A stretch of DNA of 64,000 nucleotides from NCBI GenBank assembly GCA_016790285.1, contig JAEUPJ010000029.1, forward strand, positions 17,995-81,994, given 5' to 3'. The notes beneath the pieces were generated by a model that saw only the letters and a list, made by a program, of their open reading frames with translations, did not search any database and was not told the DNA's origin. The stretch is from Roseateles sp. GTDB lineage: Bacteria; Pseudomonadota; Gammaproteobacteria; Burkholderiales; Burkholderiaceae_C. This document shows positions 1 through 64,000 of the stretch, piece after piece (position 1 is the stretch's first letter; the number at the start of each line of letters is the position of its first letter). The translations under genes and the position numbers were made by a program.

Positions 1-213
1 CAGGGCGAGCGTGGCCTGCTCCAGCACCTGGGCCAGCGACGCGTCGGTGCGCAGCTCGCCGATGGTGGGGAAGAGCTGGCGCAGGCGCGGCTCGAAGCCG
101 GGCAGGCGCTCCAGCGAGCGTTCGGCGTCGCTGCAATGCACGACGGCCTCGATGGCCGTGTGGCGGCTCCACATGTTCGGGCCGCGCAGCGCGCGGGTGC
201 GGGAAACGTCCAT
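1..213 (-). CDS. cphA: Cyanophycin synthetase CphA, N-terminal fragment (cut by window edge)
   Basis: Only the first 71 codons are in the window; the gene runs off the left edge. CphA polymerises L-Asp and L-Arg into cyanophycin, adding Asp to the backbone and Arg to the side chain, each step using ATP. The N-terminus reads RALRGPNMWSRHTAIEAVV, the family's opening motif, and the same RGPNMW is found in the neighbouring cphA'. The ATG at 213 is 24 bases after the cphA' stop, so the two are probably one operon with cphA' first, the arrangement known from Cupriavidus and other Burkholderiales. The catalytic domains are not visible here, so whether this copy is the active polymerase is inferred from family knowledge. 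Confidence 0.85.
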   Translation of the reverse strand, partial: MDVSRTRALRGPNMWSRHTAIEAVVHCSDAERSLERLPGFEPRLRQLFPTIGELRTDASLAQVLEQATLAL

Positions 214-237
214 GGTTGTTCTTGGGTTTGGTTGACG

Positions 238-2412
238 TCAGGCGAGGTGGAGTTCGGGCACGAAGGTGTCCAGGCCCGCTGCGATGAGTTCCGGCGAGAT
301 GCCCAGGGCCCACGCCGCGGCGACGGCGGCCAGCAGCGTGGAGGCGTCGACCGCCTGCGCGCCGAAGCGGCGCAGCAGCGCGTCGATGTTGGCGCCGGGG
401 GTTTCGGCCGGGCCTTGCGCCAGCACGGCGGCACCGCCGCGCAGGAAGACGGCGCGGCCGCCGCGCTCGCGGTGGTGGCGGATGGCGTCGAGGTTGCCGT
501 CCTCGGCGTAGAAGAGCACTTCGCCGTCGCTGAGCTCGGCCATGTCCACGAGGCGCGGGTGCGCGGCGTGCAGGACGCTCGCGCCATCGCTGAGCACCAC
601 ATCGACCTGGGTGCGCAGCACCTTGTAGAGCTGGTCGACGTCCTGCACGTCGAAGTCCGCGAGGGCGTCGATGCCCTCCAGGTCGGTCACGACGCCCACC
701 GTCGCGCGGTCGTAGGCCAGGCCGTCGCGCAGGATGGAGGCGGCATCGTTCTCGACGACCACGGCATTGACGCCGCGGTTCATCAGCAGGCGGTGGGCGG
801 CGTCCCAGCGGGCGCTGTTCGCCTTCTCGACACGGCGCGTGCCCAGGAACAGGCCGTCGCGGCAGGCCAGGCCCACGTGGCGGCCGTTGAGGTGCAGCAG
901 CCAGGCCACGAGGCGCGAGACCTGCTGGCCACCGCGCGAGCCGGCCACGCCGACGATGGGGATGCGGCCGGTCTCGTCTTCGGCGAAGAGGTGGTCGATG
1001 ATGGCCTGGCCCACGGGCTGGGGCGCGCCCCCGGCGGGCTTGAGGTGCATCAGCAGGCCCGGGCCGGCATTGACCTCGACGATGGCGCCGCCGGTCTCGG
1101 ACAGCGGCTTGCCGATGTCTTCGGTGACGAGGTCCACGCCCGCGATGTCCAGGCCCACGGTGCGTGCGGCCAGGGACACGGCATGTGCCACTTCGGGGTG
1201 GACCTCTGGCGTGCAGTCGATGGCGACGTTGCCGTTGCGCTGGATGAGCACGGACTTGCCGGCCGCCGGCACGGTGTCGGGGGCGAAGCCCTGGCGCTGC
1301 AGGTCCAGCAGCACGACGGGGTCTTCGCCGAGGGTGATGCGGTTGAGGGGGAAGTCCTCGGTCAGGCCGCGGCGGGGGTCGGTGTTGATCTGCAGGTCGA
1401 TCAGCTCGGCCACGGTGTGTTGGCCGTCGCCGTGCACCCAGGCAGCCTCGCCGCGCGCGGCCGCCACGACCTGGCCGCCCACGACCAGCACGCGGTGCTC
1501 GTTGCCTCGGATGTAGCTCTCCACCAGCACCGAGGAGCCCTCGGCGTCGGCCAGCTTGAAGGCGGCCTCGCAGTCGGCTTCGTTGGTGATGTCGAGCGTG
1601 ACGCCGCGGCCGTGGTTGCCGTCGCTGGGCTTGATGACCACCGGCAGGCCGATGTCCTGGGCCGCTTCCCAGGCCTGCGCGGCCGTCTTGACCTCCTGGC
1701 CGTCGGGCACGGGCACGCCCACGGCCTTGAGCAGGGTCTTGGTGAGGTCCTTGTCGCCGGCGATGCCCTCGGCGATGGCGCTGGTCATGTCGGTCTCGGC
1801 CGTCCAGATGCGGCGCTGGCGCTGGCCGTGGCCGAGCTGCACGAGGTTGCCGTCGTTCAGCCGGATGTGCGGGATGCGCCGGTCGGTGGCCGCGGCCACG
1901 ATGGCCGCGGTGGAGGGGCCGAGGTAGCAGTCGTCGAGCTTGTCGCGCACCCGGGCCACGGCGGCGGGCACATCAAACGGCTCGTCGTTGATCATGGCCA
2001 TGATGAGGGCGTGGCCCTCGGCCAGGGCGGCGCGGGCGACCTGCTCGTCGCGGGCCCGGAAGACCATGCGGTAGACGCCGCGCTGGCTGGTCGAGCGCGT
2101 CTGGCCGAAACCCGTGGGCATGCCCGCGAGGTTGAGCAGCTCGATGACGATGTGCTCCAGCACGTGGCCGCACCAGGTGCCTTCGCGCAGCCGCTCGATG
2201 AAGCCGCCGCGCTCGCCGACGCCGCAGTGGTGTTCGATGAGGGCGGGCAGGGCGGTCGTCAGGCGGTCGTTGAAGCCGGGCAGCAGGTGGGAGGGGTAGT
2301 CCTCCAGCTCGCCGAGGTCGAGCCAGACTTCCAGCACCGGCCGGTAGGTCCACATGTTGGGCCCGCGCAGGTAGTTGATGCGCAGCAGGCGGATGTCGTT
2401 CTTCTTGCTCAT
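238..2412 (-). CDS. cphA': Cyanophycin synthetase-like protein CphA' with degenerate C-terminal P-loop
   Basis: 724 residues, shorter than the roughly 870 of canonical CphA. The N-terminal domain (1-200) carries YLRGPNMW. A central ATP-grasp domain follows (about 210-480), with VIKPSDGNHGRGV near 260 and an EVNAGPG segment. The C-terminal domain resembles Mur ligases. Canonical CphA has a GTNGKTT-type P-loop there; this protein reads GVAGSRGGQQ at residues 488-497, so the nucleotide-binding Lys is Gly495 and the following Thr residues are Gln. The Mur-like site is therefore unlikely to bind ATP, while ATP-grasp looks intact. Known betaproteobacterial cphA'-cphA pairs have this two-gene form. 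The exact role is uncertain: a half-reaction, priming or a structural partner of CphA. It is transcribed divergently from the ABC transporter at 2514. Confidence 0.88.
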   Translation of the reverse strand: MSKKNDIRLLRINYLRGPNMWTYRPVLEVWLDLGELEDYPSHLLPGFNDRLTTALPALIEHHCGVGERGGFIERLREGTWCGHVLEHIVIELLNLAGMPTGFGQTRSTSQRGVYRMVFRARDEQVARAALAEGHALIMAMINDEPFDVPAAVARVRDKLDDCYLGPSTAAIVAAATDRRIPHIRLNDGNLVQLGHGQRQRRIWTAETDMTSAIAEGIAGDKDLTKTLLKAVGVPVPDGQEVKTAAQAWEAAQDIGLPVVIKPSDGNHGRGVTLDITNEADCEAAFKLADAEGSSVLVESYIRGNEHRVLVVGGQVVAAARGEAAWVHGDGQHTVAELIDLQINTDPRRGLTEDFPLNRITLGEDPVVLLDLQRQGFAPDTVPAAGKSVLIQRNGNVAIDCTPEVHPEVAHAVSLAARTVGLDIAGVDLVTEDIGKPLSETGGAIVEVNAGPGLLMHLKPAGGAPQPVGQAIIDHLFAEDETGRIPIVGVAGSRGGQQVSRLVAWLLHLNGRHVGLACRDGLFLGTRRVEKANSARWDAAHRLLMNRGVNAVVVENDAASILRDGLAYDRATVGVVTDLEGIDALADFDVQDVDQLYKVLRTQVDVVLSDGASVLHAAHPRLVDMAELSDGEVLFYAEDGNLDAIRHHRERGGRAVFLRGGAAVLAQGPAETPGANIDALLRRFGAQAVDASTLLAAVAAAWALGISPELIAAGLDTFVPELHLA

Positions 2413-2513
2413 GGAGCTTGTGGCGTTGGGGGTTGTGCAGGGCGCGAGCCCGTGGAATTGTGCGCTGAACTCATGGCGGAGAATCGCAGCCGCCCGTCAG
2501 CGCGAACAACAAG

Positions 2514-4763
2514 ATGCAAAGCCTTCCTCCCGACACAGCGCCTCATCCTCAATCGGCTGCCCTCCAAGGGCGGCTTCTGGCTGGCGAGAACGTCGTGGCC
2601 ACCGTGGAGGTTGACCTCGACGCCCAGGGGCAGTTTGCCCAGGGGCTGATTGCGCTGACGAATTCACGCTTGCTCGCCTTCGAACCCGCTGGCGGTGCCT
2701 GGACGGACTTTGCCCTGGCGCCCGGGCAGCACCTGAAGCTCAGCGACCACGGCGGCCTGGCCTTCCTGGAACTTTTCGATACGAATGGCCGCCTGGCGCG
2801 CTGGCGCTTCACGCTGGCCGCCAACCCGGCGGCGGTGCGCTTCGTGGACCTGTTCCAGCGTGAACAGCAGCGCCTGGCGGGCGAGCCGGCGCGCGAGGAC
2901 GAGGAAGAGGCCGAGGATTTCGACTTCGGCGAGTCCAGTGCGCCACCGAGCACCTGGGTGCTGCTGCGGCTGTGGCGCTTCGCCCGGCCCTACCAGGGTC
3001 AGCTGCTGCTGGGCTTCGCGCTGATGCTGGGCTCCATCGGCGCCACGCTCGTGTCGCCCTACCTGACGATGCCCTTGATGGACAAGGTGCTCATCCCCTT
3101 CCAGAACGGCCAGGCCATCGACGCCACCCTCGTGGCCCTGTTGCTGGGTGGGCTGCTGGGCGCGGCGCTGATGTCATGGGTGCTGGGCTGGGCCAAGACC
3201 TACCTGCTGGCACTGGTGTCCGAGCGCATCGCGGCTGACCTGCGCACCGCGACCTTCGAGCACCTGCTGAGCCTGTCGCTGGAGTACTTCGGCAACAAGC
3301 GCACCGGCGACCTGATGGCCCGCATCGGCTCCGAGACCGATCGCATCAGCGTCTTCCTGAGCCTGCACGCGCTGGACTTCATCACCGACGTGCTGATGTT
3401 GCTGATGATCTCCACCATCCTCTTCAACATCCACCCCGGGCTGGCGCTGGCCACGCTCGTGCCGCTGCCCTTCATCGCCTGGATGATCCACCTCGTGCGC
3501 GACCGGCTGCGCACGGGCTTCGAGAAGATCGACCGCGTCTGGGGCGAGGTCACCAACATCCTGGCCGACACCATCCCGGGCATCCGCGTGGTCAAGGCGT
3601 TTGCGCAGGAGGCCCGCGAGGCGCGCCGCTTCAAGGCCGCCAATGCCGCCAACCTGCAGGTCAATGACCGGCTCAACAAGACCTGGAGCCTGTTCACGCC
3701 CACCGTCGCGCTGCTGACCGAGATGGGGCTGCTGGTGGTGTGGGGCGTGGGCATCTGGCTGATCTCGCACCAGAGCATCACGGTGGGCACACTCACCGCC
3801 TTCCTCGCCTACATCGGTCGCTTCTATGGCCGACTGGACTCCATGAGCCGCATCGTGTCGGTCACGCAGAAGGCCGCGGCCGGTGCCAAGCGCATCTTCG
3901 ACATCCTCGACCACGTCTCCAACGTGCCGGACCCCGTCAACCCCCTGCCCTTCACCGAGGCCAAGGGCGCGATCTCCATGCAGGGGCTGAACTTCCGCTA
4001 CGGCTCGCGCTCGGTCGTGCGCAACCTGAACCTGGACATCCGCCCCGGCGAGATGGTGGGCCTGGTGGGCCACAGCGGCTCAGGAAAGAGCACGCTGGTG
4101 AACCTGATCTGCAGGTTCTACGACGTGACCGAGGGTTCTATCCGCGTCGACGGCGTGGACCTGCGCCGCATCAAGGTGTCCGACTACCGCCGCCACATCG
4201 GCCTGGTGCTGCAGGAGCCCTTCCTGTTCTTCGGGACGATTGCCGAGAACATCGCCTACGGCAAGCCCGACGCCACGCGCGACGAGATCGTCGCGGCCGC
4301 CCGCGCTGCGCATGCGCACGAGTTCATCCTGCGCCTGCCGCACGGCTACGACAGCCTCGTGGGCGAGCGCGGCCAGGGCCTGTCGGGCGGCGAGCGCCAG
4401 CGCATCTCCATCGCTCGCGCGCTGCTGATCGACCCGGCCATCCTCATCCTGGACGAGGCCACCAGCGCGGTCGACACCGAGACCGAGAAGGAAATCCAGC
4501 GCGCGTTGGACAACCTCGTGAAGGGCCGCACGACGATCGCCATCGCCCACCGCCTGTCCACGCTGCGCAAGGCCGACCGCCTGGTGGTGATGGACCGCGG
4601 CGAGATCGTCGAGCTCGGGCCGCACGACGAGCTGATTGCCAAGCAGGGCCATTACTGGCGGCTGTGGGAGGCCCAGGCCCGCCGCGTGGATGCCGAGGAG
4701 GCGGACGACGCCGGCCTCATGGTCGTCGCCCCCAACCCGAACGCGCACACGGTGAACGCATGA
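2514..4763 (+). CDS. ABC exporter-type protein associated with cyanophycin genes
   Basis: 749 residues with a fused membrane and ATPase architecture. An N-terminal soluble extension of about 150 residues ends in an acidic stretch. A six-helix ABC membrane domain follows (about 155-450), then the nucleotide-binding domain with Walker A GHSGSGKST at 519-527, signature LSGGERQR at 623-630 and Walker B ILILDE at 643-648. The stop overlaps the start of the DUF1854 gene (ATGA), so the two are translationally coupled. Both are divergent from cphA'-cphA across 101 bases. This ABC plus DUF1854 pair recurrently accompanies cyanophycin synthesis genes and carries 'cyanophycin metabolism-associated' names in protein family collections. 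Its substrate is unknown; homodimeric export is inferred from the fold. Confidence 0.85.
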   Translation: MQSLPPDTAPHPQSAALQGRLLAGENVVATVEVDLDAQGQFAQGLIALTNSRLLAFEPAGGAWTDFALAPGQHLKLSDHGGLAFLELFDTNGRLARWRFTLAANPAAVRFVDLFQREQQRLAGEPAREDEEEAEDFDFGESSAPPSTWVLLRLWRFARPYQGQLLLGFALMLGSIGATLVSPYLTMPLMDKVLIPFQNGQAIDATLVALLLGGLLGAALMSWVLGWAKTYLLALVSERIAADLRTATFEHLLSLSLEYFGNKRTGDLMARIGSETDRISVFLSLHALDFITDVLMLLMISTILFNIHPGLALATLVPLPFIAWMIHLVRDRLRTGFEKIDRVWGEVTNILADTIPGIRVVKAFAQEAREARRFKAANAANLQVNDRLNKTWSLFTPTVALLTEMGLLVVWGVGIWLISHQSITVGTLTAFLAYIGRFYGRLDSMSRIVSVTQKAAAGAKRIFDILDHVSNVPDPVNPLPFTEAKGAISMQGLNFRYGSRSVVRNLNLDIRPGEMVGLVGHSGSGKSTLVNLICRFYDVTEGSIRVDGVDLRRIKVSDYRRHIGLVLQEPFLFFGTIAENIAYGKPDATRDEIVAAARAAHAHEFILRLPHGYDSLVGERGQGLSGGERQRISIARALLIDPAILILDEATSAVDTETEKEIQRALDNLVKGRTTIAIAHRLSTLRKADRLVVMDRGEIVELGPHDELIAKQGHYWRLWEAQARRVDAEEADDAGLMVVAPNPNAHTVNA

Positions 4764-5233
4764 GCACACTGCCTTTTCGCGACCTGCGCCTGGACGCCCA
4801 CGGCCGGCTCGTCCTGACCGACCTGAACGGCGCCGAGCACGTGGGCATCACGCCCGTGCGGGCCCATCCCATCTCGGCGCCGGACGAGGGCGTGTCCCTC
4901 ATCGGCGTGCACGGCCACGAGCTGGCCTGGGTGCCGCGGCTGTCGGGCCTGCCGGATGCGCCGCGCCAGCTGCTGCAACAGGAGCTGGCTGCGCGCGAGT
5001 TCCACCCCGTGCTCAAGCGGCTGATCTCGGTCAATACCTTCGCCACGCCCAGCACCTGGCGCATCGAAACCGACCGCGGCGAGATCGACTTCGTGCTCAA
5101 GAGCGAGGAAGACATCCGCCGGCTGGAAGAGGGCCGGCTGCTGATCACGTCCACCCATGGCGTGCAGCTGCAGGTGCCGGACCGGTGGGCGCTGGACAAG
5201 GCGTCGAAGCGCTTGCTAGAGCGCTTCCTTTAA
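4760..5233 (+). CDS. DUF1854 protein, cyanophycin metabolism-associated
   Basis: 157 residues, no signal peptide and no membrane helix, so cytoplasmic. The ATG at 4760 overlaps the ABC transporter stop by four bases. The central part (THGVQLQVPDRWALD near 130-144, and FATPSTWRIETDRGE near 95) matches my memory of DUF1854 proteins found beside cyanophycin ABC transporters. No catalytic motif is evident, and the close coupling suggests a soluble partner or regulator of the transporter. Function is not known. Confidence 0.75.
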   Translation: MSTLPFRDLRLDAHGRLVLTDLNGAEHVGITPVRAHPISAPDEGVSLIGVHGHELAWVPRLSGLPDAPRQLLQQELAAREFHPVLKRLISVNTFATPSTWRIETDRGEIDFVLKSEEDIRRLEEGRLLITSTHGVQLQVPDRWALDKASKRLLERFL

Positions 5234-5305
5234 CCAGGTTTGCGCGAAGCGCAACCGCCCATCGCGCGACTGCCGTGGATCCGGCTCCGCCGGGCCATCG
5301 GCAGT

Positions 5306-5341
5306 GCCCCCCTTGAGGGGGCGCGCGAAGCGCGTAGGGGG
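5306..5341. repeat. Interspersed GC-rich hairpin element, likely bidirectional terminator
   Basis: Between the convergent DUF1854 and bfr genes lie two adjacent hairpins: a run of C and a run of G around TTGA (5307-5321), then CGCGCGAAGCGCG (5322-5334), followed by TAGGGGG. This pattern recurs between genes in Comamonadaceae and relatives, as I recall. A role in ending transcription from both sides is inferred from position. Confidence 0.5.
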
Positions 5342-5346
5342 TGAGC

Positions 5347-5817
5347 CTATTCCCCCATCTGGGACTGCAGGTAGTTCTGCTCGCCGACCTTCTTGACCAG
5401 CTCCAGCTGGGTCTCGAGGTGATCGATGTGCTCCTCGGTGTCTTCGAGGATGTCGACGAACAGCTCGCGCGAGACGTAGTCACGCACGTTCTCGCAGTGC
5501 GCAATGGCTTCCTTGAGGTGGGCGTAGCCGGTCTGCTCGATCTTCAGGTCGCATTCCATCGTCTCGACGGCCGTCTCGCCGATGAGCAGCTTGCCCAGGT
5601 CCTGCAGGTTGGGCAGGCCGTCCAGCGTGAGCACGCGCTCGATGAGCTTGTCGGCGTGCTTCATCTCCTCGATGGACTCCTCGTACTCGTGCTTGGCCAT
5701 CTTCATCAGGCCCCAGTTCTTGAGCATGCGGGCATGCAGGAAGTACTGGTTGATGGCGGTCAGCTCGAGCTTGAGCTGGGTGTTGAGGTGGACGAGGACT
5801 TGTGCGTCGCCTTTCAT
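5347..5817 (-). CDS. bfr: Bacterioferritin
   Basis: 156 residues, the usual length. It forms a 24-subunit iron-storage shell with a di-iron ferroxidase centre and haem at dimer interfaces. Conserved residues are in register with E. coli Bfr: E18, E51, haem ligand M52, H54, E94 and H130. The usual ligand E127 is Thr here, in the segment LEDTEEHID, with E128 next to it; a neighbouring acid may compensate. The start at 5817 follows a GGGAG ribosome-binding site; an in-frame upstream extension to 5943 is not credible because it crosses the Fur box and lacks similarity. It is divergent from bfd, and iron control through the shared Fur site is expected. Confidence 0.93.
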
Positions 5818-5891
5818 GGGGGCTCCCGAAGCGTGAAATTGGCCCGCAGTATCGCGAGCGAAAGCCCCTGCGCAAAACCGCTCTTTTTGCA

Positions 5892-5910
5892 AATGAGAGC
5901 GATTCGCATT
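5892..5910. promoter_or_regulatory. Fur box in the bfr-bfd divergent region
   Basis: The 19-mer AATGAGAGCGATTCGCATT is an imperfect palindrome that matches betaproteobacterial Fur operators. It sits 74 bases upstream of the bfr start and 12 bases upstream of the bfd start, so Fur bound here could block bfd directly. Seen by eye; occupancy not tested. Confidence 0.7.
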
Positions 5911-5922
5911 AATATTGCATCC

Positions 5923-6147
5923 ATGATTGTTTGCGTCTGCCACCGCGTCTCCGATCGCGACATCGCGATTGCCGCCTCCGCCGGCTGCCCGAATTTCGAG
6001 GCCTTGCAGGACGACCTGCGCGTCGCCACGGCCTGCGGCGCCTGCCGCGACTGCGCCTGTGCCGTGTTCGAGGAAAGCCGCGTGGCGGGCGGCTCGCCCG
6101 GTGCGCGCGGCATGGCCGTGGCCGCCCAGGCGCTGCTGGCGGCCTGA
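5923..6147 (+). CDS. bfd: Bacterioferritin-associated ferredoxin
   Basis: 74 residues. The [2Fe-2S] ligands are visible as C4, C6, C38 and C41 (CVC near the start, CGAC later). Bfd docks on bacterioferritin and delivers electrons that reduce stored ferric iron, releasing it when iron is scarce. It starts at the ATG at 5923, just downstream of the Fur box, and is divergent from bfr, the usual pairing. A C-terminal alanine-rich tail of about 25 residues exceeds the compact E. coli protein. Confidence 0.9.
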
Positions 6148-6180
6148 AACAGGCCGAAACAGGGCCTAGAATGCCCACCG

Positions 6181-6203
6181 GCGCCGAAACCCGGCGCTTT
6201 TTT
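6181..6203 (+). terminator. Rho-independent terminator after bfd (or hairpin in the cold-shock leader)
   Basis: GCGCCG and CGGCGC form a six-pair stem around a five-base loop, followed by six T. A TAGAAT -10-like hexamer lies just upstream at 6166, so the hairpin could instead be in the 5' leader of the cold-shock gene; the data do not decide. Confidence 0.55.
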
Positions 6204-6289
6204 GTTGGCCAGTTTCCTGAACGTCGTCATGCATCGCGCAGCCGCTTCCGGAAGCGCGCCGCGCAGCACGACTACAGCAAGGAAACACC

Positions 6290-6505
6290 ATGAGCACCCT
6301 CCAGACCGGCACCGTCAAGTGGTTTGACGACGGCAAGGGCTTCGGCTTCATCACTCCCGCCGACGGCGGCAAGGACCTCTTCGCTCACCACAGCGAAATC
6401 AAGAACAACGGCGGTTTCCGCACGTTGGCCGAGGGCGCCCAGGTCGAATTCGAAGTGAAGCAAGGCCCCAAGGGCCTGCAAGCCGCGAACATCCGCGCGG
6501 TGTAA
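6290..6505 (+). CDS. Cold-shock domain protein (CspA family)
   Basis: 71 residues forming a single OB-fold cold-shock domain. RNA-binding motifs KGFGFI (RNP1) and DLFAHHS (RNP2) are intact, as is the family opening GTVKWF. It acts as a single-strand nucleic acid chaperone in the cytoplasm. The 142-base upstream region is long enough for the structured leader typical of csp genes. A strong terminator follows. Confidence 0.93.
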
Positions 6506-6525
6506 TTCACAGCCCCGCCTGATGC

Positions 6526-6556
6526 AAAGCCCGCGCCTGGCGCGGGCTTTGTGCTT
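6526..6556 (+). terminator. Rho-independent terminator after cold-shock gene
   Basis: AAAGCCCGCGC (6526-6536) pairs perfectly with GCGCGGGCTTT (6540-6550) around a three-base loop; the tail is short in T. Confidence 0.75.
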
Positions 6557-6589
6557 TCCGGGGCGACCTGACGACGACAATTCGAGGTT

Positions 6590-8866
6590 ATGTCCGCCTT
6601 GCCCGTTTCCCCGCCGAAGGCCCTGACCGCCTACCGCCCGTTCTGGGCCAAGCGTTTCGGCCCCGCGCCCTTCCTGCCCATGAGCCGGGCGGAGATGGAG
6701 CAGCTCGGCTGGGATTCCTGCGACATCATCATCGTCACCGGCGACGCCTACGTCGACCATCCGAGCTTCGGCATGGCCGTCATCGGCCGCACGCTGGAGG
6801 CGCAGGGCTTTCGCGTCGGCATCATCGCCCAGCCGGACTGGAACAGCGCTGACGCCTTCAAGGCGCTGGGCAAGCCCAACCTGTTCTTCGGCGTGGCCGC
6901 CGGCAACATGGACAGCATGATCAACCGCTACACGGCTGATCGAAAAATCCGCAGCGACGACGCCTACACGCCCGGCGGCGAGGGCGGCAAGCGCCCCGAC
7001 CGCGCCACCCTTGTCTACACCCAGCGCTGCCAGGAAGCCTTCAAGGACGTGCCCATCGTCATCGGCGGCATCGAGGCCTCGCTGCGCCGCATCGCGCACT
7101 ACGACTACTGGCAGGACAAGGTGCGCCGCTCCGTGCTCGTGGACAGCAAGGCCGACCTGCTCGTCTACGGCAACGCCGAGCGCGCCATCATCGAGATCGC
7201 CCACCGCCTGGCCCGCCGCGAGCCCGTGGAGGCCCTGACCGACATCCGCGGCACCGCCTTCATGCGCCGCGACGCCGACCCGTCGGCCGAGGGCTGGTTC
7301 GAGCTCGACTCCACCGAGGTGGACCGCCCGGGGCGCATCGACGAGCTGATCAGCCCCTACCAGGTCATCGACGACAAGGCCTGCGCGACGAACGACGAGC
7401 CCGACGCGCCCAAGCCCATCACCCTCCACAAGACCGGCCGCATCAGCATGCCGCCGCGCGAGCGCACGGTGGTGCGCCTGCCGGCCTACGAGCAGGTCAA
7501 GAGCGACCCGGTGCTCTACGCCCACGCCAACCGCGTGCTGCACCTGGAGACCAACCCCGGCAACGCGCGCGCGCTGGTGCAGCGCCACGGCGAACGCGAC
7601 CTCTGGATCAACCCGCCGCCCATCCCGCTCACCACGCCGGAGATGGACCACGTCTTCGACCTGCCCTACGCGCGCGCGCCGCACCCGAGCTACGCCGACG
7701 AGCACGGCAGCCACGACGGCGCGACCAAGATCCCCGCGTGGGAGATGATCCGCTTCAGCGTGAACATCATGCGCGGCTGCTTCGGCGGCTGCACCTTCTG
7801 CTCCATCACCGAGCACGAGGGCCGCATCATCCAGAGCCGCTCCGAAGACTCCGTGATCCGCGAGATCGAGGAGATGCGCGACAAGGTCAAGGGCTTCACC
7901 GGCATCGTGTCGGACCTGGGCGGCCCCACGGCCAACATGTACCGCATCGGATGCAAGAGCCCGGAGATCGAGGCGGCCTGCCGCAAGCCGAGCTGCGTGT
8001 ACCCGGGCATCTGCCCCAACCTCAACACCAGCCACGACCCGCTCATCAAGATGTACCGCCGCGCGCGGGCACTGCCGGGCGTCAAGAAGATCCTCATCGG
8101 CTCGGGCCTGCGCTACGACCTGGCCGTGCAGTCGCCGGAGTACGTGAAGGAGCTGGTCACTCACCACGTGGGCGGCTACCTCAAGATCGCGCCGGAGCAC
8201 ACGGAGTCCGGCCCGCTGTCCAAGATGATGAAGCCGGGCATCGGCACCTACGACCGCTTCAAGCAGATGTTCGAGGCGGCCAGCGCCGCAGCCGGCAAGA
8301 AGCAATACCTCATCCCGTACTTCATCGCGGCACACCCGGGCACGAGCGACGAGGACATGATGAACCTGGCCGTCTGGCTCAAGCGCAACGGTTTCCGGGC
8401 CGACCAGGTGCAGACCTTCTACCCGAGCCCCATGGCCACCGCCACGGCGATGTACCACTCCGGGCGCAACCCGCTCAAGGGCATCAGCCGTGACGAGAGC
8501 CGCGGCGAGAAGGTCGACATCGTGCGCGGCGAGCGCCGCCGCCGGCTGCACAAGGCCTTCCTGCGCTACCACGACGCGAACAACTGGCCGCTGCTGCGCG
8601 AGGCCCTGAAGGCCATGGGCCGGGCCGACCTGATCGGCAACGGCAAGCACCACCTCATCCCGAGCTACCAGCCGCTCACCGACGGCAGCTACGAGAGCGC
8701 GCGCCGCAAGAACTCCACGCCCACGCCGGCGGCCGTGAAAGCGCTGCCCAAGGCGGCCGCGCCCCGCAAGGGTCAGGTGCTGACCCAGCACACGGGGCTG
8801 CCCCCCCGCGTGACGGGTGGCGCGCGCAGCGGCACGCTGCGTTCGGGCAAACCCGCAAAGCGTTGA
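6590..8866 (+). CDS. YgiQ-family radical SAM protein
   Basis: 758 residues. An N-terminal domain (1-300) with a B12-binding-like fold opens with [18 protein letters not shown]. The radical SAM cluster motif is CFGGCTFC, with cysteines at 397, 401 and 404, and the core continues to about 650. The C-terminal tail is basic and low in complexity. A 4Fe-4S cluster and S-adenosylmethionine are expected cofactors. The physiological substrate of YgiQ proteins is not established. It stands alone between a terminator and a divergent-looking 125-base gap. Confidence 0.9.
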
Positions 8867-8991
8867 TGCGAAACGCGGGACTTTTGCGCCCGCTTCCCGT
8901 GTTCAGCGCCCTGCGGATGCACTACGCTTGCGTCTCTTGATGTGTTGAGGCCGCCGCGCCGTGGCCGCCCAAGCCCGAAAGCCCTGGCCCC

Positions 8992-11205
8992 ATGCAAGAG
9001 ACACCCGCCGCCGACGACGACCTGCTCGAACTGCTCGACGAGCCTGAGCATGCCGACGGTGACCATCGCCTGGGTGACCGGCCCTGGCGCATCCTGATCG
9101 TCGACGACGACGGTGACGTCCACAAGGCCACCGAGCTGGCCATGCAGGGCCTCACCGTCGAAGGCCAGCCCCTCGTCTTCCTGCACGCCTCCTCCGCCGC
9201 CCAGGCGCGCCAGCTGCTCGCCAGCGAGGACGACCTCGCCGTCGTGCTGCTGGATGTCGTCATGGAGAGCGAGGACGCCGGCCTGCAGCTCGTGCGCCAC
9301 ATCCGCGACGAACTCCGGCTCAACGCCGTGCGCATCGTGCTGCGCACCGGGCAGCCCGGCTATGCACCCGAGATCGAGACGGTGCAGGCCTACGACATCA
9401 ACGACTACAAGACCAAGTCCGAGCTGACCCGCACGCGGCTCTACACGGTGCTGACCGCCGCGGTGCGCTCCTACCGCCAGATCTGCGCGCTGGAGGCCAA
9501 CCGCCGCGGGCTGGAGATGATCGTCGAGAGCAGCACGTCGCTGTCGCGCATGCGCGGGCTTTCGCGCTTTGCCGAAGGGGTCGTCACGCAGCTGTGCGCA
9601 CTGCTGGGCATCCTGCCCGAGGGCTTGGTGTGCGCCCAGGTCGGCGGCGAGGACGGCGACGAGGTGCGCATCGTCGCCGCCGCGGGCCAATACAGCGGGC
9701 TCATCGACCGGCCACTGTCGCAGGTCAAGATCGCCGCCGTGCGCGAGCGCCTGGAGCGCTGCCTGCGCGAGCACCAGAACCTCTACGACGACGGCACCTG
9801 CCTGTACTTCGGCATGGGGCAGGGCCGTGCGATGGCCGCGCTCGTGGACGTCGGCCGCGAGCTCGACGAACTGGATCAGCAGCTGCTGCGCGCCTTCTGC
9901 TCCAACATCGCGGTCGGCTTCGAGAACGTGGTGCTCTACAGCCAGCTGCTCGACCAGGCCTACAACGACCCGCTGCTGCGCCTGCCCAACCGCAACCGCT
10001 TCGTCGAGCTGCTCGACAAGAACCTCAAGGACCCCGCCGGTGTCACGCTCGCGCTGATCGACATCGACGACTTCTCCGACATCAACGACGCCTTCGGCCA
10101 CCACTTCGGCGACCAGGTCCTGCAGGCCGTCGTGCACCGCATGGCCGAGATGCTCGGCCTGAACACCGCCATGGCGCGCGTGGGTGCCGACACTTTCGGC
10201 GTGCTGGGCGAGCACGCCAAGGTCTGCCCGGAAAGCGTGCAGGCCGTGTTCGCCGAGCCCTTCATCGTGGCCGGCGAGCGGCTGCAGCTGTCGGCCACCA
10301 CCGGCCTCGTGCGGCTGGGCGAGTCCAAGGCGGTCGGCTCCGAGCTGCTGCTGGACGCCCAGATCGCCCTCAAGCGCGCCAAGCAGCAGCAGCGCGGCTC
10401 ATCTCAGTACTTCTCGGCCGCCATGGGCAGCGACGCGCGCGAGCGCTTCAAGCTGCTCAAGGGCCTGCGCACCGGCTTCGAGGAGAGCCAGCTCTTCGTC
10501 GTCTACCAGCCCCAGGTGCACCTGGAAACCGGCCGCATCGCCGGCGCCGAGGCGCTGCTGCGCTGGCGCACGGTGGACGGCCGCTTCGTGCCGCCCGACC
10601 AGTTCATCCCGCTGGCCGAGCAGAGTGGCCTGATCATCCCGATCGGCGAGTTCGTCATGCGCACGGCCTGCAACCAGTTGCGCAAGCTGCGCAGCCTCGG
10701 GCACACGGACTTCCGCATGGCCGTCAACGTGTCCATGGCGCAGTTCCGCCATCCCGGCTTCATCGACATGCTCGCGCGCTCGCTGCAGGACTGCGACGTG
10801 CAGGGGCAGAACATCGAGCTCGAGATCACCGAGTCCATGGCCATGGAAGACGCCGACCTCGTGCTGCGCGTGCTGGCCGACATCAAGCAGCTCGGCTTCA
10901 GCGTGGCCATCGACGACTTCGGTACCGGCTTCTCCAGCTTGAGCCAGCTGCGCCAGCTGCAGGTGGACCGCCTCAAGATCGACCGTGCCTTCGTGCAGGA
11001 GGCGCAATCCTCCACCGCCGGCTCCACCATCGCGCAGATGGTCGTCAACCTCGGCCGGGGGCTCGGCCTGACGGTCATCGCCGAAGGCATCGAGACCGAG
11101 GAGCAGCGCCAGTACCTCATCGGGCTGGGCTGCCACGAAGGCCAGGGCTGGCTGTTCGCCAAGCCCATGCCGGCCGAGCAGCTCGAAGCCTGGATGCCGC
11201 GCTGA
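8992..11205 (+). CDS. Response regulator with degenerate GGDEF and intact EAL (c-di-GMP phosphodiesterase)
   Basis: 737 residues: receiver domain (about 33-150, phospho-acceptor D88), a DUF3369-like sensory segment (150-320), GGDEF (about 325-470) and EAL (about 490-737). The GGDEF site reads GADTF at 398-402, so cyclase activity is unlikely. The EAL domain keeps EAL (520-522), NVS, ELEITES, DDFGTGFSSL, the Lys of DRLKIDRAF and EGIETEEQ, the residues needed for metal binding and c-di-GMP hydrolysis. The protein probably lowers c-di-GMP when phosphorylated. Its cognate kinase is not adjacent. It ends seven bases from the convergent response regulator gene. Confidence 0.88.
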   Translation: MQETPAADDDLLELLDEPEHADGDHRLGDRPWRILIVDDDGDVHKATELAMQGLTVEGQPLVFLHASSAAQARQLLASEDDLAVVLLDVVMESEDAGLQLVRHIRDELRLNAVRIVLRTGQPGYAPEIETVQAYDINDYKTKSELTRTRLYTVLTAAVRSYRQICALEANRRGLEMIVESSTSLSRMRGLSRFAEGVVTQLCALLGILPEGLVCAQVGGEDGDEVRIVAAAGQYSGLIDRPLSQVKIAAVRERLERCLREHQNLYDDGTCLYFGMGQGRAMAALVDVGRELDELDQQLLRAFCSNIAVGFENVVLYSQLLDQAYNDPLLRLPNRNRFVELLDKNLKDPAGVTLALIDIDDFSDINDAFGHHFGDQVLQAVVHRMAEMLGLNTAMARVGADTFGVLGEHAKVCPESVQAVFAEPFIVAGERLQLSATTGLVRLGESKAVGSELLLDAQIALKRAKQQQRGSSQYFSAAMGSDARERFKLLKGLRTGFEESQLFVVYQPQVHLETGRIAGAEALLRWRTVDGRFVPPDQFIPLAEQSGLIIPIGEFVMRTACNQLRKLRSLGHTDFRMAVNVSMAQFRHPGFIDMLARSLQDCDVQGQNIELEITESMAMEDADLVLRVLADIKQLGFSVAIDDFGTGFSSLSQLRQLQVDRLKIDRAFVQEAQSSTAGSTIAQMVVNLGRGLGLTVIAEGIETEEQRQYLIGLGCHEGQGWLFAKPMPAEQLEAWMPR

Positions 11206-11212
11206 GCCGGCC

Positions 11213-11920
11213 TCAGGCCGCCGCGGGCTCCAGCCGGTAGCCCATACCGCGAACGGTCTGGATGAGCGGGCGGGGGTGGCCCTCGTCGATCTTGGCGCGC
11301 AACCGCCGGATGAACACGTCCACGACGTTGGTCAGCGGGTCTTCGTGCGTGCCCCAGACCGTGGCCAGGATGCGCTCGCGGCTGAACAGCCGCCCCGGCG
11401 CGCTCATCAGGAGCTCCAGCAGCGCCAGCTCGCGCGCTGTCAGCGACAGCGCCCGGCCCCCGCGACTGGCTCGCATCTGGCTGCGGTCGAAGACGAGGTC
11501 GTCCACGACCAGCTGCGCCGCACGCACGGGCCGCAGGCCTCGACCGCGCCTTGCCAAGGCCTCGATGCGCGCGAGCAGCTCCTCGAACTCGAAGGGCTTG
11601 ACGAGGTAGTCGTCGGCGCCGGTGCGCAGGCCCGTGACGCGGTCCTCCAGTGTGCCCAGCGCCGTCAGCATCAGCACCGGCAGGCCGACGCCGGCGGCGC
11701 GCAGCGTCTGGCAGACCTCCAGGCCATTCATGCCCGGCAGCATCAGGTCCAGCAGCAGCAGGGCATCGTCGGCTTCGGCCGCGTTGCCCCAGGCGTCCTG
11801 GGCCGCCGCGAGGGCCTCGGGGCCGGTGCGTGCGAGCTGCACGTGGTAGCCCTCGGCGCGCAGGCCGCGTTCCAGGAAGGCGGCAATGCGTGCATCGTCC
11901 TCCGCCACGATGAGCTTCAT
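11213..11920 (-). CDS. OmpR-family response regulator
   Basis: 235 residues: receiver domain with acidic pocket EDD at 7-9, phospho-acceptor D58, T86 and K108, then a winged-helix DNA-binding domain (about 135-232) ending in TVRGMGYRLEP. The start overlaps the sensor kinase stop (ATGA), so kinase and regulator are coupled, kinase first. Phased repeats upstream of the kinase gene (13554-13636) are candidate sites for autoregulation. Confidence 0.92.
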   Translation of the reverse strand: MKLIVAEDDARIAAFLERGLRAEGYHVQLARTGPEALAAAQDAWGNAAEADDALLLLDLMLPGMNGLEVCQTLRAAGVGLPVLMLTALGTLEDRVTGLRTGADDYLVKPFEFEELLARIEALARRGRGLRPVRAAQLVVDDLVFDRSQMRASRGGRALSLTARELALLELLMSAPGRLFSRERILATVWGTHEDPLTNVVDVFIRRLRAKIDEGHPRPLIQTVRGMGYRLEPAAA

Positions 11921-13527
11921 GCGACCCCTCCCGCGGCCAGGGGCAGGGTGAGCGTGGCCACCGCGCCGCCGCCGGGGCGGGGTGCCAGGCTCACGTCGCC
12001 GTCGTGGCCCCGCGCCAGCGCCTGCGCGATGGCCAGGCCCAGGCCGCTGCCATCGGCGCGGTGGCGCCGCGCACGCTCGCTGCGCCAGCGGTGCTCGAAC
12101 ACGCGCGTGCGGTCCTCCGGCGTCAGGCCGATGCCCTCGTCCTCGATGCGCACCTCGGCGCGGCCGGGGCCATCGCCTGCCACCTGGACCGACACGCGCA
12201 CGGCGCCGCCGGGGTGGGAGTAGCGCACCGCGTTGTCCAGCAGCGCCATCAGCAGCTGCCGCAGGCGCTGCGCGTCGCCCAGCAGCGGCAAGGCGCGCAG
12301 CGGGATCTCCGCGTCCGCCAGCGTCACGCCATGCGCAGCCGCCAGCGCCTGCGCCTGCTCCACGGCCTGGGCCAGGGGTTCGCCGAGGTCGAGCGGCACG
12401 CGCCGGATGTCCACCGACTCGATGTCGCTGCGCGCCACGGTGAGCAGGTCGTCGATGACCCGTCCGAGCTGGCCGGCCGTGTCGGCGATGCGCCGCAGCG
12501 CGCCCTGGTACTCGTCCACCGGCTTGTCGCGCCCGCGCAGCGTCACTTCGGCTTCGCCGCGGATGACGGTCGTGGGCGTGCGCAGCTCGTGGCTGATGTC
12601 GGCGAACAGCCGCCGGCGTCGTTCTTCGGCCGCCTGCAGGGCCTGCAAGGCCTCGCTGAGCTGCTGCGTGCGGGCGGCCACCTGCTGCTCGAGGTCCTGC
12701 CGCGTGCGCGCGTCACGCTCGCGGTGGGCGGAGAGTTCGGCCGCCATCGCGTTGACGCTGCCGGCCAGCAGTGCGAACTCATCGCGCCCCTGCAGCGGGA
12801 TGCGGTGCTCCAGCTCGCCGCGTTGCAGCGCCACCGCGGCGTCGCGCAGGGCGGCCAGTGGCCGGCGCAGGGCGCGGGCGAAGTACAGGGCCAGGGCCAG
12901 CGCCAGGGCGCCGAGCGTGGCGGCAGCGGCCATCCACAACGTGCGCATGCGTGCCATGGCGCGGTCGGTGTCGTCGCGCTTTTCCCGCACCGATTCGGCC
13001 TCGCGGGCCGTGCTCTCGGCCAGCAGCCGGCGCAGGTCGCGGCCCTGGGCCATGTCGAAGTGTTCGCTGGCCGCCGCCCACAGTACGGCAGCGTCGGTGC
13101 CGCTGGCGGGCACCGGGTGTGCGCTCAGTTGCGGCACCAGGGTGTCGAGCTTCTCGTGCAGCACGGCGAGTGCATCACGCCGCTGCAGCTGGCGCTCCCG
13201 GGCGCGCGGGCGGTCGTCCAGCGTGACGGCGCGCGCGGCGAGCTGGTCCAGCCGCTCCAGCGTTGCGCGCATCGACGCCGCCAGCGCCTGCAGCTCCGAC
13301 AGCTCCGCGCCGGCACCGAACTCGCGTTGCGCGGCCCAGGCCCGCAGCCGCTGCTTGTCCGCCGAGAGCTGGGCGAAGCCGAGCTGGATGTCCGCCGCCA
13401 CGCGCCCGCGCAGCACCTGGTGCTCGGCCACACGCACCGACCACAGCGCCAGCGCGCACTCGGCCACGGCGGCGGCAGCCAGGAAGATGAGGGCCCAGGT
13501 CAGGCGGCGTCCGAACATGGCGGGCAT
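11917..13527 (-). CDS. Sensor histidine kinase
   Basis: 536 residues from the ATG at 13527; an in-frame GTG at 13575 is less likely and an ATG at 13518 is also possible. The order is a first membrane helix (about 8-28), a periplasmic helical sensor (30-195), a second membrane helix, HAMP, and a HisKA box with ISHELRTP (H313). The ATPase domain has NAVRYS, EDEGIGL and GSGLGLAI. It phosphorylates the coupled OmpR-type regulator. The signal is unknown; the neighbouring secreted NTF2-like gene shares the divergent promoter region and could be a target. Confidence 0.9.
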   Translation of the reverse strand: MPAMFGRRLTWALIFLAAAAVAECALALWSVRVAEHQVLRGRVAADIQLGFAQLSADKQRLRAWAAQREFGAGAELSELQALAASMRATLERLDQLAARAVTLDDRPRARERQLQRRDALAVLHEKLDTLVPQLSAHPVPASGTDAAVLWAAASEHFDMAQGRDLRRLLAESTAREAESVREKRDDTDRAMARMRTLWMAAAATLGALALALALYFARALRRPLAALRDAAVALQRGELEHRIPLQGRDEFALLAGSVNAMAAELSAHRERDARTRQDLEQQVAARTQQLSEALQALQAAEERRRRLFADISHELRTPTTVIRGEAEVTLRGRDKPVDEYQGALRRIADTAGQLGRVIDDLLTVARSDIESVDIRRVPLDLGEPLAQAVEQAQALAAAHGVTLADAEIPLRALPLLGDAQRLRQLLMALLDNAVRYSHPGGAVRVSVQVAGDGPGRAEVRIEDEGIGLTPEDRTRVFEHRWRSERARRHRADGSGLGLAIAQALARGHDGDVSLAPRPGGGAVATLTLPLAAGGVA

Positions 13528-13553
13528 TGTGATGGCGGGGTGGTGCCGCGCGC

Positions 13554-13636
13554 ATGAACGCCAGATGAACGACACATGCGCGGCCGTTCATGCATTCGTC
13601 AGGCGCGGCTCATGCAGGGGCCACTGCCGGTTCATG
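13554..13636. promoter_or_regulatory. 11/22-base phased ATGAAC / TTCATG repeats, candidate OmpR-type operator
   Basis: ATGAAC occurs at 13554 and 13565, with a partial ATGCGC at 13576, each 11 bases apart. The complementary form TTCATG or CTCATG begins at 13587, 13609 and 13631, each 22 bases apart. One- and two-turn spacing is what tandem OmpR-family monomers use. The array lies between the divergent kinase gene and the secreted-protein gene. Confidence 0.5.
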
Positions 13637-13698
13637 GCCGGGCGGCCCAATGACGTCACGGCGCAAGCGGCGCCGCCACCTTCCAAGGAGTCTTTTCA

Positions 13699-14262
13699 AT
13701 GAAGAAGTCGCTGTCCCTGCTCGCCCTGCCCGCCGCCCTGCTGACGGCCAGCCTGCCTGCCCTGGCCGACGTGCCGGTGGCCAACCGCGCCATCACGCAG
13801 GCCGAGGTGCTGGCCGCGCAGAACGGCTGGTGCAAGGCGCTGCTGGACATCGGTGCGGCGCACGCCAGCGGCGGCCAGGCCGCGGCCAAGGCCCTGGCCG
13901 AGAAAGTCATCGACACGGCCTACGGCTACCAGCTCGGCCCCGTGCTCTTCAAGCCGACGCTGACCGTGGCGCCGCAGACCTTCCGCACCACGCGTGCCGG
14001 GGCCCTGGCCTACTTCGTCGGCGGCGACCCCGCGTTCCCGAAGGACGAGGGCTTCGCACTGAAGGGCTGGACGCGCTGCGAGGTCAGCAACAGTGCCGTG
14101 TTCATCGCGGGCGACTCGGCCAGCACGCAGGGCAATGTCAGCTTCACCGGCAAGGACGGCAAGGTCACGACGGTGGACAAGACCTGGAGCTACGTCAAGG
14201 ACGACGCCGGCCGCCTGCGCATCGTGGTGCACCACTCCTCGCTGCCGTACGCGCCCCGCTGA
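13699..14262 (+). CDS. Secreted SnoaL/NTF2-like protein
   Basis: 187 residues with a clear Sec signal peptide (MKKSLSLLALPAALLTASLPALA, cut near 24). The mature part has the length and pattern of an NTF2/SnoaL-like domain: an N-terminal helix with AQNGWCKALLDIG and a C-terminal strand HHSSLPYAP like that of CaMKII-association-type domains. Relatives are sometimes named phosphoribosyl-AMP cyclohydrolase, which I consider an error because no HisI zinc motif is present. An AAGGAG site precedes the ATG. Likely periplasmic; ligand unknown. It may be controlled by the divergent two-component system. Confidence 0.7.
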   Translation: MKKSLSLLALPAALLTASLPALADVPVANRAITQAEVLAAQNGWCKALLDIGAAHASGGQAAAKALAEKVIDTAYGYQLGPVLFKPTLTVAPQTFRTTRAGALAYFVGGDPAFPKDEGFALKGWTRCEVSNSAVFIAGDSASTQGNVSFTGKDGKVTTVDKTWSYVKDDAGRLRIVVHHSSLPYAPR

Positions 14263-14339
14263 GACCTGGCCTGCGGCTCGCCGCGAGGCCCGTGCGCCGC
14301 CTAAACTGCGCCGTCGATCCACGACAGCCAGGAGCGTCC

Positions 14340-15557
14340 ATGAGCCTTGCGAAGATCCTCGTCGCCCAGGGGGGCGGCCCGACCGCCGTCATCAACCAGA
14401 GCCTGGTGGGCGTCGTGCTCGAAGCGCGCCGCCAGCCGGGCGTGGGGCGGGTCTACGGTGCGCGCCACGGCGTGCGTGGCATCGTCAACGAGGACTTCGT
14501 CGACCTGACCCAGGAGACGAGCCACAACCTCGAACTCGTGGCCGGCACACCCGCCTCGGCGCTGGGCTCCACGCGCGACAAGCCCGATGCGGCCTACTGC
14601 CACGAGATCTTCACGGTGCTCCAGGCGCACGAGATCACGCACTTCTTCTACATCGGGGGCAACGACTCCTCCGACACCGTGCGCATCGTCTCGGAAGAGG
14701 CGCAGGCGGCCGGCTACCCGCTGCGCTGCATCCACATCCCCAAGACCATCGACAACGACCTGGTGGGCAACGACCACACGCCGGGCTATGCGTCCGCGGC
14801 GCGCTTCGTCGCCCAGGCCTTTGCCGGCGCCAACCTCGACAACGCAGCCCTGCCCGGCGTCTATGTCGGCGTGGTCATGGGCCGCCACGCCGGCTTCCTG
14901 ACGGCCGCTTCAGCGCTGGGCAAGAAGTTCGACGATGACGGCCCGCACCTCATCTACCTGCCCGAGCGCGACTTCGACAACGAGCGCTTCCTGCGCGACG
15001 TGAAAGCCACGCACGAGCGCTACGGCCGCTGTGTCATCGCCGTCAGCGAGGGCATCCATGACGCCTCGGGCACGCCCATGCTCTCCAAGCTGGCCGGCGA
15101 CCTGGAGCGCGATGCCCACGGTAACGTGCAGCTCAGCGGCACCGGCGCGCTGGCCGACCTGCTGTGCGAGGAGATCAAGGCCAAACTCGGCATCAAGCGC
15201 GTGCGCGGCGACACCTTCGGCTATCTGCAGCGCAGCTTTCTCGGCTGCGTGAGCGACGTCGACCAGCGCGAGGCCCGCGAGGTGGGCGAGAAGGCCGTGC
15301 AGTACGCCTTCCACGGCGACCGCGACGGCTCGGTCGCCATCCAGCGCGTGGGCTACTACTCGGTGGACTACGCGCTGCTGCCGCTGGCCGCCGTGGCCGG
15401 CAAGACGCGCACGATGGAAGACCACTTCATCAACGACGCCGGCACCGACGTGACCGACGCCTTCCGCCTGTACCTGCGCCCGCTGCTGGGCTCGGGCATG
15501 CCGGATGCGTTCCGGCTGCGGCCCAACCCGGTGCCGAAGGTGTTGAACCGCGGCTGA
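14340..15557 (+). CDS. pfp: 6-phosphofructokinase, PPi-dependent type
   Basis: 405 residues. It phosphorylates fructose 6-phosphate at C1. The fold motifs are GGGPTAVIN (11-19), GGNDS (106-110), PKTIDND (134-140) and MGRHAGF. In this family Lys in PKTIDND (K135) together with Asp in the GGND position (D109) marks pyrophosphate use, whereas ATP enzymes carry Gly at both; the catalytic Asp residues of TIDND are present. PPi use makes the step reversible and is common in Burkholderiales that lack ATP-PfkA. The ATG at 14340 is preceded by CAGGAG. Confidence 0.88.
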   Translation: MSLAKILVAQGGGPTAVINQSLVGVVLEARRQPGVGRVYGARHGVRGIVNEDFVDLTQETSHNLELVAGTPASALGSTRDKPDAAYCHEIFTVLQAHEITHFFYIGGNDSSDTVRIVSEEAQAAGYPLRCIHIPKTIDNDLVGNDHTPGYASAARFVAQAFAGANLDNAALPGVYVGVVMGRHAGFLTAASALGKKFDDDGPHLIYLPERDFDNERFLRDVKATHERYGRCVIAVSEGIHDASGTPMLSKLAGDLERDAHGNVQLSGTGALADLLCEEIKAKLGIKRVRGDTFGYLQRSFLGCVSDVDQREAREVGEKAVQYAFHGDRDGSVAIQRVGYYSVDYALLPLAAVAGKTRTMEDHFINDAGTDVTDAFRLYLRPLLGSGMPDAFRLRPNPVPKVLNRG

Positions 15558-15569
15558 GCGGCGGGCGAG

Positions 15570-17387
15570 TTACCGTTCGCCCACGAACATCCAGCGCCCC
15601 ATCAGGCTGCCACCGCCCGCGCCGACGAAAGCGCCGAAATGCGTCGTCTGCGCGTGGTGGACGGCGCCTGAAAAGCACGGCCGCTCCTTGACGAACTGCC
15701 CGTCCTGGTAGGCGCCGGGCAGCCAATCACCCTGCAGCACCCCCTGGAAGAGCCGGGGCTGGGTGCTGGCATTGAGTTGTGCGGTCAGGCCGCAGACGCC
15801 GAGCGTGCCGGTATTCGCCGCCAGGAAGACGAAGTTGGGAAGCCCTGGAAAAAGCGAGGCAGACACGCGGGTGACGTCCGACGACGTGTCGATGCTGGCC
15901 AAAGTGGGCGTCGAGACGCCGCTGGCGCTCTCGAAGGTGGCCTCGTGAAGCAGCGACTCGAACGTGCGGAACGGATAGCCCGAGCCGCTGGGCAGGGCGA
16001 TCCAGAACTCGCTGGCCCCTGTCGCGGCATTGCGCGTCGACGAGATGAGGATGGGCCCGTCCGGCGTGCGGGCGGCCCGCAAGCGCATGACCTTGTCCTT
16101 CGCGACCAGCTCGACCTCACTGCCCACCAGGGCGGCCTCGAAGCGGCTCAAGCGCGCCGCCGGGCATTGCTCGAACGGCAGCGGTGCGTCGGGCAGGCAC
16201 AGCTGCAGGACACCGGCCTGGAAGCGCGCCGAGCCGACGTAGGCGCCCGTGGGCCGGCCCGTCGCATCGGCGCGCGACCCCAGCACGTTGAAGGTGAAGC
16301 CGTCGAGCTCCTGCAGTTGCGTGACGAGCTGGCGCGGGGCGAGGTAGGGCTTGCGCACGCCGCCGATGTCCAGCCCCAGCAGCATCACGGGGCTCCAGAA
16401 GCTGATGGTGCCCCGGCCCCACGCCGGCGTCACGCTGCCGGGCGCGCCCAGGACGCCTTGGCCCGTGACGTCGACCGAGACCTCCACCCGGTAGTCCAGG
16501 CCGGGCGCCATCACCCTCAACGGCGCTGTAGAGCCGATGCTGAGCCGGTAGTCGCGGCCTTCCAGGTCGGTCATGAAGAGATGCTCGGTGCTGGCTTGGC
16601 CGCTGCGTGCGGAGTCGTTGCCGGGATCCGGGTCGCCTGCTGCCGCGATGCGGGCGACAACACCCCTCAGGCGGGGATCAGCCGCATCCGCCTTCACGCG
16701 CAGCCGCAGCGAGCCCCCCGCGGGGACCCGGGGCAGCTTCATCGTCTCAGCCAGCGTGGCAGGGCAGAGGGCGCCCCCCGTGGCCGTGCAGCCGGCGATC
16801 TGCAAGGTCTGCGGAGATGCAGAGAGCAGCTCCCACGTCGCGTCGGTCGCGTCGTCCGGGCCCTGGTTGGTCAGCGTGACCTCGTGGACGAAGGCTTCGT
16901 CGGGCGCGCCGACCGTGACGGCCAGGTCTGCGACGTAGGCCGTCAGGTCCTGGCGCCACACACCGCTCAGCCCGGTCGCGCTGAACTGCCAGTCGTTGCG
17001 CACCGCGCCGCGGTAGCCCGGCTTGACGCGCAGGGGCTGGCGCAGCACCACGCTGGCGCCCGCCGGGATCTCGGCAATGTCCACGCCGCCGTCGCTGCGC
17101 GGCGTGCAGCCGGCAGATTCGCAGGCCAGCGGCAGCTGCAGCACCTGGGCGTCCGGGCTCGCTACGGACACGACCACGGCCCGGGCGCTCGCATCGCCCG
17201 TATTGCGTACCTCGATGCGCTGGGCGTGCACCACGCCGCTCGGTGCGCGGCTCGCATCGTCCGCCGCGGCGGTGATCTGCAGCCGAGCTGTCGGCATGGG
17301 TGCGGGCGTGCTGGCGCCGCCGCTGCCACCGCATCCGCTCAGTGCGCCACCGACGACACAAGCGAGTGCAATTCCAATCCGCCTCAT
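15570..17387 (-). CDS. Secreted lipoprotein with CARDB/DUF11-like repeats, function unknown
   Basis: 605 residues. The lipoprotein signal ends in lipobox L-S-G-C with C19 the lipidated residue, followed by a Gly/Ser-rich spacer. Two beta-sandwich repeats of DUF11/CARDB type are suggested by RIEVRNTGDASARAVVV (about 60) and EVTLTNQGPDDATDATW (about 170), each followed by a Cys pair. The C-terminal 300 residues are unrecognised. Probably outer-membrane anchored. It converges on the phosphofructokinase gene, 12 bases apart. Confidence 0.7.
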   Translation of the reverse strand: MRRIGIALACVVGGALSGCGGSGGASTPAPMPTARLQITAAADDASRAPSGVVHAQRIEVRNTGDASARAVVVSVASPDAQVLQLPLACESAGCTPRSDGGVDIAEIPAGASVVLRQPLRVKPGYRGAVRNDWQFSATGLSGVWRQDLTAYVADLAVTVGAPDEAFVHEVTLTNQGPDDATDATWELLSASPQTLQIAGCTATGGALCPATLAETMKLPRVPAGGSLRLRVKADAADPRLRGVVARIAAAGDPDPGNDSARSGQASTEHLFMTDLEGRDYRLSIGSTAPLRVMAPGLDYRVEVSVDVTGQGVLGAPGSVTPAWGRGTISFWSPVMLLGLDIGGVRKPYLAPRQLVTQLQELDGFTFNVLGSRADATGRPTGAYVGSARFQAGVLQLCLPDAPLPFEQCPAARLSRFEAALVGSEVELVAKDKVMRLRAARTPDGPILISSTRNAATGASEFWIALPSGSGYPFRTFESLLHEATFESASGVSTPTLASIDTSSDVTRVSASLFPGLPNFVFLAANTGTLGVCGLTAQLNASTQPRLFQGVLQGDWLPGAYQDGQFVKERPCFSGAVHHAQTTHFGAFVGAGGGSLMGRWMFVGER

Positions 17388-17474
17388 CTCTTTTTCTCCC
17401 TGAACGGGAAGCTTAGCCCAGGGCCTGGGCGCGCCCCACCCGTACGCAGGCGTGCGTGTGGGTCCGGGCCTGCC

Positions 17475-19250
17475 TCAGCTGCCGTCGGTGGCCTCGGGCA
17501 GGGTGGGCAGCCAGCGCAGCGCGACGGCGTCGGCCCGCACCTGGACCCAGGCCGTGACGAGCAGCCCCAGCGCCCAGATGGCGAACATCGTCAGCGGCCG
17601 CGCCTGGGTCTCGTGCAGCGCCAACCAGGCGAGTGCGGCGGCCAGCGGCAGCATGGCCAGGCTGTAGGACCACCGTTCGGCGATGGCCAGGTTGTTCATG
17701 ACAGGCCGGCACAGCCACAGGACAGGGCCCGGCGCTTGCAGGCGGCCGCTGAACACGGCCGCACTGCCCAGCATCCACGCCAGGCCGATGAACACGGCGC
17801 TGGCCGTCGGCATCCATGGGCCGAGGGCCGCATCGAAGAGGTAGCCCACCAAGGGCGCGATGCTGGCGAGCACCAGGCCGTGCATGGCCTCCAGCGGCCA
17901 GGCGACGAAGAGCCCCACCAGCGCGAAGCCGGCGCTCGCCCAGCCCCAGGCCCAGTCGGGCAGCAGGGCGAGCACGGGGCTGGCGCGCAGGTCGGCACTG
18001 CCGTCGGCAGCCATGTATGCGAGCCAGGCGGCAAACAGCAGCCACACCAGTGCCAGCCCTGGCTGCATGCGGTGCTGCCGCCAGGTCACGAGCGGCAGTG
18101 CCCGGTGGCGCTCGCCCGACGACAGCCGCGGGCCCGTGTTGACGAAGGCGCCCAGGAACACGCCCAGCACCATGCACCCGCAGATGCAGGCCAGCCAATA
18201 CAAGGTCTGCCCCAGGGCAGCACCGCCCTGGCCTGACTGCAGCCAGGCGGCGCCGCCTACCAGCAGCGTGCACAGGCCCGCACGCATCCACAGGCCGCGC
18301 TTGATGTGCTCTTGCAACCAGCGCTGGGCCTGCAGGTCCAGGCCCAGACGGCGCAGCGTGGCCGGGCCCAGGGCGCCGTGAAGGCGGGCCAGCGCCGGGT
18401 GCAGCATCAGCAGGACGGCATGCAGCAGCCACCAGCGGCGGGCGCCGTTCAACTGCGCCAGCCGCAGCAGGGGTTCGGCGGCCGTGCGCAGCGCCGGGTC
18501 GACCGGCGGCGGCAGGCGTTCGGCCAGCGCGGCCTGCACGGCATGCGCCAGCGCCGGGCCGATGAGGCGCTCGGTGCGGAAGTCACCCTGCCAGCCGAAG
18601 TGGGCGTCGAGTGCCGCGGCGAGGCGGTCGGGCAACTGCGGCAGATTCACCAGCCATCGCGCGAACGCGGCGGAGAACTCGGCATGCCGGGCCAGCGGCT
18701 GCTCGTCCAGCGTGTGGCGCACCGCGGGCCAGGCCTGCAGCAGGGCGGCCTCGCCGTCGCGCCGCCAGGCCAGCTCCAGCAGGTCGATCAGGGCCTGGGG
18801 CGCGACGGCAACCGCGACGGCGTCGGCCGGCACCTCGCCAGCAGGCGTGAGCGGTGCTGGCTCGGGTGAGGCCGCCGGCGCCGTGGCCACAAGCGGTGGT
18901 GACGACGCGGGCGCCTGCGCGAGTGGTGGGACCTCGGGCGGGCCTTCGAGGGCATGCCCGGTCGTCGGCTCGCCGTGGAGCCCTGCAGGCAACTCGGGTG
19001 GCGACGCGGACGGCAACTCGGCCGGCAACTCTGGCGGCAACTCAGTCGGCGGGGGCGCCTCCTGCTGCTCGCGTTCCCGCTCCCACGCCGCCCATTGCTG
19101 CACGCGCTCGTAGGCGCCGCGCAGGGCCTGGTAGGCCTGGGCGTCGTCGTCGGGCCGCGTGGCCTTCAGCTTGAGCGCATAGGCCTTCTTGATGGCCGTG
19201 AGCTGTGTCGTCGGCGCGATGCCCAGCAGGGCCCAGTCTTCATCCCACAT
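17475..19250 (-). CDS. Membrane J-domain-like protein, partner of HscC
   Basis: 591 residues. The N-terminal 55 residues fit a J domain (WALLGIAPTTQLTAIKKAY, then ALRGAYERV), but the HPD tripeptide that stimulates Hsp70 is R32-P33-D34. A Pro/Glu-rich linker with repeated ELP units follows (about 65-130), then a helical region and a C-terminal half with roughly six hydrophobic segments, so the protein is membrane-bound with a cytoplasmic J domain. It starts eight bases after the hscC stop and so is its operon partner, comparable to E. coli HscC with DjlB/DjlC. Confidence 0.78.
   Translation of the reverse strand: MWDEDWALLGIAPTTQLTAIKKAYALKLKATRPDDDAQAYQALRGAYERVQQWAAWEREREQQEAPPPTELPPELPAELPSASPPELPAGLHGEPTTGHALEGPPEVPPLAQAPASSPPLVATAPAASPEPAPLTPAGEVPADAVAVAVAPQALIDLLELAWRRDGEAALLQAWPAVRHTLDEQPLARHAEFSAAFARWLVNLPQLPDRLAAALDAHFGWQGDFRTERLIGPALAHAVQAALAERLPPPVDPALRTAAEPLLRLAQLNGARRWWLLHAVLLMLHPALARLHGALGPATLRRLGLDLQAQRWLQEHIKRGLWMRAGLCTLLVGGAAWLQSGQGGAALGQTLYWLACICGCMVLGVFLGAFVNTGPRLSSGERHRALPLVTWRQHRMQPGLALVWLLFAAWLAYMAADGSADLRASPVLALLPDWAWGWASAGFALVGLFVAWPLEAMHGLVLASIAPLVGYLFDAALGPWMPTASAVFIGLAWMLGSAAVFSGRLQAPGPVLWLCRPVMNNLAIAERWSYSLAMLPLAAALAWLALHETQARPLTMFAIWALGLLVTAWVQVRADAVALRWLPTLPEATDGS
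18988..19050. repeat. 12-base tandem repeat inside the J-protein gene
   Basis: Degenerate units containing GGCAACTC encode the ELP/PELP repeat of the linker between J domain and membrane region. Copy number may vary by slippage. Confidence 0.6.
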
Positions 19251-19258
19251 CGTGCGGC

Positions 19259-20971
19259 TCAGAAGCGGAAGGTGGTGTCGATGCTGTCCAGCGCTTCCTT
19301 GAACTGCTGGCGGGCCGAGCGGATGAGCCGGGCGTCCTGCGTCTGCAGCACGGCCTCGAACTGGGCCAGCCAGTCCTGCAGCATCACGCGGTCGTTGCCC
19401 AGGCGGTCCTCGAACAGGCGCTTGGCGCGCTCGATCAGGTAGCGGTTGTCCTGCTCGTCGCGCGGGTGGCGCTTGAGGGCCTGCAGCCGCTCGCGCGTGG
19501 CCGCGATCTCGGCCGGGCTCAGGCGCGCGCCCTGGCTCTCGATGAGCAGCTCGTGCCGCTCGCCGCCGGGCAGCTCGCGCGCCTCCACCTCCAGCAGCCC
19601 GTTGGCGTCGTAGGTGAAGCGCACTTCCACGCCAGCCTGGCCGGCCGGCGCCGGCTTCACCGGGATCTCGAGCCGGCCCAGGCTCAGGTTCTCGGAGCCC
19701 ACGGGCGATTCACCCTGGCGCACGTCCACGAGGATCTGGCGCTGCTGGTCGGCGACGGTGTGATAGCGCTCCACGCGCGACACGGGCACCGGCGTGTTGC
19801 GCTCGATGATGGGCGAGAAGCGGTCGTTGACCATGCGGTCGCCCACGGGCGTGGCCGCGATGATGCCGAGCGAATAGGGCATCACGTCGGTCAGCACCAC
19901 GTCATCCAGCGCGGCGTCGCGCGCCTTCAGCCCGGCTTGCACGGCCGCGCCCATCGCAATGGCGAGGTCGGGGTCGAGGGTGCGCAGCGGCAGGCGCTGG
20001 AAGAGGCGGGTGACGAGCTGGCGCACCATCGGCATGCGGGTCGCGCCGCCCACCAGCACCACGTCGGCGAGGCCGGCGGGGTCGAGCTGGGCGTCGGCGA
20101 GGGCGCGCTCGATGGGGCGGCGCAGGCGCTGCAGCAGCTCCTGCGAGGCCGCCTCGAAGTCGGCGCGGGTGAGCGTGGCGGTCAGCGGGCGGTCACGCCA
20201 GACGGTGCGCAGCTCGGTGCTGTCGCGCTCACCCAGGTCGCGCTTGGCCTGCTCGGCCAGCCGCCACCAGGTTTCGCTGGCCAGCCAGGCCTCGCGCTCG
20301 TCGGCGGCAAGGCCCTCGGCCTGCCGGGCCACCAGCTGGGCGATGGCGCGGCTGAAGTCTTCGCCGCCCAATCGGGTATCCCCGGCGCTGGCCCGCACCT
20401 CGACGACGCCGTCGAAGTACTCCAGCACCGACACGTCGAAGGTGCCGCCGCCCAGGTCGAAGATCAGGAAGCTGCTGTGCTCCGGCCGCTGCTGCAGGCC
20501 GTAGGCCAGGCCCGCTGCGGTGGGTTCGTTGAGCAGGCGTTCGACCTTGAGCCCGGCGATCTCGCCCGCGGTGCGCGTGGCACGGCGCTGGGCTTCGTTG
20601 AAGTAGGCCGGCACCGTGATGACCGCCTCGGTCACGGGCTCACCCAGGAAGGCCTCGGCATCGGCCTTCAGGGCCTGCAGCACCAGGGCCGACAGTTCCT
20701 CCGCACGCAGCGTCTTCTCGTGCGCGCCGGTCTTGAGCGTCAGCTGCTTGTCGCTGCCCATCCAGCGCTTGAACGCCAGCGCGGTGGACTGCGCATGCAG
20801 CCCGGCGCGCTCGCGGGCGGCCAGACCCACCAGGGTGTGGCCCTGCTCGTCCAGGCTGACGGCCGAGGGTGTGAGGTAGTCCCCGTGGGCATTGGGGATC
20901 AGCACCGGCGCGCCGTCACGGAACACGGCTGCCGCGCTGTGCGTGGTGCCCAGGTCGATGCCCAGGATCAT
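19259..20971 (-). CDS. hscC: Hsp70-family chaperone HscC
   Basis: 570 residues, shorter than DnaK (about 640) and lacking most of the lid. Nucleotide-binding motifs are intact: GIDLGTTHS (4-12), [23 protein letters not shown] and GGATRMP. A substrate-binding beta domain follows (about 370-490) and a short helical C-terminus. Length and layout match HscC rather than DnaK or HscA, and no iron-sulphur assembly genes are nearby. It is followed by the J-domain-like gene, the expected co-chaperone. In E. coli HscC affects sigma-70 activity and stress tolerance; the client here is unknown. Confidence 0.87.
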
Positions 20972-21027
20972 GAGATGGAACCTCCCGTCGAAACGGGTGC
21001 GAGCTTACCGGCTGCTGCGCGCTGTTC

Positions 21028-21480
21028 TCAGGGCTTGGGCTTGATCAACTTAGGGTGCCACTCGTTCACCGCCAGCAGCGCCGCCGAACCGTAGTGCTTG
21101 TGCAGCTCGGCCACCATCTCGCCGTTGATGATGACGGGGTCGGTGTCCACGGCCTTGCGGGCCACCTCCAGGTCCGACGTGGCGAAGATGAAGAGGCCGC
21201 GCCAGCCGTCCACGCCGTCGAAGGGGCCGGCGTAGGCCAGCAGCCCTTCCTTGGCCAGGCGCTGCATGTTGGCGAAGTGGCCCTTGAACATCTCGTCGCG
21301 CGCCGGGCCGTCGGGCATGCGCTTGGGGCCCGTCTTGAGCAGCACGAACACATACCCGCGCAGGCCGTTGTCGTTGGCGCCCCAGGCCTGGGCCTTGGCG
21401 GCGTCGTAGGCGGGCGCTTCCTGGGCATGGGCGGACAGGCTGGCCAGGAGGGCGAGGGCACAGGCGGCGATTCGGTTCAT
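21028..21480 (-). CDS. Secreted YCII-like domain protein
   Basis: 150 residues from the ATG at 21480, with signal peptide MNRIAACALALLASLSAHA. The mature part follows the YCII pattern: a small ferredoxin-like fold with FVLLKTGP, HFANMQRLAKEGLLAYAGPF and a C-terminal DPVIINGEMVAELHKHYG. YCII proteins include dehydrochlorinase-like enzymes and stand-alone domains of unknown role; a periplasmic form is less usual. An in-frame extension to 21684 runs into the divergent VOC gene and is rejected. Confidence 0.75.
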   Translation of the reverse strand: MNRIAACALALLASLSAHAQEAPAYDAAKAQAWGANDNGLRGYVFVLLKTGPKRMPDGPARDEMFKGHFANMQRLAKEGLLAYAGPFDGVDGWRGLFIFATSDLEVARKAVDTDPVIINGEMVAELHKHYGSAALLAVNEWHPKLIKPKP

Positions 21481-21544
21481 GGTGTGGCGGCTCGGCAGTG
21501 GCGGTGAGAGGATTGCACCGCATCCCGGCTCCGCGAGCACCACG

Positions 21545-22003
21545 ATGAAACCCACCCCACCCGGCTGGCCGCGACTGTCTTCGGCCCTGTACTGCGAAAA
21601 CGCGCGCGAGGCGATCGCCTGGTACCAGCGCGCCTTCGGCTTCACCGTCGAGATCATCGTGGACGCGCCCGACGGCAGCGTCATGCACAGCGAGATCCGC
21701 TATGGCGAGGCCATGGTCATGGTGTCTGAAGGAGGTGCGGCGCATGCCGCCCGCTTCGGCGTGACCGGACGCGCGCCGAAGGTGGCGGGCGGCATCAACA
21801 CGCAGATGCTTTTCCTGTATGTGGACGACGTCGACGCCCACTGCGCGCAGGCCCGTGCCGCGGGCGCGACGGTGACCATGGACCTCACCGACAACGACTA
21901 CGGAGCCGACTACTGGTGCGACCGCAGCTATGGCTGCGTCGACCCCGACGGCCACCTGTGGTGGTTCAGCCAGCGGCTGCGCAACCCGCCCGGCGCGGCC
22001 TGA
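21545..22003 (+). CDS. VOC-family (glyoxalase/bleomycin-resistance fold) protein
   Basis: 152 residues with two beta-alpha-beta-beta-beta modules: LYCENAREAIAWYQRAFGF near the start and LYVDDVDAHCAQARAAGA in the second half. A C-terminal DPDGHLWWF supplies the usual metal-site region. The best fit is the PhnB-like or uncharacterised VOC subgroup; the reaction cannot be assigned. A glutathione transferase gene follows 18 bases downstream, so the pair may be co-transcribed. Confidence 0.8.
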   Translation: MKPTPPGWPRLSSALYCENAREAIAWYQRAFGFTVEIIVDAPDGSVMHSEIRYGEAMVMVSEGGAAHAARFGVTGRAPKVAGGINTQMLFLYVDDVDAHCAQARAAGATVTMDLTDNDYGADYWCDRSYGCVDPDGHLWWFSQRLRNPPGAA

Positions 22004-22021
22004 GCTGAGACACTCGTCGCC

Positions 22022-22636
22022 ATGAAACTCCTCGGCCGCCTCACCTCCATCAACGTCCGCAAGGTCATGTGGACCGCCGCCCAGCTCGGGCTCGACCTCG
22101 ACCGCGAGGACTGGGGTGCGGGCTTTCGGTCACCGCAGGAACCCGGTTACCTGGCGCTCAACCCCAACGGCCTCATCCCCGTGCTGCTGGACGGCGACTT
22201 CGCGCTCTGGGAGAGCAACACCATCTGCCGCTACCTCGCCGCGAAGGCGGGCGACACCCTGCTGCTGCCCGCCGAGCCGCAGGCCCGCGCGCGGGTGGAG
22301 CAGTGGATGGACTGGCAGGCGGGCGAGCTCAACAACAGCTGGCGCGTGGCCTTCATGGCCCTGGTGCGCGGCCAGCCGGCCACGCCCGAGGCCATCGCAG
22401 CCGGCGTGAAGGGCTGGAACCACCACATGGGGCTGCTGGATGCCCACCTCACGCGCAGCGGCGCACACGTGTGCGGCGAGGCCTTCACGCTGGCGGACGT
22501 GGTGCTCGGCTTGTCCACGCAGCGCTGGCTGAATGCGCCGATCGAGCGGGCCTCGCTGCCTGCGGTCCAGGCGTGGATGCAGCGGCTGGCCGCCCGGCCG
22601 GGCTTTGCCGAGTTCGTGGACAACGGCATGCCTTGA
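22022..22636 (+). CDS. Glutathione S-transferase
   Basis: 204 residues. The thioredoxin-like N-terminal domain includes NPNGLIPVLLDGDFALWESNTICRYLA, with the cis-Pro and the ES pair that binds the glutathione gamma-glutamyl group. The helical C-terminal domain (about 85-200) includes FTLADVVLG with the conserved N-capping Asp. The class and electrophilic substrate cannot be told. Close downstream spacing to the VOC gene suggests a detoxification pair. Confidence 0.88.
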   Translation: MKLLGRLTSINVRKVMWTAAQLGLDLDREDWGAGFRSPQEPGYLALNPNGLIPVLLDGDFALWESNTICRYLAAKAGDTLLLPAEPQARARVEQWMDWQAGELNNSWRVAFMALVRGQPATPEAIAAGVKGWNHHMGLLDAHLTRSGAHVCGEAFTLADVVLGLSTQRWLNAPIERASLPAVQAWMQRLAARPGFAEFVDNGMP

Positions 22637-22645
22637 CCCAGGCCG

Positions 22646-23560
22646 TCAGGGCCGAGGCGCGGCGCGGCGGTCGAGCAGCTGCTTCGCGTCCTGCAGGGCG
22701 GCGGCGATCTGGGCCTGGGTCGGTGGTGTGGACATGTGCAGCTGGCCTTGCCTGAGCAGCGACTCCGCGATGCCCCGGGCCTGCGGGTGCTCAGGCAGGC
22801 CCGCGTAGGCCATCAGGAAGGTCAGCCGCTCGGCGTCGGTGAGGCCCCAGTCCGGGTGGGAGGTCGCGGCATTGACGAGGCTCTGGGCGTCGCCCGACTG
22901 TGCGTCGCGGCGCATGGCCTCGGCCACTTCCCGCCGCTCGCTGGCGCTCAGGTCGCCCGGGAAGGCGGCGGCTGCATAGGCCGACGCCGCCTCCGGCACG
23001 CCAGCCCGCATGGCCCGTGATGCGAGTGCCGCCAAGCCGGCGCGGTGCTGGGCCGTGATGGTCTGGCACAGCCGCGCCTCGGCGTCGGCCTCCACCATCA
23101 GCTGCGTCATCATGTCGGGCGACACGCCCTGGTTGCGCAGCGTCTCGACACTGTGCCGCCGCCCCTCGTTGGACGCGCACTGCCGCAGCCACAGCACGGC
23201 CTGCCAGGCGGCGTGCGGGTCGCTGCCGGCCTGGGCGCGCTCGATGTGGGGGCCATAACCTTCCGCGCCGATGCGGCGTGGCGCAGCAGCGTTCCCAACG
23301 GCACTCCCAGCGGCGGCTGGCAAGACGGGACGGGCGGAGGCGGCCACGCTGGCGGCCACGCTGGCGGCCACCGGTGCCGGAGGCAGATTCAACGCCAGTG
23401 GCGCGACCGGCTCGGCCGGTGCGTCGGCGGTGACCGGGGGCGCGGTGGGGCTCAGCGCCACCCAGGCGGCCGCGAGCGCGATGCCCACGACCCCGGCGAC
23501 GAGCAGCGGCTTTCGTCGGCGACGTTGAACCGCGCCGGGGTCGGCGCCAGCGGGCTTCAC
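22646..23560 (-). CDS. Membrane-anchored protein of unknown function (GTG start)
   Basis: 304 residues. The GTG at 23560 overlaps the stop of the upstream gene by four bases (GTGA), which fixes the start. A basic N-terminus (QRRRRKP) precedes one membrane helix (about 20-38), then an Ala/Pro-rich linker with a tandem AASV repeat, then an alpha-helical domain with Cys residues in WLRQCASNEGRRHSVE. Single-pass, with the C-terminal domain probably periplasmic. I do not recognise the family. Coupled to the 140-residue gene upstream. Confidence 0.65.
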   Translation of the reverse strand: MKPAGADPGAVQRRRRKPLLVAGVVGIALAAAWVALSPTAPPVTADAPAEPVAPLALNLPPAPVAASVAASVAASARPVLPAAAGSAVGNAAAPRRIGAEGYGPHIERAQAGSDPHAAWQAVLWLRQCASNEGRRHSVETLRNQGVSPDMMTQLMVEADAEARLCQTITAQHRAGLAALASRAMRAGVPEAASAYAAAAFPGDLSASERREVAEAMRRDAQSGDAQSLVNAATSHPDWGLTDAERLTFLMAYAGLPEHPQARGIAESLLRQGQLHMSTPPTQAQIAAALQDAKQLLDRRAAPRP

Positions 23561-23979
23561 ATCACGATGCCGAAATTGAACTTGCGCGCCGGGCTCGCGC
23601 CGGTCTGTGCGAAGGCCAGGGCTGCGTCGAGCTCGGCGACGACGTCGTCGTGCTGGTTCGACAGCAGCCCGAAGCGGACCTTGTGCTCGGCGATGTGCCG
23701 GCGCAGCCCCTGCAGCAGGGCCATGGCGGCGGGGGTGTCGATCCATGCGCCTTGCTGGGCCATCAGCTCGGTGGTGGACGTCATCCCGTCGGGCAACGCC
23801 AGCTCGTCCATGTTGAAGCGCAGGTCGGTCGTGTCGCAGATCGACAGGAACGGCGTCAGGCCCAACTGCTTGCTGAGCTTGTCCAGCTTGTCGGCATGCT
23901 TGTACAGGGCCGCGTAGTCAGCCTCCTCGGACGTCACCTGCCCGGACTCGAGCACATTGGCCCACAAGACGGTACTCAT
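23557..23979 (-). CDS. Cytoplasmic protein of unknown function, coupled to 22646-23560
   Basis: 140 residues from the ATG at 23979, preceded by AGGGAA. No signal peptide or membrane helix. Helical with acidic patches (ADKLDKLSKQLGLTPFLSICDTTDL, EHKVRFGLLSNQHDDVVAELDAAL). I do not recognise a domain. Its stop overlaps the GTG of the membrane-anchored gene downstream, so the two products are likely made in fixed ratio. Confidence 0.65.
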   Translation of the reverse strand: MSTVLWANVLESGQVTSEEADYAALYKHADKLDKLSKQLGLTPFLSICDTTDLRFNMDELALPDGMTSTTELMAQQGAWIDTPAAMALLQGLRRHIAEHKVRFGLLSNQHDDVVAELDAALAFAQTGASPARKFNFGIVM

Positions 23980-24054
23980 CGGTTGGGTTCCCTGGGGTTG
24001 TAGAACAAGCACGGCCCGGCGCCAGGGCCGCCGGGCCGATGATAGTCAGCGGGA

Positions 24055-25587
24055 TCAGCCCAGGCGCACCGGCACGAAGATCTGCTGGCCGTCGCGCGAG
24101 ACGAGCAGGGCGACCTGCTTGGGCTTGTCCTTCATGGCGTCGCGCACCTGGTCGATGTCCTTCACCGGCTTGCCGTTCAGGGCCAGCAGCACATCGCCGG
24201 GCTGGACGCCGGCGAGCTGGGCGGGGCCGGTCACGCGCTCAATGAGCAGCCCATGGTCCAGCCCCGAGCCGCGCAGCTCCTGGCGCTCCAGCGGGCGCAG
24301 CGCCAGGCCCAGCGAGCCGCGTTCGGGCGCGGCGCTGGCCTCCTGCGTGTCCTTGTCGGCGCGGCCCAGGCTCACGGTCTCGCTCAGGCGGGACTTGTCG
24401 CGCCAGATCTCCAACTTGAGCTTGTCGCCCGGGCGGGCCAGGCCCACGCGGCTGGAGACGTCGCCGGCCACGCGCACGGGCTCGCCGTCCAGTGCCGTGA
24501 TCACGTCGCCCGCCTTCAGCCCGGCCTTGGCCGCGGCGCTGTCGGGCATGACGCTGGAGACGAGCGCACCGTCCGGGGCATTCAGGCCGAACGAGGCGGC
24601 CAGCGGCGCCGACAGGTCCTGCAGCGTCACGCCCAGGCGCGCGTGCTCGACCTTGCCGTGGGCGACGATCTGGTCCTTCACCTTCAGCGCCACGTCCACG
24701 GGGATGGCAAACGCCAGGCCCTGGAAGCCGCCGCTTTGCGAGTAGATCTGTGCGTTGACCCCCACCACGCGGCCGGAGGCGTCGAACAGCGGGCCGCCGG
24801 AGTTGCCCGGGTTCACGGCCGCGTCGGTCTGGATGAAGGGCACCACGCTGCTGTCGCCCGGCAGCGAGCGGCCCTTGGCGCTGACGATGCCCTGCGTGGC
24901 CGTCTGCTCGAAACCGTAGGGCGCGCCGATGGCCAGCACGTAGTCGCCCACCTGCACCTGGCGCGGGTCGCCCAGCTGCACGGTGGGCAGCCCCGTGGCG
25001 TCGAGCTTGAGCACGGCGATGTCGGTGGCCGGGTCGCTGCCCAGCACCTTGGCCGAGAACTCGCGGCGGTCGCTGAGCTTGACCGTCACCTGCTTGGCGT
25101 CGCGCACGACGTGGGCGTTGGTCAGCACGAGGCCGTCGCTGCTGATGATGAAGCCCGAGCCCTGGCCGCGGAAGGGCTGGGCGCCGGGCGGCTGCATGCG
25201 CAGGCCCGGCACGCCGCGGAAGAAGCGGAAGAAGGGGTCGTTGTCCAGGCCGCGGGCGTCGCCGTCGTCCTCGGCGCTGGCCTTGTGCAGGCCGGCCACG
25301 GTGATGCCGACGACGGCCGGGCCTTGCGTCTGCACGATGCCGCGGTAGTTGGGCAGCTGGGCGGGTGCCAGCGCCACCGCGGGCGCCGTGGCCACTGCGG
25401 CGGCCGCGGCCACGGCGGTGGGGGTCGGGCTGGCGGGTGCGTCACCGGTCGCAGTGGCGGTGCTCGGCGTCTTGGCCTGCAGCCAGCCGGGCAGCCCCCA
25501 GCCGGAGGCGGTGGTGGACAGGGTCACGCCGGCGCCGAGCAGGGCGGCGGCAGTGGCGGTGAGTGCGGTCTTGGCGGTGCGGGTCAT
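24055..25587 (-). CDS. Do-family periplasmic serine protease (DegP/DegQ/MucD-like)
   Basis: 510 residues from the ATG at 25587, six bases after GAGGAG. An N-terminal signal or anchor (about 8-30) and an Ala/Pro-rich linker precede a trypsin-like domain with triad H159 (TNAHVV), D189 (ATDIAVLKL) and S263 (GNSGGPLF). Two PDZ domains follow (about 320-400 and 425-505). It degrades or refolds misfolded envelope proteins. Upstream, 138 bases separate it from the ArgR-type sites that face the opposite, cyanophycinase gene. Confidence 0.92.
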   Translation of the reverse strand: MTRTAKTALTATAAALLGAGVTLSTTASGWGLPGWLQAKTPSTATATGDAPASPTPTAVAAAAAVATAPAVALAPAQLPNYRGIVQTQGPAVVGITVAGLHKASAEDDGDARGLDNDPFFRFFRGVPGLRMQPPGAQPFRGQGSGFIISSDGLVLTNAHVVRDAKQVTVKLSDRREFSAKVLGSDPATDIAVLKLDATGLPTVQLGDPRQVQVGDYVLAIGAPYGFEQTATQGIVSAKGRSLPGDSSVVPFIQTDAAVNPGNSGGPLFDASGRVVGVNAQIYSQSGGFQGLAFAIPVDVALKVKDQIVAHGKVEHARLGVTLQDLSAPLAASFGLNAPDGALVSSVMPDSAAAKAGLKAGDVITALDGEPVRVAGDVSSRVGLARPGDKLKLEIWRDKSRLSETVSLGRADKDTQEASAAPERGSLGLALRPLERQELRGSGLDHGLLIERVTGPAQLAGVQPGDVLLALNGKPVKDIDQVRDAMKDKPKQVALLVSRDGQQIFVPVRLG

Positions 25588-25724
25588 CACGATCTCCTCG
25601 GGCATGCGGCGCAGCCCGTTGCCGGCGACTCTAGGCAGGCTGGGTGAGGGCTCGGTGAGGCGAAAGTGAGGCCAAGGTTAAGGCGCTGCGCTCCGTGACA
25701 ACCCGCCCAGGACATTCCCGCCCC

Positions 25725-25766
25725 CGTCACGCGGACGCAAGTGCATGTCGCCCTGCCGCAAGTCGC
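25725..25766 (+). promoter_or_regulatory. Two abutting 21-base ArgR-type half-sites upstream of cyanophycinase
   Basis: Half-site 1 (25725-25745) reads CGTCAC-N8-AA-N5; half-site 2 (25746-25766) reads TGTCGC-N8-AA-N5, an exact match to the Pseudomonas aeruginosa ArgR consensus TGTCGC-N8-AA-N5. The two join without a gap in the direct-repeat register ArgR uses. They end 87 bases before the cyanophycinase ATG, on its coding strand. An ArgR-type protein is encoded at 28910-29905. Consensus quoted from memory of the ArgR literature. Confidence 0.65.
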
Positions 25767-25853
25767 CGTCTACCCGGCCGGCGGCGTGCTGACTACCGTG
25801 GCCACGGGGTCGAGGCTGCCGCTGTGGCGCCCCCCTGCCTTGCCTGGAATGCC

Positions 25854-27215
25854 ATGAAAAAAGCCATCACCTCCCTCGTTGGGACCCTGCTGCTCACGCT
25901 GGCCGCCGCACCGGCCTCGGCCGGCAAGCTGTTCCTGTCGGGCGGCGCCTATGACGACGCCAACGTCGACCTCTTCGTCAACGGCCTGCGCAAGGCCACG
26001 GGGCGCGACGCGGGCTTCACGCCCAACATCGCCAGCACCGCCAACTGCGGCACCAACTGGGCCACGACCGCCTGCCCGCGCATCGCCGTGGTGACCGCCG
26101 CGAAAGACAGTTATGCCACCGGCCTGGATGCCTTCCAGAACGACATCCCGGCCACGTCCACCAGCGCCCTCAAGCGCGGCTACTACAACCTCTTCCAGAC
26201 CCACGGCTTCAGCCCGAAGTTCATCACCGCGCACGTCGACAACTACGGCGTCCACGCCAGCGCCAGCACGCCCCAGGGGCAGGCCAACATCGCCATCCTC
26301 AACCAGGCCGACGCGGTGTGGTTCGTCGGCGGCGACCAGGCCAAGATCATCCGCACCTTCCTGACCGACAGCGGCGCCGACTCGGGGCTTGCGGCCGCGC
26401 TGCGTGCCCGCTGGAGCAACGGCAGCGGCAACATCGTCATCGCTGGCGACTCGGCCGGCAACCACGCGCTGAACGTGAAGATGCATGCCGCCGGCGTGAG
26501 CTACGGCTACCTCTACTACGGCGCCGACCTGCCCAGCACGCCCGTCACCGGCTGGCAGACGCTGGGCGACACGCGCGACGGCACCACAGCGCTGCGCTAC
26601 CTGGAGAACGGCGCCACGATGAAGGCCCTGGGCTTCCTGCCCGCGGGCATCCTCAGCGACACCCACTTCGACAGCCGCTCCGGCCGCCTGGGGCGCCTGG
26701 CCGCCGCGCTGCGCAGCCTGAGCGTGCAGCAGGGCTTCGGCGTGGACGAGAACACGGGCGTGGTGGTCGACACCTCGGCGCAGACGGCCACGGTCTTCGG
26801 GGTCAACAAGCTGCTCATCGTCGACACCGCGGCGGCCAGCGTGCAGGCCGGCACCTACTACAAGGTCAACGGCCTGCGCGTGAGCCTGCTCACGCCGGGC
26901 GACCGCTACAACTACGCGAGCAAGGTGGTGACGAGCAGCAAGAGCGCCATCGGCACCGCGTATTACTACAGCAGCTACTACGACTCGCCCGACATCTTCG
27001 CGGCGCTGGAGACGTCCAAGTCGCTGACGCGGGTGGTCGACCAGACGCCCACCAGCAACATCGGCACCGCGCCCGTGCCGGTCTACAGCAGCGGCCCGGC
27101 CTACCCGGGCGGCGCGCCGCTCATCAAGCTGCGCTTCACGCGCGACGCGACCACCAAGGGCTACTACGGCAGCGGCAAGTACACGGTCGACAAGGCCAAG
27201 GTCGACATCTACTGA
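25854..27215 (+). CDS. cphE: Secreted cyanophycinase (peptidase S51), copy 1
   Basis: 453 residues with a Sec signal peptide (MKKAITSLVGTLLLTLAAAPASA). The family is the serine exopeptidase S51: KLFLSGGAYDD opens the mature protein, WFVGGDQAKI matches the substrate-pocket GG-D/Q segment, and the nucleophile lies in GDSAG with S200. It cleaves cyanophycin to beta-Asp-Arg dipeptides; the signal peptide makes it extracytoplasmic, as in CphE. A Tyr/Ser-rich C-terminal region of about 130 residues exceeds the intracellular CphB length (about 270). It is transcribed towards, and ends 22 bases from, the succinyltransferase operon. Confidence 0.9.
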   Translation: MKKAITSLVGTLLLTLAAAPASAGKLFLSGGAYDDANVDLFVNGLRKATGRDAGFTPNIASTANCGTNWATTACPRIAVVTAAKDSYATGLDAFQNDIPATSTSALKRGYYNLFQTHGFSPKFITAHVDNYGVHASASTPQGQANIAILNQADAVWFVGGDQAKIIRTFLTDSGADSGLAAALRARWSNGSGNIVIAGDSAGNHALNVKMHAAGVSYGYLYYGADLPSTPVTGWQTLGDTRDGTTALRYLENGATMKALGFLPAGILSDTHFDSRSGRLGRLAAALRSLSVQQGFGVDENTGVVVDTSAQTATVFGVNKLLIVDTAAASVQAGTYYKVNGLRVSLLTPGDRYNYASKVVTSSKSAIGTAYYYSSYYDSPDIFAALETSKSLTRVVDQTPTSNIGTAPVPVYSSGPAYPGGAPLIKLRFTRDATTKGYYGSGKYTVDKAKVDIY

Positions 27216-27237
27216 CGCGACACCGCCGCCACGCCGC

Positions 27238-27894
27238 TCAGGTGGCGGCGGGCCAGGACAGCACCGGCCCGCCGTCGTCGATGCGGGCATGCTCGGGCGG
27301 GTGAAAGCCCGCCGCGCGCAGGGCCTGCAGGGCGGGGCGGGCCGCCTCGGGCACGTCCAGCACGCGCGCCGCGGCCTCGGCACCGAGGAAGGACAGGTAC
27401 ACGGTCTGGCGCGGCAGCAGGGCCGCGAGATGGCTGCGCCATTCAGGCCCCAGCCGCTGCTCGGCCTCGACGGGGTCGCCCGCGTAGAAGCGTGCACCCA
27501 GCGCCTGCCAGAACGGCGAGCGGCCGCCACCGTCCACCCAACCGGGCAACTCGGCCACCAGCGCGTCACCGAAGTCGCCCGGCCGTTCGCGCAGCAGTGC
27601 CTGCGCCGCGGCGATCAGCTCGCCATGCGCCGCGGTCTCCTCGGCCGCCGTGAGCCCGGGCGCGCAGCGCAGCGCGGTCAGCTCGGCGCGGCCGGTGTGG
27701 TCGTTGCCGAGCAACAGCGTCGTTTGCACGCGGAACAGCCCCAGCTCCGCCGCCGCGTGCACGACGCGCCCGAGGCGGAAGTGGTAGCGCGGGAGGGTGA
27801 GGCCCAGGCGCGGCACGAGGTGCAGCGAGGCGGTGTCGCCCGGCAGGGCCAGGCGCAGGCCTGCGCCCTCGCCGGTGATCTGAACGCGGCTCAT
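27238..27894 (-). CDS. Arginine N-succinyltransferase-like protein, short second subunit
   Basis: 218 residues against about 340 for AstA/AruF/AruG. Shared AstA landmarks are RSPFWQALGARFYAGD (about 125) and LLPRQTVYLSFLG (about 165), followed by a short C-terminus (IDDGGPVLSW). The first half of the usual acyltransferase fold is much reduced and lacks the RPV opening. The ATG overlaps the astA stop (ATGA), so expression is coupled to the full-length subunit. Pseudomonas uses a two-subunit AruF-AruG enzyme; this may be the shrunken partner, possibly non-catalytic. It is the last gene of the operon. Confidence 0.75.
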   Translation of the reverse strand: MSRVQITGEGAGLRLALPGDTASLHLVPRLGLTLPRYHFRLGRVVHAAAELGLFRVQTTLLLGNDHTGRAELTALRCAPGLTAAEETAAHGELIAAAQALLRERPGDFGDALVAELPGWVDGGGRSPFWQALGARFYAGDPVEAEQRLGPEWRSHLAALLPRQTVYLSFLGAEAAARVLDVPEAARPALQALRAAGFHPPEHARIDDGGPVLSWPAAT

Positions 27895-28913
27895 GCGGCC
27901 ACCTCCGTCTGCAGTGGCGTCACGACCAGCCGGTCGCCGGCCCGGGCGCCCACGCGTGCAGCCGTGGCCGCGTCCACGTCGCGCCCGACCTCGGCCAGCA
28001 CGGCGCGAAAGCGCGCCCGCTCGGTGCAAGCCACCAGCGCCCACTCGCGCGGGCCGGGGTCGGGCTCGTCCTGCACCACCACATCGCGCGCGAGGCGCAC
28101 GCTGCGCAGCGAGGCCAGCGGCGCCTCGACCGTGGGCCCGCCGTCGAAGATGTCGACATAGGTGTCGGCGTCGAAGCCTTCGTCCTGCAGTACCGAGAAA
28201 GGCAGCTCGCCCACGGGGTGCAGCTGCCCGAGCGCCCACTGCGCCGCCTCGGGCAGCAGGGCCACGTAGATGGGCGAGGGCGGCATCAGGTCGGCGATGA
28301 AGGCCTTGCTGCGCCCGCCGACGATGACCTCGGCCTGCGGGTAGTCCATGCCGAAGAAGCGCCGGCCCACCGCGTCCCAGAAGGGGCTCTGGCCGGCGGC
28401 GTCGGTGATGCCGGGGCTTTCGGCCGCAATGCGCTCGGAGAAACGGTTTGCATGCGCGCGGATGAACAGCAGCCGCGCGCGCGACAGCAGCTGGGCGGCG
28501 GGCCCCGGCTCGTAGGCCGGGTCCAGGTAGAACGAGGTCAGCAGCGTTGCGCCGGTCAGGTCGTGGCACAGGTGCAGCGTGTGCATGCGCTGCGACACGC
28601 CGAGGGCCGCGCTCGCATGCACGACGAACTCGTTGCGGTAGCTGTAGAAGCGGTCGAAGAAGCCGGCGCTGGCGGCAATGCCCGAGCAGCCGACAAGCTG
28701 GCCTGCCTGCAGGTCTTCCAGCACGAAGAGGTAGGTCTCCTCGCCGCTGGCGTCGTCGGGGCTGGCGAAGGCCTGGCGCGACGCGGCGATGCGGGCGGCC
28801 AGCTTGGCCTCGTCGTTGGGCAGCGAGCTGATGCCGTCGGCGCTGGCCGCCGCCATGCGCACGAGGCCGGCCAGGTCGGCCTCGGCCACGGGGCGCAGCA
28901 GCAGGTGGTTCAT
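27891..28913 (-). CDS. astA: Arginine N-succinyltransferase
   Basis: 340 residues, the family length. It transfers succinyl from succinyl-CoA to the alpha-amino group of arginine, the first step of the AST pathway. Family landmarks are the opening LLLRPVAEADLAGL, ISSLPND, FYSYRNEFVVHAS, HLCHDLTGATLLTSF, SPFWDAVGRRFFGMDY and a C-terminal VIVT-type segment. It overlaps the upstream argR-like gene and the downstream short paralogue by four bases each. astB, astC, astD and astE are not in the window. The position after a cyanophycin dipeptide hydrolase suggests it consumes the arginine released from cyanophycin. Confidence 0.92.
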   Translation of the reverse strand: MNHLLLRPVAEADLAGLVRMAAASADGISSLPNDEAKLAARIAASRQAFASPDDASGEETYLFVLEDLQAGQLVGCSGIAASAGFFDRFYSYRNEFVVHASAALGVSQRMHTLHLCHDLTGATLLTSFYLDPAYEPGPAAQLLSRARLLFIRAHANRFSERIAAESPGITDAAGQSPFWDAVGRRFFGMDYPQAEVIVGGRSKAFIADLMPPSPIYVALLPEAAQWALGQLHPVGELPFSVLQDEGFDADTYVDIFDGGPTVEAPLASLRSVRLARDVVVQDEPDPGPREWALVACTERARFRAVLAEVGRDVDAATAARVGARAGDRLVVTPLQTEVAA

Positions 28914-29905
28914 GGGGTCTCTCCCGGGGTGTTGGGGGCGCGCCAGGCCAGGGCCCGGCGGCTGCGCTCGTCGCGCGGGGTGTGGCCGAAATGGCTCTTG
29001 TAGGCGTTCGAGAAATGCGGGCCCGACGAGAAGCCGCAAGACAGCCCGATCTGCAGGATGGACTGCGAGCTCTGCTGCAGCAGCCGCTGCGCACGGGCCA
29101 GGCGCAGCTCCAGGTAGTGGCGCGAGGGCAGGGTGTCCAGGTGCTGCTTGAAGAGGCGCTCGAGCTGCCGGCGCGACACGCCCACGAGCTGCGCCACCTC
29201 CTCGGTGGGCAGCGGCTCGGCCAGGTTGGCCTCCATCAGCGCCAGGGCCTCGGCGAGCTTGGGGCTGCCGGCGCCACGGCGCTCGCTGTAGCCGGCGCGC
29301 TGTCGCTCGTCACGCGGGCGCAGGCCCTTGAGGCCGAGCAGCTGGGACAGCTCCTGGCCGAGCCGCTCGCCGTGCTGGGCGGCCAGCCAGGCGCCGCACA
29401 GGTCCAGGCTGGCCAGGCCGCTGGCGCAGGACAGCCGCCGGCCGTCGGGGCTGATCTCCCACAGGCCGTTGGCCCAGGCCACACCCGGGTGGGCGTCGGC
29501 CAGGCCGTCCAGCAGGGGCCAGTCGGCGCAGGCACGCTGGCCGTCCAGCAGCCCGCAGGCGGCGAGCTGCGCGGCGCCCGCGTCCACGCCGGCAAGCACG
29601 CGCCCCTCCTCGGCCCAGCGCTTCAGGCGTGCGGCCAGTGCCGCGTCGGCGGGGCCGGGGTCGGCGGCGATCACGAACACGGCGTGCCAGTCGGCCTCGC
29701 CCGGCAGCGGGCCCGTCTGCAGCAAGGCGCCGTTGCCGGCGGCCACCGCGCCGCCCGTGAGGGACAGGCATTCGCCCCGCCAGGCCACCTCGTCCTGCAG
29801 CTCGTTGGCGGCGGCCAGGCAGTCCAGCACACCGGCCAGGGCGAGCATCGAGAAGCCCGGCTGCGGCAGCAGGGCGACTCGGCGCAGGGGCGGCGGTGGG
29901 GTCAT
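28910..29905 (-). CDS. argR: GlxA/AraC-family regulator, ArgR type
   Basis: 331 residues: a DJ-1/PfpI-like N-terminal domain (1-190), as in GlxA regulators, and a C-terminal AraC double helix-turn-helix (about 225-320) with VAQLVGVSRRQLERLFK and IGLSCGFSSGPHFSNAYKSHFG. This architecture, and its place between a transporter and the succinyltransferase genes, match Pseudomonas ArgR, the arginine-responsive activator of the aru and aot operons. E. coli-type ArgR is unrelated. Candidate binding sites lie at 25725-25766 and 33762-33803. It overlaps astA by four bases and follows the permease gene by 16. Confidence 0.85.
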   Translation of the reverse strand: MTPPPPLRRVALLPQPGFSMLALAGVLDCLAAANELQDEVAWRGECLSLTGGAVAAGNGALLQTGPLPGEADWHAVFVIAADPGPADAALAARLKRWAEEGRVLAGVDAGAAQLAACGLLDGQRACADWPLLDGLADAHPGVAWANGLWEISPDGRRLSCASGLASLDLCGAWLAAQHGERLGQELSQLLGLKGLRPRDERQRAGYSERRGAGSPKLAEALALMEANLAEPLPTEEVAQLVGVSRRQLERLFKQHLDTLPSRHYLELRLARAQRLLQQSSQSILQIGLSCGFSSGPHFSNAYKSHFGHTPRDERSRRALAWRAPNTPGETP

Positions 29906-29921
29906 GACCCGGATCGTCGCA

Positions 29922-31307
29922 TCACCAGTGCATCAGCGCCGCACCGGCAAGCAGGGCCAGGGCCATCGCGAGGTAGATCGCCTGCAGCGGCAGCATCCAG
30001 CGCAGCCAGGTGCCGAAGGGCACGCCCGACAGCGCGAGCACACCGACCGTGATGCCCGAAGTCGGGATGATGGGCGTGGTGAGTTCGCCGAACTGGAAGG
30101 CCAGCACCGCCGTCTGGCGCGTGACGCCGACGAGGTCGGCCAACGGCGCCATGATGGGCATGGTGAGTGCGGCCTGGCCCGTGCCGGAGTGGATGAAGAA
30201 GTTGATGACCGACTGGATCACGAACATCTTCTGTGCCGCCAGCACCGGCGTGCTGGAGGCCACCAGCGGTGCCAGCGCGTCCAGCAGCGTGTCGATGATC
30301 TGACCCTCGCGCATCAGGATGACGGTGCCCTTGGCCAGCGCGATGACGAGGGCCGTGCCCACCAGGTCGCGAGCGCCGTGCAGGAAGGCCGCCATGAACT
30401 CGTCGGCCGACAGCCGCGCCACCGCGCCCACGGCCAGCGCCATGACGAGGAAGAGGGCGGCGATCTCCTCGATGTACCAGCCGAACTTGACGACGCCGCC
30501 GATCATGACGGCAAGCGTCGCGGCGAACAGCCACAGCACCACGCGGTGCCGCCGGGTCATGCCGGCGAACTGCTCGAAGCTGGCCAGGTCCAGCGTCTTG
30601 CGGCGCTCCTGGTCCATCGCGAAGGTGGGGCTGAGCTCGGGCGCGCGGCGGATGCGCGCGGCCCACCACATCAGGAAGGCGACGGTCAGGCCCGTCGCGA
30701 GGGCCCAGCACAGCGCCCGGTAGCCGATGCCTGAGAACAGCGGCACCCCCGCGATGCCCTGTGCCACGCCGACATTGAAGGGGTTGAGGAAGGCAGTCGC
30801 GAAGCCCACCTGCGAGCCGACGAAGGGGATGGCCACGCCCGTGAGCGTGTCCAGCCGCAGCGCCAGCGCCAGCGGGATGAAGATCAGCACGAAGGGGATG
30901 GCCTCCTCGGCCATGCCGAAGGTGGCACCGCCGAGCGAGAACAACGTGACGAACACCGGGATCACCAGCATGCGCACGAGGGCCGAGCGGCTGTGCGCGC
31001 GGGCCACCGACTTGATCATCGCGTCGATGGCCTCCGTGCGTTGCAGCACCGCGAAGGCGCCGCCCACCGTGAGCACGAAGCCGATGATGAGCGCCGCCTC
31101 GACGAAGCCCTTGATGGGTGCCGTCAGCAGCGCAACCAGCCCCTGTGGCTGGGCCTCCACGAGGTGGAAGCTGCCCGGGATGATGACCTTCTTGCCGTTG
31201 ACGAGCTCGGTCTCGAAGCGCCCGCCGGGCACGATCCAGGTCGCGGCTGCGATGAGCGCCAGCAGCGCGAACAGCAGCACATAGGTGTTGGGCAGCCGCA
31301 GCTTCAT
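29922..31307 (-). CDS. YfcC-family inner-membrane permease
   Basis: 461 residues with about 12 hydrophobic segments. Features include FLNPFNVGVAQGIAGVPL and the C-terminal GELTTPIIPTSG, typical of the YfcC group within the ion-transporter superfamily. Some members are arginine-ornithine antiporters and others carry C4-dicarboxylates. The ATG overlaps the cphZ stop (ATGA). Between a dipeptide hydrolase and arginine catabolic genes, uptake of beta-Asp-Arg, arginine or aspartate is a reasonable inference, and the substrate is unproven. Confidence 0.8.
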   Translation of the reverse strand: MKLRLPNTYVLLFALLALIAAATWIVPGGRFETELVNGKKVIIPGSFHLVEAQPQGLVALLTAPIKGFVEAALIIGFVLTVGGAFAVLQRTEAIDAMIKSVARAHSRSALVRMLVIPVFVTLFSLGGATFGMAEEAIPFVLIFIPLALALRLDTLTGVAIPFVGSQVGFATAFLNPFNVGVAQGIAGVPLFSGIGYRALCWALATGLTVAFLMWWAARIRRAPELSPTFAMDQERRKTLDLASFEQFAGMTRRHRVVLWLFAATLAVMIGGVVKFGWYIEEIAALFLVMALAVGAVARLSADEFMAAFLHGARDLVGTALVIALAKGTVILMREGQIIDTLLDALAPLVASSTPVLAAQKMFVIQSVINFFIHSGTGQAALTMPIMAPLADLVGVTRQTAVLAFQFGELTTPIIPTSGITVGVLALSGVPFGTWLRWMLPLQAIYLAMALALLAGAALMHW

Positions 31308-32422
31308 GGCGATAGCAGCTTTCCTGAGCGGTAGGCCACGGCGCCGGCGATCTTGGCCAGCCGCATGCCGCGGGTGGCGAAGCGCCGGGCGCTGCGTGCG
31401 AAGCACCGGCCCGTAGCCAGCGCATGCAGCGGCGTGCGCACATCGGTGAGAGGGCAGACGATCTCGGCGACGAGCTCACCCGCCTCCACCCAGTCGCCCG
31501 GCGATTTCGCGAACACGACGATGCCGCTGACCGGCGCCGTGACGGGCTCCACGCCTTCCAGCGGTGTCGGCTGGCAGCCAGCAGGCACGGGGGGCGGGCT
31601 GCCGGCCACATGGCCGAGGTGCTGCAGCGCCGCGATCAGGGCGTCGGCGTCGCGCTCGGCCAGGGGCTGGCTCACCTCGGTCTCGCCGCGCAGCTCCACG
31701 GTGGCGGCCAGGCAGCCGTGCGGGTCGACCGGGAAGCGCCCCTCGAAATGCGAGGCCAGCTCCCACCACAGGCGTGACAGCGTCTCGTCGAAAGGGTCGT
31801 CGCCCGAGACCTCGCTGTACAGCAGCGCCTGTGCGCCCAGATAGCCCGCCAGCGGACGCAGCGCCTGCACCTGCGGCGTGCCGGTGTAGACGTGCATGAC
31901 GGCCTGGTTGTCGCAGTGCAGGTCCAGCACGAGGTCGGCATCCGCGGCCAGCGTCTGCAGCAGCTGCTTGAGCGCCTCGGCTTCGCTCGTGGGCTGCCAG
32001 GCCGCCAGCAAGCTGCGGCAGGCCGCGCGGATGGTGCGCGTGTTGGCGGCCATGTCGGGCCCCAGCCGGCCCTCGAGCGCCGGGATGAGCGCCGGCGTGA
32101 GGTGCCGGAACTGGCGGTTGAAGTTGACGCCGGTGCCGAGGTCGAAACGGCCGAAGGCGCTGCCCTGCACGTCCTGCGACAAGCCGATCGGGTTGGCCAT
32201 GGGCACGAGGATGATCTCGCCGGCGATGGCCCCGGCGGCTTCGAGTGCCGCGAGGCGCTCGATGAGGCACTGCGCCACGAGCATGGGCGGCACCTCGTCG
32301 GCGTGCAGCGCGGCCTGGAGGTAGGCCTTGCGGCCGGAGGTGCCGGCACCGAAGTGCAGGCTGCGCACATGGCGCTGCGTGCCGGCGCTGGCGGCCGGCA
32401 GGTCATGGATCACGGGGCGCAT
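31304..32422 (-). CDS. cphZ: Cyanophycin dipeptide hydrolase (M14, AstE/AspA family)
   Basis: 372 residues of the succinylglutamate desuccinylase/aspartoacylase family of zinc metallopeptidases. Zinc ligands are H40 and E43 (ALHADE) and H168 (LDLHCDN), with E242 (VELRGE) as candidate general base. A biotin-lipoyl-like beta domain follows (about 280-345). Published work on CphZ and its Pseudomonas homologue AotO showed that this kind of protein splits beta-Asp-Arg into Asp and Arg, and aotO sits in an operon with argR, as here. The gene begins one base after the cyanophycinase stop. AstE activity on succinylglutamate is the main alternative; context favours CphZ. Confidence 0.82.
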   Translation of the reverse strand: MRPVIHDLPAASAGTQRHVRSLHFGAGTSGRKAYLQAALHADEVPPMLVAQCLIERLAALEAAGAIAGEIILVPMANPIGLSQDVQGSAFGRFDLGTGVNFNRQFRHLTPALIPALEGRLGPDMAANTRTIRAACRSLLAAWQPTSEAEALKQLLQTLAADADLVLDLHCDNQAVMHVYTGTPQVQALRPLAGYLGAQALLYSEVSGDDPFDETLSRLWWELASHFEGRFPVDPHGCLAATVELRGETEVSQPLAERDADALIAALQHLGHVAGSPPPVPAGCQPTPLEGVEPVTAPVSGIVVFAKSPGDWVEAGELVAEIVCPLTDVRTPLHALATGRCFARSARRFATRGMRLAKIAGAVAYRSGKLLSP

Positions 32423-32423
32423 G

Positions 32424-33650
32424 TCAGTTCGCCTGCAAGGGCGTGAAGAGCGGGGTGGCCATGCGCACGGGAGTCACGTCCAGGCGCACCTTGAGCACGG
32501 TGTAATCCTCGCCGCCGAGGGCGCCGCTGAACCAGCCCACGAGGCCTGGGCCCTTGCTCAGGCGGAACTCGAAGCCGAGGTCGGGGGACAGGTCGCCGGG
32601 CCGCGGCTTGGCGCGGTAGGCCAGGCCGCGCACTTCAGGGAAGGGGCTGTCCAGCAGCTGTGCCATGGCGGTGACGATGGCGCTGTCGGCCAGGATGTCC
32701 AGGAAGTACTGGTCGTGCCGCAGGTAGGGCTTGTAGTCGCTGGCGGCCGGGTCGATCCTGGCTTCGCGCAGCTTGTGCGCCGCGGGGGTGGTGACGCCGG
32801 TCTTGAGGTCGTGGCGGTCGCCGCGGTCCAGGTAGCTGATGACGGCCCCGCGCAGGTTGAACGCAGGCACCTTCGCGTCGCTCGTGGCGTCCGACAGGTC
32901 AACCAGCAGCGCGCCGCGCGCGCCGACGATCTCGACCTGGGTGCCCTTCACGACGGCCGCCGTGTTCTCCTCGACGCCCAGGCCCAGCTTGTAGCCGAAG
33001 GCCCGCATGGCCGGCAGCATGCGGCCGATGCGCCCGCGCTTGAGGAAGTGCTGGTCCACGAAGAGCTCCGGCCCGACGAAGCCCAGGCCGCGGTCGTACT
33101 CCTGTCGCTCGCGCCACTGGCCCTTGAGGATCTGCATGTTGTCCTGCGCGTCGCGGAACATCATGCGGCTCATGATGGCCGCGCCCGCGCTGGTGCCGGC
33201 CACCACGCCGCCGCCGTCGAACACCTGCCAGATGGCCTTGAGCATGGCGGTGGGCTGGCCGCCGGGCTGCAGGGTGTCGACGATGTACTCCTGCGCGCCG
33301 CCCGAGAAGAACACGGCCTTGGCGCCGGCCACCTTGGCGATGAGCGCGGGGTCGTTGAGCCGGGCCTGCAGGTCCACGTCCTTCAGGCGCGGGGCCACGG
33401 GAATGGCCTCGGCACTGGCGCCGTGGCGGTTGAGCGTGGCCACGATGAGGCCGGCGCTGCGCTCGGGGTTGGCGGCTGCGGTGGCGAAGACGGCGATGCG
33501 CGCGCCGGGGCCGCCGGCTTCTTCGACGATGCGCTCCCAGACGGCGTCGTTGTCGCTCTTGAGCGCGCCGCCGATGACGATGGCGGTGCCGGCCTGGGCA
33601 GCGCCGGCCCAGCACAGGCCGAGCAGGAGGAGGGGTTTCAGGAATCTCAT
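32424..33650 (-). CDS. cphE: Secreted cyanophycinase (peptidase S51), copy 2
   Basis: 408 residues, signal peptide MRFLKPLLLLGLCWAGAAQA cut near 20. S51 landmarks are IVIGGALKSDND, FFSGGAQEYI and the nucleophile motif GTSAG with S154, then QEYDRGLGFVG. It degrades cyanophycin to beta-Asp-Arg outside the cytoplasm. It is only distantly similar to the other cyanophycinase in this window. It is the first gene of the six-gene operon ending at 27238. A long in-frame opening upstream of 33650 is antisense to the TonB receptor and not part of the gene. Confidence 0.9.
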   Translation of the reverse strand: MRFLKPLLLLGLCWAGAAQAGTAIVIGGALKSDNDAVWERIVEEAGGPGARIAVFATAAANPERSAGLIVATLNRHGASAEAIPVAPRLKDVDLQARLNDPALIAKVAGAKAVFFSGGAQEYIVDTLQPGGQPTAMLKAIWQVFDGGGVVAGTSAGAAIMSRMMFRDAQDNMQILKGQWRERQEYDRGLGFVGPELFVDQHFLKRGRIGRMLPAMRAFGYKLGLGVEENTAAVVKGTQVEIVGARGALLVDLSDATSDAKVPAFNLRGAVISYLDRGDRHDLKTGVTTPAAHKLREARIDPAASDYKPYLRHDQYFLDILADSAIVTAMAQLLDSPFPEVRGLAYRAKPRPGDLSPDLGFEFRLSKGPGLVGWFSGALGGEDYTVLKVRLDVTPVRMATPLFTPLQAN

Positions 33651-33734
33651 GCAGCCATCTTGGCAGTGCGCGGCGGCAGCGGCCAGCGGGTTAGGCCTCA
33701 AGGCGGTGCGCCATGCACCGGCAACGCAATTGCA

Positions 33735-33755
33735 TGTCGCATCGGCGCAAGGACC
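33735..33755 (+). promoter_or_regulatory. Single ArgR-type half-site facing the TonB receptor gene
   Basis: TGTCGC-N8-AA-N5, an exact consensus match on the plus strand, 135 bases before the TonB receptor ATG. No second half-site abuts it, so it is weaker evidence than the tandem pair. Confidence 0.4.
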
Positions 33756-33761
33756 CCCCGG

Positions 33762-33803
33762 CCGGCTTGCCGGGAAGCGACGCCGACTTGCCCAGAAGCG
33801 ACC
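33762..33803 (-). promoter_or_regulatory. Two abutting 21-base ArgR-type half-sites upstream of cyanophycinase operon
   Basis: Read on the minus strand, 33803-33783 is GGTCGC-TTCTGGGC-AA-N5 and 33782-33762 is CGTCGC-TTCCCGGC-AA-N5. Both match TGTCGC-N8-AA-N5 except for the first base, and they abut exactly. They point towards the cyanophycinase start, 111 bases downstream, and lie 87 bases before the divergent TonB receptor start, so one site could serve both. Confidence 0.65.
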
Positions 33804-33890
33804 GGCACGCCGAAACCCCATAGGCAAGTCAGACGCCGCCTCCCTAACCTGAATGGCATCCGCTCCCAACCATTCAACACCGAGGCCTTC

Positions 33891-36656
33891 ATGACCCGCT
33901 CCTTCACCCGGCACCCGCTGGCCCACGCCGCCCTCCTGTGCTCCATCGCCCTGACTGCGCAGGCGCAGGACCAGAAGCTCGAACGCGTCGAGATCACTGG
34001 CTCCAGCATCAAGCGCGTGGACGGCGAGACCGCGCTCCCTGTCGACGTGATCAAGCGGCAGGACATCGACAAGCTCGGTGTGACCACCGCCGCCGAGCTG
34101 CTGCAGAAGATCACCTCCAACGTCGGCGGCCTGACCGACGGCGCCTCCATCAGCGACCAGAGCGGCGGCCAGCGCGGCTTCAACGGCGCCAACCTGCGCG
34201 GCCTGGGTGTTTCCAGCACGCTGGTGTTGCTCAACGGCCGGCGCCTGGCCAACTTCGCGAGCCCCGGAGACGACGCCGGTGTCGACTTGAACAGCATTCC
34301 GTCCGGCGCCATCCAGCGCGTGGAGGTGCTCAAGGACGGCGCCTCCGCCATCTACGGCACCGACGCCATGGGTGGCGTGATCAACTTCATCACCCGCAAG
34401 GACTATCAAGGCGCCGACATCAGCGCCTACGGCCTCAAGACCGACGAAGGTGGCGCGGGCAAGAAGACCGTGACCCTCGGCGCCGGCTTCGGCGACCTGC
34501 GCAAGGACCGCTTCAACGTGTTCGCCACGCTGGACCTGCAAAAGCTCGACCCGCTGGACGCCTCGCAGCGCCAGTTCATCCGCGAGTACAGCCTGCCCAC
34601 CAGCCTGCCGCCGCAGGCGTCGAGCAACTCCTTCCCGGCCAACGTCGACCTGACCAGCGCCCAGCTGACTGCGCTGAACAACTTCGTGCGCGCCAACCCG
34701 GGCACCGCACTCAAGGGCAGCAACGCCGACGGCACCTGGAACCCGGGCGGCCCGAACTCCGGTTCGCGCCGCGTGAACTTCGGCAAGGCCAGCTGCACAG
34801 GCGCGCCCAACCCGAACTTCGTCGATGGCACGAGCCTGGGCGGCCGTGAGGGCTGCTCCTACGATTACGTGGCCGGCTCGCAGATCTACCCCAAGGCCGA
34901 CAAGCAGAGCCTGCTGGGCCGCTTCACGGCGCAGCTCGACGACGACAACCAGGTTTTCGCCGAAGTCATGCTGGCCCAGGCCCAGACCGACTACGCCGCC
35001 TCGCCCGCCACGGCACGCTTTCGCACCAGCTCGGGCATCGCGCTGCCCAAGTCGCTGCAGGACGTGACCGGCGTCACCGGCGCGGTGGACTTCCGCTTCC
35101 GCCTGGAAGATGCCGGCCAGCGCACCAGCCGTGTGGAGAGCAACGCCAGCCGGCTGGTGATCGGCGCCACGGGCCTGCTGGCCGGCTGGGACTACGACGC
35201 CGCCATCAGCCAGGCCACCAACAAGGCCACCGACACCGACCTGTCCGGCTGGGTGTCGCTGAGCAAGCTGGAAGCCGGCCTGAAAGCAGGCGCCTACAAC
35301 CCGTTCGTGAAGCCCGCCGACCGCACGGCCGGCCAGGCGTTCATGAATTCCATTCGCCTGGACGGTGCCGCTCGCATCAGCAAGGGCACCTCGACCAGCA
35401 TCGACGGCAAGCTCACGCGCGCACTGGGCCAGTTGGGCGGCGGCGACTTGATGCTCGCGCTCGGTGCCGAGCTGCGCAAGGAAAAGACCGAGTTCCGCGC
35501 CACCGACGTCCTCAAGAGCAATGACGTCAACGGCGACCGTTCCAGCTCGGGCGAGCTGCTCGCTGACACGAGCCATTCGCGCAACGTGGCCGGCGTGTTC
35601 GCTGAACTCAGCGCGCCGATCACGCGCCAGCTCGAAGCCCAGTTCGCGCTGCGCCACGACCGCTACAACGGCGTGTACGACGCCGCCACGCAGAAGACCT
35701 CGCCGGACCTGAGTACCACCAACCCCAAGCTGGGCGTGAGCTGGCGGCCCGCCAAGCAGCTGCTGGCGCGTGCGTCCTACGGCACCGGCTTCCGTGCCCC
35801 GACGGTGTCGGAGATGTTCCTGCCGCTGCGCTCGGGCATCACCGCCAGCTTCGTGCGCGACCCCGTCAGCGGCGAAGTCGGCCAGCTCAACATCGACCGT
35901 TACTCCAACCCCGAACTCAAGCCCGAGAAGTCCAAGCAGGCCAGCCTGGGCGTGGTGTTCGAGCCGACGCGAAACCTCATCGGCAGCCTCGACTACTGGA
36001 CCATCCGCAAGTCCGACATCATTTCGCAGATCGGCGAGGAAACCATCTTCACGACGCCTGCGCTCTACAACGACCCCAAGGTGGTGGCGCGCGACGTCGA
36101 CGGGTTCGTGGACTTCATCACCGTCAAGAAGGAGAACCGCGGCAAGCTGAACACGTCTGGCTTCGATGTGTCGTTGAACTGGCGCGGCGAGAACACGGGC
36201 CTGGGCACCTTCGGCGCCGGCATCAACGGCACGTTGGTCACCGAGTACAAGTTCTCGACCGACCCGCGCTCGCCGCTCGTGGACGGACTGGGCAAGTTCA
36301 AGGACGACAAGGCCGTTCAACGCTGGCGCCACAAGCTCAACGTGGACTGGGACTACGGCCCGGTGAGCCTGACGGTGACCAACACCTACCTCTCCAGCTA
36401 CCGTGACCAGAACGTGGACGGTCTGGCGGCACCCGCCTACAACAACCGCGACGTCAAGGCCTACTCGCTGTGGGACCTGACGGCCAGCTACCGCATCACG
36501 TCGGACCTGCGCCTGCGCGGCGGCATCCTGAACGTGGCCGACACCGCACCGCCGTTCACCAACCAGTCGCGCTATTTCCAGGTCACCTGGGACCCGACCT
36601 ACGGCGACCCGCGCGGCCGCAGCTTCTTCATGAGCCTGAGCTACCGGCTGCGCTGA
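33891..36656 (+). CDS. TonB-dependent outer-membrane receptor
   Basis: 921 residues from the ATG at 33891; an in-frame opening continues far upstream but is antisense to the cyanophycinase gene. Signal peptide ends near TAQAQ. A candidate TonB box (RVEITGSSIKR, about 30) is followed by the plug domain (about 45-160, with LRGLGVSSTLVLLNGRRL and VLKDGASAIYGTDAMGGVINF) and a 22-strand barrel ending in an aromatic-rich C-terminus. It imports ligands using TonB energy. No Fur box is visible upstream, arguing against iron. Divergence from the cyanophycinase operon across shared ArgR-type sites suggests uptake of cyanophycin fragments. Confidence 0.88.
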   Translation: MTRSFTRHPLAHAALLCSIALTAQAQDQKLERVEITGSSIKRVDGETALPVDVIKRQDIDKLGVTTAAELLQKITSNVGGLTDGASISDQSGGQRGFNGANLRGLGVSSTLVLLNGRRLANFASPGDDAGVDLNSIPSGAIQRVEVLKDGASAIYGTDAMGGVINFITRKDYQGADISAYGLKTDEGGAGKKTVTLGAGFGDLRKDRFNVFATLDLQKLDPLDASQRQFIREYSLPTSLPPQASSNSFPANVDLTSAQLTALNNFVRANPGTALKGSNADGTWNPGGPNSGSRRVNFGKASCTGAPNPNFVDGTSLGGREGCSYDYVAGSQIYPKADKQSLLGRFTAQLDDDNQVFAEVMLAQAQTDYAASPATARFRTSSGIALPKSLQDVTGVTGAVDFRFRLEDAGQRTSRVESNASRLVIGATGLLAGWDYDAAISQATNKATDTDLSGWVSLSKLEAGLKAGAYNPFVKPADRTAGQAFMNSIRLDGAARISKGTSTSIDGKLTRALGQLGGGDLMLALGAELRKEKTEFRATDVLKSNDVNGDRSSSGELLADTSHSRNVAGVFAELSAPITRQLEAQFALRHDRYNGVYDAATQKTSPDLSTTNPKLGVSWRPAKQLLARASYGTGFRAPTVSEMFLPLRSGITASFVRDPVSGEVGQLNIDRYSNPELKPEKSKQASLGVVFEPTRNLIGSLDYWTIRKSDIISQIGEETIFTTPALYNDPKVVARDVDGFVDFITVKKENRGKLNTSGFDVSLNWRGENTGLGTFGAGINGTLVTEYKFSTDPRSPLVDGLGKFKDDKAVQRWRHKLNVDWDYGPVSLTVTNTYLSSYRDQNVDGLAAPAYNNRDVKAYSLWDLTASYRITSDLRLRGGILNVADTAPPFTNQSRYFQVTWDPTYGDPRGRSFFMSLSYRLR

Positions 36657-36698
36657 GCTGAGCCCTGAGCCCGCGTGCTGAAACAGCGCGCAACATCC

Positions 36699-36728
36699 CG
36701 CCCCGCCGCGTCACCTCGCGGCGGGGCG
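36699..36728 (+). terminator. Strong hairpin after the TonB receptor
   Basis: A perfect 12-pair stem of C/G-rich sequence (36699-36710 with 36717-36728) around TCACCT, followed by TGTTGCTT. The T tract is weak. Confidence 0.6.
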
Positions 36729-36786
36729 TGTTGCTTAGGGATACATCGACCGCAGGAAGCCGCCGCGCAGGCCTCAGACTGCGCAC

Positions 36787-37170
36787 ATGCCCCTCCAGAT
36801 TGACGACACCCCCGCCACCCTCACGCCCGCCCAGACCCTGACCGGCTGGCACCGGGAGTTCTGCGTTGAATTGCTGGGCGATGGCCAGGCACGCATCTTC
36901 CTGCGCGTCGTCGAGACGGCGTCGCTGAAGGCCACCGAGCTGCACCGCGGGGTGCTCTTTCACCGCGTCGGTGCCGGTTTCGGCGACCTGCCCGGCTGTG
37001 TGGAAGCCGCCCGTGAGCCGCTGGAGCAACTCACCCGCAGTGCCGTGCGCCAGCAGCCGAGCAAGGACAACCTCTTCGCCGCCATCACCTACGACCGGTC
37101 TGCCTGGGATCGCGCCACCAGCGCTGTGGACGGCTGGCAGCGCCGCCCCCACCCCGTGCCGACGCGTTAG
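36787..37170 (+). CDS. Small conserved-looking protein of unknown function
   Basis: 127 residues, acidic and soluble, no signal peptide. The N-terminal half suggests a beta-sheet (REFCVELLGDGQARIFLRVVE), the rest is helical. I do not recognise the family. Start at the ATG at 36787, 131 bases after the TonB receptor and behind its terminator, so it has its own promoter or none. It converges on the two-component operon. Confidence 0.5.
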   Translation: MPLQIDDTPATLTPAQTLTGWHREFCVELLGDGQARIFLRVVETASLKATELHRGVLFHRVGAGFGDLPGCVEAAREPLEQLTRSAVRQQPSKDNLFAAITYDRSAWDRATSAVDGWQRRPHPVPTR

Positions 37171-37192
37171 GGCAGGGGCGCTGCCGCGCTGT

Positions 37193-38506
37193 TCAAGGCG
37201 CCGGCCAGGCCATCTCGGCGCGAAGCCCGCCCAGGGGTGAGTCCGCCAGGCGCACCACCGCGCCTTGCTGGCGAGCCGCCGCGCGCACGATGGCCAGGCC
37301 CAGGCCGCTGCCTTCGACGTTGGCGCTCTCACCGCGCTGGAAGCGGTCGAACACGCGCTCGCGCTGCTCGGGCGGAATGCCCGGGCCATCGTCGTCCACG
37401 CGCAGCAGCGGCGCACCGCGTGGCCCGCGCAGCGCGCTGACCTGCACGGAGCGCGCGCCGTACTTCACGGCGTTGTCGATGAGGTTGCGCAGCGCGCCAC
37501 GCAGGGCCTGCGGGTCGCCTTCCAGCGGCAGCGGGTCGGGCGCGGAGAGGTTCAGGGCCACGCAGGCCCGCTCGGCCAGGGGCTGCACGTCCGCCACCGC
37601 CTGCTGGGCGAGCTCGGCGAGGTCCAGCGGCTGGTCGGCCGCCGCAGCGCCCGGTTCGGCGCGGGCCAGGGCGAGCAGCTGCTCCACCAGGCGCACCGCA
37701 CGGTCGATGCCGCTGCGCAGGCGGTCGATGGCTTCGTCCTGCTGCGGGCCTGGGGCCGAGTCGCGCAGCAGGCCGAGCTGCAGCTTGAGCGCCGTGAGCG
37801 GCGTGCGCAGCTCGTGGGCCGCGTCGGCGACGAAGCTGCGCTGGGTGTCGAAGGCGGTGGACAGGCGCGCCAGCAGCCCGTTGAAGGCCTCCACCAGCGG
37901 CGCAATCTCGCCGGGCAACCCGTCGCTGGGCAGGGCGTGCCACGCGTTGGCGCCGCCCGACTGCGCCGCTTGCACCACCCGCGCCAGGGGTGCGAGCGAC
38001 AGCCCGATCAGCCACCACAGCGCCGCCGCCACCAGCGGCAGGGCCACGGCCACGGGCACGATGCTGCGCAGGGCGGCGAGGGCGGCGAGCTTCTGGCGCA
38101 CGGCCAGTGGCTGCGCCACCTGGATCACGCGCAGCGGCGTCGCGGCGCTGTACACGCGCCAGGCCTGCCCGCCCAGGCGCAGGTCCGAGAAGCCCAGCAC
38201 GGCACGCGCCGGCAGCGGCTCGGTCATGCCTTGCGGCCGGCTGGAGTACAGCTCCAGGCCCTGCACCGACCAGATCTGCACGACGTAGTCGAAGCTCGGG
38301 TCGGTCAGCGCGGCGGCCTCGTCGCCGGCCACGCGGCCCTGGTCGCGCAGGGAGAGCGCCGTCTGGCGCAGCTGGTAGTCGAAGAGGGCGTCGGCCTCCG
38401 TGCGAACGCTGAAGTAGGTGGCGCCGCCCACGGCCAGGGCGGTGACGGCGCCGAGCACGGCGAGCAGGGCGAACAGGCGGCCCCGGAGTGTGCCGAGCAG
38501 CTTCAT
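37193..38506 (-). CDS. Sensor histidine kinase, QseC-like
   Basis: 437 residues. Two membrane helices (about 10-32 and 148-168) flank a periplasmic domain of about 115 residues containing FDYVVQIWS, as in QseC/TctE-type sensors. HisKA has DAAHELRTPL with H231. The ATPase domain shows NLIDNAVKYG, DDGPGIPP and GSGLGLAI. The ATG overlaps the response regulator stop (ATGA), regulator first. The ligand is unknown. Confidence 0.9.
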   Translation of the reverse strand: MKLLGTLRGRLFALLAVLGAVTALAVGGATYFSVRTEADALFDYQLRQTALSLRDQGRVAGDEAAALTDPSFDYVVQIWSVQGLELYSSRPQGMTEPLPARAVLGFSDLRLGGQAWRVYSAATPLRVIQVAQPLAVRQKLAALAALRSIVPVAVALPLVAAALWWLIGLSLAPLARVVQAAQSGGANAWHALPSDGLPGEIAPLVEAFNGLLARLSTAFDTQRSFVADAAHELRTPLTALKLQLGLLRDSAPGPQQDEAIDRLRSGIDRAVRLVEQLLALARAEPGAAAADQPLDLAELAQQAVADVQPLAERACVALNLSAPDPLPLEGDPQALRGALRNLIDNAVKYGARSVQVSALRGPRGAPLLRVDDDGPGIPPEQRERVFDRFQRGESANVEGSGLGLAIVRAAARQQGAVVRLADSPLGGLRAEMAWPAP

Positions 38507-39171
38507 GACTTTTCAGGGCCCGCGTAGTAGCCCAGGCCGCGCACCGTGTGCAGCAGGTCGGCGCCCAGCTTCTTGCGCAGCTGGTGCATGTAGACGCTGA
38601 TGGCGTTGCTCTCCAGCTCCTCGCCCCAGCCGTAGAGGCGGTCTTCGAGCTGGGCGCGCGAGACGATGGCGCCGGGGCGTTCCAGCAGCACCTCCAGCAA
38701 GGCGAACTCCCGTGCCGACAGCAGGATGGGCCGCCCGCCGCGCGTGACTTCGCGCGTGGCCGGGTCCAGCCGCAGGTCAGCCACCGCGAGCGCGGTGTCG
38801 GTGCGGCCGCCCAGGCGGCGGGCGACGGCGCGCAGCCGCGCGAGCAACTCATCGAGCTCGAAGGGCTTGACGAGGTAGTCGTCGGCGCCCGCGTCCAGGC
38901 CGGCGACCTTGTCGGCCAGCGCGTCCCGCGCGGTCAGCACGATGACCGGCGTCGTATCGCCGCGGGCCCGCAAGCCCTTCAGCACCTCGATGCCGCTGCG
39001 CCTGGGCAGGCCCAGGTCCAGCAGCACGGCGTCGAAACGCTCGCTGCTCGCCAGCACCGCCTCGGCGGCCTGGCCGTCGCGCACCCAGTCAGCCGCGAAC
39101 CCCTGCCGGCGCAGGGCCTCGCGCAGGCTCTCACCGATCATGGGGTCGTCTTCAACAAGCAGCAGTCGCAT
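38503..39171 (-). CDS. OmpR-family response regulator, QseB-like
   Basis: 222 residues: receiver domain with EDD at 7-9, phospho-acceptor D52 and the KPFELDELLARL segment, then a winged helix (about 125-218) with SNAISVYMHQLRKKLG and a TVRGLGYY end. It is the first gene of the regulator-kinase operon, coupled by a four-base overlap. Targets are not evident in the window. Confidence 0.92.
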   Translation of the reverse strand: MRLLLVEDDPMIGESLREALRRQGFAADWVRDGQAAEAVLASSERFDAVLLDLGLPRRSGIEVLKGLRARGDTTPVIVLTARDALADKVAGLDAGADDYLVKPFELDELLARLRAVARRLGGRTDTALAVADLRLDPATREVTRGGRPILLSAREFALLEVLLERPGAIVSRAQLEDRLYGWGEELESNAISVYMHQLRKKLGADLLHTVRGLGYYAGPEKS

Positions 39172-39545
39172 GGGGGCGGCGGAGGTGGGGCAGCGGGTTG
39201 GCGTGGGGTGCATTTTGGCAATCCACGCCCGTCGGCCTGATGGCCATGGGCGCCGCCCGGGCGGCTGCCCACCACGGCGCGCATGACGCACGTGCAGCGT
39301 GGGGCCCGCCTGAAGGTCGCCGCGTCAGCGCTGGTGCACGTTCAGGAGCGGGTGGCGAGGGGGCTGGTGCGGCTTGTCGCAGCTGTACCTGAGCGCAGGG
39401 CGCCGGATGGGCGGAATGGGTGTTGTCGATCCGGCGCGGTCCTTGCCTTCGGCGATCTGGCAGCCTCGAAGCGGCCGCTCAACGTGAAAGCTCAGCGGGC
39501 GGCGAAGCCGGCCGCTGCAGTGAAAGGTTGGGCAGCACGGTACAT
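39172..39545. other. Intergenic, no gene supported
   Basis: 374 bases between the QseB-type gene start and the small gene at 39546. The left part must hold the promoter of the two-component operon. Short readings here are compositionally random. No repeat or RNA gene is seen. GC drops towards the right, marking the edge of the AT-richer islet. Confidence 0.5.
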
Positions 39546-39929
39546 TCAGCCAAGGGCATTTGGACCATAAGGATCCAGTTCAAAGCCATGCTGCTCGACC
39601 AAGAATTCGAGGACTCGACGAGCGTCGGCAACCGTCGCCGCAACGACTGGAGCGCACCGAAGATAGACGCTAGCGATTACGTCCTCAGCGCTCGGATGGA
39701 AGTGATGTGCGATGTCGTCAATCTCGACGCCAACATAGTGATGGGACTGAGAACCAGACACTGTGACCAAGTCAAATCTGGTGGACGACCCCTGCGCAGA
39801 CCAAAACGTTACGCGCTCACCAACCATCGGTCGAATCGGAAACTCCCGCTTTCCGAAGACGGTGCCAACGACCTGTCGCACACCATCGATGGCGCACTCA
39901 AGGTCAATCCAGACGTCGTAGTGATGCAT
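39546..39929 (-). CDS. Hypothetical protein in AT-richer islet
   Basis: 127 residues from the ATG at 39929; a TTG six codons upstream is possible. Soluble. It begins MHHYDVWIDLECAIDG and contains VGVEIDDIAHHFHP, with several His and acidic residues, but I recognise no domain. Base composition is visibly lower in GC than flanking genes, as for the TIR gene next to it. An opposite-strand reading of 179 codons covers the same bases but looks non-coding. Confidence 0.55.
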   Translation of the reverse strand: MHHYDVWIDLECAIDGVRQVVGTVFGKREFPIRPMVGERVTFWSAQGSSTRFDLVTVSGSQSHHYVGVEIDDIAHHFHPSAEDVIASVYLRCAPVVAATVADARRVLEFLVEQHGFELDPYGPNALG

Positions 39930-39980
39930 GGCTGGCTTGCTGCTCAACGTTTGAGCTGAGCCGCGAGCGCCGGTGTGGCG

Positions 39981-40027
39981 CTTGGCCCGCTGGACGGATG
40001 ATGGACCACTCCGGGAAGCGGGCCAAG
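39981..40027. repeat. Inverted repeat between the islet genes
   Basis: CTTGGCCCGCT (39981-39991) is matched exactly by AGCGGGCCAAG (40017-40027) with a 25-base loop. It could be a terminator of the TIR gene or a trace of insertion. Confidence 0.45.
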
Positions 40028-40074
40028 TGCCATGCCGGTGCGAGTCGGCTCCAGCGAAGGGTTGGGCCTCTCCC

Positions 40075-40935
40075 TCACAGCGCGAGGTTCATATCGATAT
40101 CGATGCCTGAGGCCTTCAGTTCACGTGCAAGCTCAAGGCGCCATGCTCCGCGGTCATCAACCGCAACGAACGCAACGCCAGAATAGTCAGAGGGGATCTC
40201 GACACCGCCCATGTGCAGTGCCGTGACCCGATTGCGCGAGAGCTTTCCCAGGAAGTACCCAAGCTCAAGAATCACGTTCTGCCTAGCGCGAGGACGTTGC
40301 TCTTCAAACGTGGCCTTCACCGTTCCACCGCGGTCGTCGGGTGTCAGCAGCACTACCGCGTAACTGACGTCAGCGAAATCAACAAACTTCTCGATGATTG
40401 TTCGACCTGAGCTTGGCTGCTCGCGTAGAACGATTGGTTGGAGCTGGAGCTTCTCGAGATAGCGCGCAACTTCGTGCAAGAGTCCATCGTTGTGGCCGTG
40501 TACTAGGAAAACTCGTCGACTTGGAGTGTGGGGAGCCTCAGGCGGTAGCTGCGGCACCTGTGGTTGTAGGCTGTCGCCGTTCAGCGTTAGCTCAGTCTCT
40601 AGAAGCTCTACTAGGCCTCTTAGGCGGCTGATTTTCGATTGAAGCGACTTTGCGTTGTGGTTCTCCCACCAGTCTGGTCCCGCGTTCATCGGGAAGCTGC
40701 CGTACTTGCCGATATCAACAACGGCGCTCACGTTGGGTGAGAAGTTCCCGAAAGCCTTGGTAAGGAAGTTCTTGGTGAGCAGTTCCCAAGCGCTCAGCGC
40801 GTCCGACTTGATTGGACGATTGGCGAGTAGCTCCTCCGCGCGCTCAATCTGTTGATTTAGCAGGCGAATCCCGTCCTCCGGTGCGATCTCAGGAGCGCCG
40901 ACAGTTGGCTTAGCAGGAGTCTTTCGAGTGGCCAT
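40075..40935 (-). CDS. Orphan TIR-domain protein (PF10137, CAP12/Pycsar-effector type)
   Basis: 286 residues. The N-terminal part (20-120) is helical with a coiled-coil-like stretch. The C-terminal TIR-like domain (140-286) has the family pattern: FLVHGHNDGLLHEVARYLEKL, PIVLREQPSSGRTIIEKF, VVLLTPDDRGG, RARQNVILELGYFLGKLSRNRV and IPSDYSGV. E224 in ILELGYF sits where the catalytic glutamate of TIR NADases lies; E182 in TIIEKF is also conserved. Related domains are NAD-cleaving effectors in CBASS and Pycsar. No cyclase, ThsA or other defence partner is adjacent. Base composition is lower in GC than the surroundings, suggesting transfer. Confidence 0.85.
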   Translation of the reverse strand: MATRKTPAKPTVGAPEIAPEDGIRLLNQQIERAEELLANRPIKSDALSAWELLTKNFLTKAFGNFSPNVSAVVDIGKYGSFPMNAGPDWWENHNAKSLQSKISRLRGLVELLETELTLNGDSLQPQVPQLPPEAPHTPSRRVFLVHGHNDGLLHEVARYLEKLQLQPIVLREQPSSGRTIIEKFVDFADVSYAVVLLTPDDRGGTVKATFEEQRPRARQNVILELGYFLGKLSRNRVTALHMGGVEIPSDYSGVAFVAVDDRGAWRLELARELKASGIDIDMNLAL

Positions 40936-41346
40936 GGTCGTGGATTGAGAGGCCTAACTACTAGTTTATCCAGTAGGTCGTGCTGCATAACTCCGGCGAC
41001 TGCTGCTTAACCAAGTCAGTGAGATTCACGGCAAGTCCTTGTGGGGCAAGGATAATTCGGCCGGAATGCTGGAATTCAGTGCCATTAAATTGATGCGGAA
41101 AGCGGCGTCCATCGCCACAACTCTGCCAGCCGCTCAAACCCGGCGCAACGGTGGAAATTCCCCGCCAGCAGCCCGGCAGCCCGCATCCCGGCAGCCGGGT
41201 CTCTGTCAAGCGGCCATCCTGGTTGCCGCACAGCAGCCGTTCACGGATGACGGCATATGGCCGTAAAAAGCCGCCCGCGGCCCGCCGCGGAAGCCGACCC
41301 GCATGCCGCAGGCAGTGCCACATCGCAGCGAGCTGCCGCGTCGCAT
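40936..41346. other. Gene-free AT-richer stretch beside the TIR gene
   Basis: 411 bases, GC rising to the right. It must contain the TIR gene promoter. Open readings of 75 to 133 codons exist on both strands but none shows a start signal, domain or codon pattern I trust. It may hold decayed DNA from the islet's insertion. Confidence 0.5.
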
Positions 41347-41850
41347 TCAGCCATCCTCACGCCTGGCCAGCCGCGCAACGAGTTTCAACAGGGTGGGCAC
41401 GCGCTTCCTGCCATGCATGGCGCGCAGCCGCGCCTTGGCTGCACCGATGTCGATGCCCGCGCAGGTCACCCACAGCGGCGGTGCTTCGTCTTCGCGCAGC
41501 ACCTCGAACTGCGACGTCAGGCCGGGCAGGCCCTTCTTGGACACGCCGATGACGGGCACCTTGCCGCCGAGCGCCTGGTGCAGGTGCTGGCCCAGGCCGG
41601 GCGCCTCATGGGCGTCCAGATGGACGAAGCCGTCCAGCATGAGGATCTCGGGGGCCAGGCTGTGCTCGCGCAGCAGCTGCATGACGCATTGCAGCCCCCG
41701 CAGGTCCAGTGACCCGCGCACGGGCTTGTCGACCTGGGCGAGGCGCAAGACGTAGGTCTTGGTCGCTTCGGCGGCATCCCAGTCCTCGCAGGCCGCCGCG
41801 GCGACCGTCGCCTGCGTGCCGTCGAATTGAACCGTCACGATGAGTTTCAT
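41347..41850 (-). CDS. Endonuclease V-like protein with altered active site
   Basis: 167 residues, short against about 220 for E. coli Nfi. The core LMLDGFVHLDAHEAPGLGQHLHQAL, then VPVIGVSKKGL and a C-terminal AGIDIGAAKARLRAMHGRKRVPTLLKLVARL match a compact proteobacterial endonuclease V subgroup. In that subgroup the first metal Asp lies in an AVDV-type strand near the N-terminus; here the strand is IVTVQFDG. The usual KRELP, with its Glu, is LDLRGLQ. Only the third acid (D of LDGFV) is clearly kept. Deoxyinosine cleavage is therefore doubtful. It is divergent from the GntR gene. Confidence 0.65.
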   Translation of the reverse strand: MKLIVTVQFDGTQATVAAAACEDWDAAEATKTYVLRLAQVDKPVRGSLDLRGLQCVMQLLREHSLAPEILMLDGFVHLDAHEAPGLGQHLHQALGGKVPVIGVSKKGLPGLTSQFEVLREDEAPPLWVTCAGIDIGAAKARLRAMHGRKRVPTLLKLVARLARREDG

Positions 41851-41965
41851 GCGGCAGTATGAGCCGCGCCTGAGCATCGGCGGCGCACGACCTCGGGCAT
41901 GCCCTGGCGCGTGCGGCACCGTGCTGGTGCCTTGCCGTGCCGGCGCGCCCAAGGCTTGTGCGCGC

Positions 41966-41981
41966 GGCTTGCATACAAGCC
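41966..41981. promoter_or_regulatory. Palindrome, candidate GntR/FCD operator
   Basis: GGCTTGCATACAAGCC: six-base arms around CATA, resembling the TTGTATACAA-type sites of FCD-subfamily GntR regulators. It lies 37 bases upstream of the GntR gene start, well placed for autoregulation. Confidence 0.55.
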
Positions 41982-41991
41982 TGGCAAGCGC

Positions 41992-42006
41992 TGGCACGGA
42001 TGCTGC
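41992..42006 (+). promoter_or_regulatory. Sigma-54-like promoter upstream of the GntR/ABC operon
   Basis: TGGCACGGATGCTGC fits TGGCACG-N4-TTGC with one mismatch and keeps the GG-N10-GC core. It ends 12 bases before the GntR ATG, so a transcript starting about 12 bases downstream would be nearly leaderless. Treat as tentative. Confidence 0.35.
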
Positions 42007-42018
42007 AACACCCGCCGC

Positions 42019-42750
42019 ATGGGCATCTCCGCCACCGACATCAGCCAGCGCATCGTCGAAGCCGTTCTGGCGCAAAAGCTGGCCCCCGGCGCACGGCTGG
42101 GCGAGCAGCAGCTGGCGATGCTGTTCGACTGCAGCCGCACCATCGTGCGCGAGGCGCTGACCCGGCTGGCCGCGCGCGGCATCGTCACGGTGAGCGCCCG
42201 GCGCGGCTGGTACCTCATCGCGCCCTCGCAGGACGAAGCCCGCGAGGCCTTCGAGGCCCGGCGCGTGATCGAGCTGGGCCTGCTGCGCAGCGAGGCGCCG
42301 CTGGGCCCGCCGCAGCTCGCGCGCCTGAAACAGCACCTGCAGCAGGAGCAGGCGGCCCTGCGTGGCAGCGACGTGGGCACGCGCAGCTTCCTGCTGGGCG
42401 ACTTCCATGTCTGCCTGGCCGAGTGCCTGGGCAACGGGCTGCTGGCCGACACGCTGCGCGACTACACCGCGCGCACCACGCTGATCGCCATGCTGTACCA
42501 GTCGTCGCACGACGCCGCAGCGTCGTGCGACGAGCACGTGGCCATCGTGGCGGCGCTGGAGCAGGGCGACCGGGCGCGCGCCGAGCGCCTGATGGCCGAA
42601 CACCTCACCCACGTGCAGGCCGCCTTGCGCCTGCCCGCCTTGACCGACCCGCTGGAGCAGCTGCGCGAAGCCCTCGCGCCACTGCCGGCGGCCTCCGCCG
42701 CCCCCGACACCGACCCCGCCGAACCGGCCTACCTAGGAGCCCTGCTATGA
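42019..42750 (+). CDS. GntR-family transcriptional regulator (FCD subfamily)
   Basis: 243 residues: an N-terminal winged helix (1-75, RLGEQQLAMLFDCSRTIVREALTRLAARGIV) and a helical FCD effector domain (about 85-225) with FHVCLAECLGN and EHVAIVAALEQGDRARAERLMAEH, whose Asp and His residues form the usual metal site. The stop overlaps the start of the binding-protein gene (ATGA), so it is the first gene of the transporter operon and presumably its regulator. The palindrome at 41966 is a candidate operator. Confidence 0.88.
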   Translation: MGISATDISQRIVEAVLAQKLAPGARLGEQQLAMLFDCSRTIVREALTRLAARGIVTVSARRGWYLIAPSQDEAREAFEARRVIELGLLRSEAPLGPPQLARLKQHLQQEQAALRGSDVGTRSFLLGDFHVCLAECLGNGLLADTLRDYTARTTLIAMLYQSSHDAAASCDEHVAIVAALEQGDRARAERLMAEHLTHVQAALRLPALTDPLEQLREALAPLPAASAAPDTDPAEPAYLGALL

Positions 42751-43535
42751 CCGCCACGTTCTCCCGCCGCCTGCTCGTTGCCGGCCTGAGCCTGCTCGCC
42801 CTGGGCGCCGCCCAGGCCCAGACCGCGCTGGACAGCATCACCAAGAGCAAGACGATCAAGATCGCGATCCCGACCGACTACCCGCCCTACGGTTTCGTCG
42901 GCCCCGACATGACGCCGCAAGGCCTGGACGTGGCCGTGGCCCAGCTGATTGCCGCCAAGCTCGGCGTGAAGGCCGAGCTGGTGCCGGTGACCAGCGCCAA
43001 CCGCATCCCCTACCTGCAGACGAAGAAGGCCGACCTCGTCATCTCCACGCTGGGCAAGAACCCCGAGCGCGAGAAGGTCATCAACTTCAGCGCCGCCTAC
43101 GCGCCGTTCTACCAGGCGGTGTTCGCGGCCAAGAGCCTGTCCATCAAGAGCTGGGCCGACCTCGCCGGCAAGACGGTGGCGGTGACGCGTGGCGCGATGG
43201 AAGACCAGGAGCTGGCCAAGGTCGCGCCGTCGTCGCTGGAGTACAAGCGCTTCGAGGACAACAACGCCACCATCGCTGCCTTCGCCGCCGGCCAGACCCA
43301 GCTGCTGGCCACCAGTGCCGCCGTCGCGGGCAACCTGATGCAGCGCAACCCGGGCCTGAACACCGAATACAAGCTGCTGCTCAAGGACAGCCCCTGCTTT
43401 GTCGGCGTGGCCAAGGGCGAGGACGCGCTGCTGGCCAAGGTCAACGAGATCATCGCGGCGGCCAAGGCGGCAGGCGAACTGGAGGCGCTCTCCAAGAAAT
43501 GGCTGGGCCGCGGCACCGGCGACCTGCCCCTGTAA
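42747..43535 (+). CDS. Amino-acid ABC transporter substrate-binding protein
   Basis: 262 residues, signal peptide cut near AAQAQ (about 25). Family 3 solute-binding protein: IKIAIPTDYPPYGFVGPDMTPQGLDVAVAQLIAAKLG, then IPYLQTKKADLVISTLGKNPEREKVINFS, the polar amino-acid binding pattern. AGGAG lies upstream of the ATG, which overlaps the GntR stop. The permease and ATPase genes follow after a 141-base gap containing a long inverted repeat. The specific amino acid cannot be told. Confidence 0.9.
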   Translation: MTATFSRRLLVAGLSLLALGAAQAQTALDSITKSKTIKIAIPTDYPPYGFVGPDMTPQGLDVAVAQLIAAKLGVKAELVPVTSANRIPYLQTKKADLVISTLGKNPEREKVINFSAAYAPFYQAVFAAKSLSIKSWADLAGKTVAVTRGAMEDQELAKVAPSSLEYKRFEDNNATIAAFAAGQTQLLATSAAVAGNLMQRNPGLNTEYKLLLKDSPCFVGVAKGEDALLAKVNEIIAAAKAAGELEALSKKWLGRGTGDLPL

Positions 43536-43554
43536 GCCGCCCACACCGGAAAGC

Positions 43555-43622
43555 GCCACAGAGGCACAGAGACACAGAGGCGGCCGGATGCCGCGCCCTC
43601 TGTGCCTCTGTGACTCTGTGGC
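43555..43622. repeat. 26-base inverted repeat built from CACAGAG units
   Basis: The left arm (43555-43580) and right arm (43597-43622) match at 24 of 26 positions; each arm contains three CACAGAG heptamers. The loop is 16 bases. It lies between the binding-protein and permease genes and may protect or attenuate the transcript. Such CACAGAG arrays recur in Burkholderiales genomes as I recall. Confidence 0.75.
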
Positions 43623-43676
43623 TGTGTTCCACAGCATCTCGCGCGAACCCGCCGACAGAACAAGAGGCATGCCGTC

Positions 43677-44345
43677 GTGATTCAGTTCGACTTCCTCGCA
43701 GTGCTGGCCGAATGGCCGCTGCTGCTCAAGGGCCTGGCCTGGACGCTGGGCCTCACGGCGGTGGCCACGCCGCTGGGCCTGCTGATCGCCACGCTCGCTG
43801 CCTGGGCGCGGGCCTGCGGGCCGGTGTGGCTGCGGCGCGTGCTGGGCGTCTACGTGGAGCTGCTGCGCAACACGCCCTTCATCGTGCAGCTGTTCTTCAT
43901 CTTCTTCGGCCTGCCGGCCGCCGGCGTGAAGCTCTCGCCTGAACTCGCCTCGGTCATCGCGATGACGCTCAACCTCGGCGCCTACGGCTGCGAGATCCTG
44001 CGCGCCGGCATCCAGGCCACGCCACGCGGCCAGTGGGAGGCGGCGCAGAGCCTGGCGCTGAGCCCCGTGCAGGTGTTCACCCGCGTCGTGCTGCCGCCGG
44101 CCGTGCAGCGGGTGTGGCCCGCGATGACGAGCCAGATCATCATCGTCATGCTGGGCTCGGCGGTCTGCGGCCAGATCTCCACCGAGGAGCTGAGTTATGC
44201 CGCCAACCTCATCCAGAGCCGCAACTTCCGGGCCTTCGAGGCCTTCATCATCGCCACGCTCACCTACCTGGCCCTGGCCATCGCCGCGCGCCGGCTGCTG
44301 ATGTGGGCCGGCCCGCGCTTCATCTTCGGGCGGAGGGCCGCATGA
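43677..44345 (+). CDS. Amino-acid ABC transporter permease 1 (GTG start)
   Basis: 222 residues with about five membrane helices and the HisM-type EAA loop (GQWEAAQSLALSPVQVFTRVVLP). The start is GTG at 43677; no ATG lies nearby in frame. The stop overlaps the second permease start (ATGA). The two permeases would form a heterodimer with the ATPase encoded at 44979. Confidence 0.9.
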   Translation: MIQFDFLAVLAEWPLLLKGLAWTLGLTAVATPLGLLIATLAAWARACGPVWLRRVLGVYVELLRNTPFIVQLFFIFFGLPAAGVKLSPELASVIAMTLNLGAYGCEILRAGIQATPRGQWEAAQSLALSPVQVFTRVVLPPAVQRVWPAMTSQIIIVMLGSAVCGQISTEELSYAANLIQSRNFRAFEAFIIATLTYLALAIAARRLLMWAGPRFIFGRRAA

Positions 44346-44989
44346 TCGAGTTCACCCTTTGGGACATCGTCCGCAACCTGCTGCTCGCCTTGCGCTGGAC
44401 GGTGGCGCTGTCGCTGATCGCCTTTGTCGGCGGCGGCGTGGTGGGGGCGCTGCTGCTGACGCTGCGCCTTCGCTTCGGCACGCGCGTGCACCGGGCCATC
44501 GGCGCCTATGTGCAGCTCTTCCAGGGCACGCCGCTGCTGATGCAGCTCTTCCTCGCCTACTTCGGCCTGGCGTTGCTCGGGCTGGAGGTGTCCGCCTGGA
44601 CGGCCGCCGCGCTGGCGCTCACGCTCTACACCAGCGCCTACCTCGTGGAGATCTGGCGCGGCTGCGTGGAGGCCGTGCCGCGCGGCCAGTGGGAGGCGGC
44701 GCGCAGCCTGGCGCTGTCCTTCGGCGAACAGCTGCGCCACGTCATCCTGCCGCAGGCCGGGCGCCTGGCCATCGCGCCCACCGTGGGATTTCTCGTGCAG
44801 GTCATCAAGGGCACGGCTCTGGCCTCGGTCATCGGCTTCGTCGAGCTCACCAAGGCCGGCAGCATGATCGCCAACGCGAGCTTCAAACCCTTCCTCGTCT
44901 TTGGCTGCGTGGCGCTGCTGTACTTCGTGCTGTGCTTCCCCGTCAGCCTGTTCGCCCAACATCTGGAGCGCAAGACCCATGTCCGCTGA
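44342..44989 (+). CDS. Amino-acid ABC transporter permease 2
   Basis: 215 residues, about five membrane helices, EAA loop GQWEAARSLALSFGEQLRHVILP and the family LFQGTPLLMQLF segment. It overlaps permease 1 by four bases and the ATPase gene by 11, indicating tight translational coupling across the complex. Confidence 0.9.
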   Translation: MIEFTLWDIVRNLLLALRWTVALSLIAFVGGGVVGALLLTLRLRFGTRVHRAIGAYVQLFQGTPLLMQLFLAYFGLALLGLEVSAWTAAALALTLYTSAYLVEIWRGCVEAVPRGQWEAARSLALSFGEQLRHVILPQAGRLAIAPTVGFLVQVIKGTALASVIGFVELTKAGSMIANASFKPFLVFGCVALLYFVLCFPVSLFAQHLERKTHVR

Positions 44990-45734
44990 AGTCGTCGCCG
45001 ACCCCATCGTCCGCATCACCGCGCTGCGCAAGTCCTACGGCACGAACGAGGTGCTCAAGGGGATCGACCTGGACGTGCACCGCGGCGAGGTCATCGCCAT
45101 CATCGGCAAGAGCGGCTCGGGCAAGAGTACGTTGCTGCGCTGCGTGAACGGCCTGGAGCAGTTCCAGGACGGCGCCCTGTCCGTCAACGGCAAGCCCTTG
45201 CTGCACGACAGCGCCCAGGCCATGCGGGCGCTGCGCCAGCAGGTCGGCATGATCTTCCAGGGCTTCAACCTCTTCCCGCACCTGAGCGTGGGGCGCAACG
45301 TGATGCTCGCGCCTACGCTCGTGAAGCAGCGCAGCGCGGCCGACGCCGACGCGCAGGCCCGCCAGCTGCTCGCCCGCGTGGGCCTGGCCGAGAAGTTCGA
45401 CGCCATGCCGGAGCAGCTCTCCGGCGGCCAGCAGCAGCGCGTGGCCATTGCCCGCGCGCTGGCGATGGAGCCGGCCGTGCTGCTGTGCGACGAGATCACC
45501 TCGGCCCTGGACCCGGAGCTCGTGGGCGAAGTGCTGCGCGTGGTGGAGGCGCTGGCCGAGGAGGGCATGACGCTGCTGATGGTCACGCACGAGATGAACT
45601 TCGCCCGCAAGGTGGCCGACCGCGTCATCTTCATGCACCAGGGCCGCGTGCACGAGATGGGCCCGCCGGCCGAAGTGTTCGGGGCGCCGCAGACGCCGGA
45701 GCTGAAACAGTTCCTGTCGTCGCTTCACGATTGA
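44979..45734 (+). CDS. Amino-acid ABC transporter ATP-binding protein
   Basis: 251 residues. Walker [10 protein letters not shown] (about 43-51), Q-loop [12 protein letters not shown], signature LSGGQQQR, Walker [12 protein letters not shown] and the switch His in VTHEM are all intact. It matches GlnQ/HisP-type ATPases for polar amino acids. Last gene of the operon. Confidence 0.93.
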
Positions 45735-45808
45735 CATCAGGAATCGAGAAGCGGCGGTGCGGCGCTGGCGGTAGGCTTTCGCCCTCCGCGACTGATGCAC
45801 CGACCGCC

Positions 45809-46207
45809 ATGCCCAAGCCCGCCTCGCCCGACGCCGCCGCGGCGTCCGCCCTCATCGACGAACGCATCGCCAGCCTCGGGGGCTGGCGCGGCGAGACCCT
45901 GGCCGGGCTGCGGGCCGTCATCCGCGAGGCCGACCCCGGCATCGTGGAGGAGTGGAAGTGGAACAACCCGGTCTGGTCGCGCGACGGCATCGTCTGCACG
46001 GGCGAGTCCTACAAGAGCGCCGTGAAGATGACCTTCCCCAAGGGCGCGTCGCTGCCTGATCCGGCGGGGCTGTTCAATTCGAGCCTGGAGGGCAACGTGC
46101 GCCGCGCCATCGATGTGCGCGAGGGCGACACCATCGACAAGGCCGCACTCAAAGCCCTCATCCGGGCGGCCGTGACGGCCAATCAGGCGGCCAGGAAGAA
46201 GGCGTAG
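45809..46207 (+). CDS. DUF1801 (YdhG-like) protein
   Basis: 132 residues. The core IREADPGIVEEWKWNNPVWSRDGIVCTGESYKSAVKMTFPKGASLPDPAGLFNS is the DUF1801 pattern, with W-P and K-x-TF signatures. Small soluble protein; no biochemical role established. It has its own promoter region of 74 bases after the ABC operon and a terminator-like hairpin behind it. Confidence 0.82.
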   Translation: MPKPASPDAAAASALIDERIASLGGWRGETLAGLRAVIREADPGIVEEWKWNNPVWSRDGIVCTGESYKSAVKMTFPKGASLPDPAGLFNSSLEGNVRRAIDVREGDTIDKAALKALIRAAVTANQAARKKA

Positions 46208-46254
46208 GAGCTCTCGGGTGGCGCCGTTCGTGACATTGCGCACACCCCGAGGGT

Positions 46255-46277
46255 GCGGGACTCCATCCCGAGTTTTT
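46255..46277 (+). terminator. Terminator-like hairpin after the DUF1801 gene
   Basis: CGGGA and TCCCG pair around CTCCA and are followed by AGTTTTT. The stem is short. Confidence 0.4.
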
Positions 46278-46456
46278 CGAGTGGATGCGCAACGGGGTGG
46301 GCGAGTCAACAGGCCCTGATTAATTGGTGGCTCGGCGCGGCGCTTTCGTGGCCTCGCCCAAGCGCTTCATCGCTTCGTCGAGTGACGTCCAGGCGGCGCG
46401 GGAATCATCCGCCCCACACCGATTCCGGTGAGCCGTTTATCAACACAGGACGTCAC

Positions 46457-47020
46457 ATGCGCCACCTCTTCCTCAAGACCTCTGTCTCCCTCGCCATCGC
46501 CGCCGCCTCCGTCGCCGCCCACGCCGTCGATGGCACCGTCACCATCAACGGCGCCATCAGCGCCACCACCTGCACCGTCAGCGTCAGCGGCGGCGGCGCC
46601 ACCGGCACGGTGACCCTGCCCACCATCGGCGCCAGCGCACTGGCCGGCAGCGGTGCCGTGGCTGGCAGCACGGCCTTCTCCATCGCCGTGTCGGCCTGCA
46701 CCACCAGCCAGGCGTCGATGGCGCCCTACTTCGAGTCGGCCGGGTCGTCCGCCTTCAACGGCGCGGGCCGCGTCACCACCAGCGTCTCCGGCGTGGACAT
46801 CCAGATCCTCAACAGCGCCGGCAGCGCCGTGGACCTCAACGGCACGGCCGCCGTCTCCGCTGGCTTCACGGGCCAGAACGTACCCGTCGTCAGCTTCAGT
46901 GGCAGCAACCCGAGCAAGGCGGCCACCTCCAACTTCGTGGCCCGCTACTACTCGACGGCGGCCTCGGTCGGCACCGGCGCCGTCTCGGTGAACCTGGCCT
47001 ACACCATCGCCTACCAGTGA
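46457..47020 (+). CDS. Orphan type 1 fimbrial-like subunit
   Basis: 187 residues, signal peptide cut near AAHA (about 22). The mature protein has VDGTVTINGAISATTCTVSV near its start and a second Cys about 55 residues later (SACTTS), giving the disulphide of chaperone-usher pilins, and it ends in a beta strand with penultimate Tyr (AYTIAYQ) as used for donor-strand exchange. No chaperone or usher gene is in the window, so either it is served from elsewhere or it is a solitary remnant. The sequence is Ser/Thr/Ala/Gly-rich and low in charge. Confidence 0.75.
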   Translation: MRHLFLKTSVSLAIAAASVAAHAVDGTVTINGAISATTCTVSVSGGGATGTVTLPTIGASALAGSGAVAGSTAFSIAVSACTTSQASMAPYFESAGSSAFNGAGRVTTSVSGVDIQILNSAGSAVDLNGTAAVSAGFTGQNVPVVSFSGSNPSKAATSNFVARYYSTAASVGTGAVSVNLAYTIAYQ

Positions 47021-47033
47021 GGCGCCGCCAGGC

Positions 47034-47618
47034 TCAGGCGGCCTTCTCCATCGCGGCCTTGTAGATCGACTGCCGCGGCTGCGCCATCAGGCGGCGCAGC
47101 ATGGGTTCGAAGAACGCCAGCGGCAGCGCCTGGGCGGCCGGGTCGAAGGCCGGGTTGTCGTACAGCGCGACGAACTCCGCCGTGCGCTCGAAATGCGGGT
47201 GGCCGCGGAACTGCTCGCGCAGCTCCCGGTCCAGCCCGATGTGGTGAAAGAAGTTGTATCCCTGGAAGACGCCGTGGTGCTGCACCATCCAGTGGTTGGC
47301 CTCGGTCACGAAGGGCTTCAGGATGGCCGCGGCGATGTCCGGGTGGTTGTACGAGCCCAGCGTGTCGCCGATGTCGTGCAGCAGCGCGCAGCAGACGTAC
47401 TCCTCGTCCCGCCCGTCGCGGTGGGCGAGGGTGGCGGTCTGCAGGCAGTGCGTCAGCCGGTCCACCGGAAAGCCGCCGAAGTCCCCGTCCAGCAGCCGCA
47501 GGTGCGCGAGCACGCGGTCGGGCAGGGTGCGGGCCATCTTCATCGCCTCGGGCACGATGAGCGACCAATCCTCGCGGGTGCTCTGGTCCATGCGGGTGAA
47601 GGTGGCGCGGGCGGTCAT
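47034..47618 (-). CDS. HD-domain protein
   Basis: 194 residues. The metal-binding pattern is visible as H of THCLQTATLAH, HD of ALLHDIGDTLG, HH of VQHHGVFQGY and a later D (VALYDNPAFD). It resembles the HD subgroup that includes PhnZ-like oxygenases and phosphohydrolases; the reaction cannot be assigned. It converges on the fimbrial gene with a 13-base gap. Confidence 0.75.
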   Translation of the reverse strand: MTARATFTRMDQSTREDWSLIVPEAMKMARTLPDRVLAHLRLLDGDFGGFPVDRLTHCLQTATLAHRDGRDEEYVCCALLHDIGDTLGSYNHPDIAAAILKPFVTEANHWMVQHHGVFQGYNFFHHIGLDRELREQFRGHPHFERTAEFVALYDNPAFDPAAQALPLAFFEPMLRRLMAQPRQSIYKAAMEKAA

Positions 47619-47701
47619 GGCGGTCTCCGGTGTCGTTTTCCCGCCGATTGTGCGTACCCGTGAGCCGCGTGGCTGTCACGTGCAGCACGCCGCGCCCGCG
47701 G

Positions 47702-50212
47702 TCACGCCGGGGTCGATGCCGCAGGCGGGGCGGCGGGCAGCACGAGGGTGATCACGGCGCCGCCGCCGTCGCGGTTGGCGGCCCAGATGCGGCCGCCGTG
47801 GGCCTTGGCGATGCGCCGGCAGATGGCCAGGCCCAGGCCCGTGCCGCCGGCTGCGTTCTTCGTGGCGCTGGACTGCACGAAGGCCTCGAAGATGCCCTCC
47901 AGCTCGTCGGGCGGGATGCCGGGGCCGCGGTCGGCCACTTCCACGCGGATGCTGTGCGTGCCGTCCAGGCGCGCCGTCAGGTCGATGCGGCCGCCCTCGG
48001 GCGAGAAGCGGATGGCATTGGCCAGCAGGTTGCGCAGCAGCTGCTGCAGGCGCAGCGGGTCGGCCATCAGCAACAGGTCTTCGCTGCCCAGGGCGGCCTC
48101 CAGCTGCAGTTGCCGGGCCGTGAGCAGCGGCACGAGTTCGCGCACCACCTCCAGCGCGAGCGGCCGCAGGTCCAGCCGCTGCGGCTGGATGGGCTCGATG
48201 CCGCGCTCGATCTTGCTGAGGTCCAGCAGGTCGTTGACGAGGCTGAGCATGCGCTCGCCGGCCCGGTGCACGTCGTTGAAGAACTCGGCCACGCGCGGCT
48301 GCTCGCGCGCGCGCCGCGCTCCCAGCTCCGAGAAGCCGAGGATGGACTGCAGCGGCGTGCGCAGCTCGTGGCTGACGTTGGCGATGAACTCCGACTTGGC
48401 GCGCGAGGCCTCCAGGGCGGCGTCGCGCGCCGCGCGAGTCGCGCGGTCGGCCTCGCGGAAATCGCTGATGTCCATGAAGCACACGACGATGCCCATGGGC
48501 CGGCCCTGCGCGTCGGGGAAGGTGGACTTGCTGACGAGCAGGTCACGCTGACGGCCGTCCCGGCCGTGCCACACCGTCTCGTAGCTCATCTCCCCGCCGT
48601 GTGCCAGCAGGGCGGCGTCGCGCGCGTCGTGCTCGGCCGCTTCGTCCGCAGGCAGGTAGCTGCCCGCGCGCGTGCCCAGCACCGCGTCGCGGCTGCGGCC
48701 GGTGAACTGCTCCCAGGCGCGGTTGACGTCCAGATAGCGGTTGTGGGTGTCGAGCACCGACATCGGCAGCGGGCTGCTGGCCAGCAGCGAGCGCGCCAGG
48801 CCCAGCTGCGCGCGCAGGTCGGCCTGTGCGCGCACCAGGCCGCTCACGTCGGCGGCGCTGCCCACCCAGGCCAGGTCGCCCTGCGGGCGGCGCAGCGGCA
48901 CCACGTGGATCTCGAAGCTTCGCGTGCCGCCGTCGGGGCCGACCCACTCCGCGCGCACCTGGCCGCGCGCGGCCTCCATGGGTTCGTCTCCCGGGGCGAA
49001 GAGCGCCGCCACCTCGGGCGAGCCGCCGAACAGCGCTTGCAAAGGCTGACCGAGCACCGACTCGACGGTTTGGCCGCTGATGCGGGCGTAGCTGTCGTTG
49101 ATGAAGGTCACGCGCCCCGTGGCATCGGTGCGGAAGAGCAGGTCCTGCACGCTGCCGAAGATGGCGCTCAACTCACGCTCGCGCTCCAGCACCTGGCCCT
49201 GCGCTTCGTCGAGCTGGGCCAGCGAGCGCTCGCGCCCGCGCAGGCCCGCAGCGCCCACCGCCGCCAGGCCCAACAGCGCCGCCGCCATGCCAAGTGCAGG
49301 CAGCCCCAGGTCCAGGACGGTGGTCAGCCAGCGGTCGCGCAACTCAGCCTGGGGCAGCTCCACCAGCACCAGCAGCGGCCGCCCGCGCAGTGCGCGAAAA
49401 CTGCCGAGCTGGTCGCTGGCGCGCAGCCCCGGCCCCATCCAGCGCCCGTGCTCGGTACCGGCCCGCACACGCTCGAGTGGCGAGTCGGGTGCGCTCAGCG
49501 AGGCGATCCGATCGCCGGGCAGGTGCTCGGCGCTGTCGGTCACGGCGAGCAACTGGCCGTCCAGGCGCACCAGGGCTGCAGCAGCCCGGGCATCGTTGAG
49601 CGTGAGCTGCTGGAAGTTGGCGATGGCGTCGGGGTTGAGCAGCGCCACCATCACGGCGGGCCGGCCGCTGCCGGGCAGCTTGAGGCCACGCAGCAGCGGG
49701 AAGAAGCCCACGCCGCGCGGTGCGGCGGGCATCTCGGCGGCGCCTGTGGGCGGCGCGAGGCCCGCCAGGCTGCGCGCCGGGACGAAGCCGTTCACGGCGT
49801 TGCGCCCGGCGGCGGGCCAGGGTCCCAGCGCGGTGGTCGCGATGCGGGCGTCGCGGTCGGCGTCGTTGGCGGTGGCCAGCACGTGGCCGTCTTCGTCCAC
49901 CAGCGCCACGCCGCGCAGGAAGCCCAGGCTCGCCTGCGTCTGCCCGAGCAGGGCCTGCAGCACTTCGGGGGGCGCGCCGCGTTCGGCCATGTCGGCCAGG
50001 CCGGCCAGTGCGAACTGGGCGGCGTCCAGGCTGCGGCTGGCGTGGTCCTCCAGCACGCGGGCGAGCAGCGCCTGCTGCTCGGCGGCTTCGGACACGAGCT
50101 CGCCCTTCTCACGCCAGAGGCTGTAGCCGGTGCCCGCCAGCAGCATCACGGCCAGCAGCACGCCGGCGGCAGCGGTGATGCTGCTCGGGCGCCAGCGGTT
50201 GCGGTGGGGCAT
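47702..50212 (-). CDS. Membrane sensor histidine kinase with two PAS domains
   Basis: 836 residues. A first membrane helix (about 13-30) and a large periplasmic Cache-like domain (40-305) precede a second helix (about 312-335). Two PAS domains follow (about 350-470 and 485-590), then HisKA with SHELRTPLQ (H615) and an ATPase domain with NLLANAIRFS, DRGPGIPP and GTGLGLAI. There is no receiver domain on the protein, so phosphate must pass to separate receivers; three receiver genes lie just beyond the divergent HD-GYP gene. It starts 27 bases after the HD-GYP stop, so the two are co-transcribed. Confidence 0.9.
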   Translation of the reverse strand: MPHRNRWRPSSITAAAGVLLAVMLLAGTGYSLWREKGELVSEAAEQQALLARVLEDHASRSLDAAQFALAGLADMAERGAPPEVLQALLGQTQASLGFLRGVALVDEDGHVLATANDADRDARIATTALGPWPAAGRNAVNGFVPARSLAGLAPPTGAAEMPAAPRGVGFFPLLRGLKLPGSGRPAVMVALLNPDAIANFQQLTLNDARAAAALVRLDGQLLAVTDSAEHLPGDRIASLSAPDSPLERVRAGTEHGRWMGPGLRASDQLGSFRALRGRPLLVLVELPQAELRDRWLTTVLDLGLPALGMAAALLGLAAVGAAGLRGRERSLAQLDEAQGQVLERERELSAIFGSVQDLLFRTDATGRVTFINDSYARISGQTVESVLGQPLQALFGGSPEVAALFAPGDEPMEAARGQVRAEWVGPDGGTRSFEIHVVPLRRPQGDLAWVGSAADVSGLVRAQADLRAQLGLARSLLASSPLPMSVLDTHNRYLDVNRAWEQFTGRSRDAVLGTRAGSYLPADEAAEHDARDAALLAHGGEMSYETVWHGRDGRQRDLLVSKSTFPDAQGRPMGIVVCFMDISDFREADRATRAARDAALEASRAKSEFIANVSHELRTPLQSILGFSELGARRAREQPRVAEFFNDVHRAGERMLSLVNDLLDLSKIERGIEPIQPQRLDLRPLALEVVRELVPLLTARQLQLEAALGSEDLLLMADPLRLQQLLRNLLANAIRFSPEGGRIDLTARLDGTHSIRVEVADRGPGIPPDELEGIFEAFVQSSATKNAAGGTGLGLAICRRIAKAHGGRIWAANRDGGGAVITLVLPAAPPAASTPA

Positions 50213-50239
50213 GGGGCGGCTAAGGCCTGTTGACAGGCC

Positions 50240-50845
50240 CTAGGCGCCGTCGCGCAGCGCGATGAGGTCGGGTGCGTGGGCCAGGAAGGCGGCCACGAGG
50301 GCCGGGTCGAAGGCCGAGCCGGACTGCTCGGCCAGCATCGCCAGGGCGCGGTCGTCCGCGCGGGCCGGGCGGTAGCTGTGCGGCATGGTGAGCGCGTCGA
50401 AGTAGTCCACCACGGCGACGATGCGCGCCGCCAGCGGAATCTCCTGGCCGCGCAGGCCGTGGGGGTAGCCGTTGCCGTCCCAGCGCTCGCGGTGGTGCAG
50501 GGCGATCTCGGCCGCCAGCGCAAACAGCGGCAGGCTGGAGCCGCCCAGCAGCGCGGCGCCGCGCCGGGGCTGGGCATGCAGGCGGCGGGTGCCGTGGGTG
50601 TCGTCGGCCACGGCCGGGGTGGCCTGCTCGCCCACGTCGTGCAGGGGGGCGGCCAGGCGCAACTGGCGGGCGCGGTCGGCGTCCCAGCCCAGGCGCAGTG
50701 CCAGGCCTTCAGCCAGGCGGCCGAGGCGTTGCCGGTGCGCGCTCAGGTCGGGGGCGTCGGCGGGCTGCGGGGCGGGCGGGAGCAGCCGCAGGACCGAGGG
50801 ACGGGCATCGGGCGCGGGAGGGGCAAGGACGGCGGGCGGCGGCAT
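50240..50845 (-). CDS. HD-GYP domain protein, probable c-di-GMP phosphodiesterase
   Basis: 201 residues, a stand-alone domain without receiver. Motifs are LHDVGE (HD kept, the usual following Lys is Glu), HHRERWDGNGYPHGLRGQEIPLAARI (GYP kept) and GSAFDPALV. The length is near the minimum for the fold. It probably hydrolyses c-di-GMP, with some doubt because of the altered HD motif. It shares an operon with the PAS kinase and is divergent from the HTH-receiver gene. Confidence 0.8.
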   Translation of the reverse strand: MPPPAVLAPPAPDARPSVLRLLPPAPQPADAPDLSAHRQRLGRLAEGLALRLGWDADRARQLRLAAPLHDVGEQATPAVADDTHGTRRLHAQPRRGAALLGGSSLPLFALAAEIALHHRERWDGNGYPHGLRGQEIPLAARIVAVVDYFDALTMPHSYRPARADDRALAMLAEQSGSAFDPALVAAFLAHAPDLIALRDGA

Positions 50846-50943
50846 GGTGGACAGCAGGTGGACGGTGAATTGTCCAATGTGGCCGTTTTTATCAAATACA
50901 GACGATCCCGCAAAGCCGCTCGAATTCGGCAAAATATCGCGTT

Positions 50944-51567
50944 GTGAATGCCACCCCGACCGTTCCCGACACCTGCTCGACCACCGAGGCCGCCCAGCGC
51001 CTCGGCATGGCTGTGCGTTCCGTGCAACTGATGGTCGACCGAGGCGAGCTCCAGGCCTGGAAGACACCGGGCGGCCACCGCCGCATCCTGCGCAGCTCGC
51101 TGGACGCCTGGCTCGCCGGGCGGGGCGGCGCCGGGCTCGCCGCAGCACCCGCCCCGGCGGCCGCGGCGGCCGGCCGGCCGCTGACGCTGCTGTTGATCGA
51201 AGACTCGGTCCATTTCCAGAACCTCATCAGCCTGGTCGTCAAGCGCGAACTGCCCGAGGCCGAACTGCACGTCGCCTCTGACGGCATCGCCGGGCTGGCC
51301 ATGGCCGGCCGGCTGGAGCCCGACGTGCTGCTGATCGACATCCTGCTGCCCGGCATCGACGGCGCCGCGCTGATCACGAGCCTGCGCTCACACCCGCAGT
51401 TCGCACGCAGCCGCCTCATCGTCATCACGGCGCTGGACGAAGCCCAACGCGCGCCTTACGCCTTCGCGCTGGCCGGCGTGCCGCTGGTGCACAAGACGGC
51501 CCTCGTCACCGAGCTGCCGCCGCTGCTCGCCCAGGCCACGGCCGCGCTGGCCGAAGTGCCGGCCTGA
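50944..51567 (+). CDS. Excisionase-type HTH fused to a receiver domain (GTG start)
   Basis: 207 residues from the GTG at 50944. The N-terminal 60 residues are a MerR/excisionase-like winged helix (STTEAAQRLGMAVRSVQLMVDRGELQAWKTPGGHRRI). An Ala/Pro linker and a receiver domain follow (about 80-200, acidic pocket ED, phospho-acceptor D132, Lys of VHKTAL). This reversed order, DNA-binding first, is unusual for response regulators. It is divergent from the HD-GYP/kinase operon. Confidence 0.83.
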   Translation: MNATPTVPDTCSTTEAAQRLGMAVRSVQLMVDRGELQAWKTPGGHRRILRSSLDAWLAGRGGAGLAAAPAPAAAAAGRPLTLLLIEDSVHFQNLISLVVKRELPEAELHVASDGIAGLAMAGRLEPDVLLIDILLPGIDGAALITSLRSHPQFARSRLIVITALDEAQRAPYAFALAGVPLVHKTALVTELPPLLAQATAALAEVPA

Positions 51568-51613
51568 CGCCACTGCCACGCGGGCCCCTTCGCCGAACCC
51601 GCCCCTCCTGCCC

Positions 51614-52357
51614 ATGCCCGCGCGCCTGCTGTTGATCGAGGACGACCCGTCCATTGCGCGATTCGTCGAGATCGCGCTGGACGGTCTGCCCGAGCACGAT
51701 GCGGCCGCCCCGGCCATCGAGCTCACGGTGGTGCGCACGCTGGCCGAGGCCCGCGCGGCGCTCGCGGCCGGCGGCTGGCGGCTCGTCATCAGCGACCTGA
51801 TGCTGCCCGACGGCTCGGCCGAGAGCCTGCTGGCCGATGGCCTCGCGCTCGGGCCGGCGGCGCCGAAATGGGTGGTCTTCAGCGCCGGCGTGCAGGAGGA
51901 GCGGCGTGCTGCGCTGGCCGAGCGCGGCGTGGCCTGCATGCTGCGCAAGCCGGTGCCGCTGGTCGAGCTGCTCGACACCATCGCCGGGCTGCTGCGCGAG
52001 GCCTCCACCGCCCCCGCCGAGCCCGCGGCCCCGCCGGCCGTCGACCCCGTGCAGCAGCATTTCGGCGGCGACCGTGCACTTTTCGAGAGCTTTCGCAGCG
52101 GTTGCCTGGAGCGCTTCGCGGACGACCTCGCCCAGGGCCACGCGGCCGTCGCGGCGGGAGACGCCCAGGCGCTGCGCCGTGTGGCGCATGGCCTGAAGGC
52201 GGTGCTGGCGCTGATCGGCGAGCCGGGCCTCTCGGCGCAGGCGCGCGTGCTGGAAGACGCCGCCGCCGCCTGTGCCCCTGGCGAGCCCCCGCCGCCGGGC
52301 TGGGAGCCCCTGGCCTTCGGCCTGGAGGGCCTGCGCGCCGGCCGCTTTGCAGCCTGA
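51614..52357 (+). CDS. Receiver-Hpt phosphorelay protein
   Basis: 247 residues: a receiver domain (1-130, EDD at 9-11, phospho-acceptor D61, Lys of LRKPVPL) and a C-terminal histidine phosphotransfer domain (about 150-245) with VAHGLKAVLALIG and H192. It can take phosphate from the PAS kinase and pass it to other receivers. It follows the HTH-receiver gene by 46 bases. Confidence 0.85.
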   Translation: MPARLLLIEDDPSIARFVEIALDGLPEHDAAAPAIELTVVRTLAEARAALAAGGWRLVISDLMLPDGSAESLLADGLALGPAAPKWVVFSAGVQEERRAALAERGVACMLRKPVPLVELLDTIAGLLREASTAPAEPAAPPAVDPVQQHFGGDRALFESFRSGCLERFADDLAQGHAAVAAGDAQALRRVAHGLKAVLALIGEPGLSAQARVLEDAAAACAPGEPPPPGWEPLAFGLEGLRAGRFAA

Positions 52358-52557
52358 GTCGCTGCAACACCCAGCACATTTGGCAGATTCGGTCCATGCC
52401 CCACCGGTTTGGGGGGCGAGACCTTGCCCATGAATATCAGCAGATTTGATAATGCCCCCAGTTTTGGAGTCCCCACCCACCATGCCGACCGACTGCCGAC
52501 GACGCCTGCGCGCCCGCCCCTGCCTCCTTTGCCCTGCGGCAGCCTGAAGGAGGCGTC

Positions 52558-52929
52558 ATGAAAACCAGTCACGTCCTCTACGTGGAGGACGACCCGGTCA
52601 ATGCCATGCTGATGCAGGGCATCCTCGAGCTTCGCCCCGGCTACGTGCTGCAGGTGGCACGCAGCGGGGCCGAGGCGCGCCGCATGGCCGCCCAGGGGCC
52701 CGTTGACCTGCTGCTGTGCGACCTGCACCTGCCCGACGTCGGCGGCGGCGAGCTGCTGGCGCAGCTGCGGGAGGCCGGCCTGCCTGCGGGCGTGCCGGCG
52801 CTGCTGGTCACGGCCGAATCCGACTACGTGGCCGCCCAGTTGGCGCGCCACCACGGCTACGACGGCCACTGGACCAAGCCGCTGGACGTGGCCGCCACGC
52901 TGCGCAGCCTGGAGCGCTGGCTGTCCTGA
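52558..52929 (+). CDS. Single-domain response regulator
   Basis: 123 residues, receiver only: EDD at 10-12, phospho-acceptor D55 (LLLCDLHLPD), TAES and KPLD. AAGGAGG-like sequence lies just before the ATG. It is preceded by a 200-base gap in which I see only compositionally ordinary sequence. It probably ends the relay that starts with the PAS kinase. Confidence 0.87.
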   Translation: MKTSHVLYVEDDPVNAMLMQGILELRPGYVLQVARSGAEARRMAAQGPVDLLLCDLHLPDVGGGELLAQLREAGLPAGVPALLVTAESDYVAAQLARHHGYDGHWTKPLDVAATLRSLERWLS

Positions 52930-53026
52930 CGCCGATCCCGGCGACATGACACAAAACTTTGCGCATCGGCCACAAGGCCTTGCGTGAATGGGGCGATCCT
53001 GCGGCCAACGCCACGGGAGACCGCTC

Positions 53027-54595
53027 ATGACCCACCGCCGCTTCGTGCTCAGCTGCGCCGCGCTGGCGGCGGCCTCGATGCTGGCCCGCCGCGTCCCCGC
53101 CGCCGTGCTGGGCAACCCGGCCGACGGCGCGCCGCTCACCGCCGACGAGCGCGCCCTGCACGCCCTCAACCGCCTGGGCTACGGCCCCCGCCCCGCCGAC
53201 GCCGCTGCCATCGCCGCCCAGGGCGCCGGCCCGTGGCTGGAGCGCTTCCTCACCGAGCAGCTCGAACCCCGTCGCCTGCCCCAGCCCGACAGCCTCACCA
53301 CGCGGCTGGCGGGGCTGGACGCGCTGCAGCTCAGCCAGGCCGAGCTCTTCGGCCGCTACCGCGAGGCCGTCAAGGCCGCCCGCGAAGCGCGGCGCGAGAA
53401 GGCGCAGGGCATGGCCGCCGATGCCGACGCGCTCAACGCCGTGCGCGACAAGGTCCGGCCCCTGGTGGCGCAAGCCGCCACGGCGCGGCTGTCGCGCGCG
53501 CTGCAGAGCCCCGCGCAGCTCGAAGAGGTCCTCACCGAGTTCTGGTTCAACCACTTCAATGTCTTCGCGGGCAAAAACGCGGTCGGCGTGCTGCTGGCGG
53601 ACTACGAGCAGCGCGCCATCCGCCCCCACGTGCTGGGGCGCTTTCGCGACATGCTCGGCGCGACGGCCCGCCACCCGGCGATGCTCATCTACCTCGACAA
53701 CGCGCAGAGCGTGGTTGCCGGCTACCAGCCACCCCAGCGCGCGCGCCGCCTGCTGGATGCGCGCCCCGAGCTCAAGGCCCGCGTGCCCGCCGGCCTCAAC
53801 GAGAACTACGCCCGTGAGCTGATGGAGCTGCACACCCTCGGCGTGGACGGCGGCTACACCCAGCGCGACGTGACCGAACTCGCGCGCATGCTCACGGGTT
53901 GGGGCCTGGACACGCGCAAGGCCCTGCTCGGCGGCACGGGCGACCTCTTTGAATTCGACCCGCGCAAGCACGACGGCGGCACCAAGACCTGGTTGGGCCA
54001 GACCATCCAGGGTGCCGGCCAAGCCGAGGGCGAGCAGGCGCTGGACCTGCTGGCCCGCCACCCCGCCACGGCCCGCCACCTGGCCTACAAGTTCGCCCAG
54101 GCCTTCGTGGCCGACGAGCCGCCGGCGAGCCTCGTCGCCAAGCTCGCCGAGAACTTCCGCGCCACCGGGGGCGACCTGCGCGAGTTCACGCGCACGCTGA
54201 TCCGCGCCGACGAGTTCTGGCAGCGCGGGGCCTACCAGGCCAAGTTCAAGACGCCCTACCAATACCTGCTGTCCAGCCTGCGGGCCCTCGACCTGCAGCC
54301 CACCAACCTGCAGAGCCTGCTGGCGGCGCTGGCCCAGGCCGGCCAGCCCCTGTTCGGCGCCGTGACGCCCGACGGCTACAAGAACACGGCCGCCGCCTGG
54401 CGCAACCCGGAGGCCCTGACCCAGCGGGTGCAGCTCGCCACCACGCTCGGCCAGCGCAGCGGTGTCAGCGCCGAGCGGCTGACGACGACCCTCGGGGCGT
54501 CGGTCAGCGAGCCCACGCGCCGCACGCTGGCCAGCGAGCCCGCCGCCCAGCAAGTCGCCCTGCTGCTGGCCAGTCCCGATTTCATGAAGAGGTAG
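53027..54595 (+). CDS. DUF1800 secreted protein, copy 1
   Basis: 522 residues. An N-terminal RR-containing signal (MTHRRFVLSCAALAAASMLARR) suggests Tat or Sec export. Family landmarks are ALNRLGYGPRPAD, LTEFWFNHFNVFAGK, NENYARELMELHTLGVDGGYTQRDV and FDPRKHDGGTKTWLG. Function is unknown; DUF1800 genes nearly always precede a DUF1501 gene, as here with a five-base gap. Confidence 0.9.
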   Translation: MTHRRFVLSCAALAAASMLARRVPAAVLGNPADGAPLTADERALHALNRLGYGPRPADAAAIAAQGAGPWLERFLTEQLEPRRLPQPDSLTTRLAGLDALQLSQAELFGRYREAVKAAREARREKAQGMAADADALNAVRDKVRPLVAQAATARLSRALQSPAQLEEVLTEFWFNHFNVFAGKNAVGVLLADYEQRAIRPHVLGRFRDMLGATARHPAMLIYLDNAQSVVAGYQPPQRARRLLDARPELKARVPAGLNENYARELMELHTLGVDGGYTQRDVTELARMLTGWGLDTRKALLGGTGDLFEFDPRKHDGGTKTWLGQTIQGAGQAEGEQALDLLARHPATARHLAYKFAQAFVADEPPASLVAKLAENFRATGGDLREFTRTLIRADEFWQRGAYQAKFKTPYQYLLSSLRALDLQPTNLQSLLAALAQAGQPLFGAVTPDGYKNTAAAWRNPEALTQRVQLATTLGQRSGVSAERLTTTLGASVSEPTRRTLASEPAAQQVALLLASPDFMKR

Positions 54596-54600
54596 CCACC

Positions 54601-55833
54601 GTGTTACGTCGCCAACTCCTGCACTTCGGTGCCTTCACCCTCGGCGGGCTGCCGGTGTCCCTGGTCAAGGCCCAGGGCGCGGCCCAGAAGAAGCTCGTCG
54701 TCGTCATGCTGCGCGGCGCGGTGGACGGCCTCTCGGTCGTGGCGCCCTATGGCGAGCGCGAGTACGCGGCCAGCCGCCCGCAGATCGCGCTGGCGCCGCC
54801 CGGGGCGGACGACGGCCTGCTCAAGCTGGACTCGCTGTTCGGCCTGCACCCGGCGCTGGCGCCGCTCAAGCGCCACTGGGACGGCGGCCAGCTCGCCTTC
54901 GTGCATGCCAGCGGCTCGCCCGACCCCACGCGCTCGCACTTCGACGCGCAGGACTACTTCGAATCCGGCACGCCCGGGCGCAAGTCCACGCCGGACGGCT
55001 GGATGAACCGGCTGCTGGCCGCACTGCCCGGCGAGCCCGCACCGACGCGCGCCATCAGCCAGGGCAGCACGCCGCCGCGCATCTTCGCGGGCACGGCCAG
55101 CGTGGCCAGCCTGGGCCTGGGCCCCAATGCCCTGCAGCGGCGCGCCATCGACGACCCCAGGATGCAGGCAGGCCTGGCGCGGCTGTACGCGGGCGACGCC
55201 CAGCTCAGCAGCACCCTGCGCGACACCACCGAGGGCCGCGGCGAGATGGCGCGCAGCATGGCCGCCGCCGAGCCCCGCTCCATGGACCCGAGCGCGGACG
55301 GCGGCGCGCCCTCGGCCCGCAGCTTCGCCGCGGACGCGCGGCGCCTGGGCCAGCTCATCCGCAAGGACCCCCACACCCAGCTCGCCTTCACTGCCGTGGG
55401 CGGCTGGGACACCCACGTCAACCAGGGCGCCGCGCGTGGCCAGCTGGCCAGCCGACTCACGAGCCTGGGCCAGGGGCTGGACGCGCTCAGCCAGGGGCTG
55501 GGCGACACGCTCAAGGACACCGTCATCGTCGTGGCCAGCGAGTTCGGCCGCACCTTGCGCCAGAACGGCAATGGCGGCACCGACCACGGCCGCGGCAACG
55601 TCATCTGGCTGCTCGGCGGCCCGGTGGCCGGTGGCCAGGTGCTGGGCGAGTGGCCGGGCCTGGACAGCAGCGCACTGGCCGACGGCCGCGACCTCGCCGT
55701 GCGCACGGACTTCCGCCAGGTGCTCGCGCCGCTGCTGCAGCGTCACCTGGGCCTGTCGGAAACCGCACTGGCGACAGTGTTTCCCGGCGGCCCGCAAACT
55801 TGGCGTTATGCAGACAAGCTGCTGAGGGCCTGA
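54601..55833 (+). CDS. DUF1501 secreted protein, copy 1 (GTG start)
   Basis: 410 residues from the GTG at 54601. The signal region is MLRRQLLHFGAFTLGGLPVSLVKAQ. DUF1501 belongs to the alkaline-phosphatase/sulphatase-like superfamily: VVVMLRGAVDGLSVVAPYG, GGWDTHVNQG, VASEFGRTLRQNGNGGTDHG. These carry the metal-binding Asp and His positions. Substrate unknown. Pair with the DUF1800 gene upstream. Confidence 0.9.
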   Translation: MLRRQLLHFGAFTLGGLPVSLVKAQGAAQKKLVVVMLRGAVDGLSVVAPYGEREYAASRPQIALAPPGADDGLLKLDSLFGLHPALAPLKRHWDGGQLAFVHASGSPDPTRSHFDAQDYFESGTPGRKSTPDGWMNRLLAALPGEPAPTRAISQGSTPPRIFAGTASVASLGLGPNALQRRAIDDPRMQAGLARLYAGDAQLSSTLRDTTEGRGEMARSMAAAEPRSMDPSADGGAPSARSFAADARRLGQLIRKDPHTQLAFTAVGGWDTHVNQGAARGQLASRLTSLGQGLDALSQGLGDTLKDTVIVVASEFGRTLRQNGNGGTDHGRGNVIWLLGGPVAGGQVLGEWPGLDSSALADGRDLAVRTDFRQVLAPLLQRHLGLSETALATVFPGGPQTWRYADKLLRA

Positions 55834-55872
55834 GGCCCGCGGCGGCAGCGTTCAAACGGATGGGAGAACGAC

Positions 55873-55962
55873 ATGATGCGAGTGACGTTTCCGGGGTTCG
55901 GTTTCGGCCTGCTGGTGGCGGTGCTCGCCTATTGCTTCCTGGTGGCCACGGGCGTAGCCTGA
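55873..55962 (+). CDS. Possible 29-residue membrane protein
   Basis: ATG at 55873 after GGGAGAA, stop TGA at 55960-55962. The product MMRVTFPGFGFGLLVAVLAY continues as one hydrophobic helix to residue 29. The spacing after DUF1501 (39 bases) and before the tautomerase-like gene (six bases) fits an operon member. Small size means the call rests on the ribosome site and the helix alone. Confidence 0.45.
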   Translation: MMRVTFPGFGFGLLVAVLAYCFLVATGVA

Positions 55963-55968
55963 GGCGGC

Positions 55969-56322
55969 ATGCCCATCCTTGACATCCACTGGGCCGGCGC
56001 GCCGCCGGCCTCGGCCGACGACATGGCCGCCGCGCTCGCCGACGCCATCGGCGACGCCTTGCAGCAGCCGCCCGGTCGGGTCTGGGTGCGGCTGCACCTC
56101 GTGCACCACGCCGAGAACGGCGGGCCGCTCGCGGGCGCCCAGCCGGTGTTCGTGACCGTGCTGCATGCGCACCCGCCGGCGGGCGACGCGCTCAAGGCCG
56201 AGATCACCGCCATCACGTCCGCCGTCGCGGCGGCCAGCGGGCGGCCGCGCGAGCGGGTTCACCTCGAGTACGCCGCGCCGGGCGCGGGGCGCATCGCCTT
56301 TGGCGGCAGGCTGGTGGACTAG
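55969..56322 (+). CDS. Tautomerase-superfamily-like protein
   Basis: 117 residues. Starts M-P-I-L-D-I, leaving Pro at the N-terminus after Met removal, the catalytic residue of 4-oxalocrotonate tautomerases. Two beta-alpha units are suggested (ADDMAAALADAIGDALQQPPGRVWVRLHLV and GDALKAEITAITSAVAAASGRPRERVHLEYA), as in the longer cis-CaaD/MIF class. Substrate unknown. It converges on the chemoreceptor gene with a one-base gap. Confidence 0.65.
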   Translation: MPILDIHWAGAPPASADDMAAALADAIGDALQQPPGRVWVRLHLVHHAENGGPLAGAQPVFVTVLHAHPPAGDALKAEITAITSAVAAASGRPRERVHLEYAAPGAGRIAFGGRLVD

Positions 56323-56323
56323 C

Positions 56324-58336
56324 TCAGAGCCCGCGCTTGGCCTGCGTGAGCAGGGTCGCCACCTCTGTGCTGATGCGGGCGAAGGTGGAGCCCGAGCCGA
56401 TCAGTCGTTCGGCCTGTTCATACTGACCCCCGTTGATGCGCCGCGCCACGTCGCCGGCGGCCTGGTGGAACTGCGCATGCTTGTCCACGAGGGCAACGAA
56501 CGTGGGTCGGCCGCGCCAGCGCCGCTCGCCGTCGCCGTGCAGCCAGCGGCCCAGCGGGCATTGGTCGTCGCGGCAGATCGTTTCGGCATCCAGGCGGTCA
56601 TGATCGGCAATGGCCTGGCGCAGCCTGACCTTCCAGTCGCGGTGCGCGCCGATGGCTGCATCGAAATCGAAGTCTGCGCGCATCGGCTGCGGGTCGTCGT
56701 CGTCGGGCATGTCGGCGGGTAGCGCGAATCGCGCCACCTCGCCGACGAGGCTGTCGGCCTGCGACTTCATCGAGGCAGCGGCAGCGGCGGTCTCCTCGAC
56801 GAGCGCGGCGTTCTGCTGTGTGGCGCGGTCGAGCTCCTGCACGGCCTGGCCGATCTGGGCGATGCCCTGGCTCTGCTCGCGGGCTGCCTGCGCCACGTCG
56901 CCGAGCAGTTGATCCACGCGCTGTGAGCCCTCGACGATCAGCGCGATGGTGTCTCCCGCCCGGCCGACGATGACGGCGCCGGATTCCACTTGCTCCACGC
57001 TGCGGCTGATGAGGGTCTTGATCTCCTTGGCCGCATCGGCGCTGCGCTGGGCCAGCATGCGCACCTCGCTGGCTACCACGGCAAAGCCACGCCCCTGCTC
57101 GCCGGCGCGTGCGGCTTCCACTGCGGCGTTGAGCGCCAGGATGTTGGTCTGGAACGAGATGCCGTCGATGGTGGCGATGATCTCGGCGATGCGCGTGGAC
57201 GAGTCGCGGATGCCTTCCATCGTGCGCACCACCTCCTGCATGACACGGCCGCCCTCGGCCGCAGTGCGTGCGTTGTCCTGCGCGACGCGTGACGCCTCGG
57301 CCGTGTGCTCGGCGCTGCTCGTGACGGTAGCGGTGATCTCCTCCATCGACGCCGCGGACTCCTCGAGGTTGGCCGCGGCCTGCTCCGTGCGGGACGAGAG
57401 GTCCATGGCGCCGCTGGCGATCTCATCGCTGGAATGCATGATCTGGTCGCTGGAGCGGCGTACGCGGTGCACCATGAGGCGCAGCGAGTCCTGCATGGCG
57501 GCGAGTTCGCGCATCAGCTCGGCCGCCTCGTCGCGACCCCAGGGCGACGGGGTCGTGGTGAGGTCCCCGGCCGTCATGGCGCGCAGATGGCGGCGCGTCT
57601 CCGACAGGCCACCATTGATCACTTTGTAAAAGCTCAGGAACAGGTAGCCGGCCAAGGCGAGTACTGCGACCAGCACGATGGCCGCTTCACCGATGGCGGC
57701 CATCTCGGCCTTGCGCAGGTCGTCCACGTACAGGCCCGAGCCCACCACCCAGCCCCAGGGCTCGAAGCCCTTGACGTACGAGATCTTGTCGACCGGCCTG
57801 TCCTGCCCCGGCTTGGGCCATTGGTAGGCGACGAAACCCTGGCCGTGGCGCCGGACCTCCTCGACGAACGCCTTGAAGAGCGGGAATCCGTTGGGGTCCA
57901 GGATGCCGCTGCCGTCCTTGCCCTCCAGCTCAGGCTTGACCGGATGCATCACGACGCGCGCTTGCATGTCGTTGATCCAGAAGTACTCCTTGCCGTCGTA
58001 GCGCAGGCGTGACACGGCTTCGCGAGCACGCGCCTGGGCCTCCTCGCGCGACATGCCCGCTGCCTCCAGGCCCTGGGCCCACGTCAGCAGGCCATGGGCG
58101 ATCTCGACGTGCTGGCGCACGGCGTTCTGGCGTTCGGCGAGTTGGGCGCCCGCCTCGTCTCGGATCAGCCAGGCCAGCAACGCCACCATGGGAAGCACGA
58201 AGGTGGCGGAGATCAGCAGCGCCTTGGCGCCGAACTGCAGGTTGCGGAACAGGCGGATGCCAGGAGCCCAGAAGCCATGATGGGCGAAGAATCCGTTGTC
58301 CTGGGAGGGGCGGGAGTGGGCTGCAGCGTTCGACAT
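56324..58336 (-). CDS. Methyl-accepting chemotaxis protein with Cache and CZB domains
   Basis: 670 residues. The first membrane helix (about 38-56) is followed by a periplasmic single Cache domain (60-205) with [15 protein letters not shown], a second helix (about 213-232), HAMP and a signalling domain with tip [25 protein letters not shown]. The C-terminal CZB domain has candidate zinc ligands H579, C593 (CPLGRWL), H620 and H624. CZB zinc sites sense zinc or hypochlorous acid in other bacteria, so the receptor may combine a periplasmic small-molecule signal with a cytoplasmic redox or zinc signal. No other chemotaxis genes are nearby. Confidence 0.92.
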
Positions 58337-58544
58337 GCCAGATGGAGAACCGAGGGAACGCGTGATGCTATGAATCAGAAATGACGCGACCCTTGCGCCA
58401 TGTCAAGGCGGGTGACGTCAATATGGCTTGCGTGCGAATTTCTTCTCGAACGTCGTAGTCGCGGGGAGACCCGTCCCTGTTTCGGGTGTCGAACGACGGC
58501 CAGGCGCCACGCGTTGTGGCGTCAGCATCCGGGAGGGAAAAACC

Positions 58545-59069
58545 ATGCGCCTTGTCTCAAACCACCTGTTCGCACTGAGCTTGGCGGTGCTCGTTGGCGC
58601 CTCCCAGGCGGGGCCGCGCTGTGATGCGGTCAGCGTGAACTACTCGGCGCCGCGCCTGGTGCCGCTGGCCGGGCATGTCGCGGTGGTGCGCCTGACCGAG
58701 CGGCCCGGCCATGTGCTGCCGGCTGCAGACGACGCCGCAGGCGTGCGTTCACCCCAGCAGACGGCGGCGTTTGCCCGCCTGGCTGCCCCCGCGCGCAACG
58801 CCGCCGGCGAGCGCGTGCAGGCCGTGGACCTCTACACCACGCAGGGCCCGGTGCATGCCTGGCGGCTGTCGTTCACGGATGCCAGCGGCGAGGTGGAGCT
58901 GCAGTGGCTCAACGAGGACCTGATCTTCGTGCGCGCGTGGTGGGGCCGCATCGTCGCCACGGACCTGCTGTTCGAGCTGAGCAACGGGCGCTTCATCTAC
59001 GCGCGGGAAGCCAACTACGGCGCGCTCACCGCGCCCTGCGACGAGGCGCCGCCGGCTCAGGCGAAGTAG
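58545..59069 (+). CDS. Secreted protein of unknown function
   Basis: 174 residues from the ATG at 58545, which follows GGGAGGG; an in-frame opening to 58428 lacks these features. Signal peptide ends near ASQAG (about 22). The mature domain has [16 protein letters not shown] and an aromatic strand [18 protein letters not shown]. Two Cys (near C25 and the C-terminus) may pair. Family not recognised. Its last 13 bases overlap the convergent DUF1501 gene. Confidence 0.65.
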
Positions 59070-60394
59070 CCGAGGTTGCGCACCGGGAAGTTGGCCAGGT
59101 GCGGGAAGAGCCCCGGCAGGTCGCCCGCGCCGACGCCGAACCAGCTCGCCAGCGTGGCGCTCATCTGGTCGACCGACGTGGTGGGCAGCCAGCGGCCTTC
59201 GCTGGAGACGTCGTCCGGCCCGCCCAGCACCAGCTGCGGCATGCGGCCGTACAGCCCGCCCTTGACGGCACCGCCGAGCACGAACTGGTGGTTGCCCCAG
59301 GCGTGGTCGGTGCCGCCGCCGGACGCGGGCTGCAGCGTGCGCGCGAAGTCGCTGGCGGTGAAGGCCGTCACCGCATTGGCCAGGCCGAGTTGCTGCATGG
59401 CGTCGTAGAAGGCCTTGAGCGCGAGCCCGAGGTCGTTGAAGAGGGCCTGCTGCTGGTTGAGCTGGTCGTTGTGGGTGTCGAAGCCCCCCAGGCTCACGAA
59501 GAAGAGCTGGCGGTTCACGCCCAGGCCCGAGCGGCCCTCGATGACCTTGGCCACCGTCAGCAGCTGCTGCGCGACATTGCTGTTGAGCCCGCTGAAGAGG
59601 CCCGCCACGCTGCCGGTGCTGGACAGCGCCGTGTTCAGCGCGTTGCTGGCCTTGATGGCCTGGTTGAGCACGCTCGCCGCCGCGCGCTCCTCGGCGTTGG
59701 CATAGGGCTGCTGCAGCAGGCTCTGGTAGAGGGCGTACAGCGGGCTGGCGCTGGGGTTGTTGCCGAAGCCGCGGATGGCGAAGCTGTTGCCGCTGCCGAC
59801 CGCCAGGCCCTGCGTCGTCGCGCCGTTCATGAAGACGTTGTTGCCGCTGACCGACAAGGCCATGGGCACGACGCCGCCGGCAGGCTGCAGGTCGGCCATG
59901 CGGCCGCCCCAGCCGCTGGTCGACGGGGTGCTGTTGCCCGTGAAGGACTGGCCGCGCTGCCACTGGTCCTGCTGGTCGTCGTGCGAGAAGAGGTTGCTCG
60001 GGACCTGCGCCCCGGCGGCGTTGAACTCCGCCTTGGTCATGGGCCGCACGAGCGGGCCGACGTTGGCCTGCACGGCCAGGTGCCCCTGGTTCCAGATGTC
60101 GGCCAGCGGCGCGAGCGCCGGGTGCAGGCCCACGCCGCCGCCGTTGAGCGGCGCGAGTGCCGACTGCGCGAGCGTCAGGCCACCGGCGCCCGCGGTGCCG
60201 CGCGCCTTGGCGTAGGCCGCGTAGCCGGCGGCGTCGGTGGGCACCACCATGTTGTTGCCGTCGTTGCCGCCGTACAGGAAGACGCAGACGAGGGCGCGGT
60301 AGTCGCCGCCGGCCAGCGGCGCGGCGAGCGAGGGCAGGGCGCTGGCCCCGGCCAGGGCCGCGGCGTGGGAGAGCAGATGGCGTCGGGTCAGCAT
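59057..60394 (-). CDS. DUF1501 secreted protein, copy 2
   Basis: 445 residues, N-terminal RR signal ([24 protein letters not shown]), probably Tat. Superfamily landmarks are [30 protein letters not shown] and [28 protein letters not shown], including metal-site Asp and His positions. More complete at the N-terminal GGNDGNN motif than copy 1, where it is RGAVDG. It follows its DUF1800 partner by one base. Confidence 0.9.
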
Positions 60395-60395
60395 T

Positions 60396-62069
60396 TCAGT
60401 TCTCCACGAGGTATTCGGGCGACATCACCGCGAGGAACAGCGCTGCCTTGGCGCGGTCCAGCGGCTTGGTGGCGGGCGCGATCTGTGCCGCCTTCAGCAA
60501 GGCGGCTTGCAGCGCGGCGCTGGCGCGTCCCGCGAAGAGCACGCGGTTGATCTCGGCCACCAGGCTGGCGGGCGTGGTGGCCAGCGCCTGCCAGCGCGCC
60601 AGGTCGATGCCCGTGCCGATGGCGCCAGGCACCGTCGCGTCAGGGGCCACCGGCTTGCCGCTGACAAGCGTGGACAGCACGCCGCTGAGCTTGAAGGCGG
60701 CGCTGGCGTTGAAGACGCCGAAGGCCGGGCCGTCCAGCGTCGCGTCGCCGGGCAGGTCGTAGTCGGGTGGGAAGAAGTTGAAGACGCTTGCCGGGCTGTA
60801 CACCGTCTGCCCGAGGGCCGCGGCCTGCGAGCGCAGCCACACGCCGTCGCTCGTGCCGCCCATGGCGCGCAGCAAATGCGTGAGCTGCAGGATCGGCTCG
60901 CGCAGCTTGCCGAAGCGGTTGGCGTCCTGTGCGGTCAGGGCCTCGGGGTCGGTGAGGATGGCCGTCAGCACGGCCTTCATGTCCCCGCGAGGGCGGCGCT
61001 CGACCGTGCCGGTGCTGGTGAAGCTGGCCACCGTCGTGCCGTTGAAGGCCTGGGCCACGCGCTGCACGTAGGCCGGGCTCGGGTTGGCCGTGACGAGCAG
61101 CTGGATCAGCTGGCGGCCGATGAAGGGCCCGACGTTGGGGTGGTTGAAGATGTTGTCGATGGCCGCGTCCAGGTCGGCCTGTGCGGTCTGGCCGCCGGGC
61201 AGCACGGTGCCGTTGAGGAGGGTCTTCGGGCCTTTGTCGTGATGGTCGTCGAAGGCGATCATCGGCTTGTCGTAGTAGCTCGGGTTGCCGAACTTGTTGC
61301 GCGTGGCGCCGGGGCGGGGCGCGTAGGTCCAGCCAGTGAAGACGTGGGCGAAGCCCTCCACCGTCTCCTGGTCGTAGCTCGCAATGGGCTGGCCCTTGGC
61401 GTCGAGCTTGGGTGTGCCGTCCAGGTTGAGCTGCCACAGCCCGATGGAGAACAGCTGCAGCACCTCCCGCGCGTAGTTCTCGTTGGGCTCGATGCCCTTG
61501 GCCGGGTTGGGCTTGTCGTTGTTGGCCATGTTCAGGAAGCGCCCCATGGCCGGGGACAGCGTCACTTCCTTCAACACGTCGCGGAAGTTGCCGAAGGCGT
61601 TGCGCAGGAAGATGCGCTGGTACTGCGCCATGGCATTGGGCAGCTTGATCACATTGCCCGACACCACCAGGATCTCCGACAGCGCGAGCGCCGTGCGCTG
61701 GCGCAGCTGGTCGGGCTGGTTCACGGCGTTGGCGAAGAACTGCACCTGCACCGGGAAGAGGGTGTAGTTGTCGCGGTTGCAGGTGGTGGGCGAGCCGGCC
61801 GGGCAGCCCTTGCTGCTGTCAGGGTCGACCCAGGCGACGCCCGTGAAGTCGGAATCCGCGCGCGTGAATTGACTCGCGAGCCATGCGGCGCGGCCACTGG
61901 CCATGACGGTGGCCACGGTCGCATCCGTCGGCCCGAAGCTCGCCTGGCCGAGAAAGCGCCGGGCCTCGGGCTCGGTCATGGTGGTGGGCGGCCGGTCGTC
62001 GGCGGCGCGGGCGGTGCCGCCAAGGCTGGCGGCCACTGCGGCCAGCAGGGCAAGTCGGGTCAGGCGCAT
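60396..62069 (-). CDS. DUF1800 secreted protein, copy 2
   Basis: 557 residues from the ATG at 62067-62069, signal peptide [22 protein letters not shown]. Landmarks are [54 protein letters not shown] and [13 protein letters not shown]. Clearly diverged from copy 1, so an old duplication or separate acquisition. Function unknown; pair with DUF1501 downstream. Confidence 0.9.
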
Positions 62070-62177
62070 GGTCGGTCTCCGGTGGGCGCCGCGATGTTGG
62101 TGCCGGGCCGGCCCAGCGTCTTGCCACCAGTTGTGGCGCTTTGTAAGCAAACGATGCTGTCCGTTGCGGCGCATGTA

Positions 62178-62206
62178 CGGACTGTCCGGCACCTGTCCGC
62201 GGACAG
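62178..62206. promoter_or_regulatory. Two GTCC/GGAC palindromes, candidate activator sites
   Basis: CGGACTGTCCG (62178-62188) and CTGTCCGCGGACAG (62193-62206), both perfect palindromes sharing GTCC/GGAC half-sites, 15.5 bases centre to centre. They lie 43 to 71 bases upstream of the sigma-54 promoter, a position used by enhancer-binding proteins, and could also serve the divergent DUF1800 gene. Confidence 0.5.
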
Positions 62207-62248
62207 TGCCCGCGCGCGCAAGTCGTTGATTTGTCACGAGATGCCCCG

Positions 62249-62263
62249 TGGCACGCGGCTTGC
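62249..62263 (+). promoter_or_regulatory. Consensus sigma-54 promoter upstream of the efflux adaptor
   Basis: TGGCACGCGGCTTGC matches TGGCACG-N4-TTGC at every specified base. Transcription would start about 12 bases downstream, at the edge of the ATG at 62276, so the mRNA would be nearly leaderless unless the true translation start differs. Confidence 0.6.
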
Positions 62264-62275
62264 GATCTCCAGGGC

Positions 62276-63559
62276 ATGAACACCCGCTTCCGCGACACCT
62301 CCGAACAGGATCGCCCTCTCACCCGCCAGCCCCTGCTGGCCCGCCGCTGGCCGCTGCTGGCAGGTGGCGCCGTCGTCATCGCCGTGGTCGTGCTGCTCGG
62401 CGGCGGCCGCCTGCGCCAAGCGCTGTCCGCGGACTCCGCCGTCAGCGCTGCGCGGCTGACCATCGCCACCGTCGAGGTGGGGCCGCTGACGCGCGACGTC
62501 GCCGGCGAGGGCCGCGTGGTGGCGGCGCAAAGCCCCACCCTCTTCGCACCGGGTGCCGGCACCGCCACGCTGACCGTGCAGGCCGGCGACCCCGTCAAGC
62601 GCGGCCAGGTGCTGGCCCGCGTGGACTCGCCCGAACTCACCAACCGCCTGGCGCAGGAGCGCAGCAACGTCGACGCCCTGCGCGCCGACCTCGCCCGCGC
62701 CGAGGTCGAAGCCCGCCAGCAGACCGCCGCGCTGCAGAGCGCCTACGAGAACGCCCGCATCGACCAGCAGACGGCGGCCAATGACCTGGCCCGCCAGACC
62801 CAGGCCTTCGAGGCGGGCGCCACCGCGCGCATGCAGGTCGAGCGCGCCCAGGACGCGCTGGCCAAGGCCAGGCTGGCGCTGGAGCAGGCGCGCGACCTGC
62901 GCGGCCTCAAGACCGACAGCCTCAAGCTCGACGTGAAGGCCAAGGAGAGCGCGCTGGCCCGCCAGCAGCTGCTCGTGGCCGACCTGGAGCGCCAGGTCAC
63001 CGAGTTGCAGGTGCGCTCGCCGGTGGACGGCCAGGTCGGCCAGCTCTTCATCGCCGACCGCACGAACGTCGCGCGTGATGCGCGGCTGCTGTCGGTCATC
63101 GATTTGTCGGCACTGGAGGTGCAGATGCAGGTGGCCGAGAGCTTCGCCCGTGAGCTGCAGCCCGGCATGCCGGGCGAGATCACCGGCAACGGCCAGCGCT
63201 GGGCCGGCCAGGTCAGCTCGGTGTCGCCGGAAGTCGTCAACGGCGAAGTCGCCGCGCGGCTGCGCTTTGCGGGCACGCAGCCCGAGCAGCTGCGCCAGAA
63301 CCAGCGTCTGTCGGTGCGCGTGTTGCTGGACAAGCGCGACAAGGTGCTGGGTGTGGCGCGCGGCAGCTTCGTCGACGAAGGCGGGGGCAGCTTCGCCTAC
63401 GTGGTGCGGGGTGGCGTGGCCGAGAAGGTCGCCGTGAAGCTCGGGGCGCGCTCGCTGGAGCGGGTGGAGGTGATCTCCGGGCTGGTGGTGGGGGACCGGG
63501 TGGTGATCTCGGGGGCGGACAACTTCAAGGGCGCGGAGCGCGTCTTGATTGCGGATTGA
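62276..63559 (+). CDS. Efflux RND/HlyD-type periplasmic adaptor
   Basis: 427 residues. A single N-terminal membrane helix (about 25-43) anchors it in the inner membrane. A barrel-sandwich lipoyl-like domain (APGAGTATLTVQAGDPVKRGQVLARVDSPEL, then LQVRSPVDGQVGQLF) brackets a long alpha-hairpin (about 125-250). Beta-barrel and membrane-proximal domains follow. Such proteins bridge an inner-membrane pump and an outer-membrane channel. The cognate permease is not in the window; an ABC-type partner downstream (MacA/MacB-like) is plausible. No start codon other than the ATG at 62276 lies before the helix. Confidence 0.87.
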   Translation: MNTRFRDTSEQDRPLTRQPLLARRWPLLAGGAVVIAVVVLLGGGRLRQALSADSAVSAARLTIATVEVGPLTRDVAGEGRVVAAQSPTLFAPGAGTATLTVQAGDPVKRGQVLARVDSPELTNRLAQERSNVDALRADLARAEVEARQQTAALQSAYENARIDQQTAANDLARQTQAFEAGATARMQVERAQDALAKARLALEQARDLRGLKTDSLKLDVKAKESALARQQLLVADLERQVTELQVRSPVDGQVGQLFIADRTNVARDARLLSVIDLSALEVQMQVAESFARELQPGMPGEITGNGQRWAGQVSSVSPEVVNGEVAARLRFAGTQPEQLRQNQRLSVRVLLDKRDKVLGVARGSFVDEGGGSFAYVVRGGVAEKVAVKLGARSLERVEVISGLVVGDRVVISGADNFKGAERVLIAD

Positions 63560-63633
63560 TCATGGCTGGTCGCCTTGTCGTTGCGCTTGCCTTTTGGCGA
63601 GGCCCAGCCGGGAGTTCGCCCCGGCGGGCGACC

Positions 63634-63659
63634 TACTTTTTGTGTCGACAAAAAGTAGG
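63634..63659. terminator. Bidirectional hairpin after the adaptor gene
   Basis: CTACTTTTT (63634-63642) pairs with AAAAAGTAG (63651-63659) around eight bases. The T-run and A-run would suit termination in both directions. Confidence 0.55.
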
Positions 63660-63739
63660 CAAAAAACGACCCCTGCAAAACCGCCCCTTCGGGGTTCCCT
63701 GCGATGCTCGAAGCCCGGGGCCGCGCCCAACTCACTTCG

Positions 63740-64000
63740 CTACGCTCCGTTCAGACAAAGGGGCGCGAAGTCAGTTGTTGAAGCGCGCTGCGCGCGCGCC
63801 CCGGGCTTCTGCGCTTCTCGGCGGTTTAGAAGGGGAGGCCCCGAACAGCCGAAACAGCCAACAGCCAAACGCCACATCCCTGCGGTCGTGGCTGTTCCTT
63901 CACTCCCCCTTGGAGTCCGCCGAGCAGCGCAAGGACTTGAGGGCGCGCGCGCAGCGCGCTTCAACAACTGACTCCGCGCAACTGTTTGACCGGAGCGTAG
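63740..64000. repeat. Large imperfect inverted repeat at the right edge
   Basis: The arm at 63740-63801 and the reverse complement of 63941-64000 share long blocks, including CTACGCTCCG and a run of over 30 identical bases around GTCAGTTGTTGAAGCGCGCT. About 140 bases lie between. The stretch from 63560 to the window end contains no gene I can support; readings through it are repeats of low-complexity GC-rich sequence. Confidence 0.7.

Follow-up and report, generated by a model that had tools for sequence, protein, structure and literature searches.

The locus analysed here, part of a 64,000-nucleotide stretch of Roseateles sp. DNA (the window), is as a whole probably best explained as an ArgR-controlled cyanophycin-scavenging locus that feeds arginase and carries an orphan, probably repurposed, succinyltransferase-like gene pair. 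In the proposed mechanism, fragments of cyanophycin, a storage polymer of other microbes that is rich in arginine, would be taken up by a TonB-dependent receptor and cut to beta-Asp-Arg outside the inner membrane by exported cyanophycinases, as their family and leaders suggest. The dipeptide would be carried in by YfcC, or by the products of Aot ABC genes in sister genera, and CphZ, judging from its family membership, would split it into Asp and Arg. The ArgR-type regulator, presumably arginine-sensing, would bind ARG boxes arranged in tandem upstream of the operon, receptor gene and cphE2, and arginine would flow to arginase, the gene for which is found in operon-bearing genomes; the astA/astA2 pair would not open the known AST route. 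The model would join uptake across the outer membrane, digestion of the polymer, hydrolysis of the dipeptide and regulation by arginine in one testable regulon, in which the inner-membrane importer appears to have been exchanged within a largely fixed gene order. The locus also matters for annotation, which would call the conserved succinyltransferase-like pair an AST pathway although AstB, AstD and AstE are missing from the operon-bearing genomes tested.

The minus-strand operon runs in the order cphE1 (32424-33650), cphZ (31304-32422), yfcC (29922-31307), the regulator gene (28910-29905), astA (27891-28913) and astA2 (27238-27894), with 4-base ATGA overlaps at cphZ/yfcC, regulator/astA and astA/astA2, and with gaps of 1 base between cphE1 and cphZ and 16 bases between yfcC and the regulator gene. 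The receptor gene (33891-36656, plus strand) diverges from the operon and cphE2 (25854-27215, plus strand) converges with it, its ATG at 25854 lying within a mechanical ORF that opens at 25695. The initial annotation had proposed this operon, overlaps and gaps included, together with the divergent receptor and the convergent second cyanophycinase, and coordinates and family matches bear all of it out. It had also suggested looking for the gene order elsewhere: cphE1, cphZ, the regulator gene, astA and astA2 co-occur in this order in 21 of the 48 fetched CphZ loci, a grouping that exceeds chance. The regulator gene, astA and the gene for the second subunit adjoin in 39 of the 40 fetched regulator-bearing loci (the exception, L043, stops at a contig end), while the cphZ and transporter genes around them vary (L096, L103, L109).

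Both cyanophycinase genes match the Peptidase_S51/cyanophycinase family in profile searches. Against TIGR02069 (cut-off 126.6 bits), cphE1, encoding 408 residues, scores 109.2 bits by hmmscan and 127.3 in a whole-genome scan, and cphE2, encoding 453 residues, stays below the cut-off with 99.0 and 99.1 bits, respectively. PDB matches of the cphE1 product include 7uqv and 3en0, and its AGTSAG, DQHF and VEENT stretches align with solved cyanophycinases, as do the motif letters of the AGDSAG, THF and VDENT stretches of the cphE2 product; we take these stretches to hold the catalytic triad. The receptor comprises plug and barrel domains (Plug and TonB_dep_Rec_b-barrel). By eye, leader-like N-termini were recognized on both cyanophycinases and on the receptor, which supports the earlier proposal that the polymer is digested outside the cytoplasm. 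The receptor would accept cyanophycin, and uptake of oligomers through it seems likelier than passage of the dipeptide.

It is improbable that internal cyanophycin, and not foreign polymer, is the substrate of the locus. It is true that the same contig holds two cyanophycin synthetase-type genes at a distance of about 25-30 kb, one at 238..2412 on the minus strand (1021.7 bits to NF010623, cut-off 877; 701 bits to TIGR02068, below the cut-off of 850) and a second copy, with 959 bits, just beyond the window. However, both synthetases stand outside the operon, the operon shares its promoter region with the TonB receptor gene, and both cyanophycinases carry the leader-like N-termini.

The product of cphZ has no leader and belongs to the AstE_AspA_cat family. 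It is 43% identical to P. aeruginosa AotO, matches PDB entries 8ein (best, 225 bits) and 8eip (222 bits), and has Glu at the position where Glu is replaced by Ala in 8eip. CphZ/AotO is reported to be the cyanophycin dipeptide hydrolase described by Sharon in 2023, a study cited in PMC10206079, and no difference was noted between that protein and the one in the window. The CphZ identity claimed initially for this gene is supported at the sequence level, and its product is a candidate beta-Asp-Arg hydrolase. The neighbouring yfcC encodes a DcuC-family permease (320 bits to the Pfam DcuC profile; 363.6 bits to NF008611 YfcC, under the cut-off of 500), a candidate for the import of beta-Asp-Arg or arginine across the inner membrane. 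Of 39 fetched astA loci, yfcC is present in 23, one or more Aot-type ABC genes in 14, and neither in two; in sister genera the Aot-type genes occupy the place of yfcC, an arrangement comparable to the aot-argR-aruFG order of Pseudomonas.

The regulator (HTH_18; GlxA/AraC family) is 42.6% identical to P. aeruginosa ArgR over 333 aligned positions, a full-length similarity in keeping with its earlier naming as ArgR-type. With the ArgR consensus for ARG boxes given in PMC10963909 (TGTCGCN6GNAA), one box is found on the plus strand at 33735..33750, between the receptor gene and cphE1, with GCAA and a 5-bp spacer in front of it, and another of the same form at 25746..25761 (plus strand), about 90 bases 5' of the cphE2 ATG. 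Of 40 operon promoters from regulator-bearing loci, window included, 34 contain the exact consensus and 6 do not; these related loci are not independent of one another. The 40 promoters hold 47 sites against 0.17 expected from shuffles, and in 47/47 boxes AA stands where an upstream half-site would end, given a 5-bp spacer. The consensus was found in 1/20 promoters of loci that have no regulator gene in the fetched stretch, and in 0/4 extra receptor-cphE modules. The reversed pattern matched 0/40 promoters, and 300 scrambled patterns matched on average 0.14 of the 40, with a maximum of 3. The cphE2 box is exact in loci L011 and L013 and has one mismatch in L012.

These data strongly support a predicted ArgR-type control shared by operon, receptor and cphE2, and with it the initial view of a single regulon, given that boxes precede the operon/receptor and cphE2 and track the presence of the regulator. 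The prediction rests on box position and conservation; genome-wide the pattern occurs at chance level (21 matches versus 27 for a control) and two or more matches arise in 40 of 100 shuffles of the window. A wider, genome-wide ARG-box regulon was considered and rejected, pattern matches being at chance level in three genomes; eight flanks around nine matches, of which seven flanks belong to the own genome and one to G002, were inspected by eye and revealed no clear further target. Separately, one match with identical letters in G000, G002 and G003 sits inside an rpoA-like gene (two flanks, by eye).

The astA product resembles AruF, the alpha-type subunit of arginine/ornithine succinyltransferase (46.6% identity). 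It scores 379.8 bits against the alpha profile TIGR03245, under the cut-off of 458.8 (AruF itself reaches 546.7), and 362 bits against the subfamily profile TIGR03243, above the cut-off of 284. Of 56 canonical invariant columns, 39 are kept in astA and 16 in astA2 in all 22 aligned sequences. The latter gene encodes a short, degenerate beta-like paralogue that covers PF04958 positions 77-261 only, with a structural model (pLDDT 86.9) whose best PDB match is 1yle (TM 0.71); for AstA, AF2 gave a poor model (pLDDT 65.8), which was set aside. The R-x4-G loop, which has an acyl-CoA role and is expected in at least one subunit of the arginine/ornithine succinyltransferase heteromer, is present at the aligned place in 0/40 AstA and 0/40 AstA2 sequences. 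Its absence from AstA itself proves nothing, since four canonical alpha-type subunits (AruF, two from Massilia and one, in two pieces, from Halomonas) are also without it; the loop argument therefore depends on AstA2 lacking it too.

The initial annotation had further assumed that arginine enters the AST pathway. This was rejected because, the AstA homologue apart, AstB, AstD and AstE stay under their cut-offs in the genomes tested and neither AstA subunit has the loop. No AstB was found above cut-off in 200 family genomes, 20 of which have AstA, always as two side-by-side genes, nor in the 23 operon-bearing genomes, with Massilia as positive control. In the same 23 genomes no AstD exceeded the cut-off of 579 bits (best 293; Massilia controls 769 and 777) and no AstE that of 306 (no score above 29 bits; Massilia controls, at 265-266, are themselves under the cut-off but far above the 23 genomes). 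Arginase-family PF00491 matches occur in 23/23, those of G005 only as fragments at contig ends. TIGR01229 arginase is represented by a copy in the own genome and by one directly behind astA2 in locus L021, and in L015 an ornithine cyclodeaminase gene and the start of an arginase gene follow astA2.

The pair is a retained but altered relative of an aruFG pair that has most probably taken on a new role, either as a regulatory partner binding arginine/ornithine or in a non-canonical reaction. That both genes are decaying remnants without function is very improbable: the loss of AstB, AstD, AstE and the loop and the shortening of astA2 would fit, but in all 40 pairs the reading frames are open across the matched part and the order is conserved, and in comparisons with three relatives dN/dS is well below 1 (0.06-0.16 for astA, 0.24-0.25 for astA2), so purifying selection acts on both genes in the three comparisons.

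The two remaining readings are sub-hypotheses of the repurposed pair within the preferred explanation. The pair may, tentatively, be a pseudo-enzyme with arginine or ornithine as ligand and a modulating effect on the adjacent ArgR-type regulator, as suggested by the near-constant adjacency of the three genes amid varying cphZ and transporter genes, and by an AstA that has lost the loop and kept other residues (AruF numbering: R145, E243, Y250 and D255 in 40/40, H230 in 39, D252 in 37). Adjacency need not mean partnership, however, since in P. aeruginosa argR already stands close to aruFG, separated from it by aruC. The kept residues would also fit a working enzyme, and a somewhat doubtful reading makes the pair an ornithine (or arginine) acyltransferase, with unrelated or generic enzymes supplying the missing steps: arginase would yield ornithine, AstA would make N2-succinylornithine, and the route would be completed by an ArgD-type transaminase, a general aldehyde dehydrogenase and another AstE/AspA-type hydrolase. 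The ubiquity of arginase-family genes in the 23 genomes, the low dN/dS and mostly canonical residues of astA, and the acceptance of ornithine by AruFG (stated in PMC9007349, citing Tricot 1994) agree with it, as does a Serratia plasmid cluster (L126; ocd-ctlX-astC-astA-astD-astE) that has no astB within the stretch fetched. Yet astD and astE are retained in that cluster, whose AstA has R-x4-G, whereas the operon-bearing genomes also miss AstD and AstE and have the loop in neither subunit. A more specific version, in which the pair became, in cyanophycin-scavenging Burkholderiales, an acyl-CoA-independent arginine/ornithine-binding complex acting together with the adjacent regulator to report the yield of polymer digestion, is unlikely.

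Among the closest known systems is the P. aeruginosa aotJQMOP-argR-aruCFGDB cluster (L061), which shares the AotO(CphZ)-ArgR-AruF-AruG order and ARG boxes of the published form, and whose AotJQM and AotP genes recur in the sister genera. The window differs by adding cyanophycinase and TonB receptor genes, by having YfcC in place of the AotJQMP ABC genes around cphZ, by the absence of aruC, aruD and aruB, and by its degenerate second subunit. Like the cyanophycin utilisation locus of Ben Hania 2017, for which PMC10206079 gives a description, it clusters a cyanophycinase, an isoaspartyl dipeptide hydrolase and a transporter gene for scavenging; relative to that description, it has CphZ instead of IadA/IaaA, ArgR-type control, a TonB receptor and the astA pair, and its cyanophycin synthetases lie elsewhere on the contig. 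A receptor-cyanophycinase neighbourhood is shared with Citromicrobium, where the passages of PMC3400609 report proximity alone, and ctlX-linked ornithine/citrulline clusters with aruG/ast genes appear in PMC9007349. The Serratia cluster likewise has AstA but, in the stretch fetched, no AstB, and differs by its astD and astE. The suggestion that the locus was undescribed holds for the combination, which was not found in the literature searched, but not for the utilisation loci, the CphZ family or the receptor-cyanophycinase pairing, all already published.

No close copy of the operon was found among plasmids, where the best cphZ identity was 50% and the best 15 of 81 astA2-matching records, astA-annotated or unannotated, reached at most 37% identity. 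The assembly of the own genome comprises 107 contigs and is 95% complete. The operon is patchily distributed, two same-genus genomes in the family-genome survey being without AstA, and cphZ is present without the operon at loci L053, L054, L056 and L057.

The source is a draft genome of 5.88 Mb in 107 contigs, and the window covers positions 17995-81994 of its contig 80. A check of ORF coordinates bore out the genes, overlaps and gaps read in the initial annotation, whose gene names also match the outcome of the domain searches. CphZ aligns with the solved entries 8ein (225 bits) and 8eip (222 bits), whose printed alignments differ at one letter, Glu to Ala, the window protein carrying Glu there; the cyanophycin dipeptide hydrolase CphZ/AotO was reportedly described by Sharon in 2023. 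Leader-like N-terminal stretches are visible by eye on the cphE1 and cphE2 products and on the TonB receptor. Relatives of CphZ come mostly from Roseateles, Pelomonas, Mitsuaria and Paucibacter, with more distant ones in Undibacterium, Massilia and Inhella, and also from metagenome bins. PMC10206079 describes a cyanophycin utilisation locus, in which cyanophycinase clusters with isoaspartyl dipeptidases and transporters, and a cyanophycin dipeptide hydrolase family new at that time; PMC3400609 places a TonB receptor close to a cyanophycinase. A literature search, with most subscription papers outside its reach, found no description of cyanophycinase combined with arginine succinyltransferase and TonB receptor, and nothing linking cyanophycin to Roseateles or to AotO; for cyanophycin and cyanophycinase together with succinyltransferase it turned up a single metagenome paper.

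Among the 48 homologous loci (L-numbers) fetched with CphZ, 21 hold cphE1, cphZ, regulator, astA and astA2 together (L011-L021, L023, L025-L027, L034, L035, L037, L038, L055 and L058); L043 breaks off at a contig end after the regulator, and L040 within cphZ. In the Undibacterium and Massilia loci cphZ is paired with yfcC, and a cyanophycinase gene lies opposite wherever the stretch reaches that far, accompanied by a receptor in the Undibacterium loci and L052; neither an ArgR-type regulator nor astA was found within their fetched stretches. An RpiR-type gene separates receptor and cphZ in L024, and the other Undibacterium loci have a similar-sized gap there. Within the same family, AstA was found in 20 of 200 surveyed genomes, as 23 two-gene sets, five of them known already (window, L018, L019, L021 and L055) and 18 fetched as a second set, which with the 22 of the first set makes 40 AstA/AstA2 pairs, window included. 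cphZ or cphE1 lies near 22 of the 23 survey pairs; the remaining one, L111, is found where a contig ends and is accompanied by the regulator and an AotP-type gene. The operon is patchy, since two same-genus survey genomes lack AstA.

The importer differs between loci: yfcC is present in 23 of the 39 fetched astA loci and one or more Aot-type ABC genes in 14, while L095 and L103 show neither. Five loci (L098, L101, L104, L105 and L106) are arranged as cphE1-AotJ-AotQ-AotM-cphZ-AotP-regulator-astA-second subunit, and the order in P. aeruginosa (L061), aotJQM-aotO-aotP-argR-(aruC)-aruF-aruG, is the same minus the leading cyanophycinase. Because these five loci share the P. aeruginosa order, the window operon is, judged by gene order, a reduced relative of the aot-argR-aru cluster with another importer.

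Over 333 aligned positions the regulator shares 42.6% identity with P. aeruginosa ArgR. The NCBIfam matches shown include no ArgR model of this type, and GbdR is the top model for both proteins, at 219 and 304 bits, respectively, below the cut-off of 480. PMC10963909 gives the ArgR consensus as tandem TGTCGCN6GNAA sites separated by 5 bp. A looser form, TGTCGCN8AA, is seen at two places in the window, once between the receptor and cphE1 and once about 90 bases before cphE2; shuffles average 1.4 and at least two occur in 40 of 100, so the number is ordinary, but the places are not. The exact box is present in 34 of 40 promoters of regulator-bearing loci, although related loci are not independent and the controls do not correct for this. 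These promoters include that of the window and omit L111, a stretch without promoter; for L098 and L106, which have no divergent receptor, the 600 bases before cphE1 were used. The box was not found in L096, L098, L104, L105, L106 and L109. The 40 promoters hold 47 boxes versus 0.17 expected from shuffles, the reversed pattern occurs in none of them, and 300 scrambled patterns hit on average 0.14 of the 40, with a maximum of three. All 47 boxes have AA at the expected end of a preceding half-site (5-bp spacer), and the six spacer bases within the box differ from locus to locus. Loci without regulator in the fetched stretch have a box in one of 20 promoters (L029), and none of the four additional receptor-cphE modules that precede the operon (in L026, L034, L035 and L038) has one; L040, truncated ahead of the regulator, has one. 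Before cphE2, L011 and L013 have an exact box and L012 one with a single mismatch; none was found in L016, L018 and L019, whose cphE2 lies downstream of astA2 on the same strand. Genome-wide, the ARG pattern is at chance level.

Among the references used, AstA is closest to AruF (46.6%), the Pseudomonas alpha subunit, and AstA2 to E. coli AstA and AruG (36%). Seven canonical sequences share 56 invariant columns, of which 39 are conserved across all 22 first-set AstA and 16 across all 22 AstA2. The second subunit varies in length, the copy in genome G152 aligning over profile positions 31-335 in a whole-genome scan. We take R-x4-G to be the acyl-CoA loop, GNAT motif A. All 12 of the single-gene or beta-type AstA proteins inspected carry it, one of them with an insertion; it is missing from the four alpha-type ones (AruF, two from Massilia and a Halomonas gene in two pieces) and, at the aligned place, from all 40 AstA and all 40 AstA2. 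A Q-x4-G lies close by in two AstA2, out of register, and in two AstA the following segment supplies one. R145, E243, Y250 and D255 are kept by all 40 AstA, H230 by 39 and D252 by 37; AstA2 retains just D255 of the six throughout. The AstA2 model (pLDDT 86.9) matches 1yle (AruF; TM 0.71), and no other structure match reaches E 0.001. Against L011, L012 and L013, dN/dS is 0.056, 0.108 and 0.163 for astA and 0.245, 0.240 and 0.243 for astA2, the remaining operon genes ranging from 0.095 to 0.400. PMC9007349 finds ctlX adjoining ocd or aruG and cites earlier work in which AruFG succinylates arginine as well as ornithine. A conjugative Serratia plasmid (AP028537.1; L126 1-6521) carries ocd, ctlX, astC, astA, astD and astE, with no astB within the stretch seen, and many Klebsiella plasmids among the matches listed have astA beside an astC-type gene.

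The initial annotation had arginine entering the AST pathway. A profile search for AstB (PF04996) found none in the own genome, and AstB is present in six of 45 genomes (the own one and 44 reached via loci, leaving out L044, L022, L054 and L056, L022 lying in the genome of L013), all Massilia (L046-L049, L051 and L052); none of the 200 genomes in the family survey has a match over the cut-off, and one of them scores 20 bits. AstA is found in 25 of 27 genomes searched further, namely 23 operon-bearing ones (two matches each) and two Massilia, and not in two Undibacterium; in G032, the genome of L043, its matches start a different contig. For AstD, the two Massilia alone exceed the cut-off of 579, with 777 and 769 bits, and no other genome scores above 293. 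AstE reaches its own cut-off in none of the 27, Massilia scoring 265-266 and the operon-bearing genomes at most 29 bits. In three Massilia stretches a gene of about 1570 codons, perhaps an NAD-glutamate dehydrogenase, follows astB (L080 4327-9033, L081 11604-16301, L082 10301-15013), ahead of an astE-like gene in L080 and L081.

All 23 operon-bearing genomes match PF00491, G005 just with fragments where contigs end. The own copy lies on a separate contig and scores as an arginase against TIGR01229 (289.8 bits; cut-off 227.6). In L021 an arginase gene (286 bits) begins 33 bases past the astA2 stop, and a second, by eye very similar copy lies elsewhere in that genome (L084). In L015 astA2 is followed by a divergent, by eye Lrp-type-like regulator gene, then by ornithine cyclodeaminase (550.5 bits against a cut-off of 350) and the first part of an arginase gene. 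Since arginase-family genes occur in the operon-bearing genomes, and behind astA2 in L021 and L015, our best guess, with flux inferred, is disposal of arginine through arginase.

The organism probably also makes cyanophycin, because two synthetase-type genes lie in tandem on the contig (window 238-2412 and contig 80, 15667-18201), about 25-30 kb from the degradation operon. On contig 19 of the same genome (L089 6545-12227) a second module pairs two cyanophycinase genes, which score 141 and 134 bits (both over cut-off), with a divergent TonB receptor; its SDR-like and YceH-like neighbours resemble genes flanking the operons in L092 and L055, which suggests that the cyanophycin locus was split in this lineage. 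In Pelomonas sp. Root405 (L022 9027-11161) a second cphZ is divergent from a cyanophycinase-like gene, away from such operons. The receptor-cphE1-cphZ stretch of L040 is 90-94% identical, and the label of its contig as a Methylotenera MAG is possibly a binning error. An ORF at 40075-40935 of the window, where the third-position GC bias is low, resembles by eye a TIR-type nucleotide-binding domain in its C-terminal half and is a possible defence gene.
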